DNA of 64,000 nt from the NCBI RefSeq assembly GCF_019711595.1, contig NZ_JAIGNR010000002.1, positions 124,001 to 188,000 on the forward strand. The letters are read 5' to 3'. Origin of the DNA: Qipengyuania sphaerica (GTDB taxonomy: Bacteria > Pseudomonadota > Alphaproteobacteria > Sphingomonadales > Sphingomonadaceae). The notes below the pieces were generated by a model, which saw nothing but the letters and a program-made list of their open reading frames with translations, did not search any database and was not told the origin of the DNA. Made by a program: the position numbers and the translations under genes. Shown here piece after piece: positions 1 to 64,000 of this stretch. Numbering within the stretch: the first letter of the stretch is position 1; each line of letters starts with the position of its first letter.

Positions 1-573
1 GACGAAATCCTCTCCGAATTCCGCGCGAGCGAAGCCCTGCTCGAAGGCCATTTCCTGCTTTCCAGTGGCCGGCACAGCGGGCATTACCTGCAATGCGCAC
101 GGGTGCTCATGAACCCCGAGCGCGCCGGACGGCTGGCCTTCGCGCTGGCCCAGAAAATCCCGCGCGACATCCGCAGCCAGATCGATGTGGTGGTCAGCCC
201 GGCGATGGGCGGCATCATCATCGGCCAGGAAATGGGCCGCGCGCTGGGCAAGGACGCGATGTTCCTCGAACGCCCCGAGGGCGAGTTTCACCTGCGCCGA
301 GGCTTCAGACTCGAACCGGGCGCAAAGGTGCTGATGGTGGAAGACGTGGTCACCACCGGCCTCTCCAGCCGCGAAGCAATTGCCGCCGTTGGCCGCGAGG
401 GCGGAGAGGTTATCGCCGAAGTCTCGCTGGTGGATCGCAGCAATGGCGAAGCAGACCTTGGAGTGCCGTTCTTCCCGCTGATCGACATCAACTTCCCTAC
501 CTATGCCGAAGGAGAGGTCCCGGCGGAATTGGCAGCGATCGAGATCACGAAGCCCGGGAGCCGCAAGGCGTGA
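1..573 (+). CDS. pyrE: Orotate phosphoribosyltransferase, 5' end missing
   Basis: The reading frame is open from the first base, so the start lies just upstream of the window; 190 residues are visible, which is nearly the whole protein for this family. PyrE transfers the phosphoribosyl group of PRPP to orotate, giving orotidine 5'-monophosphate in pyrimidine synthesis. The PRPP-binding loop is clear ([14 protein letters not shown], at 331-372), preceded by the conserved [12 protein letters not shown] segment. The stop TGA at 571-573 overlaps the GTG start of the next gene, so the two are probably translationally coupled at the head of a long forward operon. Confidence 0.95.
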
Positions 574-1625
574 AGCAATTCCTGGCGATCGCTGCTTGTG
601 CCGCACTCGCTGGCTGCGCGACGACGCCCCTGCCTGATCCGGTGGATAGCCCGGCGCCAGCACGAGGCCTCGCCCGTGTCGCGCAGGTGCTCGATCTTGC
701 GGATTTTCACGGCGAGGCCCTTGTCTCTCCCGCTCCGGGCACGATCCACCGCGTGGCGCATGACGACTTCCCGCAAGGGACCGCCTGGCCCTGGGGTTCG
801 GTGACCAAGCAGGTCATGGCGGTGGTCACCTTGCAGCAGGTGGCGGAAGGCAAGACGGCGCTCGATACGAAAATCGCGACATTGCTTCCCCCGTTCGCAC
901 AAAGCGAGGCGACGGTTCTCGACCTCCTGACCCATCGTTCCGGTTTCGCAAATCCAGACGACAGACCGGCAACACCGAGCGGTTTTCCCGCTTTCTACGG
1001 CCCGGAAGGGCAGCTCGATGACGGCACCTGCCAGCTCAATTACGGCCCCGTCGTTACCGAAGGCTACGTCTACAACAATTGCGATTACATCGTTCTCGGT
1101 GCCTTCCTGCAACGAGCGGCCGGGGAATCGCTCGATGCTCTGATTTCCGAACGTATCGGCAAACCCTCCGGCTGGGAAAACACGAGCCTTCTCGGCGCGG
1201 AAGACACGCGACCCTTTGCCGCTGCAGAACCGCTCTACGATCGCGTGCTGCCCCGGTATCGGGGCGCGGGCGCATTGGTGGGTCCGCTCGAAGACATGGT
1301 GCGGTTCGACAGGGCCCTGCTGTCCGGCCTGCTTCTCGATGCGCAAAGTCGCGAGCGCCTTTGGCGCGGCGATCCCGCGCTGGGCTACATGGCGCTGGGT
1401 CAGTGGTCGTTCGAGGCGCCGATTCGCGGTTGCGAGCGGCCTGTTCGCATTATCGAGCGGCGCGGAGCGATCGGGAAATACCAAGTCCGCAATATCATTC
1501 TGCCACAGAAGGATATCGTCATCGCAATGGCTACCGATCGGGGCGAAAAAGACTACAGTTTCGGCGAAATCTGGACAGGCAGCGGCGTCACGCACGATGT
1601 CCTGAGCGCGGTAGCCTGCACATGA
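570..1625 (+). CDS. Beta-lactamase-family serine hydrolase, lipoprotein
   Basis: A 351-residue protein starting at GTG 570, overlapping the pyrE stop. The N-terminus is a lipoprotein signal peptide with lipobox LAGC and the acylated Cys at residue 16. The class C beta-lactamase/DD-peptidase fold is indicated by the S-x-x-K motif SVTK with Ser77 and Lys80, LLTHRSG after it, and Y-x-N (Tyr168, Asn170). The family includes esterases and peptidases, so the substrate is not predictable; true beta-lactamase activity is only one possibility. Its position between pyrE and pdxJ, in overlapping frames, suggests cotranscription rather than a shared pathway. The stop TGA overlaps the pdxJ ATG. Confidence 0.85.
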
Positions 1626-2362
1626 CCAATTCGCTCCGCCTTGGCGTGAATATCGACCACGTCGCTACCATCCGCAATGCGCGCGGGGGCGACCATCCCG
1701 ATCCGGTGCGGGCGGCGGAAATCGTGGCGAGGGTCGGTGGCGACGGGATCACGGCTCACCTTCGCGAAGACCGGAGGCATATCCGTGACGCGGATCTTCG
1801 GCGCATCCAGGAAGCGACCGACCTGCCGCTCAACCTCGAGATGGCGGCGACCGAGGAGATGCTCGAGATCGCGCTCAGGCACATGCCGCATGCCGCATGC
1901 ATCGTGCCGGAAAAGCGCGAGGAGCGGACCACCGAAGGCGGGCTCGACGCCGCCGGCCAGCACAATACGCTCGCGCCGATCGTCTGGAAGCTGAAGGACA
2001 AGGGCATCCGCGTCTCGCTCTTCATCGAGGCGAGCGAATTGCAACTGGATGCCGCATTGAAGCTCGGCGTGCCCGTGGTGGAATTCCACACCGGCGAATA
2101 TGCGCATGCTCATCTTGAAGGGGACAGCGAGAAGACCGCTCGCGAGCTGAAGCGCATTGCCGACATGGCCGCACTCGCCGCCAAGAACGGGATCGAACCG
2201 CATGCCGGCCACGGCCTGACTTACGAAAATGTCCAGCCCATCGCCGCCATCCCGCAGCTGGCCGAACTCAATATCGGCCATTACCTCGTCGGCGAGGCCG
2301 TTTTCGTCGGGCTGGAGAACGCGGTGAGGCAGATGCGCGAACTGATGGACGAGGCTCGATGA
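1622..2362 (+). CDS. pdxJ: Pyridoxine 5'-phosphate synthase
   Basis: A 246-residue protein, typical of PdxJ, which condenses 1-deoxy-D-xylulose 5-phosphate with 3-amino-2-oxopropyl phosphate to pyridoxine 5'-phosphate, the last ring-closing step of DXP-dependent vitamin B6 synthesis. Family hallmarks are [17 protein letters not shown] near the N-terminus, the [12 protein letters not shown] segment around residue 45, and [12 protein letters not shown] in the C-terminal third. ATG 1622 overlaps the previous stop. pdxJ followed closely by acpS is a conserved proteobacterial arrangement, here with a small membrane protein gene between them. Confidence 0.97.
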
Positions 2363-2631
2363 GCCAGGCATCTGCCACCCGTGCCGACACGCTGTGGGCC
2401 GTTGCCGCAGTGGTCCCGTTCCTGCTGAGTATTGCCCTGCTTGCCTATACGCTCGCGCAGCAGGTCGCTTTCGCCTTCGCGATCGCATGGCCGGTCCTTC
2501 AGGTAATCGGCTATTGGGGTTCACTCAAGCGATCCGGCGGGGCCGTAAATCATCCGCTGGTCATAACGCAGGTGGTGCTGCACTGGCTCGTGCTGGTGCT
2601 GCTGATTGCACTTTGGATGAGGGTCTCATGA
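2359..2631 (+). CDS. Small three-helix membrane protein, function unknown
   Basis: A 90-residue hydrophobic protein with three likely membrane segments at about residues 12-33, 36-52 and 68-87, separated by a short basic loop (GSLKRSGG). ATG 2359 overlaps the pdxJ stop and its own stop TGA overlaps the acpS ATG, so it is embedded in the operon and almost certainly translated. I recognise no named family. A role linked to acpS/lepB, that is to envelope or lipid synthesis, would be guesswork from position only. Confidence 0.75.
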
Positions 2632-3029
2632 TCATCGGAATGGGCAACGATCTTACCAATATGGACCGCATCGCCAATTCGCTAGAGCGGTGGGGCGAGA
2701 AGTTCGAGCGCCGCTGCTTCACCGAAATCGAGCGCGAAAAGGCGGCCAGACGCCCCTTCACCCGCGTCGGCACCTTCGCCAAGCGCTGGGCCGCCAAGGA
2801 GGCCTTCGCCAAGGCGGTCGGCACCGGTTTCTCGCGCGGCGTGTTCCACAGGGATATCGGCGTTGTGAATGCGCGTTCCGGCGCGCCCACGCTCCACCTG
2901 ACAGGCGGCGCTGCACTAAGGCTTGCCGAAATGATGCCGCACGGCCATGAGGCGCGCATTCATCTCACCCTCACCGACGACCATCCATGGGCGCAGGCAT
3001 TCGTGATTATCGAGGCCTTCCCCGAATGA
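2628..3029 (+). CDS. acpS: Holo-[acyl carrier protein] synthase
   Basis: A 133-residue 4'-phosphopantetheinyl transferase that moves the phosphopantetheine arm of CoA to a serine of acyl carrier protein. Diagnostic are [15 protein letters not shown] at the N-terminus, with the Mg-binding Asp, and [18 protein letters not shown] with the conserved W-A-A-K-E-A core around residues 55-60. ATG 2628 overlaps the upstream TGA and the stop overlaps the lepB ATG. Length matches the family. Confidence 0.96.
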
Positions 3030-3901
3030 GTGCAGATCTTGCCGACGTGACCGACCACATCAAGAAGAAGAAAAAAGACGACAAGAAGGTCGATTGGGTC
3101 GCGGAAATCCGCGGTCTAGGACTGATGCTGCTGGCGGTTTTCGCCTTTCACAGCTTCATCGCCAAGCCTTTCTACATCCCTTCGGAATCGATGCTGCCCA
3201 ACATGCTGGTCGGCGACCGGCTGGTGGTGAGCAAATATCCCTATGGCTGGAACTGGTCCTCGGTCAGCTTCCACCTCGCCCCTCGCGGCGACTGGCGGCT
3301 ATTCGGATCGACGCCCGAATATGGCGATATCGTCATCCCCGTCCATCCCGAACGCGACGAAGATTACATCAAGCGCGTCGTTGCCCGCCCGGGTGACCGG
3401 ATCGCAGTGCGCGACGGGCAGATCATCCTCAACGGCAAGCCCGTGCCGCAGGAAGCCGAGCCCGCGCTCGACTTGCCGGTGGACGAGAATTCACGGTGTT
3501 ATGGCTTCGGCGACCCGACCTTCCTCGTCACCGACGAGACAGGAAAGAACGTGTGCCGCGTGCCCGTATATCGCGAGACTCTGCCCAACGGCGCGACCTA
3601 TTTGGTCATCGACCACCTGAACCAGCCGCTCGACAATTTCCCCGAGATCACCGTCCCGGACGATGCGGTTTTCGTGATGGGCGACAACCGCGACCATTCG
3701 GCCGACAGTCGCGAACTCAATTCCTCGCGCGGCCTGCTCGGCCCCGTCCCGCTGGAGAATGTCGGCGGGCGCGCGGAGTTCATCACTTTCTCCCTCGATG
3801 GAACCACTACGCTCAATCCGGTTTCATGGTTTACCAGCTTGCGTGAAGGTCGCGCGTGGACCACGCTCAGGCCCGCAATCACAGGGGACAATGCGGAATG
3901 A
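3026..3901 (+). CDS. lepB: Signal peptidase I
   Basis: A 291-residue membrane-anchored serine/lysine protease that cleaves Sec and Tat signal peptides on the periplasmic side. After a very basic cytoplasmic start (residues 12-21 rich in Lys) there is one membrane segment at about 28-46, then PSESMLPN with the catalytic Ser55, [12 protein letters not shown] with catalytic Lys116, and [14 protein letters not shown]. Start ATG 3026 overlaps the acpS stop. The acpS-lepB pair is common in alphaproteobacteria. Confidence 0.96.
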
Positions 3902-5043
3902 CAGATAGTTCGTCGGGTAAGCAGGACGATCCCGTCAGCGGAAACGATCTCGCCTATCACGACGATCCGGGGGCCAGCCCGACCTATATAAGCAACGCCA
4001 AGCTGCGCTTCGAGGCAGGGCGGGCGCTGGTGTGGGGCCTTGTCATCGGCCTGATCTGGCTGACGGTACATATCTCGCATTCACTGCTCGTCATCTTCGG
4101 CGCGCTGGTCTTTGCCTGCATGGTCGACGGCGGCGCACGGCTGCTCGGCAAGGCGCTTCCGATCGGGCGCGGACTGCGTGTGGCGGTCGTTCTCCTGCTT
4201 GTGACGGCGTTCTTCATCTGGCTGGGATATTTCGCCGGCTCCCAGATCTCACAGCAGGCGGCTGAATTTCCTGCCATCATCAAGGAGCAGATCGCCCGCC
4301 TGATCACATTCCTGCAAGGCCAGGGCTTCGCGATCTCGACGGCCGATATAGAGAACTTCGCTGGCAGCATGGCGAGCGGTGTCGGGACAGTAACCAAGGC
4401 CATTGGCGGGATTTTCGGCGGACTTACTACCCTGCTGCTGATCATCATTATCGGGATTTACTTCGCCATCGATCCGCGGCTGTACGAGCGCGGCGTGGCG
4501 TGGATGGTACCCAACAAGGAGCGCAGCGCTTTCTACGATACGCTGAGCCACCAGGCCTACACGCTGCGCCGCCTGATGGCGGGCCGCCTCGTCGGCATGG
4601 CGTTCGAAGGCTTCTTCACCTGGGTTATGCTCGCATTCGGCGGCATGCTGATCGGCATCGATCCGGTACCGATGGCAGCACTGCTGGGGCTGCTGACCGG
4701 CCTCCTCGCCTTCATCCCCAATATCGGCGCTATCATTTCGGGCGTGCTGATGGTGCTGGTCGGCTTTTCCGGAGGAACCGACATGGGTCTCTACACGATC
4801 TTCGTCTATTTCCTCGTCCAGAATTTCGACGGCTATGTGCTCGTGCCTCTGATCGCCAAGAAGACGGTCGATCTCGCTCCGGCACTGGTGCTCTCGGCCC
4901 AGCTTATTTTCGGCGTGCTGTTCGGCCTCCTTGGCCTCGCCCTCGCCGACCCGCTCCTTGCGATGATCAAGGTTGCGCTCGAGCGCCGGAGCGCGCGCCG
5001 CAAGGGCGAAGTCGAGCCTGTCGAAGCCCCGGAGCCTGCCTGA
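3898..5043 (+). CDS. AI-2E family transporter (PerM-like permease)
   Basis: A 381-residue polytopic membrane protein with a hydrophilic N-terminal tail of about 45 residues and roughly eight hydrophobic segments. The C-terminal half has the family-typical run LLGLLTGLLAFIPNIGAIIS followed by LVQNFDGYVLVPLIAKKTV. Members of this family (PF01594) have been linked to AI-2 export or to Na+/H+ exchange; which applies here cannot be told. ATG 3898 overlaps the lepB stop; the stop is directly followed by the next ATG without spacing. Confidence 0.88.
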   Translation: MTDSSSGKQDDPVSGNDLAYHDDPGASPTYISNAKLRFEAGRALVWGLVIGLIWLTVHISHSLLVIFGALVFACMVDGGARLLGKALPIGRGLRVAVVLLLVTAFFIWLGYFAGSQISQQAAEFPAIIKEQIARLITFLQGQGFAISTADIENFAGSMASGVGTVTKAIGGIFGGLTTLLLIIIIGIYFAIDPRLYERGVAWMVPNKERSAFYDTLSHQAYTLRRLMAGRLVGMAFEGFFTWVMLAFGGMLIGIDPVPMAALLGLLTGLLAFIPNIGAIISGVLMVLVGFSGGTDMGLYTIFVYFLVQNFDGYVLVPLIAKKTVDLAPALVLSAQLIFGVLFGLLGLALADPLLAMIKVALERRSARRKGEVEPVEAPEPA

Positions 5044-6300
5044 ATGGTCCGCAAATTCCTCTATGTCGTCGCATTCGTGATAGTCGTCTTCATCGTCGGC
5101 GCGATTGCCCTGTCGATCTGGTCGCGAGAGGCCACCGAGATCGCATTCGTCCCGCGCGGCGAATTCGTCGAGCAGGAAGCGCTCGCCGCCAATGCCTATG
5201 AAGACCCGGACATGTGGTATTCGCGCCCCGGCCTCGGCATCGACGATCCGTCGCGTTACCAGCCCGCCGTGGCTCAGCCTGCGGTCGACCCGGCCGAGCA
5301 GGCACCTTCGCCCGATGCCCCTGCCGCCGAACAGAGCCTCGACGAGCCGGGCGCGATGGCAACCTCCGGATCTGTGGCAGGCGAGGCGGCCGAGGCTTCG
5401 GAAGTCCCGAGCTTTGCGGTGTTCTTCGTCCCCCCCACCAGCTTCCTCAAGGCAGGCGGCACGGCGTGGAACGCCACGCTGGACGACGCCACCACCAACA
5501 GCCGCGCGCGTACTTTCCTGCGCGGCCTTGCCAGCCCATTCAACCGGGCGGATGAAATCTGGGCCCCAAAGTATCGCCAGGCTGCGGCAGGTGCATTCCT
5601 GACCAACAAACCCGAAGCCCAGCAGGCGATCGACGCGGCCTATGCCGATGTGACGCAGGCCTTCGACTATTTCCTCGAGAGCGTGGACGAGGACAAGCCC
5701 ATCGTCCTTGCCGGACATAGCCAGGGATCGATCCACGTTTTGCGGCTGCTGATGGAGCATGCCTCGGAACAGGGGATGATCGACCGCGTGGTGGCAGTCT
5801 ACGCCATCGGCTGGCCCATTTCGATGGAGCACGACCTGCCTGCCCTGCCCCTGCCCGCCTGCGCCTCGGCCGATCAGACCGGCTGCATCATCGCCTATTC
5901 CGCATTCTCCGACGATGGCGATCCCGACTTCCTCAAGCGCCGCTATGAAGCAACGCCCGGGTTCGATGGCGAGCCGCGCGGCGAAGGGCCGATCCTGTGC
6001 GTCAACCCTCTCACCGGCGGAACCGGCGGAGAGGCCCCTGCATCCGCCAATCTCGGCACGCTCAAGCCCAGCGCAGACCTCAGCTCGGGCGAACTTATCG
6101 CGGGTGCCGTCCCTGCACGCTGCGACGAGCGCGGGCTTCTGCTGATCGGAGACCCGCCGGAAATGGGCGAAGGCGTGCTGCCGGGCGGCAATTTCCACGT
6201 CTACGACATCCCGCTGTTCTGGAAGAACCTGCAGGAAGACGTGATTGCCCGCGCCCGCGCACATACTGTCCGCGCGTTCGAGGCGCGCACCTCATCGTAA
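5044..6300 (+). CDS. DUF3089 alpha/beta-hydrolase-like protein
   Basis: A 418-residue protein with an N-terminal hydrophobic anchor or signal (residues 4-27), an Ala/Pro/Glu-rich linker at about 70-120, and a hydrolase domain with the nucleophile elbow GHSQG (Ser226). It fits DUF3089, a family of predicted lysophospholipase-like esterases typical of sphingomonads. The linker and anchor suggest a membrane-tethered periplasmic enzyme. It begins at the base after the upstream stop. The true substrate is unknown. Confidence 0.82.
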   Translation: MVRKFLYVVAFVIVVFIVGAIALSIWSREATEIAFVPRGEFVEQEALAANAYEDPDMWYSRPGLGIDDPSRYQPAVAQPAVDPAEQAPSPDAPAAEQSLDEPGAMATSGSVAGEAAEASEVPSFAVFFVPPTSFLKAGGTAWNATLDDATTNSRARTFLRGLASPFNRADEIWAPKYRQAAAGAFLTNKPEAQQAIDAAYADVTQAFDYFLESVDEDKPIVLAGHSQGSIHVLRLLMEHASEQGMIDRVVAVYAIGWPISMEHDLPALPLPACASADQTGCIIAYSAFSDDGDPDFLKRRYEATPGFDGEPRGEGPILCVNPLTGGTGGEAPASANLGTLKPSADLSSGELIAGAVPARCDERGLLLIGDPPEMGEGVLPGGNFHVYDIPLFWKNLQEDVIARARAHTVRAFEARTSS

Positions 6301-6764
6301 CCGACAATGCCCTCGAATATGGCGACGCGCTGTCCGAAGGCGGCGCGCTGCTGGGCTTGGACCTCGGCACGAAGACAATCGGGGTTGCCACCTGCGACGC
6401 TGGCTGGCGCTATGCGACGGCAGGCAAGACGATCTCCCGCAGCAAGTACACCAAGGATGCAGGCAAACTACGCGAGATCGTGGACGAACGCGGCGTGAAG
6501 GGAATCGTGATCGGCCTTCCCCGCAACATGGACGGGACCGAGGGGCCACGCGCCCAGGCCAGCCGCGCCTACGCCAAGAATCTCGCGCAAACCTTCGATT
6601 TACCGGTGCTTTTATGGGACGAACGCTGGTCGACAAGCTCGGCCGAGAGCGCCATGATCGGCCAGGATATGAGCCGCGCAAAGCGAGCCGAAAAGATCGA
6701 CAGCCACGCGGCTGCGATCATCCTGCAGGGCGCTATCGATGCCCTTGCGGGAGGTGGGATTTAA
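6294..6764 (+). CDS. ruvX: Putative pre-16S rRNA nuclease / RuvX (YqgF), atypical start
   Basis: RNase H-like protein of about 156 residues. YqgF-family members mature the 5' end of 16S rRNA and resemble Holliday junction resolvases. Motifs: LLGLDLGTKTIG with the first catalytic Asp, GIVIGLPRNMDG with the central Gly-Leu-Pro, LLWDERWST, and IDSHAAAIILQ near the end. The start is unresolved: between the upstream stop (TAA 6298-6300) and the GLDLG motif the frame has no ATG or GTG, and the only TTG (6357) would remove the first beta strand. I placed the start at ATC 6294, overlapping the DUF3089 stop; CTG 6330 is another option. Confidence 0.9.
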   Translation: MVTDNALEYGDALSEGGALLGLDLGTKTIGVATCDAGWRYATAGKTISRSKYTKDAGKLREIVDERGVKGIVIGLPRNMDGTEGPRAQASRAYAKNLAQTFDLPVLLWDERWSTSSAESAMIGQDMSRAKRAEKIDSHAAAIILQGAIDALAGGGI

Positions 6765-6782
6765 AAGGGAGAGGGTCGCCCA

Positions 6783-6920
6783 ATGCTGAGTTTCCTGAAG
6801 GTTTTCGAGGCCGAGCGCGCCGATATCCGCGCAAGCTGGCTGCTTTCCGCCCTCTTCCGCATGGCTGCATTTGCCGCGATCGGGCTGCTCTTCATCCTGA
6901 CGATCTACGCGCTCTGGTAA
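6783..6920 (+). CDS. 45-residue single-pass membrane miniprotein
   Basis: A short frame with a strong Shine-Dalgarno (gggagaggg) ending about 7 bases before ATG 6783. It encodes a short amphipathic N-terminus (MLSFLKVFEAERADIRASW) and one membrane segment at about residues 20-43 ending in IYALW. It is the last gene of the forward operon, 18 bases after ruvX. No known family is recognised. The strong ribosome site and clean hydrophobic segment argue for real translation. Confidence 0.6.
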   Translation: MLSFLKVFEAERADIRASWLLSALFRMAAFAAIGLLFILTIYALW

Positions 6921-6924
6921 GTCA

Positions 6925-7815
6925 TCAGAGCGTCGCGCGGCGCATCGCGGCTTCCTTGGCGACCATCAGGCTGCCCGACAGCTCGGCCTCTCGCCACAGC
7001 GCATCGCGCGTGTCGCGATCCAGCAATCCGCTACGCGCCTCGTAACTGGCCAGCCGCATCCGGTCGCTGGGGTGTGCCTTGCCGGCCCATTCGGCGAATG
7101 CGATCGCCTGTTCGCCGCCCAGCCCAACGGCGCAGCGCATGAAGCATTCGGTGGAAGTCGGGTTCAGGATACCGGTCACCGCATTGCTATCGAGGTCGAA
7201 GCCGTACTGGTCGCACCAGCCCTGCGATTGGTCGATATGCATGATGTTGAGCGAGACCGACATCGAAGGCGGCGGCAGCTGCGAATGGATGTCGAGATTG
7301 GCGCGGTAGAGCATCATCTTGCCCTCGGCGAGATTCGTCCGCTCGACGAAGCGCAGATCCGCCACTTCGCCGCGCCAGCCACTCACGCTCTCGTAATCGT
7401 ATTCGTAATAGTCGCTGCCATAGCCCGGGCCGAAATAGCCCACCGTAAGGAAGTTGAAATTGTGGTCGTGCGGGACTTCGTAGACGAAGGCCTTGGCCCC
7501 GCTCGAGCGGAAGCAACTCTCGTCCTCGCTCGGCCAGATGTTGGCGCGCAGGAAGCTGTTGGTGCTGGCACGCGACAAGACGATCGATTGCGGACCGTAG
7601 GAACTTTCGAGACCGGTGTCGCGAAAGCGGCGCTCTAGCTGGTCGACCAGCATGTCACCGAGGAATTGCCGGTCGTTTGCGAGACGTTTCAGTGCGACCA
7701 CACCATTTTCGAGCGAAACCTCGTCCGAAGGATCGAATGGCGTGTCTTCAAGCATCGCCATGCAATCACCGATGCCGTGCGCAAGGGTTTCGACCGAAGT
7801 AATCAGGCGGGGCAT
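6925..7815 (-). CDS. Unknown protein with cupin-like H-x-H motif, cassette gene 3
   Basis: A 296-residue protein not assigned to a named family. N-terminal third is helical and acidic. The central part (about residues 85-210) looks like a beta-sandwich with PHDHNFNFLTVGYFGPGY, a Tyr/Glu/Asp-rich strand (YYEYDYESVSG) and, after LAEGKMMLYRANL, DIHSQLPPPSMSVSLNIM. The H-x-H followed by an acidic strand and a later His resembles the metal site of cupin dioxygenases (inference). The C-terminal about 80 residues look like short helical repeats. ATG 7815 has Shine-Dalgarno ggagag and overlaps the end of the upstream gene by 13 bases, so it is coupled to it. Confidence 0.7.
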   Translation of the reverse strand: MPRLITSVETLAHGIGDCMAMLEDTPFDPSDEVSLENGVVALKRLANDRQFLGDMLVDQLERRFRDTGLESSYGPQSIVLSRASTNSFLRANIWPSEDESCFRSSGAKAFVYEVPHDHNFNFLTVGYFGPGYGSDYYEYDYESVSGWRGEVADLRFVERTNLAEGKMMLYRANLDIHSQLPPPSMSVSLNIMHIDQSQGWCDQYGFDLDSNAVTGILNPTSTECFMRCAVGLGGEQAIAFAEWAGKAHPSDRMRLASYEARSGLLDRDTRDALWREAELSGSLMVAKEAAMRRATL

Positions 7816-8765
7816 GCTTCGCTCTCCAGTTGGGCGAGGACAGGATAGGCTTCCACGAGTTGCGCGCGCAAAGCTCCGGCTTGGGCGGCAAGCTCATCGG
7901 CCGGATCGGCGGCAATCCGCGACAGCACGCCAAAACCGGTCGCCGTGTCGAGCGCGAGGCATTCGCGCAGGGACTGCCAGCGGATATGCGCTCCGCCTTC
8001 CATGGCGAGTTCGGCGAGCAGCGGCGCGGCATCGCTCCGGCCCATGCGCCCGAGCAGCGCCATCGCCATTTCGCGCTGGCTTTCCTCGCGCGTCCCGCTG
8101 GCACTGTGCACCAGCCGACCGTCGGCAAGCGAGAATTGTCGCGTAGGCTGCGCGTTTTCGTCCGTCCGCGCGAGCCGCAGCATGACGAGCCGACCATGGA
8201 CCTGTTCGATGTATCGGACCTGTCGGCGCGCATCGCAGGACAGCGTTTCACCAGCCACCAACCGGCGCACTTGCTGGTCGAGCGCCGCCACGCCGTCGCG
8301 CTCCTCGAGCAATTCGGTGAAACGGAAATCGCCCGCCCCTTCGAGTACGATTTCATGGCAGTCGCTGCCCGAGAATGCGACCGTATCCGGTCTCTGCTCG
8401 AGCGCATCGTAAGTAAGCAGGGTTAAGGTTGCACGACCGGTACGGCCTAGCTGGATCATCGCCAGTCCGTTGGACTGCTGGTGGCGCATGGGGACCTGGC
8501 CGAGCGGATACCGTGCGAGCGCGGCGGTCATCGGTTCGAACAGGGCGTCGAGTATCGCGTATGCTTCTTCGCGGCTCGAAAGAAGGCGCGCCAGATCGGG
8601 GCAATCCCCAAGCGCCCTGCCCTGACCAAAGGCAGAAAGGTCTGCCCGCGCCTTTGCGAAGACACCATGGCGCCATTCGTCGCGAACCTTTTCCAGCGCC
8701 AGCTGCGCTTCACGCTGCGGGGAAAGATCTCCCCGCAGCGAAGCGATTTGCGGATCCATGCGCAT
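7803..8765 (-). CDS. Unknown protein, partner of the H-x-H protein, HEAT-like C-terminus
   Basis: A 320-residue protein, function unknown. It opens with a helical segment (SPQREAQLALEKVRDEW), continues into a predicted beta-rich core (residues about 100-225), and ends in helices resembling HEAT repeats (MAMALLGRMGRSDAAPLLAE onward). By eye the core follows the same order of strands as its downstream neighbour (YDAL..., HEIVLEGAGD, RRLVAGETLS, GRLVMLRLAR) but has no H-x-H. A second ATG lies two codons in (8759). It starts 18 bases after the small peptide gene and overlaps the next gene by 13 bases, so the three are one transcript. Confidence 0.68.
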   Translation of the reverse strand: MRMDPQIASLRGDLSPQREAQLALEKVRDEWRHGVFAKARADLSAFGQGRALGDCPDLARLLSSREEAYAILDALFEPMTAALARYPLGQVPMRHQQSNGLAMIQLGRTGRATLTLLTYDALEQRPDTVAFSGSDCHEIVLEGAGDFRFTELLEERDGVAALDQQVRRLVAGETLSCDARRQVRYIEQVHGRLVMLRLARTDENAQPTRQFSLADGRLVHSASGTREESQREMAMALLGRMGRSDAAPLLAELAMEGGAHIRWQSLRECLALDTATGFGVLSRIAADPADELAAQAGALRAQLVEAYPVLAQLESEACPA

Positions 8766-8783
8766 CGCTTTGAGCCTCTTCGA

Positions 8784-8948
8784 TCAGAAAAGCAGTTCGG
8801 AAGGCTGAAGTTCATAGATGTAGGTCATGATCACCACGATCCGATCGTCCACCGTCGGACCTCCGCTCGTATTGAGGAGCGAGCCGAAAAGGCCGGTTGC
8901 GGTGTCGAGTCCCGGAAGGCTCGAAAGGTCGATCTTGGGCAGGTTCAT
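8784..8948 (-). CDS. 54-residue peptide, possible RiPP-like precursor
   Basis: A short gene preceded by a good Shine-Dalgarno (agggaga, about 7 bases before ATG 8948); an upstream in-frame ATG at 8990 lacks one. The peptide begins MNLPKIDLSSLPGLDTATG, has a Gly/Leu/Ser-rich middle (LFGSLLNTSGG) and a C-terminal hydrophobic core DDRIVVIMTYIYE. It has no Cys, no signal peptide and no double-glycine cleavage site followed by a charged core. It is the first gene of a three-gene reverse operon with two larger unknown proteins. Being the small, first, well-translated member next to a putative metalloenzyme makes a modified-peptide precursor the leading idea, but a small structural or regulatory protein is possible. 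Confidence 0.65.
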   Translation of the reverse strand: MNLPKIDLSSLPGLDTATGLFGSLLNTSGGPTVDDRIVVIMTYIYELQPSELLF

Positions 8949-9082
8949 ATGTATTCTCCCTGGTTGAGGGGAGGCGCGACCCCGTGCCACTCCTCCCGTG
9001 CGGCTGTCGTCGCAAGAGAGTTCCCGGCAATCGAATTAAAACATTGTAATGGGCCGGAGCCGGGCGCTATCGGCCCCTGCAG

Positions 9083-9541
9083 ATGAGCGAACCGCAAAAA
9101 TTCGACCCCGCCACAGCGACCCCATTCCTCACCAGCCGCGGGCATCCCGGATGGCTGGGCATGCGCTATTCGCAGCATGGCGACGACTGGGTTGAACTGG
9201 AATTGCCCTGGCGCGAGGACCTGCTCGGCGAAGAGGGCCAGCATGTGCTCGCCTCGGGCCCGATTTTGAGCCTCATGGACATGGCGAGCGGGCTCGCGAT
9301 CTGGAAAGCGATGGACAAGTTCGAGGCGATCGCGACGCTCGACCTGCGGGTGGATTACGTGCGCCCGGCACGCGAAGGCGCTGCGGTATTCGGCCGCTCG
9401 CAATGCTACCGGATTACCCGCAGTGCTGCCTTCGTCCGAGGGCTTGCGCATGATGGCGACGCAGACGATCCGGTCGCGCATATCCAGGCGGTCTTCATGA
9501 AAATCGGCGGCGGGCCGAAGCGGGAGCTGCCGAATGGCTGA
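9083..9541 (+). CDS. Hotdog-fold thioesterase (PaaI-like), first of two
   Basis: A 152-residue single hotdog-domain protein. GPILSLMDMASGLAIW contains the Asp of the central hotdog helix and TLDLRVDYVRPA the following strand, as in PaaI/YbgC-type acyl-CoA thioesterases. It transcribes away from the peptide cassette; the 134-base gap carries both promoters. It overlaps the next gene, a second hotdog protein, by 8 bases, so the two may act as a pair or heteromer. Substrate unknown. No clear Shine-Dalgarno precedes ATG 9083. Confidence 0.85.
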   Translation: MSEPQKFDPATATPFLTSRGHPGWLGMRYSQHGDDWVELELPWREDLLGEEGQHVLASGPILSLMDMASGLAIWKAMDKFEAIATLDLRVDYVRPAREGAAVFGRSQCYRITRSAAFVRGLAHDGDADDPVAHIQAVFMKIGGGPKRELPNG

Positions 9542-9947
9542 CAATCCCGACATCGGCGTTCTGACGCCCTACGCTCGCTCGCTCGGTATCGAACTGGCCG
9601 AGTGGGAAGATGGCATACCTGTCATGCAGGTTGCCTTCGTCGAGGCCGTCGAGGGGCGACCTGAGCACTATCACGGCGGCGCAACAGGCGGATTGCTCGA
9701 GACGGCGGGCTACGCGGCGCTGCGTGCCGAACTGGCCAAGCGCGAGCGCGCGGCGGTGCTCAAGCCGATCAACATCACGGTTCAGTATCTGTCGGCAGGA
9801 AAATCACAGGCGAGCTTTGCCAAGGGTCGTGTGACCAAGCTCGGCCGGCGTAGCGCGAATTTGACCGTCGAGGCATGGCAGGATGACCGTTCGCGCCCGA
9901 TCGCCACAGCGGTGATGAATGTCCTGATGGGAGAGCCGGAGGGCTAG
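9534..9947 (+). CDS. Hotdog-fold thioesterase (PaaI-like), second of two
   Basis: A 137-residue hotdog protein. EHYHGGATGGLLETAGYAAL is the typical H-G-G-x-x-x-x-L-x-D/E segment where Glu replaces the usual Asp, and LKPINITVQYLSAGK is the conserved strand. It overlaps its partner by 8 bases. Its TAG stop shares a CTAG tetranucleotide with the stop of the convergent PBP gene. Confidence 0.85.
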   Translation: MADNPDIGVLTPYARSLGIELAEWEDGIPVMQVAFVEAVEGRPEHYHGGATGGLLETAGYAALRAELAKRERAAVLKPINITVQYLSAGKSQASFAKGRVTKLGRRSANLTVEAWQDDRSRPIATAVMNVLMGEPEG

Positions 9948-12130
9948 TTCCCCTCGATCACTCCCTCTCGCTCGAGTTGGCGACGCACTTCCTCATAGCG
10001 GCGCTCTTCCGCCCGGCGGCGGGCTTCCTCGATCTGCTCCTCGTCCACACCGATGCCGTCTTCGCCGATACGGATATCGATCGGTACGCCGTCGATCTCG
10101 GTCGAGAAAACTGCCTCGCCGTCGCGAATACGGATACGCGAGTTGTCGCCGACAGGAATGTCGCCGAGGTCGGGAACGTCGAGCGGCTCCACCGGCCCGC
10201 CCGGGTCGGGAAGTTCGGTCGGCGACGGCTGGCTGGGCGCGGCCGAGGCACCGAGCGCCTGGCTCATGAAGTCGCGCCAGATGCGCGCGGGCAGGCCCCC
10301 TCCGGAGATGCCTCTCAGCGGTGTGTTGTCGTCATTGCCGATCCACACGCCGACTACCAGATCGCCCGCATAGCCGACGAATAGCGCGTCGCGATTGTCC
10401 TGCGTGGTTCCGGTCTTGCCGAAGGCGGGCATCGAAAGCCGCGCACTGCGACCCGTGCCGCCATCGATTACGGCGCCCAGAAGCCGGTCCATCTTGCGAC
10501 TGGTTGCACCGGAAAAGCTCGAAGGACCGTCGACCATGCTCTCGAACCATCCCTTTTCAGGCACTGCAAAGGCGCGCGGTTCGACCGGATAGGCATTGCC
10601 TGCCACACCCGCATAAGCCGCCGTCAGCTCGATCAGGCTCATGGTCGATGTGCCGAGCGCCATGCTGGGATCGCCCTTGGCCAGCGGCGAGGTCACCCCG
10701 AGATCGCGCGCAGCATCGATCACCTTGGCGCTGCCGACCTCGCCGAAGAGGCGAACGGCGGCAACATTGCTCGACTGGGCGAATGCCTGTTCGAGCGTCA
10801 GGCTTTCCGAATAGCGCCCACCCGAGTTTTCGGGGCGGTACCCTCCCTGTTCGATCTTCTGGTTGCTGATCCGGTCGTCCGGATCCCACCCGTCGCGCAT
10901 GGCGGCGAGATAGACGAACAGCTTGAAGGTCGAACCTGGCTGGCGCTTGGCCTGGGTGGCGCGGTTGAAGGGCGACTTGGCGTAATCCTTGCCGCCGATC
11001 ATCGCCACCACTTCGCCGTTGGTACGCATGGCGACGAGGGCCACCTGCGCCTCTCCCAAAGGCGCGCGCGACGTCACGCGGCGGGCGATATTTTGGAGGC
11101 GCGCATCGAGCGTGGTCGTCAGCGTGGTGCGCGAATAGCCGGTTTCCGATGCCTGGCGCGCCTGGGGCAGCGCCCAGTCGGCGAAATAGGTGCCGGTGGG
11201 AAGATCGCTCTTCAACCGCACGTCGAGCGCCGGCGGGCGCATCGCCTTGGCCTCGGCCTCGGTAATGTATCCCGCCGCGACCATCGACTGGATGACCAGT
11301 TTCATCCGCTTCTCGGCACGGTCGTAGTGGCGGGTCGGAGCATAGGCGCTGGGGGCCTGCAACAAACCAGCCAGCATGGCAGCCTGGTTGGGGAGCAGGT
11401 TTTCGGGCTTGCGATAGAAATAGTGAAGGCTTGCCGCCCGCAAACCATACACATTGTCGCCGAAATAGGCGTTCGAGAGATAGCGTTCGAGGATCTCGTC
11501 CTTGGTCAGCCAAGCCTCGAGCCAGAAGGCGATCAGCGCTTCGCGTGCCTTGCGGGTCAGCGTGCGTTCGGGGGTGAGGAAAGTGAATTTCGCCAGCTGC
11601 TGAGTGATCGTCGAACCGCCACCCGTTCCGGTGAAGGCAGCACGGGCGATGCCGCGCGGGTCGACGCCCCAGTGATCGTAGAAGCGCCGGTCCTCGATCG
11701 CGAGGAAGGCCTCGACCACATGCGGGGGAAGCGTGTCCACATCGACTGGCTCATCGACGATGGCCCCGTTGCGCGCAATCGGGGTCCCATCCGAGGCCAG
11801 AAGCGTGATTTGCGGCGGCGCAATTGGTTCAAGCGACTTGTTGAGCGGTGCCGTCACGGCAAGCCATGCAACGATCAGGATGAACAGTCCGATCAGCGCC
11901 GCAATCGCGCGAACGATCCACCAGCGCTTTCGGCGGCCGAACCAGGTAGGCTTCTGCCACCAGCGAAGGCGCTTGCGTTCTTCGGCCAGAACTCCGCGGT
12001 CGATTTCATCGAGCCGTTCGTCCCAGGCGTCGTCATCTTCCCAGTCGTCGCCGAGCGAATAGTAGCCGCGATGCGGATTCAGTTCCGGTTCGGGCCGGTT
12101 GCGGCGGAAGATGGAATCGAGAACGCCCAT
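9944..12130 (-). CDS. Bifunctional class A penicillin-binding protein (PBP1A family)
   Basis: A 728-residue membrane-anchored peptidoglycan glycosyltransferase/transpeptidase. After an acidic cytoplasmic tail of about 65 residues comes one membrane segment (71-95), then the GT51 domain with AIEDRRFYDHWG (catalytic Glu146) and GGGSTITQQLAK, then the transpeptidase domain with S400-T-F-K403, SSN (453-455) and FGKTGTTQ. The last about 100 residues are a Pro-rich linker, a small beta segment and a highly charged, acidic helix rich in Glu/Arg. This tail is unusual and may bind a partner. It is transcribed alone, starting 50 bases beyond the cobS stop. Confidence 0.95.
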   Translation of the reverse strand: MGVLDSIFRRNRPEPELNPHRGYYSLGDDWEDDDAWDERLDEIDRGVLAEERKRLRWWQKPTWFGRRKRWWIVRAIAALIGLFILIVAWLAVTAPLNKSLEPIAPPQITLLASDGTPIARNGAIVDEPVDVDTLPPHVVEAFLAIEDRRFYDHWGVDPRGIARAAFTGTGGGSTITQQLAKFTFLTPERTLTRKAREALIAFWLEAWLTKDEILERYLSNAYFGDNVYGLRAASLHYFYRKPENLLPNQAAMLAGLLQAPSAYAPTRHYDRAEKRMKLVIQSMVAAGYITEAEAKAMRPPALDVRLKSDLPTGTYFADWALPQARQASETGYSRTTLTTTLDARLQNIARRVTSRAPLGEAQVALVAMRTNGEVVAMIGGKDYAKSPFNRATQAKRQPGSTFKLFVYLAAMRDGWDPDDRISNQKIEQGGYRPENSGGRYSESLTLEQAFAQSSNVAAVRLFGEVGSAKVIDAARDLGVTSPLAKGDPSMALGTSTMSLIELTAAYAGVAGNAYPVEPRAFAVPEKGWFESMVDGPSSFSGATSRKMDRLLGAVIDGGTGRSARLSMPAFGKTGTTQDNRDALFVGYAGDLVVGVWIGNDDNTPLRGISGGGLPARIWRDFMSQALGASAAPSQPSPTELPDPGGPVEPLDVPDLGDIPVGDNSRIRIRDGEAVFSTEIDGVPIDIRIGEDGIGVDEEQIEEARRRAEERRYEEVRRQLEREGVIEGN

Positions 12131-12133
12131 GGA

Positions 12134-12179
12134 CCTACTGTGCTACACAAATAACACAGTCATGCATAGGGTCTGCAAC
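12134..12179 (-). promoter_or_regulatory. Candidate promoter/operator of the PBP gene
   Basis: In the 50 bases between cobS and the PBP start, the reverse strand shows TTGCAG followed after 17-18 bases by an AT-rich GTTATTT box. An inverted repeat ACTGTG (12137-12142) and CACAGT (12155-12160) overlaps the presumed start region and could be an operator. Weak, pattern-based call. Confidence 0.3.
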
Positions 12180-12180
12180 C

Positions 12181-13194
12181 TTAACTCTTCCCGACCACGC
12201 TTTCGGGCAGGTCTTCACCGAAGACGCGCTGGTAGTATTCGGCCACCAGCATGCGTTCTTCCTCGTCGCATTTGTTGAGGAAGGAGAGGCGGAAGGCGAA
12301 GCCGACATCCTTGAAGATGGCGTAGTTCTGCGCCCAGGTGATGACCGTACGCGGGCTCATCACGGTCGAGATATCGCCATTGATGAAGCCCTGCCGCGAC
12401 AAATCGGCGACCTTGATCATGTCGGCGAGGATCTTGGGATCGATATCGGGGTTCTTCGCCTCGACGATCTGCTGCTCGGTCTCGGCGGGCAGATAGTTCA
12501 GCGCAGTGACGATATTCCAGCGGTCCATCTGACCTTGGTTGATCGCCTGCGTGCCGTGATAGAGCCCGCTGGTATCGCCGAGGCCGACCGTATTGGCGGT
12601 GGCGAAGAGGCGGAAATGCGGATCGGGACGGATGACGCGGTTCTGGTCGAGCAGCGTGAGCTTGCCCTGCTGTTCGAGCACGCGCTGGATCACGAACATC
12701 ACGTCCGGACGGCCCGCGTCATATTCATCGAACACCAGCGCGACCGGATGCTGGAGCGCCCAGGGCAGCAGGCCTTCGCGGAATTCGGTGACCTGCAAGC
12801 CGTCGCGCAGCACGATGGCATCGCGCCCGACGAGATCGATACGGCTGATATGCGCATCGAGGTTGATGCGGATGCACGGCCAGTTGAGGCGCGCTGCCAC
12901 CTGCTCGATATGCGTCGATTTACCCGTGCCGTGATAGCCCTGCACCATCACCCGGCGATCATGCGCGAAGCCGGCAAGGATCGCGAGCGTGGTATCCGCG
13001 TCAAAGACGTAGGCCTCGTCGAGATCGGGCGTGCGCGCATCGGGCTTGGAGAAGGCGGGCACCTTCCAGTCGATATCGATGCCGAAAGTCTCGCGCGCAT
13101 CGACTTCGGTGTCGGGCGCTGCGAGGACGGTCTTGGCGGAAGGCTCGAAGGTCTTGTCGGTCATGTCGTTCATCTCGAATGGCGACCTAGGCAT
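12181..13194 (-). CDS. cobS: AAA+ ATPase, CobS-like
   Basis: A 337-residue AAA+ protein matching CobS, the ATPase subunit of the aerobic cobaltochelatase CobNST. Walker A is GYHGTGKST (residues 86-94), Walker B is [10 protein letters not shown], and the sensor region includes [17 protein letters not shown] 13194 is supported by gggggaga 5 bases upstream; an internal ATG at 13173 is an alternative. Many alphaproteobacteria keep cobS and cobT without the corrin pathway, so a chelatase role is not assured. No cobN or cobT is present in this window. In relatives this gene often lies next to bolA and a J-protein gene, here found about 4 kb away. Confidence 0.9.
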
Positions 13195-13228
13195 TTATCT
13201 CCCCCGCGCCAAGCCTATATTGCCCCTT

Positions 13229-14074
13229 GTGAGTCGCCCCGACCCCCTCGAATTTCTACGCCAGCGAATAGTTGGCAGCGTGCGGGCCACCTTCAACGAG
13301 GGCGACGCCAAGGCGCAGCCGCGCGGCGTTTCGGACGAGGCCCTGTTCGCCAGGGACACGCCGATCCGCATGGTCCATGCCGATATCGTAGGGATGATGG
13401 TGGGCGGCATCCGCGGACTGTTCCTCCAGATGCTCCACCCGCATGCGCTGCAGGGGGTGCTCGATTTCTCCAACTTCCGCGCCGACATGCACGGGCGGCT
13501 GGCGCGCACCGCCCATTTCATCACCGACACCACCTTCGCCCACCGCGAGATCGCGATGGAATCTATCGAGCGCGTCAACCGCATCCACCGCAGCGTGCAA
13601 GGCACCCTGCCCGACGGCTCACCCTATTCCGCCACCGACCCCCGTACGCTGGCCTGGGTCCATGTGGCGGAGGCGACGAGCTTCCTTGCCGGCTACATGC
13701 GCGTGACCAAGCCCGACATGCCGGGCCATGAGCAGGACGAATACTACCGCCAGTTCGCTCTTGTTGCGCGGGCATTGGGTGCCGACCCCGTCCCCACCGA
13801 CCGGCGCGAGGCCCAGGCGATCTTCCGCGAACTGCGCGAAGACCTTTCGACCAGTCCGGAAGCGCGTGAGGTCGCCGAATTCGTGGTCAGCATCAAACCC
13901 GAAGGCGCGCCCCCCGCCCTGCAAAAGGCGATCGTCGCCGAAAGCATCGCGCTCTTGCCGCCTTTCGCGAGGTCGATGCTGGGGCTGGAGCGACCGGGTC
14001 TGGGCGCGATACCCGCAAGGGCGGCGGCATGGGGCGCGGCAAGGACGCTACGCTGGGCATTCCGGCAGAGTTGA
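13229..14074 (+). CDS. Oxygenase MpaB family protein (DUF2236)
   Basis: A 281-residue protein of the MpaB/latex-clearing-protein superfamily (DUF2236), heme-associated oxygenases in characterised members. Typical is FLQMLHPHALQGVLDFSNF and RTAHFITDTTFA. GTG 13229 is the natural start, only 34 bases from the divergent cobS start; there is no upstream Shine-Dalgarno. A TATATT box at 13216-13221 would put the transcription start on or next to the GTG, so the mRNA may be leaderless. Physiological substrate unknown. Confidence 0.85.
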   Translation: MSRPDPLEFLRQRIVGSVRATFNEGDAKAQPRGVSDEALFARDTPIRMVHADIVGMMVGGIRGLFLQMLHPHALQGVLDFSNFRADMHGRLARTAHFITDTTFAHREIAMESIERVNRIHRSVQGTLPDGSPYSATDPRTLAWVHVAEATSFLAGYMRVTKPDMPGHEQDEYYRQFALVARALGADPVPTDRREAQAIFRELREDLSTSPEAREVAEFVVSIKPEGAPPALQKAIVAESIALLPPFARSMLGLERPGLGAIPARAAAWGAARTLRWAFRQS

Positions 14075-14166
14075 ATGGCAGTTAACGACCCGATAGCGGA
14101 CGTTAGACTTTGGACTGAATTTGACTTCAGTCTCCGATTTTTCGGTCTAGGGCGGTAAGATACGCG

Positions 14167-14403
14167 ATGCTGAAGCCATGGAAGCCTACACATGCCAAAT
14201 CTGTTGTCGCGATTGCCGCGCCAGCAACGGCTATTGTGATTTTCGCCTATCATTTCCATCGGTTAGGCTTGAACAATTATGTAGAGGAGCTTTCGCAATC
14301 TGACTTTCTGATTAGCCAGATCGTCATGGTATTCGCTTTTGCAGCTTGGATTACGCGATACTCAATACCGAGCGTCAAGTTTCTATTGAGAGAAAAATCC
14401 TAA
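14167..14403 (+). CDS. Small two-helix membrane protein in a low-GC patch
   Basis: A 78-residue protein with two hydrophobic segments (about residues 12-28 and 48-64) separated by GLNNYVEELSQSD and a basic C-terminus. Base composition is visibly lower in GC than its neighbours and codon use is mixed. No family recognised. Whether it is expressed is uncertain; a weak ggcgg lies upstream. Confidence 0.45.
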   Translation: MLKPWKPTHAKSVVAIAAPATAIVIFAYHFHRLGLNNYVEELSQSDFLISQIVMVFAFAAWITRYSIPSVKFLLREKS

Positions 14404-14455
14404 CGCCCGCTTCCCACATTATTGCCGTCATTCGGATAAGCGCTACCATCCAAGA

Positions 14456-14788
14456 ATGTCGAAGGGATTGCTCGAACGTAGGGTGGAAGATCTGGCTAGC
14501 GATGCCGCACAACGTAGCAACGCTATCTCGCTGCTCGCGGCTCTTGAAGGCACTGTCCTCGGAGCAATTGAAAGCGAGGACATCTCGCTCAACCGTTTCA
14601 CGAACGCGATTTGCTTTGATTGGCTGGTGAGCGGTGAATGGGACAGCCTTCAAGTCGAAATCTATTCCGACCACTTCGAGACATACCTCTCACGTGATCA
14701 AGAGCTACGCATCAATCATTGGCCGAGCGAGCCGAAATCGCTGGCGCTGGATAAAGTTATGGGAGAGCTTTTGGCTGGTGCAGCCTAG
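14456..14788 (+). CDS. Hypothetical protein in a low-GC patch
   Basis: A 110-residue soluble acidic protein beginning MSKGLLERRVEDLASDA, with a Trp/Tyr-rich middle (FDWLVSGEWDSLQVEIYSDH). No family recognised. The composition is lower in GC than surrounding genes and the gene sits between unrelated neighbours, as expected for a recently acquired orphan. A good secondary-structure pattern and absence of long competing frames support translation. Confidence 0.5.
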   Translation: MSKGLLERRVEDLASDAAQRSNAISLLAALEGTVLGAIESEDISLNRFTNAICFDWLVSGEWDSLQVEIYSDHFETYLSRDQELRINHWPSEPKSLALDKVMGELLAGAA

Positions 14789-14817
14789 TGTCAGCATACC
14801 ACCCCATAATTGGGCGT

Positions 14818-15501
14818 TCACCCAATCTTCTCCGGCAGCTCGAAGATGCCCATGAACCGCGCGGCGGCTGCGGCATCGCCCTCGATCGTCACCCCGACTT
14901 CCTCGGCCGGTATTCCGACGTAGAACATGACAGCCAGCGCAGGCGCTGCGGCCGCGGTGAAGACGGCATCGCAATCGTCCGGCTCTGCGCGGACGACGGG
15001 GAGGACGCCGTCGCGTAGTTCGGCCACGAATGCTGTGTCGGGAAAGCGGAAGCCGATCCGCGCCTTGATGCCCCTGGCTTTCGCCGGATCGAACATCGTC
15101 CTCAGCGAGAGCATGAAGCTGACCGGCGACAGGGGCAGCGTCGGATCGTGCTGCGAGGACATGGCGGCCCAGCGGCCGATCTCCTGGACCATCGGCTCGG
15201 CCGCATAGCCCCATTGCGTCAATTCGTAGACCTGCGCGGAGACCGGGGGTGGCAGCTTGCGCTTCACCAGCACGCCTGCCGCCTCCAGCGTGCCGAGCCT
15301 TTCGGTCAACACCTTGGCCGATATTCCGGGCAGGCTTGCCCTGAGGTCGGAAAACCGCCGCGCGCCGAGTATTAGTTCCCTGACCACCAGCAGCGACCAT
15401 CGCTCGCCGATCAGCTCCATGCCGAAAGCGGTTCCGCAGGCATCGCCATACCACTTGCCGTGTCCCTGCGCCTGACCCGTAGTTTCTTTTTGTAACTTCA
15501 T
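14818..15501 (-). CDS. HxlR-family transcriptional regulator with C-terminal ligand-type domain
   Basis: A 227-residue protein. The N-terminal about 110 residues are a winged helix of the HxlR family: CGTAFGMELIGERWSLLVVRE and RRFSDLRASLPGISAKVLTERL. The rest resembles an SCP2-like domain and may bind a small ligand. It is divergent from DUF1428, a GST and a VOC protein, so it probably regulates that operon, plausibly in response to electrophiles. Direct repeats overlapping its own start codon could be the operator. Confidence 0.88.
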   Translation of the reverse strand: MKLQKETTGQAQGHGKWYGDACGTAFGMELIGERWSLLVVRELILGARRFSDLRASLPGISAKVLTERLGTLEAAGVLVKRKLPPPVSAQVYELTQWGYAAEPMVQEIGRWAAMSSQHDPTLPLSPVSFMLSLRTMFDPAKARGIKARIGFRFPDTAFVAELRDGVLPVVRAEPDDCDAVFTAAAAPALAVMFYVGIPAEEVGVTIEGDAAAAARFMGIFELPEKIG

Positions 15502-15519
15502 GGTTGCTTTTAGTAACTC
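15491..15519. promoter_or_regulatory. Putative HxlR operator (direct repeats)
   Basis: Two copies of GTAACT at 15492-15497 and 15513-15518 lie 21 bases apart, two turns of the helix, flanked by t/a and t/c. They straddle the regulator start codon (15499-15501) and lie upstream of the divergent operon, a suitable place for autorepression. Pattern-based inference only. Confidence 0.35.
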
Positions 15520-15570
15520 ATACGCACAAAGTTCTCAAGTACCGAGTCGCAGGAAAGAGGAGACCAGCCA

Positions 15571-15921
15571 ATGTATGTCAGCGGATTCGTCCAGCCCGTC
15601 CCGAACGAAAACAGGGACGCCTATATCGCCGCCGCCAAGGCCGGGTGGGAACTGTTCAGGGAATATGGCGCGATTTCCATGACCGAGAATTGGGGCGACG
15701 ACGTGCCCGAGGGCAAGCAGACCGACCTGCGCCGTGCGGTCGCGCTGGAAGACGGAGAGACCACCGTCTTCAGCTGGATCGTCTGGCCCGACAAGGCGGC
15801 CGCCGATGCCTGCTACGCCACGATGGAAACCGACGAGCGCTGGCAAGAGCTCGACATGCCCTTTGACGGCAAGCGAATGATCTTCGGCGGCTTCGAAACA
15901 ATCTTCCACGAGGAGCGCTGA
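15571..15921 (+). CDS. DUF1428 family protein (YbaA-like)
   Basis: A 116-residue ferredoxin-fold (dimeric alpha/beta barrel-like) protein of DUF1428, recognised by MYVSGFVQPVPNENRDAY, the ENWGDDVPEGKQTDL segment and a closing KRMIFGGFETI. Function in the family is unknown. Shine-Dalgarno gaggag precedes ATG 15571. First gene of a small operon with a GST and a VOC protein, divergent from an HxlR regulator. Confidence 0.9.
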   Translation: MYVSGFVQPVPNENRDAYIAAAKAGWELFREYGAISMTENWGDDVPEGKQTDLRRAVALEDGETTVFSWIVWPDKAAADACYATMETDERWQELDMPFDGKRMIFGGFETIFHEER

Positions 15922-15922
15922 C

Positions 15923-16558
15923 ATGGCCGACTATACCTTCTTCACCAATCCCATGAGCCGCGGCCAGATTGCGCGGTGGGCGCTGCATGAAGTCGGCGCG
16001 GATTACGATACCGAGATCGTCGAATGGGCCGCCAAGTCCGAGGCTTTCCTGACGGCCAATCCCCTCGGCAAGGTCCCGACGCTTGTCCACCACCACGAAA
16101 CGCATGTCCATGTCGTGACCGAGGCGGCGGCCATTTGCCATTACCTCGCCGAGATGCACCCAGAAGCAGGCCTCTTGCCCGAAGCGCATGAGAAAGCGGA
16201 CTATTTCCGGCTGTTCTTCTACTCGGCCGGCCCTGTCGAACAGGCCGTTACCGCGCGTTCGATGGGCTGGACTATCGACGACCCGCAGAAACAGGGCATG
16301 GCCGGTTTCGGCAGCTACGAGCGCGCGATGGACACATTCGAAGTACTGCTGAAAGAGGGCGATTACGTCTGCGGGGACCGGTTCACCATGGCCGATGTCT
16401 ATGTCGGCAGCCAGGTCGACTGGGGCCTGCAGTTCGGCTCGATTCCCAAGCGCAAGACCTTCGAGGACTATGCCGAGCGCCTGCGCGAGCGCAGCGCCTA
16501 CAAGGAAGCCAAGGCCATCGACATGAAACTGATCGCGGAGGCGCAGGGCAATGGCTGA
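15923..16558 (+). CDS. Glutathione S-transferase family protein
   Basis: A 211-residue GST. The N-terminal thioredoxin-like domain shows FFTNPMSRGQIARWALHEVG, with Ser at the catalytic N-terminal position, and NPLGKVPTLV containing the cis-Pro; the C-terminal domain is all helical with CGDRFTMADVYVG. GSTs conjugate glutathione to electrophiles. It starts one base after the DUF1428 stop and overlaps the next gene by 8 bases. Confidence 0.93.
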   Translation: MADYTFFTNPMSRGQIARWALHEVGADYDTEIVEWAAKSEAFLTANPLGKVPTLVHHHETHVHVVTEAAAICHYLAEMHPEAGLLPEAHEKADYFRLFFYSAGPVEQAVTARSMGWTIDDPQKQGMAGFGSYERAMDTFEVLLKEGDYVCGDRFTMADVYVGSQVDWGLQFGSIPKRKTFEDYAERLRERSAYKEAKAIDMKLIAEAQGNG

Positions 16559-17048
16559 AGGCCCGATCTCCGACAACGCGATGGCAACCTGCCTGTGGTT
16601 CGATGGCAAGGCCGAGGAGGCAGCAAGGCTTTATTGCGACCTGTTTCCCGACAGCGAGATCGTCGAAACCACGCGCGCGCCGGGCGATTATCCGGGCGGC
16701 AACGCAGGCGATGTCCTGACCGTAGACTTCACCGTGCTCGGCCGTCCATTTCTCGGACTCAATGGTGGTCCCGAAGCGGGGTTTACCGATGCGGTGAGTT
16801 TCCAAGTCTTCACCGATACGCAGGAAGAAACCGATCGCTACTGGGACGCGCTGCTATCAGTTGGCGGCGAGCCGATGATGTGCAGCTGGCTCAAGGACCG
16901 CTTCGGCGTACGCTGGCAGATCGTCCCGCGCGTGCTGATGGAAGGTTTGCGCCATCCCGATGCGGCAACCCGCGAGCGGGTATTCGCTGCCATGAGCGAG
17001 ATGGTGAAGATCGACCATGCCGGCATTGAGGCGGCGATCGCTCGCTAG
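16551..17048 (+). CDS. VOC/PhnB-like glyoxalase-fold protein
   Basis: A 165-residue protein of the PhnB-like VOC group (once labelled 3-demethylubiquinone methyltransferase). NAMATCLWFDGKAEEAARLY, FLGLNGGPEAGFTDAVSFQV, and the closing W-L-K-D-R-F-G-V-R-W-Q-I-V-P are diagnostic. Catalytic role unknown. Its TAG stop shares CTAG with the convergent J-protein gene. Confidence 0.9.
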   Translation: MAEGPISDNAMATCLWFDGKAEEAARLYCDLFPDSEIVETTRAPGDYPGGNAGDVLTVDFTVLGRPFLGLNGGPEAGFTDAVSFQVFTDTQEETDRYWDALLSVGGEPMMCSWLKDRFGVRWQIVPRVLMEGLRHPDAATRERVFAAMSEMVKIDHAGIEAAIAR

Positions 17049-17635
17049 GCGATCGCCCTGCACTGACGCAGCGTGTTGTAAGCCTCTACCACGCGGTTGA
17101 GCCGGGTCTCGTACTGCCGGTCGCCACCGTTCCGGTCCGGGTGATAGCGCCGCACCAGTTCCGAATAACGCCGCCTGAGCCTGCGCCGGTCGGTGTTCGT
17201 GCCGAGGCCCATTACTTCCAGAGCTTCCGCCTCCTCGCGGCTGAAGCGGCCGTCCATGGCCATCTCGGCCTCGCGGCGGGCGCGGCTCTTGATGCCGCTG
17301 GCGCGCGCGGAAATAGCATCGAGCGGGTCGTCGTAATCGGCCCAGCGCGGCATGCCGTCGACGCCTGCTGTCGGGCGAAAGCTCGGGCTTTCGGTGCGCC
17401 AGCCGCTCACCGGGCCCTGCGCGTCGAGGATTTCCTCCGCGCTCATGCCTTCGAACCAGTCGTAGCCCGCGTTGAATTCGCGCACATGGTCGAGGCAGAA
17501 CCAGCGCCATTCGCCCGGCCCGTCGAAGCGGTGCCCGCTGCCCGGTGCGCGGAATTCGCCCGGCTGCTGGCAGGCAGGGTGCGCGCATACGCGGCCCGTA
17601 TCTTCATATCGTCCGTGAAACTTTGACTGGCGCAT
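17045..17635 (-). CDS. J-domain protein with N-terminal Cys/His segment
   Basis: A 196-residue protein with a C-terminal J domain (about residues 130-190), including the HPD motif in RRYHPDRNGGD. The N-terminal part has CAHPACQQPGEF and FCLDH, possibly a small zinc site, and the conserved YDWFEGMSAEEI. This family typically lies beside bolA and cobS in alphaproteobacteria. It would stimulate a DnaK-type ATPase; the client is unknown. It is divergent from bolA by about 59 bases. Confidence 0.88.
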   Translation of the reverse strand: MRQSKFHGRYEDTGRVCAHPACQQPGEFRAPGSGHRFDGPGEWRWFCLDHVREFNAGYDWFEGMSAEEILDAQGPVSGWRTESPSFRPTAGVDGMPRWADYDDPLDAISARASGIKSRARREAEMAMDGRFSREEAEALEVMGLGTNTDRRRLRRRYSELVRRYHPDRNGGDRQYETRLNRVVEAYNTLRQCRAIA

Positions 17636-17694
17636 TCGTTCTAGGATGGGGAGTGAAACCCTGTATGGAAAGACCCGAGAGGAGATTCGAGCGC

Positions 17695-17967
17695 ATGGCA
17701 GGACCGGTCCAGCAGGAGATGGAGCGCCTTTTGCAGGACGCCTTCTCCCCCACGCGCCTCGAAGTCATCAACGACAGCGCCAAGCATCACGGCCATGCCG
17801 GGGACGACGGCAGCGGTGAATCGCATTTCACCGTGGTGATCGAAGCGCCCGCCTTTGCCGACAAGTCCCGGCTCGACCGCCAGCGCATGGTCAACAAGGC
17901 GCTGGGCGATATTCCCGGAGAGCGCGTCCACGCCCTCGCCATCCAGGCTTCCGCACCGACGCCATAA
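17695..17967 (+). CDS. BolA family protein
   Basis: A 90-residue BolA-like protein. LEVINDSAKHHGHAGDDGSG, with the SxxHxxH type segment, then SHFTVVIEAPAFADKSRLDRQRMVNKAL is the family core. BolA proteins pair with monothiol glutaredoxins in Fe-S cluster trafficking. Start ATG 17695 was chosen because it begins the conserved domain with ggag upstream; an upstream ATG at 17665 would add ten residues. Confidence 0.92.
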   Translation: MAGPVQQEMERLLQDAFSPTRLEVINDSAKHHGHAGDDGSGESHFTVVIEAPAFADKSRLDRQRMVNKALGDIPGERVHALAIQASAPTP

Positions 17968-17984
17968 CAACAAGGGGCAAGTCC

Positions 17985-18875
17985 ATGAGCCAAATCGACC
18001 TCACGCTCACACCGACGACACATGATCTCGGGCAGTTCGAGGTCAGGCGGGTGCTGCCGGCCAAGAAACGGACCATGGTTGGCCCCTTCATCTTCGTCGA
18101 CCAGTTCGGCCCGGCGCAGCTTGATCTCGGCAGCGGCATGGACGTGCGGCCGCATCCGCATATCAACCTCGCCACGGTCACCTGGCTGTTCGAAGGCGCG
18201 ATCGACCACCGCGATAGCCTGGGCAGTTTCTCGACCATTCGCCCCGGGCAGGTGAATTTGATGACGGCGGGCAAGGGCATCGTCCATTCGGAACGCTCGC
18301 CCGAGGCAGAACGCAAGGCGGGGCCTAAGCTCTACGGCATGCAGACATGGCTTGCCCTGCCCGATGGCAGGGAGGAGATCGATCCGGCCTTCGAAGCGGT
18401 TTCGGACCTGCCCGTGGTCGAGGACGGCCGCGCCAAGGCCATTGTCATCATGGGCGAACTGTGGGGCGAACGCGCGCCGACCACCACCCATGCCGATACG
18501 ATCTATGCCGAGATCGTTCTGGGCGCAGGCGGCGCGATCCCGCTGGAAGAAGATGCCGACGAACGTGCGGTCATGTTGGTCGGCGGCGAGGCGAGCGTCG
18601 ACGGGCACGAGCTGGGCCTCTACGAACTCGCCGTGCTGCAACCGGGCCGCGACATGACGCTGGAAAGCAGGTCGGGCGCGCGGGTCATGCTGCTCGGCGG
18701 CGAGGCGTTCCAGACACAGCGCCATGCCTGGTGGAATTTCGTCAGCTCCAGCCGCGAGCGCATCCGGCAGGCCAAGGAAGACTGGCAGGCCCGCCGCTTC
18801 CCCGAAGTTCCCGGCGACAGCGAGGAGCGCATCCCGCTGCCCGAGGGCGAGCCCAAGACCGTCACCTACCCCTGA
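17985..18875 (+). CDS. Pirin family protein
   Basis: A 296-residue bicupin of the pirin family. The N-terminal cupin carries the metal site in RPHPHINLATVTWL (H-x-H) and in MTAGKGIVHSER, preceded by GPFIFVDQFGP. Bacterial pirins have been described as quercetinases or regulators of central metabolism; nothing here distinguishes these. It is preceded by aaggggc and followed after 10 bases by an SDR gene with its own ribosome site. Confidence 0.93.
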   Translation: MSQIDLTLTPTTHDLGQFEVRRVLPAKKRTMVGPFIFVDQFGPAQLDLGSGMDVRPHPHINLATVTWLFEGAIDHRDSLGSFSTIRPGQVNLMTAGKGIVHSERSPEAERKAGPKLYGMQTWLALPDGREEIDPAFEAVSDLPVVEDGRAKAIVIMGELWGERAPTTTHADTIYAEIVLGAGGAIPLEEDADERAVMLVGGEASVDGHELGLYELAVLQPGRDMTLESRSGARVMLLGGEAFQTQRHAWWNFVSSSRERIRQAKEDWQARRFPEVPGDSEERIPLPEGEPKTVTYP

Positions 18876-18885
18876 GGGAGAGCAC

Positions 18886-19701
18886 ATGAGTTTCGAAGGC
18901 ATGACCGCCTGGATCACCGGCGCGAGCAGCGGCATCGGCGCGGCGCTCGCGGAAGAATGGGCCAGCCGCGGGGCGAACATCATCCTCTCGGGCCGCGACG
19001 AGGGCCGGCTGAGCGCAGTGGCGAACCGGCTTGAAACCGAAACGCTCACCCTCCCCTTCGACGTGCGCGACGAGGAGGCGATGCGCGCGGCAACCGACAC
19101 CGCCACCGGATGGACGGACGGCGTCGATATATTCGTCGCCAATGCGGGCATTTCGCAGCGCAGCCCGGCGGTCGATACCGACATGCAGGTCTATCGCGAC
19201 ATCATCGATATCGACCTCACCTCGCAGATCGCCGCGTCGCAGGCACTTTTGCCCCACATGACCGGGCGCGGAAGCGGAAAGCTGCTCTTCATCTCCTCCA
19301 TCGCGGGCAAGGTCGGCGTGCCCATGCGCACCGCCTATTGCGCGGCCAAGCACGGCCTCATCGGCTATGCCGACGCGCTGCGCGGCGAATTGTCGCAGAG
19401 CGGGGTAGATGTCCATGTCGTCTGCCCCGGCTCGGTAGCGACCGATGTCAGCCGCAATGCATTGAATGGCGATGGATCGGTACGCGGGCGCAGCGACAAG
19501 GTGATCGACAACGGCATCGACCCTGCGGACGCCGCCAAGCGCATCGTCGATGCGGTCGAGCTGAACCAGCGCGAGATTATCGTGGCAGACGGCATGGAAG
19601 AGGCGATGGGCGAGCTGCGCCGCACGCCCGACCAGTTGCTCGATCAGGTCGCAGGCATGGTCGCGGCTGGCTACATGGAGAAGATGCAGGCGGAGGACTG
19701 A
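18886..19701 (+). CDS. Short-chain dehydrogenase/reductase
   Basis: A 271-residue SDR. The cofactor loop is TGASSGIG (residues 11-18), NAG follows at the end of the fourth strand, ISSIAG holds the catalytic Ser, and Tyr151/Lys155 form Y-C-A-A-K. Start ATG 18886 has gagggagag upstream. Stop TGA overlaps the ATG of the next hydrolase gene. Substrate unknown; the pairing with an epoxide-hydrolase-like gene suggests a small catabolic module. Confidence 0.93.
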   Translation: MSFEGMTAWITGASSGIGAALAEEWASRGANIILSGRDEGRLSAVANRLETETLTLPFDVRDEEAMRAATDTATGWTDGVDIFVANAGISQRSPAVDTDMQVYRDIIDIDLTSQIAASQALLPHMTGRGSGKLLFISSIAGKVGVPMRTAYCAAKHGLIGYADALRGELSQSGVDVHVVCPGSVATDVSRNALNGDGSVRGRSDKVIDNGIDPADAAKRIVDAVELNQREIIVADGMEEAMGELRRTPDQLLDQVAGMVAAGYMEKMQAED

Positions 19702-20597
19702 TGGAGCAGATACGCGTCACACTCGCCAACGGAATCGAACTCGATTGCGTAGATGTCGGCCCGCGCGATGCGCCCGCGCTGATATTCCTCCACGGCTTTC
19801 CCGAAAGCCACCGCACCTGGCGCCACCAGATCGCCCACTTCAGCGACCGCTTCCGCTGCATCGCGCCCGACCAGCGCGGCTATCGCGGATCGTCCAAGCC
19901 CGAGGGCGTCGACAATTACACGCCCGACAAGCTGGTGGCCGATATCTTCCTCCTGGCTGCTGCCCTGGGCGTGGAGAATTTCACGATCGTCGGCCACGAC
20001 TGGGGCGGCGCAATAGCATGGGGCGTGGCGAGGGCTGGCGAGGATACCGGCAAGGTGACCCGCGCAATCGTCGCCAATGCACCGCATTATGCGGTCTTCC
20101 AGAAGCTGCTTTACACTTCGCCCGTACAGCGCGGGGCGAGCCAGTATATGCGCGGCTTTAGCGATCCTGCGAACGATGCAGTGGTGCGCGAGCATGGACT
20201 TTACGGAATCCTCGCGCAGGAAATCCGCTGGGACGCGCCAGACAAGATGGAACCGGAAGAGCGCGCAAAGCTGCTGGAAGACTGGCAGGACCGCGACGCC
20301 GCTTTCGCCATGCTCAACTGGTATCGTGCCAGCCCGGTCGACATCCCGACTATGGACGCGCCTTTCGAGGTGCCCGGAGACTGGTCGCCGCCGCCCTTCC
20401 CGCCGCTCACCATCCCGACCCTGGTGATCTGGGCGCAGGACGACCTCGCATTGCCGCCCGAAAACACGGATGGACTGGGCGAGCATGTGAAGGACCTCAC
20501 GCTGGTCGAGGTCCCCGACTGCGGACATTTCGTCCCGTGGGAGGCGCCGGATGCAGTGAACGCGGCGATGGAGGAATTCCTCGCACGGACGGCCTAG
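19701..20597 (+). CDS. Alpha/beta hydrolase, epoxide-hydrolase-like
   Basis: A 298-residue hydrolase. LIFLHGFPESHRTWRHQ is the oxyanion-hole region, IVGHDWGGAIA holds the nucleophile Asp100 (Asp rather than Ser, as in epoxide hydrolases and haloalkane dehalogenases), and VPDCGHFVPWEAPD the catalytic His. The start overlaps the SDR stop. Epoxide hydrolase is the likeliest activity, dehalogenase second. Confidence 0.9.
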   Translation: MEQIRVTLANGIELDCVDVGPRDAPALIFLHGFPESHRTWRHQIAHFSDRFRCIAPDQRGYRGSSKPEGVDNYTPDKLVADIFLLAAALGVENFTIVGHDWGGAIAWGVARAGEDTGKVTRAIVANAPHYAVFQKLLYTSPVQRGASQYMRGFSDPANDAVVREHGLYGILAQEIRWDAPDKMEPEERAKLLEDWQDRDAAFAMLNWYRASPVDIPTMDAPFEVPGDWSPPPFPPLTIPTLVIWAQDDLALPPENTDGLGEHVKDLTLVEVPDCGHFVPWEAPDAVNAAMEEFLARTA

Positions 20598-21661
20598 CCG
20601 CCCAACCACTCCACCCAGGCGCCATGCGGGTGCGCATTGGCGAGATGAACCTGTTCCTCGCCGCCGGGCCAGTAACGGATCCTGAGTTCGTGTGCGAAGG
20701 TCTCGCGGTTCGTCTCGAGCGAGAGATGCGCCAACGGCTTCTCCGCGCTCGCCGCCTCGCCGGCTTTTTGCAGCGCCGCCTCAATGCGCGCTTGCGTGGC
20801 GTCGGGCAAATATTGCCACATGATCGAATGGGCGAGCACACGGGTCACCCCCTCCTCCTGCGGCTTGGCCAGTTCTTTCTCGACCCAGTCGCCCGCATCC
20901 ATCCGCTCGATTTCGGGAGGCATACGTTCGGCCAGCGCGATCGCGGCATCGATCCGCGCCATCCGCCCCGTAGCCTCGGGCCAGACGTAGCTCTTGAGCC
21001 GCAGGGCCTGCGCCTCGTCGGTCAGGTCGACTGGCGCGATGTCGCTCCCCCGTGCATCGACAAAAGCAATCTCGCTCGCAGGCGGAGGATTGCCGCGCCA
21101 TTCGGGAGATATCTGCATCCGGCTCGCAGCCGGACCGGTGGTCACGCCGCCCAGATTGTAATGATAGCGCCCGATCATCGTGTTGATGCCCGCGCTCGCC
21201 CCGATCTCGAGGAATTCGAACTGCGCCGTCGTCCGCCCGTCGGCCAGCCATAGAAGGCCGGCAGCGAAATTGGCCGAACGCCCGACCTCATTGGTCTGCG
21301 GCGGCCCGTCGAGCCAGGGCATCAGCTGGAAATCGTGGGTTTCGACGATTTCGCGCACCAGCGCGTCCACCTGCCCCTGGTCGGGCATGCGGCCGGCATA
21401 GACATCCTCCAGCCGCGGCTCCTCGCCGGTGAGCAGGAGGTTGTGGATCCCGCCCGCAATCCTCAGCGGCATGGCATCGCGCAGCGAAAGGCCCTGCCAG
21501 TTGAAAATCCGCCGCGCCGTCGCCGCATGGCTGTCCTCCAGCGCGAGCAGCGCGCGCACGACCTGCGCCGTGCCGGGTGCGCCCGCATTTTCCGCGTGTT
21601 TTGCCTGCCATTCGATGGCTTGCGGCACCGAAACGATATCCATCACCGCTGCATCGCCCAT
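20594..21661 (-). CDS. DUF2332 family protein
   Basis: A 355-residue protein matching DUF2332. Typical are IFNWQGLSLRDAMPLRIAGG, LEIGASAGIN, and VLAHSIMWQYLPD. LEIGASAGINT resembles the SAM-binding loop of methyltransferases, so a Rossmann-type methyltransferase fold is plausible (inference). Function is undetermined. The stop shares CTAG with the convergent hydrolase. It is divergent from hisG with a 44-base gap. Confidence 0.87.
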   Translation of the reverse strand: MGDAAVMDIVSVPQAIEWQAKHAENAGAPGTAQVVRALLALEDSHAATARRIFNWQGLSLRDAMPLRIAGGIHNLLLTGEEPRLEDVYAGRMPDQGQVDALVREIVETHDFQLMPWLDGPPQTNEVGRSANFAAGLLWLADGRTTAQFEFLEIGASAGINTMIGRYHYNLGGVTTGPAASRMQISPEWRGNPPPASEIAFVDARGSDIAPVDLTDEAQALRLKSYVWPEATGRMARIDAAIALAERMPPEIERMDAGDWVEKELAKPQEEGVTRVLAHSIMWQYLPDATQARIEAALQKAGEAASAEKPLAHLSLETNRETFAHELRIRYWPGGEEQVHLANAHPHGAWVEWLGG

Positions 21662-21705
21662 AGTCGTTGCCCTTTTTACTCCGTGACCCTATCTGCCGCA
21701 CCGCA

Positions 21706-22359
21706 ATGACCGACAGCCTGACCTTCGCCATCCCCAAGGGGCGCATCCTCGACGAGGCGCTGCCCGTGATGGCGCGTGCCGGCGTGGTGCCGGAAGATGC
21801 CTTCCACGACAAGGCGAACCGCTCGCTCACCTTCGCAACCACGCGCGAAGACATGCGCCTGATCCGCGTGCGCGCTTTCGATGTGGCGACTTTCGTTGCG
21901 CATGGCGCGGCCCAGTTGGGCATCGTCGGGTCGGACGTGATCGAGGAATTCGACTACGCCGATCTCTATGCGCCGGTCGATCTCGATATCGGCCACTGCC
22001 ATCTCGCCGTGGCCGAGCCGAAGGGTGCCAGCGCAACCAATGGCGCGAGCCACCTGCGCGTTGCGACCAAATATCCCAACCTCACCCGCCGCCATTTCGA
22101 AAAGCAGGGCATCCAGGCAGAATGCGTCAAGTTGAACGGCGCGATGGAGATTGCGCCCGAGCTTGGGCTGGCAGGGCGGATCGTGGACCTCGTGTCCAGC
22201 GGGCAGACGCTGAAGGACAACGGCCTGGTCGAAACCGGCCACATCATGGACATCACCGCGCGCCTCATCGTCAATCGTGCCGCGCTGAAGACCGATCCGC
22301 GCGTGGGCGCACTGGTCGAAGCCTTCCGCGCCGACAGCGAAAAGCGGAGCGCCGCCTGA
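21706..22359 (+). CDS. hisG: ATP phosphoribosyltransferase, short form
   Basis: A 217-residue HisG, catalysing ATP + PRPP to phosphoribosyl-ATP, the first step of histidine synthesis. [15 protein letters not shown] is the family N-terminus and [15 protein letters not shown] the PRPP-binding segment. At 217 residues it lacks the C-terminal regulatory domain, so by family rule it should need HisZ for allosteric control; no hisZ is in this window. Stop TGA overlaps the hisD ATG. Confidence 0.96.
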
Positions 22360-23648
22360 TGCAGCTGCTGCGCACCAGCGACGCCGATTTCGAGGCGAAG
22401 TTTGCAAAAGTGGTCCGCGACCGCCGCGAAAGCGATGCGCAGGTCGGCCGCGACGTGTCGACAATCCTCAACGAGGTTCGCGAGCGCGGTGACAGCGCGC
22501 TGGTGGAATACACCACTCGTTTCGATCAGCACAACCTCTCGAGTGACGAGGACTGGTCGATTTCGAAAGAGGCCTGCAAGGCGGCCTATGACGGCCTCGA
22601 TGCGGAATTACGCGATGCTCTGGGAACCGCTGCCACCCGCATCCGCGCCTATCACGAGGGGCAGCTGCCCGAGAATCGCGATTACACCGACAATATCGGC
22701 ATGCGCCTCGGCGCGCGCTGGAGTGCTGTCGATGCGGCGGGGCTTTACGTCCCCGGCGGCCGTGCAGCCTATCCCTCCTCGCTGCTGATGAACGCAATTC
22801 CCGCCAAGGTTGCGGGCGTGGAGCGGCTTGTTGTCACCACGCCGACACCCAAGGGCGAGGCCAACGACCTCGTGCTCGCCGCCGCGCATATCGCGGGCGT
22901 GGACGAGATTTACCGTGTCGGCGGCGCCCAGGCGATTGCCGCGCTCGCCTATGGGACCGAGCGGATCGGCCGCGTCGATGTGGTCACCGGCCCGGGCAAT
23001 GCCTGGGTCGCGGAGGCCAAGCGCCAACTCTATGGCGTGGTCGGCATCGACATGGTGGCAGGCCCCAGCGAAATCCTCGTCATCGCCGACAAGGACAACA
23101 ATCCCGAATGGATTGCCGCCGACCTCTTGAGCCAGGCCGAACACGATCCGACCAGCCAGTCGATCCTGATCACCGACGATCGCGGTTTCGCCAGCCAGGT
23201 GATGGACCAGATCGACCTCGAATTCCTCAAGCTGCCGACCGCGAAAACCGCCAAGGCCAGCTGGGACGATCACGGCCTCGTGGTGCTGGTCGACAGCCTC
23301 GATGAGGCACCTGCGCTCTCCGACCGCCTCGCCGCCGAGCATGTCGAGATCGCCACCGCCGATCCCGAAGCTATTTTCGCAAAGCTCCGCCACGCGGGCA
23401 GCGTCTTCCTCGGTCGCATGGCTCCCGAAGCGGTGGGCGACTATATCGCCGGCCCCAACCACGTCCTTCCCACCGGTCGCCGCGCGCGTTTTGCGAGCGG
23501 ATTGTCGGTGCTCGACTTCATGAAGCGCACCAGCTTCATCGGCGTGTCGGAAGACGCACTCAACGCCATCGGCCCCGCCGCCGTGCGCCTTGCCGAGGCC
23601 GAGGGCCTCCCCGCGCACGCCCTTTCGATTTCCAGGAGGCTTTCGTGA
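22359..23648 (+). CDS. hisD: Histidinol dehydrogenase
   Basis: A 429-residue zinc enzyme that oxidises histidinol to histidine in two NAD-dependent steps. Landmarks are AGLYVPGGRAAYPSSLLMNA, VGGAQAIAALAYGT, VTGPGNAWVAEAKR, AGPSEILVIAD and AEHDPTSQS, and GPNHVLPTGRRARFASGLSV. Overlap with hisG (ATGA) and nusB (GTGA) indicates translational coupling. Confidence 0.98.
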   Translation: MQLLRTSDADFEAKFAKVVRDRRESDAQVGRDVSTILNEVRERGDSALVEYTTRFDQHNLSSDEDWSISKEACKAAYDGLDAELRDALGTAATRIRAYHEGQLPENRDYTDNIGMRLGARWSAVDAAGLYVPGGRAAYPSSLLMNAIPAKVAGVERLVVTTPTPKGEANDLVLAAAHIAGVDEIYRVGGAQAIAALAYGTERIGRVDVVTGPGNAWVAEAKRQLYGVVGIDMVAGPSEILVIADKDNNPEWIAADLLSQAEHDPTSQSILITDDRGFASQVMDQIDLEFLKLPTAKTAKASWDDHGLVVLVDSLDEAPALSDRLAAEHVEIATADPEAIFAKLRHAGSVFLGRMAPEAVGDYIAGPNHVLPTGRRARFASGLSVLDFMKRTSFIGVSEDALNAIGPAAVRLAEAEGLPAHALSISRRLS

Positions 23649-24097
23649 GCCATAACCCCCGCAGCCAGTCCCGCAGTGCCGCCCGCTTGGGCGCAGTGCA
23701 GGCTCTCTACCAGCAGCAGATGGAAGGCACCAAGACCGCCAAGCTGCTCAACGAATTTCACCAGCACCGCCTCGGCCAGGTGATCGAGGAAGAGGAATAT
23801 GCCGATGCCGACGTCGATTTCTTCGACGATGTGGTGAAAGGCGTCGATGCCCGCCGCGAGGAGATCGATGACCTCCTGACCGCGCGCCTCGCTTCGGGCT
23901 GGACGCTCGCGCGGCTCGACAAGACCATGCTGCAGATCCTGCGCGCCGGCACTTATGAATTGCTCGCTCGCGCCGATGTGCCCAAGGCCGCCGCGATCAG
24001 CGAATATGTCGATGTCGCCAAAGCCTTCTTCGACGACCGCGAGGCGAAATTCGTCAACGGGATCCTGGATGCGGTGGCCAAGGAAGCAGGGCGCTGA
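23645..24097 (+). CDS. nusB: Transcription antitermination factor NusB
   Basis: A 150-residue all-helical RNA-binding protein that joins the NusE/NusA complex at boxA and supports rRNA transcription. RSAARLGAVQALYQQQMEG and the C-terminal AISEYVDVAKAFFDDREAKF are characteristic. GTG 23645 overlaps the hisD stop, and TGA 24095-24097 overlaps the proposed CTG start of thiL. hisD-nusB-thiL order is typical in sphingomonads. Confidence 0.95.
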   Translation: MSHNPRSQSRSAARLGAVQALYQQQMEGTKTAKLLNEFHQHRLGQVIEEEEYADADVDFFDDVVKGVDARREEIDDLLTARLASGWTLARLDKTMLQILRAGTYELLARADVPKAAAISEYVDVAKAFFDDREAKFVNGILDAVAKEAGR

Positions 24098-24963
24098 ACG
24101 AAGCCGATTTCATCTCCGCCCTGCGCGCGCTGGCGAAAAATCCGGCGGCGCGCGGGCTGGAGGATGATGCAGCGGTTATCGAATTCGGCGGCGAGAGCCT
24201 CGTCCTGACGCATGACACGCTGGTCGACGGCGTGCACATCCTCGACGGGCAGGACCCCGCGGACATCGCGTGGAAGCTGGTCGCGGTGAACCTGTCCGAC
24301 CTTGCCGCCAAGGGCGCCGAGCCGGTTGGCGTACTGGTCTCGCATATGCTCGGCGCGGACGACCACCGCTTCGTGGCCGGACTGAAAGAGGTTCTCGATA
24401 TCTACGACGTTCCGCTGCTTGGCGGCGACACCGTTCGCGGCGAGGGCCCGCGCGTCTGGGGCTGCACCGCAATCGGGCGCGCGACGCATAGCCCCGTGCC
24501 CCGGCGCGGTGACAGCAAGGTCGGCGATGCGATCTACGTCACCGGCAAGCTCGGCGCGGCCATGCTCGGTTTCGAGGCCCTGCGCGATGGGGACGAGAGC
24601 GACAGCAGCGCCTACCGCCGCCCCCTCCCGCTGCTCGAAGAGGGCAAGGCGCTCGCCCCGCATGTCACCGCGATGATGGATATTTCGGACGGACTACTGC
24701 TCGATTGCTGGCGCATGGCCCGTGCGGCGGAATCCGTAGCCTTCGAACTCGACAGCGCGGCCATTCCCGTTGCCGACCCCGACCGGTTCGAGGAGTGCAT
24801 CCGCTGGGGAGACGACTACCAGTTGCTCTTCACCGCGCGCCCCGAAGTCACGCTACCGGTCCCCGCGACCCGCATCGGCACAGTCACCAATGCCGACTTC
24901 GCGCCCCTCTGGCTCGATGACCGGATTCTCACCCCCGAAGACGGTCTCGGCTACCAGCACTGA
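24094..24963 (+). CDS. thiL: Thiamine-monophosphate kinase, probable CTG start
   Basis: A 289-residue enzyme phosphorylating thiamine monophosphate to thiamine pyrophosphate. LEDDAAVIEFGGESLVLTHD, LVDGVHILDG, LSDLAAKGAEPVGVLVS and LGGDTVRGEG are the AIRS/ThiL fold motifs, and the MMDISDGLLLDCWRMA segment is present. The conserved N-terminus is read from CTG 24094 (giving NEADFISALRALAKNP); no in-frame ATG, GTG or TTG occurs between the NusB stop overlap and GTG 24229, which would delete the first ATP-site motif. CTGA matches the NTGA coupling of the two upstream genes. Confidence 0.93.
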   Translation: MNEADFISALRALAKNPAARGLEDDAAVIEFGGESLVLTHDTLVDGVHILDGQDPADIAWKLVAVNLSDLAAKGAEPVGVLVSHMLGADDHRFVAGLKEVLDIYDVPLLGGDTVRGEGPRVWGCTAIGRATHSPVPRRGDSKVGDAIYVTGKLGAAMLGFEALRDGDESDSSAYRRPLPLLEEGKALAPHVTAMMDISDGLLLDCWRMARAAESVAFELDSAAIPVADPDRFEECIRWGDDYQLLFTARPEVTLPVPATRIGTVTNADFAPLWLDDRILTPEDGLGYQH

Positions 24964-25014
24964 CAATTGCGCAACAAGCGGTCGATAAGCGCGGAATCTT
25001 GCGCTTTTGACCCC

Positions 25015-25041
25015 TTGCAAGCGTATGCATGACCCTTATAC
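25015..25041 (+). promoter_or_regulatory. Candidate hppA promoter
   Basis: TTGCAA at 25015-25020 and TTATAC at 25036-25041 are spaced 15 bases, 70 bases ahead of the hppA GTG. The spacing is short, so this is a tentative sigma-70-like promoter in an otherwise featureless 147-base gap. Confidence 0.3.
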
Positions 25042-25110
25042 CTCTCCGCCACAATGCACCGACGTCTCCCACGTCGGGTCGCATGAAACATAACGGGAGG
25101 GGAAATTTTC

Positions 25111-27264
25111 GTGGACTTAGTCATCATAGCAATCGTGCTGGGATTGCTTGCCGTCGTGTACGGCTTCATCACCAGCCGCCAGGTGCTCAATTCGGGTGCC
25201 GGTAACGAGAAAATGCAGGAAATCGCCGGCGCCATCCAGGAAGGTGCGCAGGCCTATCTCAAGCGCCAGTACACCACCATCGGCATTGTCGGCGTGGTCG
25301 TCGCAGTGCTGGTATTCGTGTTCCTCGGCATCATGCCTGCCATCGGCTTTGTCATCGGCGCCGTGCTGTCGGGCGTTGCGGGGTTCATCGGCATGAACAT
25401 CTCGGTGCGCTCGAACGTGCGTACCGCCGCTGCCGCGCAGAGCGGTCTGCAGCAGGGCCTTACCCTCGCCTTCCGCGCAGGTGCAATCACCGGCATGCTC
25501 GTGGCCGGCCTCGCCCTGCTCTCGATCGCGGTGTTCTTCTGGTACCTCGTCGGCCCGGCAGGCTTTGCCGCCGATAGCGACGAAGTGGTCTACGGCCTCG
25601 TCGGCCTTGCCTTCGGCGCATCGCTAATCTCGATCTTCGCGCGCCTTGGTGGCGGTATCTTCACCAAGGCTGCCGACGTCGGCGCCGACCTTGTCGGCAA
25701 GGTCGAGGCAGGCATCCCCGAAGACGATCCGCGCAACCCTGCCGTGATCGCCGATAACGTCGGCGACAATGTGGGCGACTGCGCCGGCATGGCTGCCGAC
25801 CTGTTCGAAACCTATGTCGTCACCGTGGGTGTCACCATGGTCCTCACCGCCTTGCTCTTCAGCGAAGTGCTGGGCGATCTCCTGTTGCCAATGATGGCGC
25901 TCCCGCTGCTGATCGGCGGCGCGTGCATCGTGACGAGCATCATCGGCACCTACTTCGTGAAGCTCGGCAAGGGCGGCACCAACGTGATGGGCGCGATGTA
26001 TAAGGGCTTCATCGTCTCGGCGGTGCTTGCCATTCCGCTGATCTACTTCGTCATCAGCTATGCTTTGGGCGGAATGGGCACGGAAATCGGCGGTACTGTC
26101 GCTGGTGTCGATCCGGGCGCTCCGCTGGCCGAAGAAGGCACGGCCGAGCAGGTTGTCGGCTTTACCGGCATGGACCTGTTCTGGTGCTCGCTCATCGGTC
26201 TGGCGATCACCGGCCTGATCATCTGGATCACCGAGTATTACACCGGCACGAATTATCGTCCGGTGCGCTCGATCGCCAAGGCCTCGGAAACGGGCCATGG
26301 CACCAACGTGATCCAGGGTCTCGCGATCAGTCTTGAATCGACCGCGCTTCCAACGCTCGTCATCGTGGCAGGCATCATCGCCACCTTCCAGCTCGCCGGC
26401 CTCATGGGCATCGCCTATGCGGCAACCGCCATGCTGGCTCTGGCAGGCATGGTCGTGGCGCTCGATGCATACGGTCCGGTGACGGATAACGCAGGCGGCA
26501 TCGCCGAAATGGCCGGTCTCGACGACAGCGTTCGCGAGAAGACCGACATGCTCGATGCGGTCGGCAACACCACCAAGGCCGTGACCAAGGGTTACGCGAT
26601 CGGTTCGGCGGGCCTCGGCGCGCTGGTGCTGTTTGCCGCCTACACGACCGATCTCGCCAAGCTGTTTCCGAATGCCGATGTCGATTTCAGCCTCGAGAAC
26701 CCCTACGTGATCGTCGGCCTGCTGCTCGGCGCGCTGCTCCCGTACCTCTTCGGTGCGATGGGCATGACCGCCGTCGGCCGCGCTGCGGGCGACGTGGTGG
26801 TCGATGTGCGCGAGCAGTTCGCAGCGGATGCTGGCATCATGGCAGGCACGAGCAAGCCCAACTATGCCAAGACAGTGGACCTCGTGACCAAGGCGGCGAT
26901 CAAGGAAATGATCCTGCCCTCGATGCTCCCGCTACTGGCACCGATCGTGGTCTACTTCACGATCAACCTGCTGGCTGGCCAGGAGAACGCTTTTGCCGCC
27001 GTCGGAGCCTTGCTCCTCGGCGTCATCATCGGCGGTATCTTCGTGGCACTTTCCATGACCGCCGGCGGCGGCGCGTGGGATAATGCCAAGAAGTATATCG
27101 AAGACGGCAACCATGGCGGCAAGGGCAGTGAAGCCCACAAGGCTGCCGTGACCGGCGATACTGTTGGCGATCCCTACAAGGACACTGCAGGTCCGGCAGT
27201 GAACCCGATGATCAAGATCACCAACATCGTCGCGCTGCTGCTGCTCGCGGCACTCGCGGCCTGA
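25111..27264 (+). CDS. hppA: Membrane-bound proton-pumping pyrophosphatase, K+-independent type
   Basis: A 717-residue integral membrane protein with about 16 helices that couples pyrophosphate hydrolysis to H+ export. The active-site segment is [20 protein letters not shown]. The subclass motif reads [10 protein letters not shown] with Lys489 and Thr492, the combination that marks potassium-independent enzymes. GTG 25111 is preceded by a strong gggagggg. A clean terminator follows. It appears to be transcribed from its own promoter. Confidence 0.97.
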
Positions 27265-27289
27265 TCCATCCGATCATAACGCTTTGAAG

Positions 27290-27320
27290 GGCGGCGGCAC
27301 GAAAGTGTCGCCGCCTTTTT
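27290..27320 (+). terminator. Rho-independent terminator of hppA
   Basis: An 11-base-pair stem (27290-27300 with 27305-27315, one G-U pair) closes a GAAA tetraloop at 27301-27304 and is followed by five T at 27316-27320. Textbook intrinsic terminator 25 bases after the hppA stop. Confidence 0.92.
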
Positions 27321-27357
27321 CTTGACGCCCCCGTAAACGCCAAGCACATCGCCCCAT

Positions 27358-28254
27358 GTGAGCGAAACGAAGACCCCCGAACAACTCGTCGCCGGACTTG
27401 TCCGCCTGCTGACCGTCAAACCGGCAGGCGAGGACGCCTTCACCGGCAACCAGCAGCCCGGCGGCATAGGCCGCGTCTTCGGCGGGCAGGTCATCGCCCA
27501 GGCCCTCCAGTCAGCCCAGGCCAGCGCGCCCGATGGCATGGAGGCCCACTCGCTCCACGCCTATTTCCTGCGCGGCGGGCGCGAGGGCGTGGACATCGAC
27601 TACCAGGTCGCCGCCGATTTCACGGGCCGCAGCTTCGCCAACCGGCGGGTGGTGGCGCGGCAGGGGGACGAACCGATCCTCAACCTCACTGCAAGCTTCC
27701 AGAAACCGGAGGAGGGTCTGGAACACGACGACAGCCCGATGCCCGATGTCCCAGATCCCGAAACGCTCCCTTCGGACATGGAATTGCGCAAGAAATTTCT
27801 CGACGAGATGGGTGAGGTGTCGGAAGTCCAGCGCACTCTCATGACCCGCCCGCGCCCGATCGACATGCGCACCAGCGGCAAGCTGCACTGGATGAATTCG
27901 GAGAAGAAGCCTCCCCACGCGCACAGCTGGTTCCGAACGGTCGCGCCATTGCCTGACGATCCGGCAATCCACCGCGCGGTGATCGCCTATGCGAGCGACT
28001 TCACCCTTCTCGGCACCTCTGCCCTGCCCCACGGTCTCAGCTGGGCCCGCGGCGAGCTCAAGGGCGCAAGCCTCGATCACGCGATCTGGTTCCACCGTCC
28101 GGCGCGCGCCGACGAATGGCTGCTCTATGCGACCGACAGCCCGTGGTCCGGAGGCGGACGCGGCTTCAATCGTGGGCGGATATTCAACCGCGCTGGAGAG
28201 CTCGTGGCCAGCGTGGCGCAGGAAGGCGTGGTCAGGCGCGCGAAACGCGATTAG
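27358..28254 (+). CDS. tesB: Acyl-CoA thioesterase II
   Basis: A 298-residue double-hotdog thioesterase that hydrolyses medium and long acyl-CoAs. GGIGRVFGGQVIAQALQSA and the ADFTGRSFANRRVVARQGD strand identify the TesB N-terminal domain, and LDHAIWFHRPARADEWLLY the C-terminal one, with the active-site Asp in SLDHAIWFH. GTG 27358 is the start; it overlaps no other gene. Confidence 0.95.
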   Translation: MSETKTPEQLVAGLVRLLTVKPAGEDAFTGNQQPGGIGRVFGGQVIAQALQSAQASAPDGMEAHSLHAYFLRGGREGVDIDYQVAADFTGRSFANRRVVARQGDEPILNLTASFQKPEEGLEHDDSPMPDVPDPETLPSDMELRKKFLDEMGEVSEVQRTLMTRPRPIDMRTSGKLHWMNSEKKPPHAHSWFRTVAPLPDDPAIHRAVIAYASDFTLLGTSALPHGLSWARGELKGASLDHAIWFHRPARADEWLLYATDSPWSGGGRGFNRGRIFNRAGELVASVAQEGVVRRAKRD

Positions 28255-28282
28255 TCGCCGGAACAGGACTGGAGGGAATTCG

Positions 28283-30901
28283 ATGCTGAAATCTTTGCGT
28301 GCCGCTGCGCTTCTTGGACTGGCTGCTGTTGCCGGTCCGCTCGCCGCGCAATCGGTGTTGCAAGGCAATTTCGATCCCTCGATCCCGACGCTCGAGCAAA
28401 CCGTCGGGCACCCGACCGGCGCACAGGTCAGCGCCCCGCACGAAATCACCGATTACCTCGAGGCGCTGCACCAAGCGGCGCCCCAACAGACGCGTCTGGT
28501 CCGCTACGCGACGAGCTGGGAAGGCCGCCCGCTCCATTATCTCGTGATTTCGAGCGCGACGAACATGGCGCGGCTCGATGCCAACAAGGCGGCCATGGCC
28601 AGCATCGCTGGCGGCTCCACCCCGCCTGCCGGGACGCTCCCCGTCACCTGGCTGTCCTACGGCGTACACGGGAACGAGATTTCATCGAGCGATGCTGCGC
28701 TGGCGCTCGCCTATCACCTGCTCGCCGCGCAGGGCGATGCGAGGACCGACAATATCCTCGCCAACAGCTATGTCATTATCGACCCGAGCCAGAACCCGGA
28801 CGGGCGCAACCGCTTCGTCACGAATTTCCGCAACGCACTCGGCCTCGAACCGTCGGCCGATCGCTTTTCGGCCGAACATGACGAGCCCTGGCCCGCCGGC
28901 CGCACCAATCACTACCTTTTCGATCTCAACCGCGACTGGTTTGCGCTGACCCAGCCCGAAACGCGCGGCAAGGTCGCGGCGCTACTCGAATGGAACCCCG
29001 TCGTATTCGTCGATGCGCACGAGATGGGCGGGGACGAGACCTATTATTTCCCGCCTGCTGCCGAACCTTTCAATCCCAACATCACCGCCGAGCAGAAGCA
29101 GAAGCAGGTCCTGCTCGGACGCGCGATCGCGCGCGATTTCGACCAGCTCGGCATTCCCTATTTCACCCGCGAAATCTACGACGCTTTCTATCCCGGATAC
29201 GGCGACACCTGGCCCACTCTTCAGGGGGCGATCGGGGCGACCTTCGAACAGGCTTCGGCCCGCGGCCTCGCCTGGGAGCGCACCGACGGGGATGTGCTCA
29301 CCTATGCCGAAGGCGTGCGCAACCACTTCCTGTCGAGCTTCGCCTATGCCGAGACGGTGGCGCAGAACGCCGACCGGTTCCTTGCCGACTATGCCGCCTA
29401 TCGCCGCACTGCGGTGCAGGGGAGGAAGGGCGGCACCTACCTTATCGACCTTTCCCAGCGGCGCTGGAATGCCGAGAGCCTCGGTCGCCGCCTTGCCGAA
29501 CAGGGCATCGCCGTGCGCCGCATCGGCAACGGCTTTTCCGCCTGTGGCAAGTCCTATCCGCAAGGGGCGCTGGCGATCGATCGCAACCAGCCGACCGGCC
29601 GCCTCATCCGCAGCCTGCTTGACCGCGACACGCCGCTCGATGCCGATTTCGTGAGGCGGCAGGAAGAGCGCCGCACCGATGGCCAGCCCCACGAACTCTA
29701 CGATACGACCGCGTGGTCGGTCGGCATGATGTCCGGTGTCGATGTGGCCGTGTGTTCCTCAAGCGTCGGTCAGGGAACCCCGCTCGACGCGTTAGCCCCC
29801 ATCGAACCCCGCAGCGCCGAATTCGGCGATTTCGGCATGGCGATCCCGTGGACCGACACGGGGCAGGCGCAGCTGGTCCTTGCGGCCCTGCGCGAAGGTA
29901 TCGAGGCCCGCGCGAGCGAGAAGGACTTTGCAGCCGGAGGTCGCAGCTTTCCGCGCGGCACCGTCATCATACCGCGCCGGAACAATGACGAAGACGCGCT
30001 CGCCCGCATTTCCGCCCTCGCCCGCAATATCGGCGCCGAAACCGTGCCGCTGGCTGACAGCTGGGTCGAAAGCGGCCCCAATTACGGCAGCGACAACTTC
30101 GCCCGCCTGGCCGCGCCGCGTATCGCCATGGCCTGGGACCGGGGCATCACGCCCACCTCCGCCGGATCCCTGCGCTATGTGATCGAGCGCCGCCTCGCTA
30201 CGCCGGTCGTACCGATCCGCACCGCCGCCCTGCCCCGCGCGGACCTTAGTGAATACGACGTCCTGCTCGTTCCCGAGGGCACGCTCGACCTGCCTGCCCG
30301 CAAGGCCGTGCTCGCCTTCGTGAAGAACGGCGGCGTGGCGGTGATCGTCGGCGAAGCACTGACCGGCTTCACCAAGGAGGAGACCCGCCTCTTCGCAACC
30401 AGCCGCCAGGGCGCCCTCGGCAAGACCATCGAGGGTGCGGGCGACGAGGATGACGACGAGGACAAGACCCCGCTCAGCGAAGGCACCGAGATCGAGGATG
30501 CCGATGCCTATGAGGAACTGATCGACGATCCCAACGCGCTGCCCGACACCTTGCCCGGCGCGCTGGTCAACACGGTCGCCGATCGCAGCCACTTCCTGTC
30601 TTCGGGCTATGACAAGGGGCCGGTGGTCAGCGCATCAGGCGATCTCGTGTTCACCCCGCTCAACAAGCAGGACGGCGTCAATGTCTTGCGCTTCGCCCCG
30701 GCGGCGGACCTGGTGGCCAGCGGCTATGTGTGGGACGAGAACCGGCGGCAGATGGCCTTCAAGCCCTATCTCATGGCCGAGCGGACCGGTCGCGGCATCG
30801 CCATCGGCTTCGCGCATGACCCGTCCGAACGCGGCTATCTCGACGGACTGGACCTGCTGATCGCCAACGCGATCCTGCTGGCCCCGGCGCACACAAAGTA
30901 A
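28283..30901 (+). CDS. Secreted M14-family zinc carboxypeptidase
   Basis: An 872-residue protein with a signal peptide (cleavage after PLAAQ, about residue 23) and an M14 peptidase domain in the first 400 residues: GVHGNE with His129 and Glu132, VFVDAHEMGG with His246 as third zinc ligand, and GATFEQAS with catalytic Glu322. A long C-terminal region resembles a GATase-like domain and contains a very acidic stretch near 30436-30555. Probably periplasmic, for peptide degradation. Shine-Dalgarno ggaggg precedes ATG 28283. Confidence 0.88.
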   Translation: MLKSLRAAALLGLAAVAGPLAAQSVLQGNFDPSIPTLEQTVGHPTGAQVSAPHEITDYLEALHQAAPQQTRLVRYATSWEGRPLHYLVISSATNMARLDANKAAMASIAGGSTPPAGTLPVTWLSYGVHGNEISSSDAALALAYHLLAAQGDARTDNILANSYVIIDPSQNPDGRNRFVTNFRNALGLEPSADRFSAEHDEPWPAGRTNHYLFDLNRDWFALTQPETRGKVAALLEWNPVVFVDAHEMGGDETYYFPPAAEPFNPNITAEQKQKQVLLGRAIARDFDQLGIPYFTREIYDAFYPGYGDTWPTLQGAIGATFEQASARGLAWERTDGDVLTYAEGVRNHFLSSFAYAETVAQNADRFLADYAAYRRTAVQGRKGGTYLIDLSQRRWNAESLGRRLAEQGIAVRRIGNGFSACGKSYPQGALAIDRNQPTGRLIRSLLDRDTPLDADFVRRQEERRTDGQPHELYDTTAWSVGMMSGVDVAVCSSSVGQGTPLDALAPIEPRSAEFGDFGMAIPWTDTGQAQLVLAALREGIEARASEKDFAAGGRSFPRGTVIIPRRNNDEDALARISALARNIGAETVPLADSWVESGPNYGSDNFARLAAPRIAMAWDRGITPTSAGSLRYVIERRLATPVVPIRTAALPRADLSEYDVLLVPEGTLDLPARKAVLAFVKNGGVAVIVGEALTGFTKEETRLFATSRQGALGKTIEGAGDEDDDEDKTPLSEGTEIEDADAYEELIDDPNALPDTLPGALVNTVADRSHFLSSGYDKGPVVSASGDLVFTPLNKQDGVNVLRFAPAADLVASGYVWDENRRQMAFKPYLMAERTGRGIAIGFAHDPSERGYLDGLDLLIANAILLAPAHTK

Positions 30902-30976
30902 AAGGCAATCGTTCTACCAGTCGTTGGAAACAGGGTGGGCGGAAAATAACACAAGCCAAACCCTGCGCACTCGTGT

Positions 30977-31055
30977 AAGGGCCGCGCCAACCATGGTCGC
31001 GTGGGAGCCGTAACGCCGGTCCGCGACCCGCTTGCCGCCGGTACGAGCGGCCCTC
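30977..31055 (+). ncRNA. Candidate structured leader of the DEAD-box helicase gene
   Basis: An eight-pair outer stem AGGGCCGC (30978-30985) with GCGGCCCT (31047-31054) encloses a seven-pair stem GGTCGCG (30995-31001) with CGCGACC (31022-31028), and GCCGGT occurs twice inside (31015-31020 and 31037-31042). Seven T follow at 31064-31070, nine bases beyond the outer stem. It lies 63 bases before the helicase ATG. No Rfam family is recognised. In GC-rich DNA two nested perfect stems can arise by chance. Confidence 0.35.
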
Positions 31056-31117
31056 GCCATTGCTTTTTTTCCGCGCTCCGGCCCCAGGGCCGCGGCGCCC
31101 AGTCTACGTGAGACACG

Positions 31118-32908
31118 ATGCCTTTCGAAACCCTCCCGCCGCTGATCGGTGATGCGCTGACCGCGCGCGGATATACCGACCTTACCCCCGTGCAATCCGC
31201 CGTTATCGAGCCGGAGGCGCAGGGACGCGACCTCGTCGTTTCGGCGCAGACCGGATCGGGCAAGACAGTCGCCTTCGGCCTTGCGCTGGCCGATGCCTTG
31301 TTCGCCGAGACCGCCAACCTGCCGCTGGTCGACAAGCCGCTGGCGCTGGTAATCGCGCCGACGCGTGAGCTGGCGTTGCAGGTCAGCCGCGAGCTCGGCT
31401 GGCTCTATGCGGGCGCTGGCCTGCGCATCGCGACCTGCGTTGGCGGGATGGACGCGAGCAAGGAACGCCGCGCATTGCGGGCCGGGCCCGCCATCGTGGT
31501 CGGCACGCCGGGACGCTTGCGCGACCATCTCGAGCGCGGGGCGCTGGACCTGTCGGGCCTGCTCGGCGTGGTGCTGGATGAGGCCGACGAAATGCTCGAC
31601 ATGGGCTTTCGCGAGGACCTGGAAGAAATCCTCGACGCGACGCCAGACACGCGCCGCACGCTGCTGTTCTCGGCCACCATGCCGCGCCCGATCGAGCGGC
31701 TGGCCGAGCGGTACCAGACCAATTCGCTGCGCCTCAGCCTCGTTGGGCAGGACCGCGGGCATGGCGATATCAGCTACCAGGCGATCACCGTCTCGCCCGC
31801 CGAAATCGAGAATGCGGTGGTGAACCTGCTGCGCTATCACGAAGCGGAAACGGCGATCCTGTTCTGCGCCACGCGCGACAATGTGCGCCGCTTCCACGCC
31901 ACCCTGCAGGAGCGCGGCTTCGGCGTGGTGGCGCTGTCGGGCGAGCATTCGCAGTCCGAGCGCAACCAGGCGCTGCAAGCGCTGCGCGACCGGCGTGCCC
32001 GCGTCTGCGTGGCGACCGACGTGGCGGCGCGCGGGATCGATTTGCCGACGCTCAGCCTCGTGATCCATGTCGAAATCCCGCGCGATGCAGAAACGCTCCA
32101 GCACCGCTCGGGCCGTACGGGCCGTGCGGGCAAGAAGGGCACGGCGGCGATTATCGTCCCTTACAACCGTCGCCGTAGGGTCGAAGGCATGCTGCGCGGT
32201 GCGGGCATCGAGGCCAAGTGGATGGATGCGCCGACACCCGAGATGATCCACAAGCAGGATCGCTCGCGCCTGATGGAGGTGCTGACCGCCGAAACCGAAT
32301 TCGACGAGCACGACCGCGAACTCGCGGGCGAACTCATGGGCAAGCTTGCGCCGGAAGACATCGCCGCAGCGCTGGTGCGGGCGCACCGTGCCAAGATGCC
32401 GACGCCCGAAGAACTGATCCCGAATACGCCGGAAGCGCGCGACAAGGCCAAGGCCGATCGCCAGCGGCCGGGCTTTGAAGACGTGGTCTGGTTCAAGATC
32501 GGTGTTGGCCGCCGCCAGAATGCGGAAGCCCGCTGGATCCTGCCGCTTCTGTGCCGCCGCGGTCACATCACCCGCAACGAAATCGGCGCGATCCGCATCG
32601 GACAGTTCGAAAGCTGGTTCCAGGTCCCGACCCAGGTCGCCCCCAAATTTGCTGCCGCCGTGGCACGCACCGCCTCATCCGAGGACGAACAGGATGCGAT
32701 CCTGATCGAGGAAGCGCCCGAGGGTCCGCGCGTCGAAGCGCGCCGCAACCGCCGCGAATTCGGCGGCAACGACGGTCCGCGGGTCCGCCCCAAGCCCTTC
32801 GGAAAGGGTGGTCACAAGAAGCCGGGCGCGCCCTTCCGCAAGGGCCCCAAGCCGACCGGCAAGAAATTCGACGGCAAGCGCAAGCCGGGCAAGAAGCCTC
32901 GCGATTAG
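31118..32908 (+). CDS. DEAD-box RNA helicase with DbpA-like RNA-binding domain
   Basis: A 596-residue helicase. In order: LTPVQSAVIEP (Q motif), AQTGSGKT with Walker Lys49, PTRELALQ, GTPGRL, DEAD at residues 154-157 followed by EMLDMGF, LFSATMP, ATDVAARGIDLP and HRSGRTGRAG. After residue 450 comes a DbpA/CsdA-type RNA-binding domain (VWFKIGVGRRQNAEARWILP) and a basic tail rich in Lys, Gly and Pro. It would unwind RNA during ribosome assembly or cold adaptation. Confidence 0.94.
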   Translation: MPFETLPPLIGDALTARGYTDLTPVQSAVIEPEAQGRDLVVSAQTGSGKTVAFGLALADALFAETANLPLVDKPLALVIAPTRELALQVSRELGWLYAGAGLRIATCVGGMDASKERRALRAGPAIVVGTPGRLRDHLERGALDLSGLLGVVLDEADEMLDMGFREDLEEILDATPDTRRTLLFSATMPRPIERLAERYQTNSLRLSLVGQDRGHGDISYQAITVSPAEIENAVVNLLRYHEAETAILFCATRDNVRRFHATLQERGFGVVALSGEHSQSERNQALQALRDRRARVCVATDVAARGIDLPTLSLVIHVEIPRDAETLQHRSGRTGRAGKKGTAAIIVPYNRRRRVEGMLRGAGIEAKWMDAPTPEMIHKQDRSRLMEVLTAETEFDEHDRELAGELMGKLAPEDIAAALVRAHRAKMPTPEELIPNTPEARDKAKADRQRPGFEDVVWFKIGVGRRQNAEARWILPLLCRRGHITRNEIGAIRIGQFESWFQVPTQVAPKFAAAVARTASSEDEQDAILIEEAPEGPRVEARRNRREFGGNDGPRVRPKPFGKGGHKKPGAPFRKGPKPTGKKFDGKRKPGKKPRD

Positions 32909-33051
32909 GCACCTCCCGGCCCGACCGCATTTCGGCCACACACATTAAGCGGTTTGACAAATCAGCAGGTTGAGCGTGACAATGGCCCCAGAGGGCTAGG
33001 GTCGCGCGCCTCTGCGCGTGAGCGATTCCGCCCGTGTCTCGGGAGGTCGTC

Positions 33052-34689
33052 ATGGGAAAGCGCGACAAGCAACAGCAGTTCATCCTGTCGGCGGACACGC
33101 TGTTTTTCGGGCGCGTATTCGTGCTTGGCGACAGCCTGGTGGATTCGGGCAATGCGCTGGGGCTGGCCGAGTGGTACGACGACCTGCCCTTCACCGCCCT
33201 GCCCGATGGCGCACCGACCGAGGAGAACGGCTATTTCGATGGCCGCTTCTCCAATGGCTACACCTTCGCCGACCTGATCGCCAACCGCTATGCAGGCGAG
33301 CCGAGCGAGGCAGTCTTTCCTTTCGGCTATGACGATCCCTGGGTGGGCATCCCGATCGCCCCGTTCAGGGGCGATCCCGACGGAAACAGCCTCAACTTCG
33401 CCTATGGCGGCGCGCAAGTCATCCGCGGGACCGAGTATGTCTCCGGTCTCGACGAGCAGCAGGACGCCCTGCGCGATGCGGTCGACGGCAATTTGCGCGG
33501 GTCGGACCTTCTCGTCATCACCATGGGCGGCAACGATGTGCGCGCACTTGCCCCGCATGGGGGCGATCCGGCCGGTACGGCTGCCGCGCAGGCGCAGCTC
33601 GATGCCGTTGCCGCCGAGATGATCGGCCAGCTCGGCGATCTCATTGCGCGAGGACTCGGCACGATTCTGATTACCGGCATTCCCGATGTCGGACTGATCC
33701 CGCGCTACGATGTCGACGGCAACGGAGTGATCGACACCACCCCGCACGCGGGCGAGACCAGCAGCGAAGCCGAAAGGGCGGCGGCTGCGACCGAATATTC
33801 GCTCTATCTCGATGCGCTGATCCGCGGCGAGGTCGTCCCCGCGCTCGAGGCCTTGGGCGCAACCGTCCATTACACCCCGCTGATGAATGTGCCCGATGGC
33901 ATGGGCGGCGTTCTCGAACAGGGCGCGCTCGAGCTGGTCCTCCCCAACCTCGCCACCCTTTACGACACCACCGTGGAGACCATGCAGGCCGACTGGATGA
34001 ACTGGTCGCAGGTGGTCTTCTTCGACCAGGTCCACCCGACCGCGCAGGTCCATGCCATGGTCGGCAGCTATATCCACGCGCGCATGGAGGGAGTGGAATG
34101 GGTCGAGACCATGCCCTTCCTGACCGACAACGACATTCTCTACGGCTTCGAGGGCGCGATCGGCGTGGCGGGCGAGGCCGATGTCTACACCGTCAAGCTG
34201 CTCGCCGGGCAGGCCTATACGGTCAACGTACTTGGCATAGCGAGCCTGGCGCTGGACGGCTCGCTCGCCGATGCGACGCTTTCGATCATCGATCCCTACG
34301 GCAATGTGGTCGACAGCTTTCGCGCGCCATCGGGCAGCGATGCAGGCCTCGGTTTCGATTGCAGCATGACTTTCATGGTGCAGAACAGCGGTATCTACAC
34401 GCTCACCGTCGGCGCGGAAGGCGCGCTGACCGGGACCTACGAGGTCCAGGTAGGCTATGATCCGACCTACAAGCGCCCGGAAGATTGCGCCGGTGTTTTC
34501 GATATCGTCGAGGAAGAGACGGTCGTGGAGACGGTCGCCTTCGAACCGGCAGCGAAGGGCGATTCCCCCGACAGCGACGCTCCGCCGATGCAACTTCCGG
34601 ATCTTCCGGCCGTCTTTGATTTCGTCCCGCCAAAGCCACCCGGCCTCCTGTCAGAGCCTGTCGGCCACTTGCCCGACTTACTGTTCTAG
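33052..34689 (+). CDS. SGNH/GDSL hydrolase with C-terminal pre-peptidase-like domain
   Basis: A 545-residue protein. The hydrolase domain has FVLGDSLVDSGN with nucleophile Ser28, NFAYGGAQVI, TMGGNDVR, and DQVHP with Asp325 and His328. Residues about 360-470 (ADVYTVKLLAGQAYTVNV to GIYTLTVGAEG) resemble a bacterial pre-peptidase C-terminal domain, and the end is Pro/Asp-rich. ATG 33052 was chosen because GGGAGG lies 5 bases upstream; GTG 33034 is an alternative. There is no N-terminal signal peptide, although PPC domains are usually on exported proteins, so type I secretion or another route is possible. Confidence 0.85.
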   Translation: MGKRDKQQQFILSADTLFFGRVFVLGDSLVDSGNALGLAEWYDDLPFTALPDGAPTEENGYFDGRFSNGYTFADLIANRYAGEPSEAVFPFGYDDPWVGIPIAPFRGDPDGNSLNFAYGGAQVIRGTEYVSGLDEQQDALRDAVDGNLRGSDLLVITMGGNDVRALAPHGGDPAGTAAAQAQLDAVAAEMIGQLGDLIARGLGTILITGIPDVGLIPRYDVDGNGVIDTTPHAGETSSEAERAAAATEYSLYLDALIRGEVVPALEALGATVHYTPLMNVPDGMGGVLEQGALELVLPNLATLYDTTVETMQADWMNWSQVVFFDQVHPTAQVHAMVGSYIHARMEGVEWVETMPFLTDNDILYGFEGAIGVAGEADVYTVKLLAGQAYTVNVLGIASLALDGSLADATLSIIDPYGNVVDSFRAPSGSDAGLGFDCSMTFMVQNSGIYTLTVGAEGALTGTYEVQVGYDPTYKRPEDCAGVFDIVEEETVVETVAFEPAAKGDSPDSDAPPMQLPDLPAVFDFVPPKPPGLLSEPVGHLPDLLF

Positions 34690-34890
34690 CCGAGAGCAAA
34701 GAGAGGAAAGCTGGTGGGCCCGCCATCGAACCAAAAAACCTCTGCTTCCGGGCAATGCCGTTAGTTGATATGCCGCGCGCAGGCGCTGGGCTTCGACTCG
34801 CCGCCGGGATCGCCGTGTAGCCGGGTCGGCACGTGGCAACGGAAGCTTCGATTGGTCACCGGGAGGCATTCTCGCTGGCGCCTCGGGGTG

Positions 34891-34910
34891 TTCTCCCTCG
34901 ACTGGGAGAA
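34891..34910 (+). promoter_or_regulatory. Hairpin covering the Shine-Dalgarno of the next gene
   Basis: TTCTCCC (34891-34897) pairs perfectly with GGGAGAA (34904-34910) over a 6-base loop. The right arm is the Shine-Dalgarno for ATG 34915, so in RNA the site would be masked. This may control translation, for example as a thermosensor, or be accidental. Confidence 0.4.
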
Positions 34911-34914
34911 AAAC

Positions 34915-35370
34915 ATGAAACTTGTGAGCTCGCTGGCCCTAGGCCTTGCCTTGGTGGCAGCCCCTCTGTCTGCGCAAACGTGGTCGAAAGAACAGACCGA
35001 AGTCTGGAAATTCGTTTCCGATGCCTGGGCAAGCCATGCCGATAGCGACACCTGGCATACGGTGCTCGATGATAGTGGTTTCGGCTGGGGAAACAGATGG
35101 CCGGTGCCGACATCGAAGGCCGAGATGAAGCGCCGCGCGGATGTTTTCGGCAAGGAAGGAGAGGTTCTCTATTATCGCCTCGACCCCCTGCAAATCACCG
35201 TCAGCGGAGACACGGCGATCGCCTATTATTATGCCGGTATCACCGAAACGGACCACAAGGGCGAACGCGAGAACAGCCGCGAGATGTGCGCCGACACGCT
35301 AGTGAAGCGTGGCGGACAGTGGCGGTTCCTCGGCTGGAACTGCTTCAGCAAGAGTGACGGAGAAGGCTGA
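34915..35370 (+). CDS. Secreted NTF2/SnoaL-like protein
   Basis: A 151-residue protein with a signal peptide (MKLVSSLALGLALVAAPLSA, cleaved before QTWSKEQ) and a compact domain with the NTF2-like or DUF4440 pattern: WKFVSDAWASHA, ITVSGDTAIAYYY, and GGQWRFLGWNCF at the end. Role unknown. ATG 34915 has GGGAGAA inside a hairpin. Convergent with uvrC. Confidence 0.75.
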   Translation: MKLVSSLALGLALVAAPLSAQTWSKEQTEVWKFVSDAWASHADSDTWHTVLDDSGFGWGNRWPVPTSKAEMKRRADVFGKEGEVLYYRLDPLQITVSGDTAIAYYYAGITETDHKGERENSREMCADTLVKRGGQWRFLGWNCFSKSDGEG

Positions 35371-35379
35371 GCGTTCCAT

Positions 35380-35405
35380 GGGGGCGCGGCCTCCCGGTCG
35401 CCCCC
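35380..35405. terminator. Possible bidirectional T-less terminator
   Basis: GGGGGCG (35380-35386) and CGCCCCC (35399-35405) form a seven-pair stem between the convergent NTF2-like gene and uvrC, ending at the base before the uvrC stop codon. There is no T tract on either strand, so function as a terminator is uncertain. Confidence 0.4.
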
Positions 35406-37373
35406 CTAACCGCCCGCGTGATAGAAATCGTAAATCTGCTGCGCCACGCCTTCGCTGATGCCGGGAGCACGCTTCAGGTCATCCAGCGCGGCGGCACGGA
35501 CTTTTCCTGCGGTTCCGAAATGGAGGAGGAGCGCGCGCTTGCGCGAAGGTCCGATGCCGGGGATTTCGTCGAGCGGTGAGGCAGTGATTGCGCGGCTGCG
35601 CTTGGCGCGGTGCGCGCCGATGGCAAAGCGGTGGACTTCGTCGCGTAGCGTCTGGAGGTAGAACAGGAGCTGCGAATTGACCGGTAGCGTCTTCTCGCGC
35701 CCGTCGGGGAAGTGGAACACCTCGCGCCCCTCGCGCCCGTGATGCGGCCCCTTGGCGATGCCGATAACAGGGACCTGTTCGGCGATACCAAGATCTTCGA
35801 GGACTGCCATGACGGATGAGACCTGCCCCTTGCCCCCGTCGATAAGCAGGAGGTCGGGCCAGATTGCTTCGTGGCCCTTGCCCTTGGGCGCAACCTCCGC
35901 ATCCCGCTCGGTCTCGGCGAGCTTGCGAAAGCGGCGCGCCATGACCTCGCGCATCATGCCGAAATCGTCGTTCGTCCTGGCCTCTTTGATATTGAACTTG
36001 CGGTACTGGCCCTTCTCGAAACCTTCAGGGCTGGCGACCACCATCGCGCCCAGCGCCTTGTCGCCCTGGATATGGCTGTTATCGTAAATCTCGATGCGCT
36101 GCGGCACCTCGTCGAGTTCGAGGAATTCCGCCAGCTCGCGCATGCGCTGCGCCTTGGTCCCGCTTTCCGCCAGCCGCCGCTCGAGCGCCTCGGTCGCATT
36201 ACGGCTCGCCTGCTGCATAAGCTTGCGCCGGTCGCCGCGCTGGGGGATCGAGATGGCAACCGCGTGGCCCGCCTTCTCCGCCAGTGCCTCGGCAATCAGT
36301 TCCTGCTCGGCGAGTTCGCGGTCGACGAGGATGGTGCGCGGCGGCGGAACCTCCTCGTAGAATTGCAGGAGGACGTCGGACAGCACCTCGGGATGCTCGA
36401 GATCGCCCGTATTCTTGGGGAAGAAGGCCTTGTGCCCCCAGTTCTGCCCGCCGCGGATGAAGAAGGCCTGCACCCCGATCTGCCCACCCTTGGCGGCAAG
36501 CGCGAAGACATCGGCATCGCCCACGCCGCTGGCGTTGATGGCCTGCGAACCCTGGATGAATGTCGCCGCACGCAGCCGGTCGCGCAGGATCGCGGCGGTC
36601 TCGAAATCGAGATCCTCTGCGGCCTTGGCCATCTGCTGTTCGATATTGGCTTGCACCGCGCTGGACTTGCCCGAGAGGAAATCCTTCGCCTCCTGCACAA
36701 GGGCATCATATCCCTCCTCGTCGATCCGCCCGACACACGGTGCCGAGCAGCGCTTGATCTGGTAGAGCAGACAAGGCCGGTCGCGATTGTTGAAAAAGCT
36801 GTCTGTGCAGCTTCTCAGCAGAAACAGTTTCTGCAGCGCATTCAGCGTCTTGTTGACCGAACCGGCGCTCGCGAAAGGCCCGTAGTAGTTACCTTTCGCC
36901 CGCCGCGCCCCGCGATGCTTCTGAATGCGCGGGAATGCGTGATCGGCGCGCAGCAGGATGAAGGGAAAGCTCTTGTCGTCGCGCAGCAACACGTTGAAGG
37001 GCGGGCGATAGCGCTTGATCAGCTGCGCTTCCAAAAGCAGCGCCTCCGCTTCGGAGTTCGTCACCACGATCTCCATCGCGCGGCACTGGCTGACCATGCG
37101 CTGGAGCCGGTTCGAGAGCCCTTTCACCTGCGTGTAATTCGCCACCCGCGCCTTCAGGCTGCGCGCCTTGCCCACGTAAAGCACATCGCCGCGGGTATCG
37201 AGCATCCGGTACACGCCGGGGCGCGGTTTGAGCGTCTTCACCGTCTCGCGGATCGCCTTGATGCCCGTTTCGAGATCGGGCTGCGCACTCGCCACAACCT
37301 TGGTGGCGCGCTCTTCGTTGAAACGCTCCTTGCCTCTGGGATCGTGCGGGGAACCGGCTTTCGTGCGCGACAT
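35406..37373 (-). CDS. uvrC: Excinuclease ABC subunit C
   Basis: A 655-residue UvrC, which makes both incisions around DNA damage in nucleotide excision repair. The GIY-YIG domain is RPGVYRMLDTRGDVLYVGKA, followed by the Cys-containing CLLYQIKRCSAPCVGRI, a UVR motif at about residue 240, the RNase H-like domain (IEIYDNSHIQGDKALGAMVV and LLLIDGGKGQVSS) and the C-terminal tandem HhH (IPGIGPSRKRALLLHFG). ATG 37373 gives a normal N-terminus; the frame stays open upstream to 37616 but this would overlap the divergent permease. Confidence 0.97.
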   Translation of the reverse strand: MSRTKAGSPHDPRGKERFNEERATKVVASAQPDLETGIKAIRETVKTLKPRPGVYRMLDTRGDVLYVGKARSLKARVANYTQVKGLSNRLQRMVSQCRAMEIVVTNSEAEALLLEAQLIKRYRPPFNVLLRDDKSFPFILLRADHAFPRIQKHRGARRAKGNYYGPFASAGSVNKTLNALQKLFLLRSCTDSFFNNRDRPCLLYQIKRCSAPCVGRIDEEGYDALVQEAKDFLSGKSSAVQANIEQQMAKAAEDLDFETAAILRDRLRAATFIQGSQAINASGVGDADVFALAAKGGQIGVQAFFIRGGQNWGHKAFFPKNTGDLEHPEVLSDVLLQFYEEVPPPRTILVDRELAEQELIAEALAEKAGHAVAISIPQRGDRRKLMQQASRNATEALERRLAESGTKAQRMRELAEFLELDEVPQRIEIYDNSHIQGDKALGAMVVASPEGFEKGQYRKFNIKEARTNDDFGMMREVMARRFRKLAETERDAEVAPKGKGHEAIWPDLLLIDGGKGQVSSVMAVLEDLGIAEQVPVIGIAKGPHHGREGREVFHFPDGREKTLPVNSQLLFYLQTLRDEVHRFAIGAHRAKRSRAITASPLDEIPGIGPSRKRALLLHFGTAGKVRAAALDDLKRAPGISEGVAQQIYDFYHAGG

Positions 37374-37437
37374 GGGCGTGGAGATAGGCGCGCTGCGGCG
37401 CTTGTGCAAAGCGATGTTTCCCGCCATCCCCTGCGCC

Positions 37438-38718
37438 ATGGACGAAAAACAGATAGCGCCGCCACGTACGGTGGGCTTTTGGGGCACGGCGCTCTTCCCG
37501 GTAAACGGGATGATCGGGGCGGGCATCTTTGCCATGCCGGCGATACTGGTCGCAGCAGTCGGCGATTTTGCACCATTTATGATGTTGCTGGGCGGATTGC
37601 TGTTCCTGCCGCTCATCCTCGTGTTCGCATGGCTGGCAGCGCGTTTCGACCATTCGGGTGGCCCAGTCCTCTATGGCGAGGCTGCTTTCGGAAAATTCAT
37701 CGGCTTCCAGGCGGGCTGGGCTCGCTATGCCAGTTCGATCGTGACCGTCGCCGCCAATACGCATGTGATGGTGACCTATCTTGCGGCGATGTTCCCCGTC
37801 CTCGACGAACCCGTCATGCGGGCAGGCGCCGTTACGACGATCATCGGCTTGCTGACCGCGATCAACCTGTTCGGAATGCGTAAATCGATCGGTACGCTCG
37901 GAATGATGACAACGCTCAAGCTGGCTCCGCTCGCCCTGCTCGTCATCGCCGCACTGTTTGCCGGACAGGGTGACGTAAAGCTCGCCCTGCCCGAGTTCAG
38001 CGATGCGGAAACGGTGATCCTGCTGACCTATTACGCTTTCATGGGGTTCGAGAGCGTAACCCTGCCGGCAGGCGAAATGCGCAAGCCCAAACGCGACGTG
38101 CCGCTTGCGCTCGTGACCACGCTCGCAGCCGTTACCCTGCTCTACATGCTGGTCATCTGGGCCTATCTCCTCGCCGCGCCGGGTGCCGGAAACGATGGAA
38201 ACGCCCTGGTTGGTGCTGCCGAGGAGGTGATGGGCCAGTTCGGCGCGTTCGCCATCGTGGTCGCCGCAGCCTTCAGCATTGGCGCGAACAGTTTCGCCGG
38301 TGCCATCAGCTTGCCGCGCATGACCTTCGGAATGGCCGAAAGGGGCATGCTTCCCCGCTGGTTCGCCTATGTCCATCCCCGCTACCTGACGCCGTTCAAT
38401 TCCATCCTCGCTTACGGCACCGGCGGGATCTTGTTCGGCCTGTGGGAAGGCTTCGCCGTGCTTGCTATCGCAGGGACGTTGACGCGCCTCGTCACCTATC
38501 TCATTTCCTGCGCGGCGCTTCCCGTCCTCGAAAGACGCGATGGCGCATCGAATGCGCTGCATCTTGTCGTGGCGTTGCTGGCATTCGGCAGTTCGGTATG
38601 GGTCGCGAGCCATGCCGACATGAAGGCCTTGCTGGTGCTTGGCGGCATCATCGTCGGGGGAACCCTGCTTTACTTCATCGCGGCAAGGCAGCAGCCGCTG
38701 GAAGAAACCGCAGGCTGA
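37438..38718 (+). CDS. APC-superfamily amino acid permease
   Basis: A 426-residue membrane protein with about 12 segments. GTALFPVNGMIGAGIFAMPA is the signature first helix of amino acid-polyamine-organocation transporters, and TYYAFMGFESVTLPAGEMRKPKRDVPLAL the helix 6/7 region. The exact substrate cannot be inferred. It is divergent from uvrC (64-base gap) and followed 3 bases later by a flavoprotein gene, so it likely heads an operon. Confidence 0.9.
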   Translation: MDEKQIAPPRTVGFWGTALFPVNGMIGAGIFAMPAILVAAVGDFAPFMMLLGGLLFLPLILVFAWLAARFDHSGGPVLYGEAAFGKFIGFQAGWARYASSIVTVAANTHVMVTYLAAMFPVLDEPVMRAGAVTTIIGLLTAINLFGMRKSIGTLGMMTTLKLAPLALLVIAALFAGQGDVKLALPEFSDAETVILLTYYAFMGFESVTLPAGEMRKPKRDVPLALVTTLAAVTLLYMLVIWAYLLAAPGAGNDGNALVGAAEEVMGQFGAFAIVVAAAFSIGANSFAGAISLPRMTFGMAERGMLPRWFAYVHPRYLTPFNSILAYGTGGILFGLWEGFAVLAIAGTLTRLVTYLISCAALPVLERRDGASNALHLVVALLAFGSSVWVASHADMKALLVLGGIIVGGTLLYFIAARQQPLEETAG

Positions 38719-38721
38719 GCC

Positions 38722-39897
38722 GTGCCCGACAGTTACGACGCCATAATCCTCGGCGCAGGTGCGGCCGGCCTGATGTGTGCAGCGCGCGCGGGCCAGCGCG
38801 GGCGGCGGGTGCTCGTGCTCGAGCGTGCGGAGAAGGTGGGAAAGAAGATCCTCATCTCGGGCGGCGGGCGGTGCAATTTCACCAATATCGGTGCGGGTCC
38901 GGCGAATTACCTGTCCAGCAATCCGCATTTCGCGAAAAGCGCGCTTGCGCGGTACACGCCGCGCGATTTCCTCGAGCTGGTCGAGAACTACGGCATCGCC
39001 TGGCACGAGAAGACGCTCGGCCAGCTGTTCTGCGACGGATCGTCGAAGCAGATCGTCGAGATGCTGCTGGAGGAGTGCGCGAAAGGCGATGTGGAGGTCC
39101 GCTGCAACGCCGAGGTAACCGCCGTCGAGCAAGATGGCGAGCGCTTTGCCGTGATGGCGAACGGGGAGGTCTTGACGGCATCATCGCTTGTCATCGCCAC
39201 GGGCGGCCCCTCCATCCCCAAGATGGGCGCTACCGGCTTCGCTTACGACCTCGCCCGCCAGTTCGGCCTCAAGGTGGTCGAACCGCGCCCCGCCCTCGTC
39301 CCGCTGACGCTGGGCGGCGAGGAGGTGTTGTTCCGCGAGATTTCGGGCGTGTCCGCCCCGGTCGTGGCCAGCGCGGGCAAGGCGCGGTTTCCGGAGGCGG
39401 CACTTTTCACCCACCGCGGGCTGTCGGGGCCCTCGATCCTGCAGGTGTCCTCTTACTGGAAGCCGGGCGAGGAAGTTGCGATCGACTTCCTTCCCGCATG
39501 CTCGGGCGACTGGCTGCTCGACCGCAAGCGCGACAATCCACGTGCCTCCTTGCGCTCGGTCCTGCGCGAGGCTTTGCCCGACCGGCTCGCCGATATCCTT
39601 GCCGAGAAGCTCGGCGTGGACACCGAGCTAGGCAATGCCAGCGACAAGGCGCTCCGGTTGGCGCAGGAGCGGCTGAAACGGTGGGCTTTTCGTCCCTCGG
39701 GCACCGAGGGTTTCGCCAAGGCCGAAGTGACTGTGGGCGGCATTTCCACCGCCGAGCTCTCCTCCAAGACCATGGAAGCGAAGAAAGTCCCTGGCCTCTA
39801 CGTCATCGGCGAGGCGGTCGACGTGACCGGCTGGCTGGGCGGATACAACTTCCAATGGGCTTGGGCGAGCGGCGTTGCGGCAGGCGAGGCGCTTTAA
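38722..39897 (+). CDS. FAD-dependent oxidoreductase, HI0933/YhiN family
   Basis: A 391-residue flavoprotein of the HI0933/BaiN-like family. AIILGAGAAGLMCAARAGQ is the N-terminal FAD Rossmann loop, KILISGGGRCNFTN the family signature, and the C-terminus GLYVIGEAVDVTGWLGGYNFQ closes the FAD site. Physiological substrate unknown. GTG 38722 follows the permease stop by three bases, so coexpression is probable. Confidence 0.93.
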   Translation: MPDSYDAIILGAGAAGLMCAARAGQRGRRVLVLERAEKVGKKILISGGGRCNFTNIGAGPANYLSSNPHFAKSALARYTPRDFLELVENYGIAWHEKTLGQLFCDGSSKQIVEMLLEECAKGDVEVRCNAEVTAVEQDGERFAVMANGEVLTASSLVIATGGPSIPKMGATGFAYDLARQFGLKVVEPRPALVPLTLGGEEVLFREISGVSAPVVASAGKARFPEAALFTHRGLSGPSILQVSSYWKPGEEVAIDFLPACSGDWLLDRKRDNPRASLRSVLREALPDRLADILAEKLGVDTELGNASDKALRLAQERLKRWAFRPSGTEGFAKAEVTVGGISTAELSSKTMEAKKVPGLYVIGEAVDVTGWLGGYNFQWAWASGVAAGEAL

Positions 39898-40015
39898 GTC
39901 CTTGTAACTGCTGCGGCAGTCATTGACCGGCGCGGCAAGTTGACCGGATTCCCGGCTCTGCTAGCCTCTTTCCTTTGCGGACCTGCGAAAAGCGGGCCGT
40001 AGCAAGGGGAACAGG

Positions 40016-41659
40016 ATGCAGCAGCTCCAGGGCATGGATGCCAGTTTCGTTGCGCTGGAAACGCGCAATTCGCCGATGCATATCGGCTCGATCCTGATCT
40101 ACAACCCGGCCACCGCGCCCGGCGGCTTCGTAAGGTTCAAGGATATCCTGTCCTTCATCGAGAGCCGGCTCAAACTGTCCACCACGATGCGCCAGCGGCT
40201 GGTGCGTGTGCCTTTCGACCTCGACTATCCCTACTGGATCGAGGATCCCGACTTCGACCTCGAATACCATGTCCGCCACGTCGCCCTGCCAGAACCGGGC
40301 GACTGGCGTCAGCTGTGCATCCAGGCCGCCCGCGTCTTTGCCCGCCCGCTCGATCTCGACCGCCCGCCCTGGGAGATTACCGTCGTGGAAGGCCTCGACA
40401 ATGTCGAAGGCATCCCCAAAGGCTGTTATGCCTACATCACCAAGGTCCACCATGCCGCAATCGACGGGATGAGCGGGATCGATCTGATGGAGGCGACCCA
40501 TACGCTGCGCCCCGACGAACCGCCGCCGCCGGGACCCGACAACTGGAAGCCCGAAAAGCTGCCCAACCCGGTCGAACTGCTGGGCAAGAGCTATTTCAAC
40601 GCGATCACCAACCCGATGAAGCAGCTGGAGGTCGCTGCCAAGGCCGCGCCGGGCTTGGCGAAAGCGCTCAAGGGCCTCGCGGCGAAGGAATTCGACGTCT
40701 CGACCGAGATGATCGCTCCCAAGACGCGCTTCAATCGCAAGATCAGCCCGCACCGCGTGGTCGAAGGCGTCAGCGTCCCGCTCGCCGAGATCAAGGCGAT
40801 CCGCGCCTGTGCCGAGGGAGCCAAGGTCAACGATGTGTTCCTCACCATCATCGGCGGGGCGATGCGGCATTATCTCGAAGACAAGGGGGAGCTGCCGAAG
40901 AAAACCCTCACCGCCATGGCGCCGATCTCGGTCCGCTCCAAGGGCGAGAAGAATTCGATGGGCAACCAGGTCGCGGCGATGATCGCTCCGCTCGGCACGC
41001 ATATCGAGGACCCGGTCGAGCGGCTTAACTGGGTGCATGGCCGGACGATGAATTCCAAGGCGATGACCGACGCGCTCGGTGCGCGCAACATGACAGAGAT
41101 GAGCAAGGCCAGCCCCGCGCTCTTCATGGCGCTCGGCGCGCAGCTCTACAGCCGCCTCAGCCTCGCCAATCGCGGTGTCGGGCCGGTGTTCACCACCGTC
41201 GTTACCAATGTCCCCGGTCCGCCCATCCCGATCTATTCGGCCGGCGCGAAGATGGAGAGCATGCTGGGGCTCCTGTGCCTCACCGACGGTCTCGGCCTCG
41301 GCCATGTGGTGCAGAGCTATACTGACGAGGCGACCATCGCCTTCACCGCAGACCGCGACATGATGCCCGATCCGGAGTTCTACCGCAGTTGCATCGAGGA
41401 AAGCTTCGCAGAACTGGTCCGATGCGCGAAATCCGGGGGAAAAGCCGAGACGCGCGTTTCGGAGCAAACCAAAAATAAACCACAAAAGCCTAAGAAGGGA
41501 GCGACCAAGCCTGCCGCCAAGAAGCGGGCTGCTCCTGCCAAGACAAAAACGCCCGCAAAACCCGTGAAGGGGGGCACAAAGGGGGTCGCCAGCCGTTCCA
41601 AAACCTCGCCGACGAGGAAAGCGGCTGCCCCGAAAGGGAAAGGAACAACCAAGTCATGA
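40016..41659 (+). CDS. Wax ester synthase/diacylglycerol acyltransferase with Lys/Pro/Ala-rich tail
   Basis: A 547-residue WS/DGAT, which transfers acyl groups from acyl-CoA to fatty alcohols or diacylglycerol. The N-terminal domain has MDASFVALETRNSPMHIGS and the active site KVHHAAIDGMSG (His145, His146, Asp150, Gly151); the second domain contains NDVFLTIIGGAMRHYL and VVTNVPGPPIP. Residues from about 485 to 547 form a very basic tail of Lys, Pro, Ala and Thr, unlike the usual family end and resembling histone H1-type tails. Overlaps the next hydrolase gene (ATGA). Confidence 0.93.
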   Translation: MQQLQGMDASFVALETRNSPMHIGSILIYNPATAPGGFVRFKDILSFIESRLKLSTTMRQRLVRVPFDLDYPYWIEDPDFDLEYHVRHVALPEPGDWRQLCIQAARVFARPLDLDRPPWEITVVEGLDNVEGIPKGCYAYITKVHHAAIDGMSGIDLMEATHTLRPDEPPPPGPDNWKPEKLPNPVELLGKSYFNAITNPMKQLEVAAKAAPGLAKALKGLAAKEFDVSTEMIAPKTRFNRKISPHRVVEGVSVPLAEIKAIRACAEGAKVNDVFLTIIGGAMRHYLEDKGELPKKTLTAMAPISVRSKGEKNSMGNQVAAMIAPLGTHIEDPVERLNWVHGRTMNSKAMTDALGARNMTEMSKASPALFMALGAQLYSRLSLANRGVGPVFTTVVTNVPGPPIPIYSAGAKMESMLGLLCLTDGLGLGHVVQSYTDEATIAFTADRDMMPDPEFYRSCIEESFAELVRCAKSGGKAETRVSEQTKNKPQKPKKGATKPAAKKRAAPAKTKTPAKPVKGGTKGVASRSKTSPTRKAAAPKGKGTTKS

Positions 41660-42435
41660 CGGCACTAGCCACCACCGCCCGCCCGCCCAGCCGCCTCCTG
41701 CTGCTGGCCGAACCGGGGCGCGCTTTCGGCGAACTCGCCAGCTTCTACGCGCTGCGCCCGCTGATGGGCTCGCTCCCGCGCGGCGACGGACACGGGGTTC
41801 TGGTGCTGCCCGGCTTCATGGCATCCGATTATTCCACCGGCCCGCTGCGCAGCATGCTTTCCGACCTCGGCTATGATGCCGTGGGCTGGAAGCTTGGGCG
41901 CAACGTACGTGTCGACAATGCGCGCATCGAGGCGATGATGGGCTGCGTCGAGGAGCTTTTCGAACGCACCGGCCGACCGATCAGCATTATCGGCTGGAGC
42001 CTTGGCGGGGTCTTCGCCCGCGAACTGGCCAAGATGGCACCCGAAAAGGTCCGCCTCGTGATAAGCCTCGGCTCGCCGATCAGTGACGATCGCAACCACA
42101 CCAATGCGACGCGGCTGTTCGAAATGCTCAACGGCAAGGAACCCGAACCGCTGCGCGATGGCGGCTTCAAGGGGCTCGGCGAAGCTCCGCCCGTGCCGAC
42201 CACCTCGATCCTCACGCGGACCGACGGCGTGGTCCACTGGCGCGGCTCGGTGCAATGCGGCGACCGCGAGGATTGCGAGAATATCGAAGTCGTCGCCAGC
42301 CATTGCGGCCTCGGCGTGAACCCCGCGGTGGTCTATGCCGTGGCAGACCGGCTCGCGCAGGAAGAAGGCGCCTGGAAACGGTTCGAGGCAAAAGGGTTGG
42401 CCAGCCTCTTGTTCCCCAAGCGTGCGCTGCACTGA
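41656..42435 (+). CDS. Alpha/beta hydrolase (lipase-like)
   Basis: A 259-residue protein. VLVLPGFMASDYSTGPLRS is the oxyanion region and IIGWSLGGVFARELA holds the nucleophile Ser115; an acidic residue and a His (VASHCGLGVNPAV) complete the likely triad. Its start overlaps the WS/DGAT stop, so the two are coupled; a role in releasing or remodelling stored acyl lipids is a reasonable guess. It converges on the TonB receptor gene with 6 bases between. Confidence 0.85.
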   Translation: MTALATTARPPSRLLLLAEPGRAFGELASFYALRPLMGSLPRGDGHGVLVLPGFMASDYSTGPLRSMLSDLGYDAVGWKLGRNVRVDNARIEAMMGCVEELFERTGRPISIIGWSLGGVFARELAKMAPEKVRLVISLGSPISDDRNHTNATRLFEMLNGKEPEPLRDGGFKGLGEAPPVPTTSILTRTDGVVHWRGSVQCGDREDCENIEVVASHCGLGVNPAVVYAVADRLAQEEGAWKRFEAKGLASLLFPKRALH

Positions 42436-42441
42436 GGCAGG

Positions 42442-45177
42442 CTAGAACGCCTTCCTGATATCGATGCCGAGATACCGGCCTGTCGGATCGATCCGATAGG
42501 GCTGGTAAGCTTCGGGCACATCGCCGTTCGCGTCGGTCACGCGGCGGCGCGCGTCGAAGACATTGTCCATCAGCAGCGAGACGCGCAGCCCGTCCATCCA
42601 GCCGTCTTCCTTTTCGAAGATCTCGCCAAGGTTGGCGAACAGGCGGATGTCGAACGTCGCTAGGTCACTGAAGAAAAGGTCGCTCGATCCGGGGAAATCC
42701 CCTCCGCGAACAACGGCATCGCCGACATAGCGGCCAGACAAGCGCATGCCGTAGCCCTGCCAGAATATCCCGCCTTCTAGCCGCGAGCTGTTGCGCGGGA
42801 TCGCCCCGCTCCCGAGCACGAAACCGTCGAGCTGGTCGAACAGCGGCCCGTTTTCCGACAGCAGCACTTCGCTTTCCAGCGTCAGATTGTGGCCGAGGCC
42901 GAGGAAATAGCGCGGTCGCGTGTCGCTGGGATTGCCGCCCATCATGGCGAACATCCCCCCGCCCCGGCGACCGCCACCACGGCCGCCTTGTGCGCCGCCC
43001 TCGGCCTGCGCGCCATCGGCGCTGCACATGCGCTCGCGAAGGGCCTTGAGCTTTTCGGGATCGATCTCGCCGTCATCGTTCTTCAATCGGGCGAGCATTT
43101 CTTCCGGCAGACCGTCGAGCTCGGGGGGATCGGCGCATACTGCTGCACGCATGGCGGCAAAACGCTCCGAACGCTCGCCTGCCTCCGCCCCGCAGAAGCG
43201 CTCGCGCGCCGCTGCGATCTTCGCAGGGTCGGGATTGCCGTTCTCGTCCATCAGGCGCGCACGGAACATTTCCGGCACTTGTGAGAGGTCGGGCGTTTCG
43301 CCTTCGGGTGTCTCGCAGAAGACCTTGCGCACAGCCTCCATGCGGGCGGGATCGAACGCGCCAGCAGGTGGGCCACCAGCCCCTGCTCCGGGAGGACCGC
43401 CACGTCCGCCGCGCTCGCCGCGCTCGGGCTGCGGCGGGGCCTTGCCGATCTGGCCGCTCGTATTGAGGCCGAAGGAGAGGATCCGACTGCGGGTCTGGTA
43501 GAGGGTCAGCGGGCGGCGATCGATCGCCAACAATTCGCCGGCGGAATCGCGCGTTACCCGATCGGGGAAGGCCTGCTCGAAAGCCGAACTGAAGGCCGGG
43601 GTTGCCGTCACGTCTCGCGAACGGTTGATCCCGTAATCGGCGTTGAGCCGCGCATCCTTCCAGAACGGCAGTTCCCAGTTCGCGCTGAATTTCCAGTCCG
43701 ATTGCGTTTCGGCGAGCAGATCGGGGTTGCCCCCGGTGACAAGGGTCGCCAGCACGGTGTCGCCGCTGCGATAATCGAACACCGTTGAATTGAGTTCGTC
43801 GATCCGCGGGCTGCCCAGATCGGTCAGCGTTGGAGCCACTTCGCGCCAGATGCGCGTAGCCGAGAGGTTCAGCTTTTCAGTGGGAGACCAGTTCACTCCC
43901 AGCGACCAGTTGGTCAGCGCGCCGAAATCGGAAAGGTCCTCGATCCCGCCTGTGCCGGTAAAGGTCAGACCGCCGACGGGACTGGCGCGCAGGACCGGCG
44001 CGGCCACAGTCAGTCCTGCATTGAGCCGCCGCCGTGTAAGCGAAAGATCGTCATCGGCGCGTGTGTCCTCACTTTCGACCCGATTCCAGTCGAAACCGAG
44101 ATCGAACGTGGTGCTGAGTTCCCCCGCCGGAAGCGACAGGGGGAAGCCGTTGATCGTCGCCTTGTTGACGCTCGTATAGATACGGCTCTTCGCCGTATCG
44201 AAACCGCTTGCATCGTTGCGGTCGATCTGGGTCACGGTGTCGGTGAAGTTCGCATCGCTGGTAAAGGTTGCGGTCCATGCGCCCAGCGGCTGGTTCAGCG
44301 AGAGGCCCGCAGATAGGCTATCGGTGTCGCTTCGCCTCTCAAGTGGCGTCATGCCGTCGATGGCGAGGCCAGACAGGCTGCGGCCCTCGTTGTGAGCGAT
44401 CGTGCCATTGAGGTTGATCGAGGTCCCACTCTCGATCACGGCGCGGGCGTAATTGGCCTCGAGCTGGGCGGCGAAGGTGTCCGAGACCAGGCTGCGGAAA
44501 CCGGCTGCATCCGTAGACCCGCCGATCGTCAGGTCGCGCTCCGCTTCGGTCAGCAAGCTGCGGTCCTCGACTTGCGCATTGAGGTTCAGCCGTCCCTTCT
44601 CGCCGATCCGCAGGTATGTCGCCTCCTGTTCGTTGCGCGAATATCCGCCTTCGGCCGGCTGTTCGTATTCTACCTCGGAAGTGAGGCTGGAGAAATTGGG
44701 CTTGAGGATGATGTTGACCACGCGCTGGTCGGCCGAATAGCCGAAGCGCTGCGCCACTTCTTCGGGGAACACCTCGACCTTGGCGACGCTTTCGGGCGGA
44801 TAGCTGCGAAATTCGCGCCAGCTCGACACGCGGATACCGTTAATGAGGAAAATCGGGCGTCCGCCGCCCCGCGCGCCGCGCGCGCCGCTGCCGGTCGACG
44901 GAGTGATGGCCGCCACGATCTCCGCAATCGAGCCTGCCCCGAATGCGGCGATATCGGCCTCGTCATATTCCGCGAGGGCGGGCTGGTCGATAGTGAGCTG
45001 CCCCTTCAGCCGCGTGCCGAAAACGACGATGTTTTCGTCTTCATCGACGAACGGGGCATCTTGCGCGCCCTCGGCCGGGCTTTCTTGCCCGCTCTCTTCC
45101 TGTGCCAGTGCAGGCGGCACCTGCCATACCCATATGGCGGTGAGCGCGAGAAGCGCGGGTTTTCCGGAAATTCGCAT
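42442..45177 (-). CDS. TonB-dependent outer-membrane receptor with Cys-containing insert
   Basis: A 911-residue receptor with a signal peptide (start [16 protein letters not shown], cleavage after PALAQ), a TonB box region, a plug domain ([36 protein letters not shown]) and a barrel ending in KAF with C-terminal aromatic residue. Between about residues 580 and 745 there is an insert flanked by Gly/Arg/Pro-rich linkers with two similar modules, each ending in R-E-R-x-C, four cysteines in all. ATG 45177 was chosen over an upstream ATG because the signal peptide starts there. Ligand unknown. Confidence 0.87.
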
Positions 45178-45385
45178 CAAAGCTCGGGTCTTTCGATCAT
45201 CGCGGTCGTCAGGCCCCCTCGCTTGGATGTGTCGGCGAAAGGACAAGTGGGCACAAGGGGTTGCCGCGTATCGAATGGTCGCAGGTCCCTTGCACTCACG
45301 TGAATGCCAAACTCTTCCCTTTTATCCCGCCTCCCGCTATGGGCGCGCGACACAAATCGACCAACTGCATCAATTAAGGAAACGA

Positions 45386-45643
45386 ATGGCCAAGGAAGAA
45401 CTTCTCGAAATGCGCGGGCGCGTTGTGGAACTGCTGCCCAACGCCATGTTCCGCGTCGAGCTCGAGAACGGCCATGAGGTCCTCGGCCACACCGCCGGCA
45501 AGATGCGCAAGAACCGCATTCGCGTGCTGGTGGGCGACGAGGTGCTGTGCGAACTGACGCCATACGATCTGACCAAGGCGCGCATTACCTATCGCTTCAT
45601 GCCCGGACGCGGCGGACCCGGCCAGGGCCCCGGCCCGGCCTAA
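45386..45643 (+). CDS. infA: Translation initiation factor IF-1, C-terminally extended
   Basis: An 85-residue IF-1. [39 protein letters not shown] and [11 protein letters not shown] define the OB fold. Most bacterial IF-1 proteins are about 72 residues; this one adds a tail, [12 protein letters not shown], that is Gly/Pro-rich and presumably disordered. Shine-Dalgarno aagga sits before ATG 45386. It heads a forward operon with maf, an RNase E/G gene and yacG. Confidence 0.96.
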
Positions 45644-45649
45644 CAGCCA

Positions 45650-46225
45650 GTGGGTAAGCCCACTCTTATCCTCGCCAGTGCCAGCCCGCGCCGCCGCGAA
45701 CTTATCGCGCGCCTCGGTGTGGTGCCCGACGCCATCGCTCCTGCCGATATCGACGAAGCGCCTGCCAAGGCCGAACTTCCGCGGGACTACGCCAGGCGTA
45801 TGGCGCGCGAGAAAGCCGACGCTGCGGCCAGTGACGATGGATTCGTGCTGGCTGGCGACACGGTCGTCGCCGCCGGACGCCGCATCCTGCCCAAGGCCGA
45901 GGACGAGGCGACGGCACGCAAGTGCCTCGAACTGCTTTCGGGGCGCCGCCACCGCGTGCTCTCGGCCATTGCCCTGCGCGCTCCCGACGGTTCGATGCGC
46001 GAGCGGTTGAGCGAGACAGTGGTCGTTTTCAAGCGCCTCTCCGCGCAGGAAGTGGACGATTACATTTCCAGCGGTGAATGGGACGGCAAGGCTGGAGGCT
46101 ATGCCATCCAGGGCATTGCGGAGGGCCTGATCAGACGCATCCAGGGCAGCCATTCGGGCGTCGTCGGCCTTCCGCTCTACGAGACCCGCGCGCTGCTGAA
46201 AGCGGCAGGATTCGACATTGCCTGA
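45650..46225 (+). CDS. maf: Maf family nucleotide pyrophosphatase
   Basis: A 191-residue Maf protein, a nucleoside triphosphate pyrophosphatase thought to clear modified nucleotides. ILASASPRRRELIARLGV is the signature, and VLAGDTVVAAGRRILPKAED and GGYAIQGIAEGLI complete the active site. GTG 45650 lies six bases after the infA stop; the gene overlaps the RNase gene by 8 bases. Confidence 0.95.
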   Translation: MGKPTLILASASPRRRELIARLGVVPDAIAPADIDEAPAKAELPRDYARRMAREKADAAASDDGFVLAGDTVVAAGRRILPKAEDEATARKCLELLSGRRHRVLSAIALRAPDGSMRERLSETVVVFKRLSAQEVDDYISSGEWDGKAGGYAIQGIAEGLIRRIQGSHSGVVGLPLYETRALLKAAGFDIA

Positions 46226-47165
46226 GTGGCTGGTCGAGGAAGGCGTAGGCGAAACCCGCGCGCTCCTGCTCGACGGTGACGAAGTTCTGGCCGCGAAATG
46301 CCGCTGGCCGGGCGAGTTCCATGCTGGGGATGCCATTTCCGCCAAACTGACGACAAAGCGCGGAGCCCGCGGGACTGCGGTCACGGCGGAAGGCCGCGAG
46401 ATGCTGGTCGACAAGCTTCCGCGCGATGCGAGCGAGGGCGCTACGCTCGATCTCGTCGTAACCCGCGCCGCGATGACCGAACGCGGTCGCTACAAACTGC
46501 CGGCAGCGCGCCTCGCATCGCAGGCGAATCTCTCCGGAGATGTTTTCGCTACCGCTCGCCGTGTGCATCGATTCCCGACAGGCGCCTGGGAAGAGGTCTG
46601 GCACTCCGCCAGTTCGGGCGAGATCGCCTTTGCTGGCGGTTCTTTGCTGTTCGCCGTCACTCCGGCGATGACGCTGGTCGATATCGATGGCGACCTGGAT
46701 CCTCGCGCTTTGGCTCTCGCAGCGGTGAAACCTCTCGTAGCGGCCCTGCGGCAATTCGATCTCGGCGGGTCTATCGGCGTGGACTTTCCGACCCTCGCAG
46801 CCAAGGCCGACCGCAAGGTCGTCGATGCCGCTCTGGAAGACGCGCTTGCCGACTGGCCGCACGAGCGCACCGCCATGAACGGTTTCGGTTTCGTCCAGTT
46901 TGTCGCGCGCCTTGAAGGCCCCTCGCTGCTCCACCGGTTCGCCGCTTCGCGTGTGGGGATGGCGGCCCGTATGGCATTGCGCCGCGCAGAAATGATCGAA
47001 GGCGCAGGCTCGACGCTGCTCACTGTCCATCCGGCCATCAAAGCCAAGCTCAAGTCCGAATGGCTCGCCGAAGTCGAGCGCCGCACGGGCAGACCCTTGC
47101 GGATAGGCGTCGATCCCGCCCTTGCCATCGAAGGTGCCACTGCCCAGATCGTGGGGCATGAGTAA
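46218..47165 (+). CDS. Ribonuclease E/G family protein, short
   Basis: A 315-residue protein resembling the catalytic part of RNase E/G. It is much shorter than RNase G and lacks an obvious S1 insertion and a zinc link, but MTLVDIDGDLD and GGSIGVDFPTL correspond to the two catalytic Asp segments and the order of strands agrees. In alphaproteobacteria this short homologue commonly lies between maf and yacG. TTG 46218 is the start, overlapping the maf stop. It may act on rRNA or mRNA ends. Confidence 0.82.
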   Translation: MPEWLVEEGVGETRALLLDGDEVLAAKCRWPGEFHAGDAISAKLTTKRGARGTAVTAEGREMLVDKLPRDASEGATLDLVVTRAAMTERGRYKLPAARLASQANLSGDVFATARRVHRFPTGAWEEVWHSASSGEIAFAGGSLLFAVTPAMTLVDIDGDLDPRALALAAVKPLVAALRQFDLGGSIGVDFPTLAAKADRKVVDAALEDALADWPHERTAMNGFGFVQFVARLEGPSLLHRFAASRVGMAARMALRRAEMIEGAGSTLLTVHPAIKAKLKSEWLAEVERRTGRPLRIGVDPALAIEGATAQIVGHE

Positions 47166-47337
47166 GCCCTGCCCGATCTGCAAGAAACCGCGTTCCGAAG
47201 ACCACGCTCCTTTCTGCTCCACGCGCTGCCGCGACCGCGATCTCGCGCAGTGGTTCGGTGACGGTTACGCCGTGCCGGGCCGCCGTGCATTGCCCGAAGA
47301 AATCGCTGCAGAAGTGGTCAAGCCGCAAGACGACTGA
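47158..47337 (+). CDS. yacG: DNA gyrase inhibitor YacG
   Basis: A 59-residue zinc protein with CPICKK and FCSTRCRDRDLAQWF giving four Cys ligands. YacG binds GyrB and inhibits gyrase. ATG 47158 overlaps the end of the RNase E/G gene. It is the last protein gene of the infA operon, 88 bases before tRNA-Phe. Confidence 0.95.
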   Translation: MSKPCPICKKPRSEDHAPFCSTRCRDRDLAQWFGDGYAVPGRRALPEEIAAEVVKPQDD

Positions 47338-47424
47338 CAAAGCCCTTGCCAAGCGCGCGCACCTTCGCCATAGGCGCGCACTCCAACCGCTGCAGCGCCC
47401 CATGCGAGGCCGCAGCGAGGGTCA

Positions 47425-47500
47425 GCCCGGGTAGCTCAGTTGGTAGAGCATGCGACTGAAAATCGCAGTGTCGGCGGTTCGAATCCGTCCCCGGGCACCA
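47425..47500 (+). tRNA. tRNA-Phe (GAA)
   Basis: A 76-base cloverleaf including encoded CCA. The acceptor stem GCCCGGG pairs with CCCGGGC, the D arm is GCTCAGTTGGTAGAGC, the anticodon stem-loop GCGACTGAAAATCGC carries GAA, and the T arm has GGTTCGAATCC. No integrase or truncated tRNA copy is adjacent, so it does not look like an occupied attachment site. Confidence 0.97.
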
Positions 47501-47516
47501 TCACCTGAAAACAGAA

Positions 47517-49418
47517 TCAGTATTGCGTGTGGTGCGGTCCCCTGCGCTTCCGCTTGCGCTTGTCCCGGCCGCGCGAGCGAGGCTCGCTGCGCCGCTCGGC
47601 AATTCTTTGTGTCACCGGCTGGGCAGAGCGAATCTCGGCGGGCCGTCCAGCGGCGATGAAGGGTAGCGCCATCGGCTCGAGCTCGATGTTCGACATGAAA
47701 TCTTCCCAGATCTGCGCCGGGAGCCGTCCACCGCTTGCACCTGCCACCGGCTTGTTGTCGTCGCGGCCGATCCACACGGCAGTAACTACATTTCCTGCAA
47801 AGCCGACGAAGATGGCATCGCGCCCGTCCTGCGTCGTGCCGGTCTTGCCGAAGGTCGGCACATCGAGCGCAGCGCGCTTTCCGGTGCCGTAATTTGCCGC
47901 ATACCAGAGGAGGTCGAGCATGGCCGCCCATTCGGCGTGTCGCTCAAGCTTCTTGTCGGGCTTTTCGAAATCGTCCTCGATACCGTAGAGCTTCACCGGA
48001 TAGCTCCCCCCGGCAAAGGCGGCATAGGAAGTCACCAGTTCGGCCAGCGTCATGTTTGCCGTACCTAGCGGCAGGCTGTGAGCTTCGGGGAGGTCCGAAT
48101 GGACGCCCAGATCGCGCGCTGCATCGCGCACCTCGTCATAGCCCGCAGCCTGCGCCGCGCGAACGGCAACCGTATTACTCGACCAGGCGAAGGCCTCGCG
48201 GATGCTGACAACGCCGTAATAGCCCTCGTATCCGTTTTTCGGCTTCCACCCCTCGATATCGAGCGGCGCGTCGAGCATTGTGTCGTCTGGGGTGGCACCG
48301 TCGCGGAAAGCAGCGAGATAATCGTAAAGCTTGAAGGTCGAACCGGGCTGGCGCTGCGCGAAAAGCGCGCGGTTATAGGCCTCGGGCTCCCATTTCTTGC
48401 CGCCTACCATCGCCAGCACCCGTCCATCCGGACGGATCGCGATCAGCGCCGCTTCCGCCCCGCCGAGCCGCGCGCGGTCGATGGCCTTCTGGGCAGCCTC
48501 CTGCATATCGGCATCGAGCGTGGTCTGGACCTCGCCGGTATCGTCCTCGTCCATGTCGCGCAGCAGCCAGTCGGTGAACCAGCTTCCGGCGGCGACCTCG
48601 CTGCTCTTGCCCTTGTCCACGCGCGGATCGTCGGCTTCGTCGGCCTCGGCGCGGGTGATGAATTGTCCATCGACCATGGCGCTGAGCACCACTTCCATCC
48701 GCTCTAGCGAGGCTTCGCGGTCGACCGTGGGCGCAAGGTTGGATGGCGCCTTGATCACACCTGCAAGCATTGCTGCCTCGCCCAGCGTCAGTTCGTCCGG
48801 TTTCTTGTCGAAGAAGTGGTGCGCGGCCGCGGTCAATCCGGTCTGTCCGCCACCGAAATAGGCTGTTTCGAGATAGCGCGAGAGGATCTCGTCCTTGTCC
48901 ATCCAGTTCTCCACCCAGTCGGCGAGGAGGAACTCCTTGAACTTGCGCGTGAAAGTGCGGTCCTGCGTAAGATAGGTGTTCTTGACGTATTGCTGCGTGA
49001 TGGTGGAGCCGCCCTCCACCACGCCGCCCGCCTTGGCATTGGCGAGCATGGCGCGCGCCAGCCCGCGCAAATCGATACCGCCATGATCCTCGAAGCGCCG
49101 GTCCTCGATGGCGATGAAGGCGTTGCGAACGTGCGGTGGAAGCGCAGCGGCGTCCACTTCCTCGACCGGCGCAGGGCCCCGGCGGGCAATGATGCTGCCG
49201 TCGCTTGCGAGGAAGGTGAGGCTTTCCTGCTGCTTCCTTTCGCCCGCGCTCCACGGTGGGATAGAGGCGATTTCCCACAAAAGGAGGAGGACCAGCGCGG
49301 CCCCGGCAATGGTATATTTGAGCGGGCGGTCGCGAAGGAAAGGCCAGGCGCGGTCGAGCCACCAGTCGCGCGCCTGCGCGCCCCGGTGTCGCAATGCTGC
49401 CTGAAATTCAGCCTTCAT
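47517..49418 (-). CDS. Bifunctional class A penicillin-binding protein, second copy
   Basis: A 633-residue peptidoglycan glycosyltransferase/transpeptidase. The membrane segment is at about 35-52; GT51 motifs are AIEDRRFEDHGG (Glu105) and EGGSTITQQYVKN; the transpeptidase has S360-T-F-K363, WSSNTVAV and FGKTGTTQ. The C-terminus ends in a strongly basic tail (RSRGRDKRKRKRRGP), opposite in charge to the acidic tail of the PBP at 9944-12130. It ends 16 bases past the tRNA-Phe 3' end on the other strand. Confidence 0.95.
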   Translation of the reverse strand: MKAEFQAALRHRGAQARDWWLDRAWPFLRDRPLKYTIAGAALVLLLLWEIASIPPWSAGERKQQESLTFLASDGSIIARRGPAPVEEVDAAALPPHVRNAFIAIEDRRFEDHGGIDLRGLARAMLANAKAGGVVEGGSTITQQYVKNTYLTQDRTFTRKFKEFLLADWVENWMDKDEILSRYLETAYFGGGQTGLTAAAHHFFDKKPDELTLGEAAMLAGVIKAPSNLAPTVDREASLERMEVVLSAMVDGQFITRAEADEADDPRVDKGKSSEVAAGSWFTDWLLRDMDEDDTGEVQTTLDADMQEAAQKAIDRARLGGAEAALIAIRPDGRVLAMVGGKKWEPEAYNRALFAQRQPGSTFKLYDYLAAFRDGATPDDTMLDAPLDIEGWKPKNGYEGYYGVVSIREAFAWSSNTVAVRAAQAAGYDEVRDAARDLGVHSDLPEAHSLPLGTANMTLAELVTSYAAFAGGSYPVKLYGIEDDFEKPDKKLERHAEWAAMLDLLWYAANYGTGKRAALDVPTFGKTGTTQDGRDAIFVGFAGNVVTAVWIGRDDNKPVAGASGGRLPAQIWEDFMSNIELEPMALPFIAAGRPAEIRSAQPVTQRIAERRSEPRSRGRDKRKRKRRGPHHTQY

Positions 49419-49454
49419 GGACCACCGAACGCGCGAAGCAGGCTATGGTTCTGC

Positions 49455-50348
49455 CTAACCGGAAAGGACCCGGTCGAGCATTGCACGCGCCGGAGCGGCA
49501 TCGAAATCCTTGGGGCGTTCGAAACGCCAGACCGGCACCGTGCGAATGATCTCGGCCGCCAAGGCACCCTGCCGCGACCAGCCTCCGAGTGCATCGAGCA
49601 TCTCGGGGCGGTAGATCGTTCCCTGCATCACGGCCTGCAGCGCCGCTGCCCCGGACACGCGCTCGAGCCGATTTTTGGGCGCTTCGCCCAGCACCACGAT
49701 TGCGGCCAGGGGCACGGCTTCCCTTTCCGCAAGGTGCTTCGGTGCGGAACAGTGAAACTTGTCTTCGCGGTAATAGTCCCGCTGGAGGATGTAGTCGTCC
49801 CAGCCGAAATTTCCGATGGCCTCTCGCCACAGTTTGATGCGCGATGACGAGGGATGGATCAGCGCATTGCCCTCGCTTGCCTCGACCCGGCTAAGATCGT
49901 CCGCGACGAGGCTGGCGCCGTCAGCACAGAGTTGCGCGGCCAAGGTGCTCTTGCCCGCACCGGTATCGCCGCAGAACAGCACCGCGCGGCCGTCGCGCTC
50001 CACCGCGCTGCCATGCCACATGGCGAAGCCGCGCTGGTAGCCAAGCGCGCCCCAGGCGCTGCCAAGCGTAAACAGCCGCAATTCGGGCAAATCAGCCGTG
50101 AGCCCCGGGTGCAGCCGGATCGTGCGCCCACCCTCGACCTGCCAGCCGCCGATCCCTTCCACCGCGAAGCGCAATGTCTCGCCGACAGCCACGCTGCCGT
50201 CGGTCGGGCAATCGTGGCATGGCTCGTCCGACAGCACGATGCGTACATCGGGCTCGCCTTTCTTGCAGACGAAAGCCTGCCACTCTGGCAGTTCTATCTG
50301 CGAGGCGATCTGCAGGCCCGAATGGCGATAATGGAATGGCTCCGGCAT
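49455..50348 (-). CDS. HPr kinase-like / HprK-related ATPase domain protein
   Basis: A 297-residue protein whose C-terminal half matches the HPr kinase fold: MWHGSAVERDGRAVLFCGDT, Walker A GDTGAGKST (about residues 127-135), and LVADDLSRVEA. The N-terminal half has two Cys-rich turns (ACHDC-like: EPCHDCPTD). HprK-like proteins in sphingomonads often sit in PTS-like or peptide-modification clusters, but no HPr, PTS or PqqD gene lies here. Start ATG 50348 begins the conserved MPEPFHYRH segment; TTG 50387 would extend it. Confidence 0.78.
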   Translation of the reverse strand: MPEPFHYRHSGLQIASQIELPEWQAFVCKKGEPDVRIVLSDEPCHDCPTDGSVAVGETLRFAVEGIGGWQVEGGRTIRLHPGLTADLPELRLFTLGSAWGALGYQRGFAMWHGSAVERDGRAVLFCGDTGAGKSTLAAQLCADGASLVADDLSRVEASEGNALIHPSSSRIKLWREAIGNFGWDDYILQRDYYREDKFHCSAPKHLAEREAVPLAAIVVLGEAPKNRLERVSGAAALQAVMQGTIYRPEMLDALGGWSRQGALAAEIIRTVPVWRFERPKDFDAAPARAMLDRVLSG

Positions 50349-50425
50349 GGCACGCACAGTGCTGCCCAAGCCGCGGTTTCCACGCAAGCTTTGCCTTTCG
50401 CCTGACCCGCGCTATCCCGCCCGCC

Positions 50426-51748
50426 ATGCACGAAGAAACCGCGACCGCGCTCTCCGCCTTCGACATCGCCGCCCTGCTGGTAGTCGCCTCCGCCCTCCTC
50501 GGCTGGTTCAACCACCATTTCATCAGGCTGCCGCATGTCATCGGGCTGACCGTAATGGGCGCGATCGCCGCGATCGGTCTGACCGTGGTCGATGCGGTTA
50601 TCCCCGGAATAACGCTCGACGACTGGGTGGCCGACACGCTGCAACAGATGAACTTCACCGATACGCTGCTGCAGGGCATGCTGAGCTTCCTGCTTTTCGC
50701 AGGTGCATTGCACGTGGATCTGGACCGGCTGAAGGTCGCATGGCTGCCCGTGCTACTCCTCTCCACCGTGGGCGTGATGATTTCGACGATACTTGTCGGC
50801 CTCGCCATGTGGGGTGTCGGCTCGCTAATCGGACTTACCATCGCGCCGATCTGGTACTTCGTCTTCGGCGCGCTGATCGCACCTACCGATCCGGTGTCGG
50901 TGCTCGGCGTACTTAAAGAGGAAAACGTCCCCAAGTCGCTGCAGAGCGCGGTTGCGGGCGAGAGCTTGTTCAATGACGGCGTCGGGATCGTGGTTTTCAT
51001 CATCCTGCTAGGCGCAGCGGTGAGCGGCAATGACTTCTCCTTCCTCGAAGGCGCCGAACTGTTCGCTATCGAGGCGGGCGGCGGCATCCTTGTCGGCCTT
51101 GTCGCGGGCTATCTCGGCTACCGGGCATTGGCCGGAATGGACGAATACACGCTCGAGGTATTGATCACGCTAGCCGTAGTAATGGGCGGATATGCCCTGT
51201 GCAGCCAGCTTCACATTTCCGGCCCGCTCGCGATGGCGGTCGCAGGCCTGCTGATTGGCAATCACGGCGTGACCTATGCCATGAGCGATGTGACGCGCGA
51301 TTACCTGCTGAAATTCTGGGAACTGCTCGACGAACTGCTAAATTCGGTGCTGTTCCTTCTGATCGGGCTCGAAATGATCGTGCTGATGGTGGGCGGCGAC
51401 GTGCTGATCTTCGGCCTGCTTGCCATCCCGCTGACGCTGATCGCCCGCGCGGTCGGCATTTTCGTCTCGACCAAGACCATCCCCGCCGCGCGCCTGCAGG
51501 ACAAGGGTGCGGGCCGCGTGCTGTGGTGGGGCGGCCTTCGTGGCGGCATCTCGATCGCGCTGGCGCTCTCGCTCCCGCCCGGAGAGACGCGCGACCTCAT
51601 CCTCGCCGCGACCTTCGCCGCCGTCCTGTTTAGCGTACTCGTCCAGCGCGCCACGCTCGGCCGCCTGATCGAGAAGCTCAAGGAAGACCACGCGCCCGCG
51701 GTCGAGGGGAATGCGGTGGAGGGAACACCGGTCTCGCCGCCCGCCTGA
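50426..51748 (+). CDS. CPA1-family Na+/H+ antiporter
   Basis: A 440-residue membrane protein with about 12 segments. APTDPVSVLGVLKEENVPK and GESLFNDGVGIVVFIIL are the ion-binding helices of CPA1 antiporters, and GRVLWWGGLRGGISIALALSL the conserved Arg/Gly helix. It exchanges Na+ (or K+) for H+ for pH and salt homeostasis, sensible in a marine-type bacterium. The gene is divergent from the HprK-like gene. Confidence 0.93.
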   Translation: MHEETATALSAFDIAALLVVASALLGWFNHHFIRLPHVIGLTVMGAIAAIGLTVVDAVIPGITLDDWVADTLQQMNFTDTLLQGMLSFLLFAGALHVDLDRLKVAWLPVLLLSTVGVMISTILVGLAMWGVGSLIGLTIAPIWYFVFGALIAPTDPVSVLGVLKEENVPKSLQSAVAGESLFNDGVGIVVFIILLGAAVSGNDFSFLEGAELFAIEAGGGILVGLVAGYLGYRALAGMDEYTLEVLITLAVVMGGYALCSQLHISGPLAMAVAGLLIGNHGVTYAMSDVTRDYLLKFWELLDELLNSVLFLLIGLEMIVLMVGGDVLIFGLLAIPLTLIARAVGIFVSTKTIPAARLQDKGAGRVLWWGGLRGGISIALALSLPPGETRDLILAATFAAVLFSVLVQRATLGRLIEKLKEDHAPAVEGNAVEGTPVSPPA

Positions 51749-51860
51749 TTGCTTTCCCCGCCCCCTTCCGGTAAGCGGCAGCCGAACGCCCCGGGCCGTG
51801 CGGATCGCCACTGATTCCACCCACCGGGGCGAACGCTTTTAAGCTTGAAGGAACACGCCG

Positions 51861-52667
51861 ATGGCACGTCGCCGCCAGATCTACGAAGGCAAGGCCAAGA
51901 TCCTCTACGAAGGCCCCGAACCGGGCACGATCATCCAGTACTTCAAGGATGACGCGACCGCCTTCAATGCCGAGAAAAAGGGCACGATCAACGGCAAGGG
52001 CGTGATCAACAACCGCATCAGCGAGTATGTCTTCACCCGCCTCTCGCACATCGGCATCCCAACGCACTTCATCCGCCGCCTCAACATGCGCGAGCAGCTG
52101 GTGCGCCAAGTCGAAATCATTCCTCTGGAAGTGGTGGTACGCAATGTCGCCGCAGGATCGCTTTCCAAGCGCCTCGGCATCGAGGAAGGCGAGCTGCTGC
52201 CGCACACGCTGATCGAATACTGCCTCAAGGACGATGCACTCGGCGATCCCAAGGTCTCCGAAGAGGAAATCGCCTGCTTCAACTGGTGCAGCCATGAAGA
52301 GATGCAGGACATGTCGAGCATGGCGATCCGCATCAACGATTTCCTGTGCGGCATGTTCGCGGCGATCGACATCCGCCTCATCGACTTCAAGCTCGAATTC
52401 GGCCGTATCTGGGATGGCGATTACAGCCGCACGATCCTGGCAGACGAGATCAGCCCCGACGGATGCCGCCTGTGGGACATCAACACCGGCGAAAAGCTCG
52501 ACAAGGATCGCTTCCGCCGCGACATGGGCGGCGAGAGCGAAGCCTACCAGGAAGTCGCGCGCCGTCTTGGCCTCTTGCAGAACAGCGACGACGGTCCGGG
52601 CGAAGTTCTCGACATGAGCGCGCACCGCAGCCGTCTGCGCAACAAGATCACTCCGCCGAAGAAATGA
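51861..52667 (+). CDS. purC: Phosphoribosylaminoimidazole-succinocarboxamide synthase
   Basis: A 268-residue SAICAR synthase, joining aspartate to CAIR in purine synthesis. [62 protein letters not shown] and [14 protein letters not shown] are family blocks. Shine-Dalgarno gaagga precedes ATG 51861. purC usually lies next to purS and purQ in alphaproteobacteria; here they are 6.5 kb apart. The stop abuts that of the convergent lipid kinase. Confidence 0.98.
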
Positions 52668-53549
52668 CTACACCACGTAGCGTAGCGTGAGCCCGCTCGG
52701 CGCGACCGCGTAGGCGCAGTCGGGCATGTGGTCCCCGTCTACCTGTACGGGCGTAACGCAGCGGTCGAACTCGATCCGCTTGCAGCTGCGGACCCGCGCC
52801 TTGGCGAAGCGTTCCACCGGCAGGCCCAGCATGGCGGCAAAACTCAGCGCCATGATCCTCAGCCGCGTCCCCTCACTCACGCTGATCAACTCGACCGAGT
52901 CCGCGTCCAGCGCTGCTTCGGGGCTCAGCCGGAACGGGCCGGCATAAAGGGCCGCATTTGAAACGATCACGGCTTCGGCCTCGTCGGCGAATTCCTCGCC
53001 CTCGGTGGTCGTACCGCGGATTTTCATGGGCTCGCGCGGCCATTCGCGCATCTGCTGCATCATCGCGACGACATAGGCATAGCGCCCGATACGCTTCTTG
53101 AGTGGCCCTGACACGCGCGCAACCGCATGGCTGTCGGGGCCGATAGAGAGGCAGGATACAATCGGCATGTCACCCAACCGGTACAGCGGGGCGTGGACCC
53201 AGCTTTCGAGGCCTCGCGCCCATGCTTCGGCAAGATTGCGGGCGAAACGTGCAGGCTTGCGCGAATAGTCCAGCTCGCGCGCCACGAGATTGATCGTGCC
53301 CGAAGGAGCGACACAGAGCGGGAAGCGGCCTGCCTCTTCGCCAAGTGCACGAACAACGTCGCGCAAGGTGCCGTCGCCGCCATGCACGCATATGAGGTCG
53401 GCCGAGCCCGACAGTTGTGCGCCCTCGGCAGCGGTGGGGATGGCCGTCACCGCGAACCCTTCACCCTCCAGTGCGGCGACGAGTGCTTCGAGATGCGGCT
53501 GCGAAAAGCTTCCTGAAACAGGGTTGTAGACAAGATCGAGAGCGGTCAC
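52668..53549 (-). CDS. Diacylglycerol/lipid kinase family protein
   Basis: A 293-residue DAGK-type kinase. DLVYNPVSGSFS and VHGGDGTLRDVVRAL (the GGDGT nucleotide loop), then VAPSGTINLVARELDY in place of the common GTxND, identify the catalytic domain; the second domain is beta-rich. It may phosphorylate diacylglycerol or another lipid alcohol. The asparagine-rich GTxND variant here reads GTINL. Confidence 0.88.
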   Translation of the reverse strand: MTALDLVYNPVSGSFSQPHLEALVAALEGEGFAVTAIPTAAEGAQLSGSADLICVHGGDGTLRDVVRALGEEAGRFPLCVAPSGTINLVARELDYSRKPARFARNLAEAWARGLESWVHAPLYRLGDMPIVSCLSIGPDSHAVARVSGPLKKRIGRYAYVVAMMQQMREWPREPMKIRGTTTEGEEFADEAEAVIVSNAALYAGPFRLSPEAALDADSVELISVSEGTRLRIMALSFAAMLGLPVERFAKARVRSCKRIEFDRCVTPVQVDGDHMPDCAYAVAPSGLTLRYVV

Positions 53550-53716
53550 GCCCCCGTCCTAGGCAAGCGCGCCGCAATAACAAGCATGACCTGCGTCCAC
53601 TCTCATATACCATTCGTCGATTATGGCGGAATTTTCCTTTAAATCGCCGCGTCGCATGCTCTAGCGTCGTCTACGGAGACTGGCGCATTTGGCGCTTATC
53701 ATGGGGACGCAATTCA

Positions 53717-56596
53717 ATGAGACACAAGACCATCGCCCGCGTGCTTGCCACGCTTCCGCTTCTTGCGCTTGCCACGCCGGCCACGCTCGCTGCGCAGGAA
53801 AGCGCCAGCACCAGCACGGTCGCGCAGACCGGCGAAACGCCTTGGGGCATCCCGGTTTACGACGTGCCAGCGGACGCGGACGTGCGTTTCGGAGTGCTCC
53901 CGAACGGCCTGAAGTATGCAATCGCACATAACGAGACACCCGAAGACACGGCCATTGTACGGTTCGGCTTCGATGTCGGCTGGATCGACGAGAGCGAGGA
54001 AGAACTCGGCCTTGCTCATGTGCTGGAACACATGGCCTTCAACGGCTCCACCAATGTTCCCGAAGGCGAGATGATCAAGCTTCTCGAACGCCTCGGGCTC
54101 GCATTCGGCGCGGACACCAATGCCTCGACCTTCTTCGAGGATACGATCTACAAGCTGGACCTGCCGCGCGTCGACGAGGAAATGATCGACACAGCCCTGA
54201 TGCTGATGCGCGAGACCGCGTCCGAGCTGACCATTGCCGACGATGCGGTGGACCGCGAGCGCGGGATCATCCAGTCGGAAACGCGCACGCGCAACAACTA
54301 CAACATGCGCCGCTTCAAGCATTACTTCAATTTCGTCTCGCCCGACACGCGCTTCGCCCAGCGCTTTCGTGCCGACGGCACGGTCGAGAATATCGACAAG
54401 GCCCCCGCCTCGGTCCTGCGAGACATGTATCGCCGCTTCTACCGCCCGGACAATGCGGCGCTGGTGATCGTGGGCGATATCGATCCCGATGCGATCGAGG
54501 CGAAGATTGTCGAGACATTCGCCAGCTGGCAGGCGCCCGCAACGCCGATCGACCGTGTCGACAAGGGGATGATCGACCTCGCGCGCGGCCGCGCTGCAAC
54601 CAACTTCGTAGATCCCGATGTGCAATATCTCGTCACCATCGACCGTTTCGCACCCTATCGCGATACGGAAAGCACGATGGCGGAATTCAGGGACGAGGTA
54701 CTGCTGGGCCTTGGCACGGCTATCCTCAACCGCCGCCTGCAGAAGATCGCCAACAGCGAAGACGCGCCGATCGTTTCGGGCAGCGCGAGCGCCAGCGACT
54801 TCTTCGACGTCAACGACCAGGCCGCGATCCAGCTGCAGGGCAAGGAAGGCGACTGGCAAAGCGCCTTGCAGGTCGGCGAACAGGAATGGCGCCGCGCAGT
54901 CACGCATGGCTTCACCGAGGCCGAGTTGGCCGAGCAGCTGGCCAATCTGGCAAAACGTTATTCGGATGCAGCAAGCCAGGAAGGCACGCGCAGCAACAAG
55001 GCGCTGGCGGAAGGCATCCTTTCCACGGCCCGTACCGAACGCGTATTTGTGAAGCCGAGCACGCGATTTGCAATGTTCGAAAGGCTGAAATCGGGCTTCA
55101 CGCTCGATGCGGTCAACGCGGAATTTGCGCGCCACTATGCGCTCAGCGATCCGCTGATCCACGTCTCGACCAAGACACCTATCGAGGATGCCGAGGCGAC
55201 TATCCTTGCGGCATACGACGCCTCGGCCCGGACGGAGGTCGCGCCTCCGGAAGACACCGGCGTTGCCGAGTTCGGCTATTCCGTTGCAGACAATCCCGGG
55301 GCCGTTGTTTCGGACACGATGATCGAAGATCTTGGCATCCGGACCATCCGTTTCGCCAACAACGTCATGCTGAACCTGAAGCCGACCGAATTCGAGGATG
55401 GCAGGCTGCGGTATTCGATCCGCGTAGGTTCGGGCCGACTGGCCTTCCCGACCGAAAGCCTCGCCGAAGCGGTCATGCTCTCCAGCCTCAGCGCGCAGGG
55501 CGGTGTCGGCAAGCACAGCTATGACGAACTGCGCCAGATCTTTGCCGGAAAGAGGCTGGGTTATGGTTTCAACATCGGGGACGACAAGTTCACCATGGCA
55601 GGGGCCGGGACCATGGCCGACCTGCCCGACCAGATGCAGCTCAGCCTCGCCTATCTGACCGATCCCGGCCTGCGGGCGGAGATGGTCAGCCGATGGAAGG
55701 GGATCGTGCCGCCCTACATGGCACAGATCGATGCCACTCCGCAGGGCGTCGCGCAGTTCCGCGCATCTCGCATTGTCGCCAACGAAAACCCGCGCTTCGG
55801 CATCCCTGGCGAAGCCGAACTGATGGCGGTCGACACCACGAAGGCAAGAGAAGCGATCGCGGGCGAATTCGCGAGCGCGCCGATCGAGATCGCCGTTGTG
55901 GGCGATTTCGATGCCCAAGAGGTGATCGATACCGTCGCTTCCTCCTTCGGAGCGCTGCCGAAACGCGAGACGTCGCTTTCCGATCAGCCCGCACGCCGCA
56001 TGGCGCAATTCGCCACCGATCGCAGCGAGCGCGTACTTGCCCACGCCGGGGCAGAGGACCAGGCACTGGCGCTGATCTACTGGCCGACAAACGACGATGA
56101 CGATCCGCAGCTCGAGGCGACGATGAGCTTGCTGGCGCGGGTCATGCAACTCGACATGGAAGAGATCGTCCGTGAAAAGCTGGGTGCGACCTATTCGCCC
56201 GGGGTCAGCTCCTCCATGTCGGACTTCTATGACGATTATGGAACCTTCTCGACCTTCGTCATCGTCGAACCGTCAGAAGCGCAACTGGTGTTCGATACGG
56301 TCGACGAGATCGTCGGGCAACTTCGCGCAGGTCCGGTCGATGCCGACAAGCTGGATCGTGCGCGCAAGCCGCTGCTCGAACAGATCGCGCAGCAGCGCAA
56401 GAACAACGGCTGGTGGCTGGGTGTAGTAGACGAGGCGCAACTCGATGCCGAAAGGCTCGACCGCGTTCGTTCGCTCGAGACGCGCTACAACGCCGTCACG
56501 CCGGAAATGCTTCTGGCGGCTGCCCGGCGCTTCCTCGACCCGGCCGATCAGCTCCGCATCCGCGTCGTGCACGAAAGTCTGGCCGAAGGCGAATAG
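53717..56596 (+). CDS. Secreted M16-family zinc metallopeptidase
   Basis: A 959-residue protein with a signal peptide (cleaved near TLAAQE, residue 27) and two M16 halves. The first has HVLEH (His101, Glu104, His105), the inverted zinc motif, and the downstream ERGIIQSE with the distal Glu. The second half lacks an HxxEH and serves as the non-catalytic lobe. Likely a periplasmic peptidase degrading peptides. A perfect terminator follows. Confidence 0.92.
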   Translation: MRHKTIARVLATLPLLALATPATLAAQESASTSTVAQTGETPWGIPVYDVPADADVRFGVLPNGLKYAIAHNETPEDTAIVRFGFDVGWIDESEEELGLAHVLEHMAFNGSTNVPEGEMIKLLERLGLAFGADTNASTFFEDTIYKLDLPRVDEEMIDTALMLMRETASELTIADDAVDRERGIIQSETRTRNNYNMRRFKHYFNFVSPDTRFAQRFRADGTVENIDKAPASVLRDMYRRFYRPDNAALVIVGDIDPDAIEAKIVETFASWQAPATPIDRVDKGMIDLARGRAATNFVDPDVQYLVTIDRFAPYRDTESTMAEFRDEVLLGLGTAILNRRLQKIANSEDAPIVSGSASASDFFDVNDQAAIQLQGKEGDWQSALQVGEQEWRRAVTHGFTEAELAEQLANLAKRYSDAASQEGTRSNKALAEGILSTARTERVFVKPSTRFAMFERLKSGFTLDAVNAEFARHYALSDPLIHVSTKTPIEDAEATILAAYDASARTEVAPPEDTGVAEFGYSVADNPGAVVSDTMIEDLGIRTIRFANNVMLNLKPTEFEDGRLRYSIRVGSGRLAFPTESLAEAVMLSSLSAQGGVGKHSYDELRQIFAGKRLGYGFNIGDDKFTMAGAGTMADLPDQMQLSLAYLTDPGLRAEMVSRWKGIVPPYMAQIDATPQGVAQFRASRIVANENPRFGIPGEAELMAVDTTKAREAIAGEFASAPIEIAVVGDFDAQEVIDTVASSFGALPKRETSLSDQPARRMAQFATDRSERVLAHAGAEDQALALIYWPTNDDDDPQLEATMSLLARVMQLDMEEIVREKLGATYSPGVSSSMSDFYDDYGTFSTFVIVEPSEAQLVFDTVDEIVGQLRAGPVDADKLDRARKPLLEQIAQQRKNNGWWLGVVDEAQLDAERLDRVRSLETRYNAVTPEMLLAAARRFLDPADQLRIRVVHESLAEGE

Positions 56597-56614
56597 GCAC
56601 CGGACAAAGGAAAA

Positions 56615-56651
56615 GGGCCGCGAGGGGAGTTCCCTCGCGGCCCTTTCTTTT
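56615..56651. terminator. Bidirectional Rho-independent terminator
   Basis: A perfect 12-base-pair stem (56615-56626 with 56632-56643) over a 5-base loop, with T-rich 56644-56651 downstream and A-rich 56606-56614 upstream. It sits between the convergent M16 peptidase and TonB receptor genes and can serve both. Confidence 0.93.
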
Positions 56652-56666
56652 GCCTCAAACCGGCGA

Positions 56667-58928
56667 TCAGTGCTCGAAGCGCACCGAGATACCGATGACC
56701 CGGGGGTCGTTGACGAAACCGGTGCGGTTGTTGAAGTCGATCGCGCCCTTCACATTGTCCGCGTCGGTAATGTTGCGAGCGAACAGTGCCACTTCGAGGC
56801 TGCCGTCATACTTGGCATAGCCGACGCGCAGGCCGCCCTCGATCTGGTTGTCGGCGTTGAACTCCGCGCTCTCGTAGAGGAAGAAGTTCGTCGCGCCCTG
56901 GTAGGTCCAGTCGGTATAGGCGAAAAGCTCGCCTTCCGAAGTGATCGGCACGGCATAACGCGCAGTCAGGTCGGCGATCCATTCGGGGGCATTCGGGAAC
57001 GGGTTGCCGTCGACGGATGCGCGGGTTGCGCCGTCGATGACGACGGTCGGATTGGTAACCGAACAATGGACCGGCGCACCCGGGAAGGGCTGGCAAACAC
57101 CGACCAGCAGGGAATCGTCCTTGATCTCGGTGTTGTTCCAGCTTGCGCCAGCAGTGATCAGGAAGTCCGGAGTGATCTGGAACGCGCTGTCCAGTTCAAA
57201 GCCGTATCCTTCGCCTTTGTCGGCGTTGACCAGCTGCACGAGGTTGCCCCCGCCGCCGACCGCCGAAAACTGCGGATCGTCGATTGTGTAGTAATAGCCG
57301 GTCAGGTTGAAGCGGATCTTGCGGTCCATGAGTTCGGACTTGATTCCCGCTTCGTAGCTCATGATCTTTTCGCTGGTCGCGATCGAGGCCGGTGCCGGAT
57401 TACCCGGATTTGCAAATGCAACGTCACGACCCTGGATGGTCGGCGCGCGGAAACCGCTTGCGACACGGGCGAACACGCTGGCATCGTCGCTGACGTCGAA
57501 GAACGCGGCAAGGTCCCAGCTCAGGCGGTCGTCTTCAACCGCAAGGGGTGGCTGAAGATCATAACCCGAGATGACCTCGAAATTCTTCTCATCATCGGTG
57601 TAGCGCACACCGCCGGTCAGCTTGAGCAGGTCGGTCACTTGGCTCGTTACCTGACCGAACACCGCCCAGCTTTCATTGGTATGGTTTACGGTCACGGGCG
57701 GCGGAAAATTGAAACCGACCGTAGTCACGTCGAAATCGCTGTCGAAGTAGAAGCCGCCGACCTGCCATTCGAACATTCCGCCGCTGTTCGAGGCGAGACG
57801 CACTTCCTGCGTGAACTGGTCGAGCGTGATGCTGTCGCGCGTATCCGAGGGGAACGGGATCGGACCCGGGCCGAAGACGACATTGCCGCCATCGATGTCT
57901 CCGCGGCTTGAACCTTCGCTGTCGGCCCAGCTCGAAATGCTGGTGAACGTGGCAAAATCGGCCTCGTAGTCGAGCTTCACGGTCGAAATTTCGGCTTCGT
58001 ACTGTGCCTGGTTGCCGCCGCCGGCATCGTAATACACGGTGTCGCGGTCGTAGTTTTCGTTCAGTTCGTTGCTGCCCGGGCCGAGGATGTTGGCACGGAA
58101 CAGCGTGGAGGTGCCGTCGAGATCGCGAACGGCATAGCTACCGAGGATCGATAGGCGATCGGTGGGGGTGATCAGCACCTGCGCACGGCCGGCGATATCG
58201 CTGTATGCGCCATAGGCGTCTTCTTCGCCGGTGAAGCCGTTATCAACCCAGTCAGCGCGCTGTTGCCACATGCCCGAAAGACGGACCGACACGATGCCGG
58301 GCAGCACGGGAACGGTGACACCGCCGTCGAGTGCGACCGAATCGAAGCTGCCGTAGCTGGCCGACAGGCGCGCGGCGAACTCGTCGCCCGGCTTGGTGGT
58401 GTCGATCTTGACGATACCGGCCGGCGTATTGCGGCCGAACAGCGTGCCCTGCGGGCCGCGCAGCACTTCGATGCGCTCGACGTCGAAGATCGGGAAGCTC
58501 TTGAGCGTGACGTTTTCGAGCACCACTTCATCGTGGACCACCGAAACCGGCTGCGAAGCGGCAAGGTCGAAGTCGGTGTTGCCGAGGCCGCGGATGTAGA
58601 AGCGCGGAGCAGCACGGCCGTTCGAACTTTCGACGAAGAGACCCGGCACGCGCGCGGCGAGCGCGGTGATATCGGCACCGGCATCGAAAATGGTCTGCGC
58701 GGCGTCGGAGGAAATGGTCGCTGCCGAGACAGCAACGTCCTGCAGGTTTTCCTGGCGGCGGTTGGCGGTAACGACGATCACGTCGAGAGCGCCGTTGTCG
58801 GCTTCTTCGGCGCCGGTCGCTTCGCTGTCCGAGCTGTCGATGGTGTCCTGTGCGAGAACCGGCTGGGCGAAGGCGAGCGCGAAGGTGCTGGCGGTCAGGA
58901 AGCGGAGAGTGGTTTTGCGGTCAATCAT
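56667..58928 (-). CDS. TonB-dependent outer-membrane receptor
   Basis: A 753-residue receptor with a signal peptide (cleavage after PVLAQ), a TonB box (IVVTANRR), a plug domain with RIEVLRGPQGTLFGRNTPAG, and a 22-strand barrel ending in FEH with a terminal aromatic pair (SVRFEH). It matches the group of siderophore/other-nutrient receptors abundant in sphingomonads; ligand unknown. It neighbours the M16 peptidase across the shared terminator. Confidence 0.94.
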   Translation of the reverse strand: MIDRKTTLRFLTASTFALAFAQPVLAQDTIDSSDSEATGAEEADNGALDVIVVTANRRQENLQDVAVSAATISSDAAQTIFDAGADITALAARVPGLFVESSNGRAAPRFYIRGLGNTDFDLAASQPVSVVHDEVVLENVTLKSFPIFDVERIEVLRGPQGTLFGRNTPAGIVKIDTTKPGDEFAARLSASYGSFDSVALDGGVTVPVLPGIVSVRLSGMWQQRADWVDNGFTGEEDAYGAYSDIAGRAQVLITPTDRLSILGSYAVRDLDGTSTLFRANILGPGSNELNENYDRDTVYYDAGGGNQAQYEAEISTVKLDYEADFATFTSISSWADSEGSSRGDIDGGNVVFGPGPIPFPSDTRDSITLDQFTQEVRLASNSGGMFEWQVGGFYFDSDFDVTTVGFNFPPPVTVNHTNESWAVFGQVTSQVTDLLKLTGGVRYTDDEKNFEVISGYDLQPPLAVEDDRLSWDLAAFFDVSDDASVFARVASGFRAPTIQGRDVAFANPGNPAPASIATSEKIMSYEAGIKSELMDRKIRFNLTGYYYTIDDPQFSAVGGGGNLVQLVNADKGEGYGFELDSAFQITPDFLITAGASWNNTEIKDDSLLVGVCQPFPGAPVHCSVTNPTVVIDGATRASVDGNPFPNAPEWIADLTARYAVPITSEGELFAYTDWTYQGATNFFLYESAEFNADNQIEGGLRVGYAKYDGSLEVALFARNITDADNVKGAIDFNNRTGFVNDPRVIGISVRFEH

Positions 58929-59221
58929 GGGAGAGATAATCCTTTTGGCCCTGCGCTACGATCCAGGTGCGCGGGTTGGTGGGATGGAGTGTGGTGAATT
59001 GACCCTGCCGCCTGTAGCCGAAACGTCACAATCTGCGAGTCCGAAACCCGCAGGACTGCGCGGTTTTTAGCGTTTGTTGCATTGCGGTTACATCGACTGA
59101 ATGTGACGAGGCGGCCAAGTGTCTGTCCCAATTCGTCTTTCCTCCAAAGCTTGCTCTCGGCGCTCACTCGCGGCATAGGCGCGCGCAACTTGCCCCACCG
59201 GTAAAACCCGAAAGGCCGCCC

Positions 59222-59455
59222 ATGAAGATTCGCATTCTCGTCAGCCTCAAGCCCGGCGTGCTCGACCCGCAGGGTCGTGCCGTCCACCATGCGCTGGAAG
59301 GTCTCGGTTTCAAGGGTGTCGACGACGTGCGCATCGGCCGGACGGTCGAGCTCGATGTTGCCGACAATACGAGCGACGAAGCGCTCACCGAAATGTGCGA
59401 GAAGCTGCTCGCGAACACGGTGATCGAAAACTACAAGATCGAGAAGCTGGGCTGA
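59222..59455 (+). CDS. purS: Phosphoribosylformylglycinamidine synthase subunit PurS
   Basis: A 77-residue protein with [19 protein letters not shown] and [19 protein letters not shown], the PurS fold. PurS links the glutaminase PurQ to the synthase PurL. The stop TGA overlaps the purQ ATG by one base. The 293-base gap upstream, divergent from the TonB receptor, shows no other gene. Confidence 0.96.
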
Positions 59456-60132
59456 TGGGTTTCCGTAGCGCCGTCATCACCTTCCCCGGTTCGAATTGCG
59501 ACCGCGACATGGCGGTGGCGCTCGAACAGGTCTCGGGCACTGCTCCGCTGCGCGTGTGGCACGGCGATGCCGAATTGCCCGATGGCCTCGATTTCATCGC
59601 CCTGCCCGGCGGTTTCTCCTACGGCGATTACCTGCGCTCGGGCGCAATGGCTGCAAACAGCCCGATCATGCGCGAAGTCATCCGCGCGGCCGATCGCGGC
59701 GTGCCGGTCCTAGGCGTTTGCAATGGTTTCCAGGTGCTGACCGAGGCTCGTCTTTTGCCCGGCGCGCTGATGCGCAATGCGAGCCAGCATTTCATCTGCC
59801 GCACGGTTGGCCTCAAGGTCGAAAACGCACAGTCGATCTTCACCAGCGGCTATGAGGCAGGCCAGGAAATCCGCATCCCGGTCGCGCATCATGACGGCAA
59901 TTACTTCGCCGACGAGGACACGCTGGACCGGCTCGAAGGCGAGGGCCGCGTGGCCTTTCGGTATACCGAAAACTGCAACGGTTCGCGCCGTGACATTGCA
60001 GGTGTGCTCAACAAGGCCGGCAATGTGCTTGGCATGATGCCGCATCCCGAACGCGCAGTGGACGCAGCGCACGGCGGCACGGATGGCCTGGCCCTGTTCG
60101 AAGGTGCGATGAAGGCGCTCGCCAGCGCCTGA
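59455..60132 (+). CDS. purQ: Phosphoribosylformylglycinamidine synthase subunit PurQ
   Basis: A 225-residue class I glutamine amidotransferase supplying ammonia for FGAM formation. The nucleophile elbow is [19 protein letters not shown] holds the His and Glu. The N-terminus [15 protein letters not shown] is typical. No purL follows: the next gene is convergent. Confidence 0.97.
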
Positions 60133-60140
60133 TCCATGCT

Positions 60141-62498
60141 TCAGGCGCTCTTGCGGCTGCCCGAGCGACCGAAAATCTTCACCGCTTCCGCGGCCTCCAT
60201 CGGACGGCCGAAGTGGTATCCCTGGATCTTGTTGCAGCCGAGGTGGCGGATGAGCTGCGCCTCGTCCTCGTTCTCGACGCCCTCTGCGGTCGTGGTCATG
60301 CCGAGGCTGTCCGCCATGGCCACCACGGCGCGAATGATCGCAAGGCTTTCCGGACTGTTCTGCGCTGCACCCTGGACGAAGCTGCGGTCGACCTTGATCG
60401 TGGTGAACTTGAGTTTGCGCAGGTAACCGAGCGAGGAATAGCCGGTCCCGAAGTCGTCGAGCGCGACCGAGCAACCCAGCGCCATGCACTGTTCGAGCGC
60501 TTTGCGCGCGACATTGGCATCGCGCATGAAGATGCTCTCGGTCACTTCGATCTCAAGCCGCTTGGGATCAAGACCGCTATGCGAAAGCGCCCGCACCACC
60601 GTGCCTGCGAAGTCCGGCTCGACCAGCTGTTCAGGCGAGACGTTGATATTGACCTTCACGTTCTCGGGCCAGTTCTGCGCCGCCTCGCGACAAGCTTCCT
60701 GCATGACCCAGGTACCGATCGGCACGATCAGGCGAGTATCTTCGGCGAGCGGGATGAACTTGGCCGGGCTGACGAACCCGTGTTCTTCGCTGTTCCAGCG
60801 AATCAGTGCCTCGAAGCTGACGACCTCCTCCGAGTGGGCGTCGACCACCGGCTGGTAGTGGAGCACGAACTCTTTCTTTTCGAGCGCGTGGCGTAGCGCG
60901 AATTCGAGCACGCGGCGCTCTTCGGCGTTGACGTGGAGCGAGGGTTCGTACTCGCAATGCACGCCGCCGCCTTCGTCCTTCGCGCGGTATAGGGCGAGGT
61001 CGGCGTTGCGCAGCAACTCCTCGACCTTGTTGCCGTCGCGCGGACCAATGCACGAGCCGACGCTGGCGCCCACGTAGAGCACCTGATTGTCCACGTGATA
61101 GGGCGCCGAAAGCGCCGAAATGATTGCCTTGGCGAGCGTATCGACCCGCTTGCGATCGCTCGCATCGCGGATGACCACGGCGAACTCGTCTCCGCCGAGG
61201 CGTCCACACAATTCACCTTCATCCATGAGCGGCTTGAGGCGCGATGCCACTTGGGCGAGCATGCGGTCACCCACGAGGTGACCGAGCGAATCGTTGATCG
61301 CCTTGAAGCGGTCGAGGTCGATCATCAGCAGGGCGCAGCGGGCGCGCCACTGTTCCGAATATGCGAGCGCCTGCGACAGGGTCTCGTTGATCTGGAGGCG
61401 GTTTGGCAGCTGCGTGAGCGTGTCGTATCGCGCGAGATACTCGATCTTCTCGCTGCTTTCGCGCTGTGCGGTCACATCCGAACCGACCCCGCGGAAACCG
61501 AGCCACGAACCGTCCTCGTTGAACATCGGCGTGCCAGACATCTCCCACCAGCGGACCTGCCCGTTGACCAGCGCGCGGACAGTCAAATTGGAGAAGCTTT
61601 CCATGCCCTTCAGGCGGTCGGCCAGTTCATGCAGGCTGGCGGGGAACTGACCCGTTTTCCACCCATCGCCCGAGATCAGCTGGAGGAAGGACTTGCCTTC
61701 GATTTCCGAAATTTCGCGGCCCATCGCAAAAGCAAGGCGCGGGCTGACCGAGCGCAAGCGACGGCTGGTGTCGATCTGCCACAGCCAGTCGGCCTGGCCA
61801 TCCTCGAATTCGCGCAGCAGCATCGAGACCGTCTCGCTTTTCTCGGTCATTTCGAGTTCGGCAATGCGCGCCCCGATCGCCATGCGAGCGGTTTCGATGA
61901 TGCCAAAGCAGGCGAAGAAAGCGCTGGCAGCCGCAACTGCGGCGAGACCGTAATCGAACATGGCAAACGCGGCAGCGAGCGAGCCGGCACTCACGGTGAG
62001 CGTGAAAGCGATGGCGCTGAGCGGCGCACTGTAGCGGCTGACTGCGCTTGCCATCACGAGGAAGGCGACAACCGCCCATATTTCCGCGAGCTGTCCAGCC
62101 GCATCGGAGAAGGTCAACGAGACGATGCCGGCAGCCCAGACCGACCCCTTGATCGCCGAGCCGATGGCGTGGCGACGCATTTCCTCGATCGGAAACGCCC
62201 GCTGGTCCGCATCGCGCAGGCGCCGGTCGAGGTAGAAGGCGTAGCCTGCTGCGAAAGCGAGCGCAGTTCCCCAGCCGGCAAGGACTTCGTCGGCAATGCT
62301 GTTCCGACAGAACCAATATACGGCCAGCGCAGCGAGAAGGTGAAGCACCACGCGGGTTCCGGCGCGCTTGGTGACGAGCGAGTATTGCTTGGCGAAAGCG
62401 CGCGAAAAATCGAAGCCGTCGGGCGCTTCCAGCCCGACGATCTGCCGCAAGGTCAGCGGCGCGTCCCCGAAGGACGGCACGATATTCGTCTCGCTCAC
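60141..62498 (-). CDS. GGDEF/EAL protein with membrane and PAS domains
   Basis: A 785-residue cyclic-di-GMP protein. Residues about 45-205 hold several membrane segments, a PAS domain follows (about 228-345), then GGDEF intact at 435-439 (RLGGDEF) and EAL intact at 563-565 (SFEALIRWNS). No RxxD inhibition site is visible five residues before GGDEF. It may both make and degrade c-di-GMP. The start ATG 62498 is well separated from the upstream gene. Confidence 0.95.
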   Translation of the reverse strand: MSETNIVPSFGDAPLTLRQIVGLEAPDGFDFSRAFAKQYSLVTKRAGTRVVLHLLAALAVYWFCRNSIADEVLAGWGTALAFAAGYAFYLDRRLRDADQRAFPIEEMRRHAIGSAIKGSVWAAGIVSLTFSDAAGQLAEIWAVVAFLVMASAVSRYSAPLSAIAFTLTVSAGSLAAAFAMFDYGLAAVAAASAFFACFGIIETARMAIGARIAELEMTEKSETVSMLLREFEDGQADWLWQIDTSRRLRSVSPRLAFAMGREISEIEGKSFLQLISGDGWKTGQFPASLHELADRLKGMESFSNLTVRALVNGQVRWWEMSGTPMFNEDGSWLGFRGVGSDVTAQRESSEKIEYLARYDTLTQLPNRLQINETLSQALAYSEQWRARCALLMIDLDRFKAINDSLGHLVGDRMLAQVASRLKPLMDEGELCGRLGGDEFAVVIRDASDRKRVDTLAKAIISALSAPYHVDNQVLYVGASVGSCIGPRDGNKVEELLRNADLALYRAKDEGGGVHCEYEPSLHVNAEERRVLEFALRHALEKKEFVLHYQPVVDAHSEEVVSFEALIRWNSEEHGFVSPAKFIPLAEDTRLIVPIGTWVMQEACREAAQNWPENVKVNINVSPEQLVEPDFAGTVVRALSHSGLDPKRLEIEVTESIFMRDANVARKALEQCMALGCSVALDDFGTGYSSLGYLRKLKFTTIKVDRSFVQGAAQNSPESLAIIRAVVAMADSLGMTTTAEGVENEDEAQLIRHLGCNKIQGYHFGRPMEAAEAVKIFGRSGSRKSA

Positions 62499-62563
62499 AC
62501 CATGCGGGTTAGCGCCGAAAGGTTATTTCGGAGTAAAGGAATTACCGATTTCCGGCCGGACTT

Positions 62564-62938
62564 TCAGGGGTCGAGCCGGGCCCGTGCCGCTTCCCAATTA
62601 CGCCCGTCGAAGGGAGTGACATCATGCGCGATGTCTTCGTGACCTTCCACGCATTTCCAGTGCACGCTCCAGCTGCCGGGATGCGACCGGGGCTGGTAAA
62701 AGCTCTTGATTCCACATGATTTGCAGAACAGGTGCTCTGCCTGACCGCTCCCGAAGCGGTAGGACTCCAGCGCTTCCTTTCCGCTCAGCAGCGTGAAATC
62801 GGAATGCGGGACGATGAGATGCAGGAAGCCTGTCATCGAACAAATCGAGCAATTGCACTCGAGCAACTCCACCGGCGGCTCGATCTGCGCTTCGAAACGC
62901 ACCTCGCCGCAATGGCAAGCACCCTCGATCCGCATCAC
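62564..62938 (-). CDS. GFA-family zinc-binding protein
   Basis: A 124-residue protein with GACHCGEVRFEA, CNCSICSMTG and FCKSCGIKSFYQP, the Cys pattern of glutathione-dependent formaldehyde-activating (GFA, DUF636) proteins. It probably binds structural zinc; the formaldehyde role is unproven for most members. Start is GTG 62938 or ATG 62935; both overlap the glmS stop, so it is coupled to glmS. Confidence 0.9.
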   Translation of the reverse strand: MMRIEGACHCGEVRFEAQIEPPVELLECNCSICSMTGFLHLIVPHSDFTLLSGKEALESYRFGSGQAEHLFCKSCGIKSFYQPRSHPGSWSVHWKCVEGHEDIAHDVTPFDGRNWEAARARLDP

Positions 62939-64000
62939 TCCACAGTGACCGATTTTGCAAGGTTGCGCGGCTGGTCGACATCGGTGCCTTTGACGCAGGC
63001 GACATGGTAGGCGAGCAACTGGACGGGGATCGCGTAGACGAGCGGCGCGATCAGCGGATGGACATTGGGCATCTCGATGGTGGCCAGACAGCCCTCACCC
63101 GCATCCTTCAGACCCTCGGCATCGGAAATCAGGACGATCTGCCCGCCGCGCGCGCGCACCTCTTCCATATTCGAGATGCTCTTCTCGAACAGCGGTCCCG
63201 AAGGCGCCAGTACGATAACGGGCACGTCGTCGTCGATCAGCGCGATCGGGCCATGCTTCATCTCGCCGCTCGCATAGCCTTCGGCGTGGATATAGCTGAT
63301 TTCCTTGAGTTTTAGTGCACCTTCCATCGCCAGCGGATAGTCCGGGCCGCGGCCGAGATAGAGAACGTCGCGAGCCGGGGCGATAAGGTGCGCCATGGCC
63401 GCGATATCGTCATCGTGATCGAGCGCGGCGTTGAGGCAGGCGGGCGCTTCGAGGAGGTGTGTAACCACCTCGTATTCTTCCTCGCGGCTCATATAGCCCT
63501 TTTTGACCGCCATATGCGCGGCCAGCGCTGCCAGAACCGCCAGCTGGCAGGTAAAGGCCTTGGTCGACGCAACACCGATTTCGGGGCCGGCATGGGTCGG
63601 CAAGAGCAGGTCGGCCTCGCGCGCCATAGTACTGGTCGGAACGTTGACCACTGCTGCGATCGTCTGGCCAGCCTCCTTGCAATGGCGCAGCGCAGCCAGC
63701 GTATCGGCTGTTTCGCCGCTTTGCGAAATGAACAGCGACAGCCCGCCCTCTTCGAGCACCGGTTCGCGATAGCGGAATTCGGAGGCGACATCGATGTCCA
63801 CCGGAACGCGGGCGAACTGCTCGAACCAGTATTTCGCCACCATGCCAGCATAATAGGAAGTGCCGCATGCGACGATCGTCACGCGCTTGATGCTGGAAAT
63901 ATCGAAATCGAATTGCGGCAGCGCAACGGAGACGCTTTCGCGATGCAGGTAGGAAGAGAGCGTCTGCGCAACGACGGTCGGCTGCTCGAATATCTCCTTC
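62935..64000 (-). CDS. glmS: Glutamine-fructose-6-phosphate aminotransferase, 5' end beyond window
   Basis: The C-terminal about 355 residues of GlmS, read from the right edge. EIFEQP, VACGTSYYAGMVAKYWFEQ, ISQSGETADTLAAL, STKAFTCQLA and the C-terminus NLAKSVTVE (typical of the family) mark the two SIS domains that isomerise fructose 6-phosphate. GlmS starts UDP-GlcNAc synthesis for peptidoglycan and LPS. The N-terminal glutaminase domain and the start lie past 64000. Confidence 0.96.
   Translation of the reverse strand, partial: KEIFEQPTVVAQTLSSYLHRESVSVALPQFDFDISSIKRVTIVACGTSYYAGMVAKYWFEQFARVPVDIDVASEFRYREPVLEEGGLSLFISQSGETADTLAALRHCKEAGQTIAAVVNVPTSTMAREADLLLPTHAGPEIGVASTKAFTCQLAVLAALAAHMAVKKGYMSREEEYEVVTHLLEAPACLNAALDHDDDIAAMAHLIAPARDVLYLGRGPDYPLAMEGALKLKEISYIHAEGYASGEMKHGPIALIDDDVPVIVLAPSGPLFEKSISNMEEVRARGGQIVLISDAEGLKDAGEGCLATIEMPNVHPLIAPLVYAIPVQLLAYHVACVKGTDVDQPRNLAKSVTVE

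Follow-up and report, generated by a model that had tools for sequence, protein, structure and literature searches.

The window, i.e. the whole stretch of 64,000 nucleotides of Qipengyuania sphaerica DNA that was analysed, belongs to a genome of 2.84 Mb and carries three closely spaced genes that encode the peptide P1 and the proteins P2 and P3 (Table 1). P1 and P2 are separated by a gap of 18 nt, and P2 and P3 overlap by 13 nt. This is the layout that a first-pass annotation had described, with a Shine-Dalgarno sequence ahead of the small gene; its statements that the peptide is free of Cys and that the last protein contains an HDHNF segment were likewise borne out, the segment being located in P3. 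None of the three products gave a Pfam match over the cut-off, and no transporter, protease or regulator gene lies inside the window cassette, as had been noted; this absence does not extend to some remote relatives, which have regulators and exporters. The Pfam-annotated neighbours are RuvX, DUF3089, an AI-2E transporter and an S26 signal peptidase on one flank, and two thioesterases and a penicillin-binding protein on the other; the signal-peptidase and AI-2E transporter genes lie 2-4 kb from the cassette on the opposite strand.

Table 1. Features of the three-gene cassette, with their positions in the window
Feature	Positions	Strand	Basis
P1, gene of a 54-aa peptide, putative precursor	8784..8948	-	Conserved ORF, purifying selection, order kept in 29/29 relatives (L003-L031)
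AGGGAG, ribosome-binding-site-like, upstream of P1	8956..8961	-	7-nt spacer to the ATG start
P1 leader-like block, residues 1-23, MNLPKIDLSSLPGLDTATGLFGS	8880..8948	-	P12 in 110/112, G22 in 111/112; kept in remote relatives
P1 conserved core-like block, residues 34-46, DDRIVVIMTYIYE	8811..8849	-	D35 in 107/112; residue 45 Y, H, W or F in 112/112
P2, 320 aa, CDO-like cupin fold with HEAT-like C-terminus, lacking the His triad; probable pseudoenzyme partner	7803..8765	-	
P3, 296 aa, CDO-type cupin with 3-His site and helical C-terminal domain; probable peptide oxygenase	6925..7815	-	
P3 codons H116-D117-H118, putative metal ligands 1 and 2	7462..7470	-	75, 74 and 75 of 75
P3 codon H177, putative metal ligand 3	7285..7287	-	74/75

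A 45-aa membrane-like ORF at 6783-6920 (+) is convergent with P3; it was rejected as a fourth part of the cassette, being present in 7 of 169 loci and having no Pfam match. A viral origin was also rejected (6 pattern matches in viral_contigs with 0 relatives, and no PHROG match at E<=0.1), as was an anti-phage defence system (no PADLOC model match at E<=0.1).

The synteny check proposed in the first-pass annotation gave a clear result, in that P1, P2 and P3 keep the same order and strand in all 29 of the best-scoring relatives of the family search besides the window; in one of these loci (L015), P2 is spread over two frames. Among 298 genomes of the window's family, P3 was found in 104 and P1 in 105, the latter by a search at E<=0.01 with its own profile, which includes rows from some of these same genomes. 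Both are present in 100 genomes and neither in 189 (Fisher p 2e-67, uncorrected for relatedness). In the four genomes with P3 only (G155, G199, G237 and G288), a candidate peptide was picked by eye upstream of each, and the peptide is hence conserved as a coding gene where P3 is kept, 100 times out of 104 by profile and in the other four by eye. The five genomes with P1 only comprise weak matches in G051, G185 and G264, an intact P1 with a faint P2 trace and no P3 in G232, and a P1 fused with a piece of P3 in one ORF in G293. In wider samples, which have genomes in common with one another and with the family sample, P3 was found in 77 of 246 genomes across the order, 5 of 385 across the class (4 of them from the window's family) and 9 of 249 across the phylum (7 from the window's family, with one of the matches reaching no better than E 7.7e-4). 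A scan of the named genome contigs of one genome collection gave 368 matching stretches that encode a P3 relative, the best 80 of which were retrieved; the closest named relatives are from Qipengyuania.

The cassette is an accessory unit, gained or lost whole and sometimes decaying. Within the genus, P3 is absent in 5 of 21 genomes, window included, and in three further genomes (G402, G414 and G384) a broken P3 lies beside an intact P1. In the corresponding loci (L190, L191 and L198) P3 is split or truncated, and P2 is damaged too in the first two. The ruvX and thioesterase genes adjoin in three of the five genomes without P3; in the other two, ruvX was not found within the 1.5 kb retrieved. 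Fragments and duplicate loci were removed before the neighbourhood analyses of 150 and 165 loci. Two gene clusters of the thioesterase side are present at 94 and 89 of 150 loci and one of the ruvX side at 69, in a set that is still partly redundant (copies of the same genome) and for which the gene caller counts some antisense ORFs as genes; many near-group cassettes thus occupy one chromosomal place. Many remote-group loci are situated elsewhere. In G162 (L220/L221), the N- and C-terminal parts of P2 are found about 40 kb apart, which indicates that a large piece was inserted or the region was rearranged. The peptide and P3 are 40 kb apart as well and, since P2 is divided between both places, the arrangement is read as an interrupted cassette. 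No convincing precursor was recognised in L189 and L241; the former (G770) holds, at 5775-7593 (-), a P2-P3 pair from outside the window's family with no precursor of the usual type recognised.

The peptide analysis drew on 112 unique sequences, admitted by a match to the near-group profile at E<1e-6; several of them have an over-long N-terminus. Cys is absent from 109 of these, the other three having one. Conservation is confined to residues 4-23 and 34-46, with a variable linker and tail; apart from the residues listed in Table 1, L14 is kept in 107 sequences, position 35 is acidic in 111 and position 45 is Y in 103, H in 4, W in 3 and F in 2. Among 12 sequences of the Qipengyuania group (66 pairs), pN/pS was 0.37 overall, and 0.24, 0.59, 0.22 and 0.71 for residues 1-23, 24-33, 34-46 and 47-54, respectively. 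Purifying selection therefore acts on P1 in two blocks, residues 1-23 and 34-46. In the C-terminal part, residues 34-46 are conserved, whereas the linker and the last eight residues vary.

In remote relatives, the first block is retained, roughly as IDIxxLPxLxTxVGxxGS, and the second is swapped for other hydrophobic segments; most of these remote peptides were chosen by eye among the ORFs before P2. Positions 35 and 45 are not retained in them, so that no common target residue is evident. The agreement between core type and P3 phylogeny is incomplete, on a tree with low supports whose tip labels for core type were assigned by locus number. A short ribosomal precursor gene linked to an enzyme-like gene, and a conserved N-terminal leader followed by a core that differs among relatives, are features of RiPP (ribosomally synthesized and post-translationally modified peptide) systems, and both were found here, the variation lying mainly between lineages. 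Judged from the alignments, the block pattern of P1 is leader-core behaviour. Within the near group, however, core and leader are equally constrained, which favours a conserved product over an antibiotic shaped by an arms race.

No relationship of P3 to a known family was apparent by sequence search: neither Pfam nor NCBIfam gave a match at E<=1, the CDO_I family (PF05995) matched 0 of 75 aligned members at E<=1, a comparison with two CDO_I proteins by hhalign was not significant, and a search of the PDB by sequence gave no match with P3 alone and seven with its profile, all at chance level. The alignment of 75 rows was made from 78 sequences by leaving out L025, L038 and L068 and by putting the window sequence in the place of L002. 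The AlphaFold model of P3 (pLDDT 94.6) is a cupin of the thiol-dioxygenase type followed by a helical, HEAT-like tail, in agreement with the cupin-like character initially proposed for the last protein. Its best match in the PDB is the mercaptosuccinate dioxygenase 8vni (Foldseek E 6.7e-9; Z 12.9 and rmsd 3.6 over 168 residues by VIA-align). Among the matches listed, CDO, MDO, PCO, ADO and ergothioneine dioxygenase match the model at Z 10-13, over P3 residues 8-219; ergothioneine dioxygenase stands lower in the fold ranking, as do other cupins such as 3-hydroxyanthranilate dioxygenase.

Three nearly invariant His residues appear in the model in the order expected of metal ligands, HxH...H (Table 1), so that neither ground for refutation named earlier, a missing peptide or a third protein with no predicted metal site, applied; D175 and R171 are also kept in all 75 members and Q179 in 74. 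By order and conservation, H116, H118 and H177 are putative metal ligands. The 3-His site is described as strictly conserved in the thiol dioxygenase superfamily in the accessible part of PMC8503633. The kinship of P3 to this superfamily, which rests on the predicted fold and the order of the His residues, thus comes with a putative 3-His site and without the CDO_I sequence match. P3 also differs from thiol dioxygenases by its extra C-terminal HEAT-like domain, by its pairing with a probably inactive homologue and by a co-encoded peptide that has no thiol. The Arg60 of CDO is probably not retained in P3, as far as a weak alignment can tell; R90 was dropped as its equivalent, since the sole alignment (E 0.08) places P75/Q76 there. 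According to the part of PMC8503633 that is accessible, this substrate-binding Arg is not kept in ADO either, and both ADO and PCO act on proteins. The Ser-His-Tyr set of MDO, as given in the accessible part of PMC10966181, reads S188-N190-M192 in P3 by eye. Taken with the model, P3 is a probable peptide oxygenase.

The two larger proteins had both been called unknown. This still holds for P3 with respect to family databases, but the homology between P2 and P3, and the fold that they share, had been overlooked. A comparison of the two profiles by hhalign gave a probability of 95.3 (E 2.3e-8, 243 columns), and the model of P2 (pLDDT 95.9) matches 8vni with Z 10.6 and rmsd 4.0 over 166 residues. 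The P2 alignment holds 76 rows (77 sequences without L039, with L002 replaced by the window); HEAT_2 is matched by 54 of the 76 members at E<=1, the P2 of the window doing so at E 0.015 only. The columns aligned to H116, H118 and H177 of P3 are occupied by H137, I139 and R184 in the P2 of the window, and H137 is common to 30 of the 76 members. Hence, P2 is probably a pseudoenzyme partner of P3.

Clusters in the remote group are more elaborate than that of the window. An OmpR-type winged-helix protein is encoded less than 400 nt after P3 in 16 of 165 partly redundant loci, all from the remote group, and also in L206, which is outside this count. All ten of the OmpR-type proteins scanned match Trans_reg_C; the receiver domain is mostly weak or absent and is full in L055. 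Exporter genes were found in three clusters (L203, L228 and L238/L239), all of them remote, which come from the window's family, an Alteromonas plasmid and a genome of another class. In L203, the order is peptide-P2-P3-peptide-peptide-P2-P3; behind these lie genes for HlyD, an ABC ATPase, two permeases of the FtsX/MacB type and an ABC exporter, with a 4-nt overlap between P3 and HlyD, and an ECF sigma factor is encoded upstream. On the Alteromonas stellipolaris plasmid CP013927.1, where P3 is 40% identical, the order is Yip1-HlyD-ABC-MacB-two peptide ORFs-P2-P3-ABC ATPase-ABC2 permease. The cluster of G1191 (L238/L239) comprises three P2-P3 pairs, candidate small peptides, HlyD, MacB, ABC-2, an S49 peptidase and a Trans_reg_C/PD40 protein. 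In L203 and L228, the peptides outnumber the P2-P3 pairs. Two of the three clusters have a Yip1-HlyD-MacB block in common and are therefore not independent of each other. In the G941 family, which belongs to another class than the window, 6 of 147 genomes carry P3, G1191 among them; a Yip1-HlyD-MacB block common to both suggests that this family is related to Alteromonas. In L242 (6863-7024) and L243 (6550-6711 of its reverse strand), P2-P3 is preceded by the peptide MKELTLEDAEFVSGGG, which has what we take to be a leader motif of the GG type; an NRPS gene lies upstream in L242. The exporter and GG-leader clusters suggest that some lineages export a ribosomal peptide.

The best-supported reading of the cassette is RiPP-like peptide oxidation, with the modification being putative: P1 would be the precursor, and P3, an oxygenase with the CDO fold, would form a two-protein modification complex with its inactive paralogue P2. 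We put the probability of this reading at about 0.6. Residues 1-23 of P1 would be the leader recognised by P2 and P3, and the remainder, including the conserved acidic-hydrophobic-YxY-E/D segment, the part acted on. P3 would bind P1 as a non-haem Fe(II) (3-His) enzyme and use Fe(II) and O2 to oxidise a non-thiol core residue, for which position 45 is the first candidate in the near group and D35 the second; P2 would serve as a scaffold or leader-binding partner. Leader cleavage may follow. Some lineages would export the product through HlyD/MacB or ABC systems; in that of the window, it would either leave the cell through genes outside the cassette or stay inside. The RiPP-like or peptide-hydroxylation system first suggested is thus favoured by the conservation of the peptide and by the His site of the cupin, but the window cassette itself offers neither an exporter nor a protease gene in its support. 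This absence counts against the RiPP reading, as does a core that is as constrained as the leader, unlike the fast-changing cores of antimicrobial peptides.

To our knowledge, the thiol dioxygenases characterised so far oxidise sulfur. With a window peptide that contains no Cys, thiol oxidation of P1 can be excluded from its sequence, and the chemistry of P3 would differ from theirs; this check covered the co-encoded peptide, as distinct from free small thiols. The nearest folds to P3 mostly act on small thiols, and P1 could on that account be a small subunit that stays permanently with P2 and P3 in an enzyme for a small molecule, where its hydrophobic C-terminus would contribute a strand. The conservation of both P1 blocks, the near-general lack of Cys in the near group (109/112) and a gene order that is constant in 29 of 29 relatives would suit such a subunit. 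Its core would hardly be expected to change type among lineages while the site of P3 stays constant, nor would several peptides per P2-P3 pair (L203, L228), a GG-type leader (L242/L243), export genes or an intact P1 persisting in three copies with a broken P3; a permanent subunit is considered improbable. The same three copies (G402, G414 and G384), together with G232, where an intact P1 stands with a weak P2 trace and no P3, argue against P1 being a small toxic hydrophobic peptide that P2 and P3 neutralise in the manner of a toxin-antitoxin pair. A hydrophobic C-terminus, a tight operon and a unit that is present or absent as a whole are what such a pair would show; there is no PADLOC match and a His site that hardly varies points to catalysis, which leaves this possibility very unlikely.

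An oxygen- or redox-sensing relay is made plausible by the fold of P3, whose closest relatives include the O2-sensing PCO and ADO, and by the neighbouring regulators. The oxidation of P1 by P3 would scale with O2 or iron, and the modified P1 would control gene expression, much as PCO and ADO oxidise the N-terminal Cys of regulators. The OmpR-type proteins after P3 in the remote group (the 16 of 165 loci and L206), a near-group core conserved as for a signal and a cassette without an exporter fit this proposal. The window cassette contains no regulator gene, however, P1 has no N-terminal Cys, export genes are present in three clusters, and P3 is missing in 5 of 21 genomes of the same genus and broken in three more; on balance, the relay is unlikely.

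Among known systems, RiPP-like peptide oxidation by P3 finds a parallel in the biphenomycin-type clusters with PbsQ/BpmG. According to the accessible part of PMC12257519, PbsQ is a cupin-like hydroxylase that acts on a RiPP precursor; a cupin-fold oxygenase on a ribosomal precursor is a likeness that is putative for P3. The same source relates PbsQ to JmjC proteins and places it downstream of an MNIO and an arginase, in a pathway that also has a B12-rSAM enzyme (PMC12257519), whereas the cupin pair P2-P3 is the sole enzyme set in the cassette described here. Accessible descriptions of RiPP systems in which an MNIO (DUF692) works with a partner also include a short precursor, an iron-dependent oxidative enzyme and a partner protein. 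P3 is a cupin, which is a different fold from that of MNIO, and P2, its partner, is homologous to it. The literature seen, with thin coverage of subscription journals, gave no description of the P1-P2-P3 trio. There is a real chance that the RiPP-like cassette represents a new class. In the full form of this claim, a heterodimer of a CDO-fold 3-His iron oxygenase and its dead homologue would catalyse the non-thiol oxidation of a leader-bearing peptide, e.g. at position 45, from Sphingomonadales to an Alteromonas plasmid; we regard it as tentative, at somewhat less than even odds.

If true, the combination of a fold relative of thiol dioxygenases with a Cys-free peptide would be new chemistry on the CDO scaffold, carried out by a class of RiPP enzymes that is invisible to Pfam and NCBIfam. 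The enzyme-pseudoenzyme pair P2-P3 would also be a clean test case for the part that a dead homologue plays in peptide recognition. Since 368 stretches in one collection encode a relative of P3, the product may matter to a common group of bacteria.
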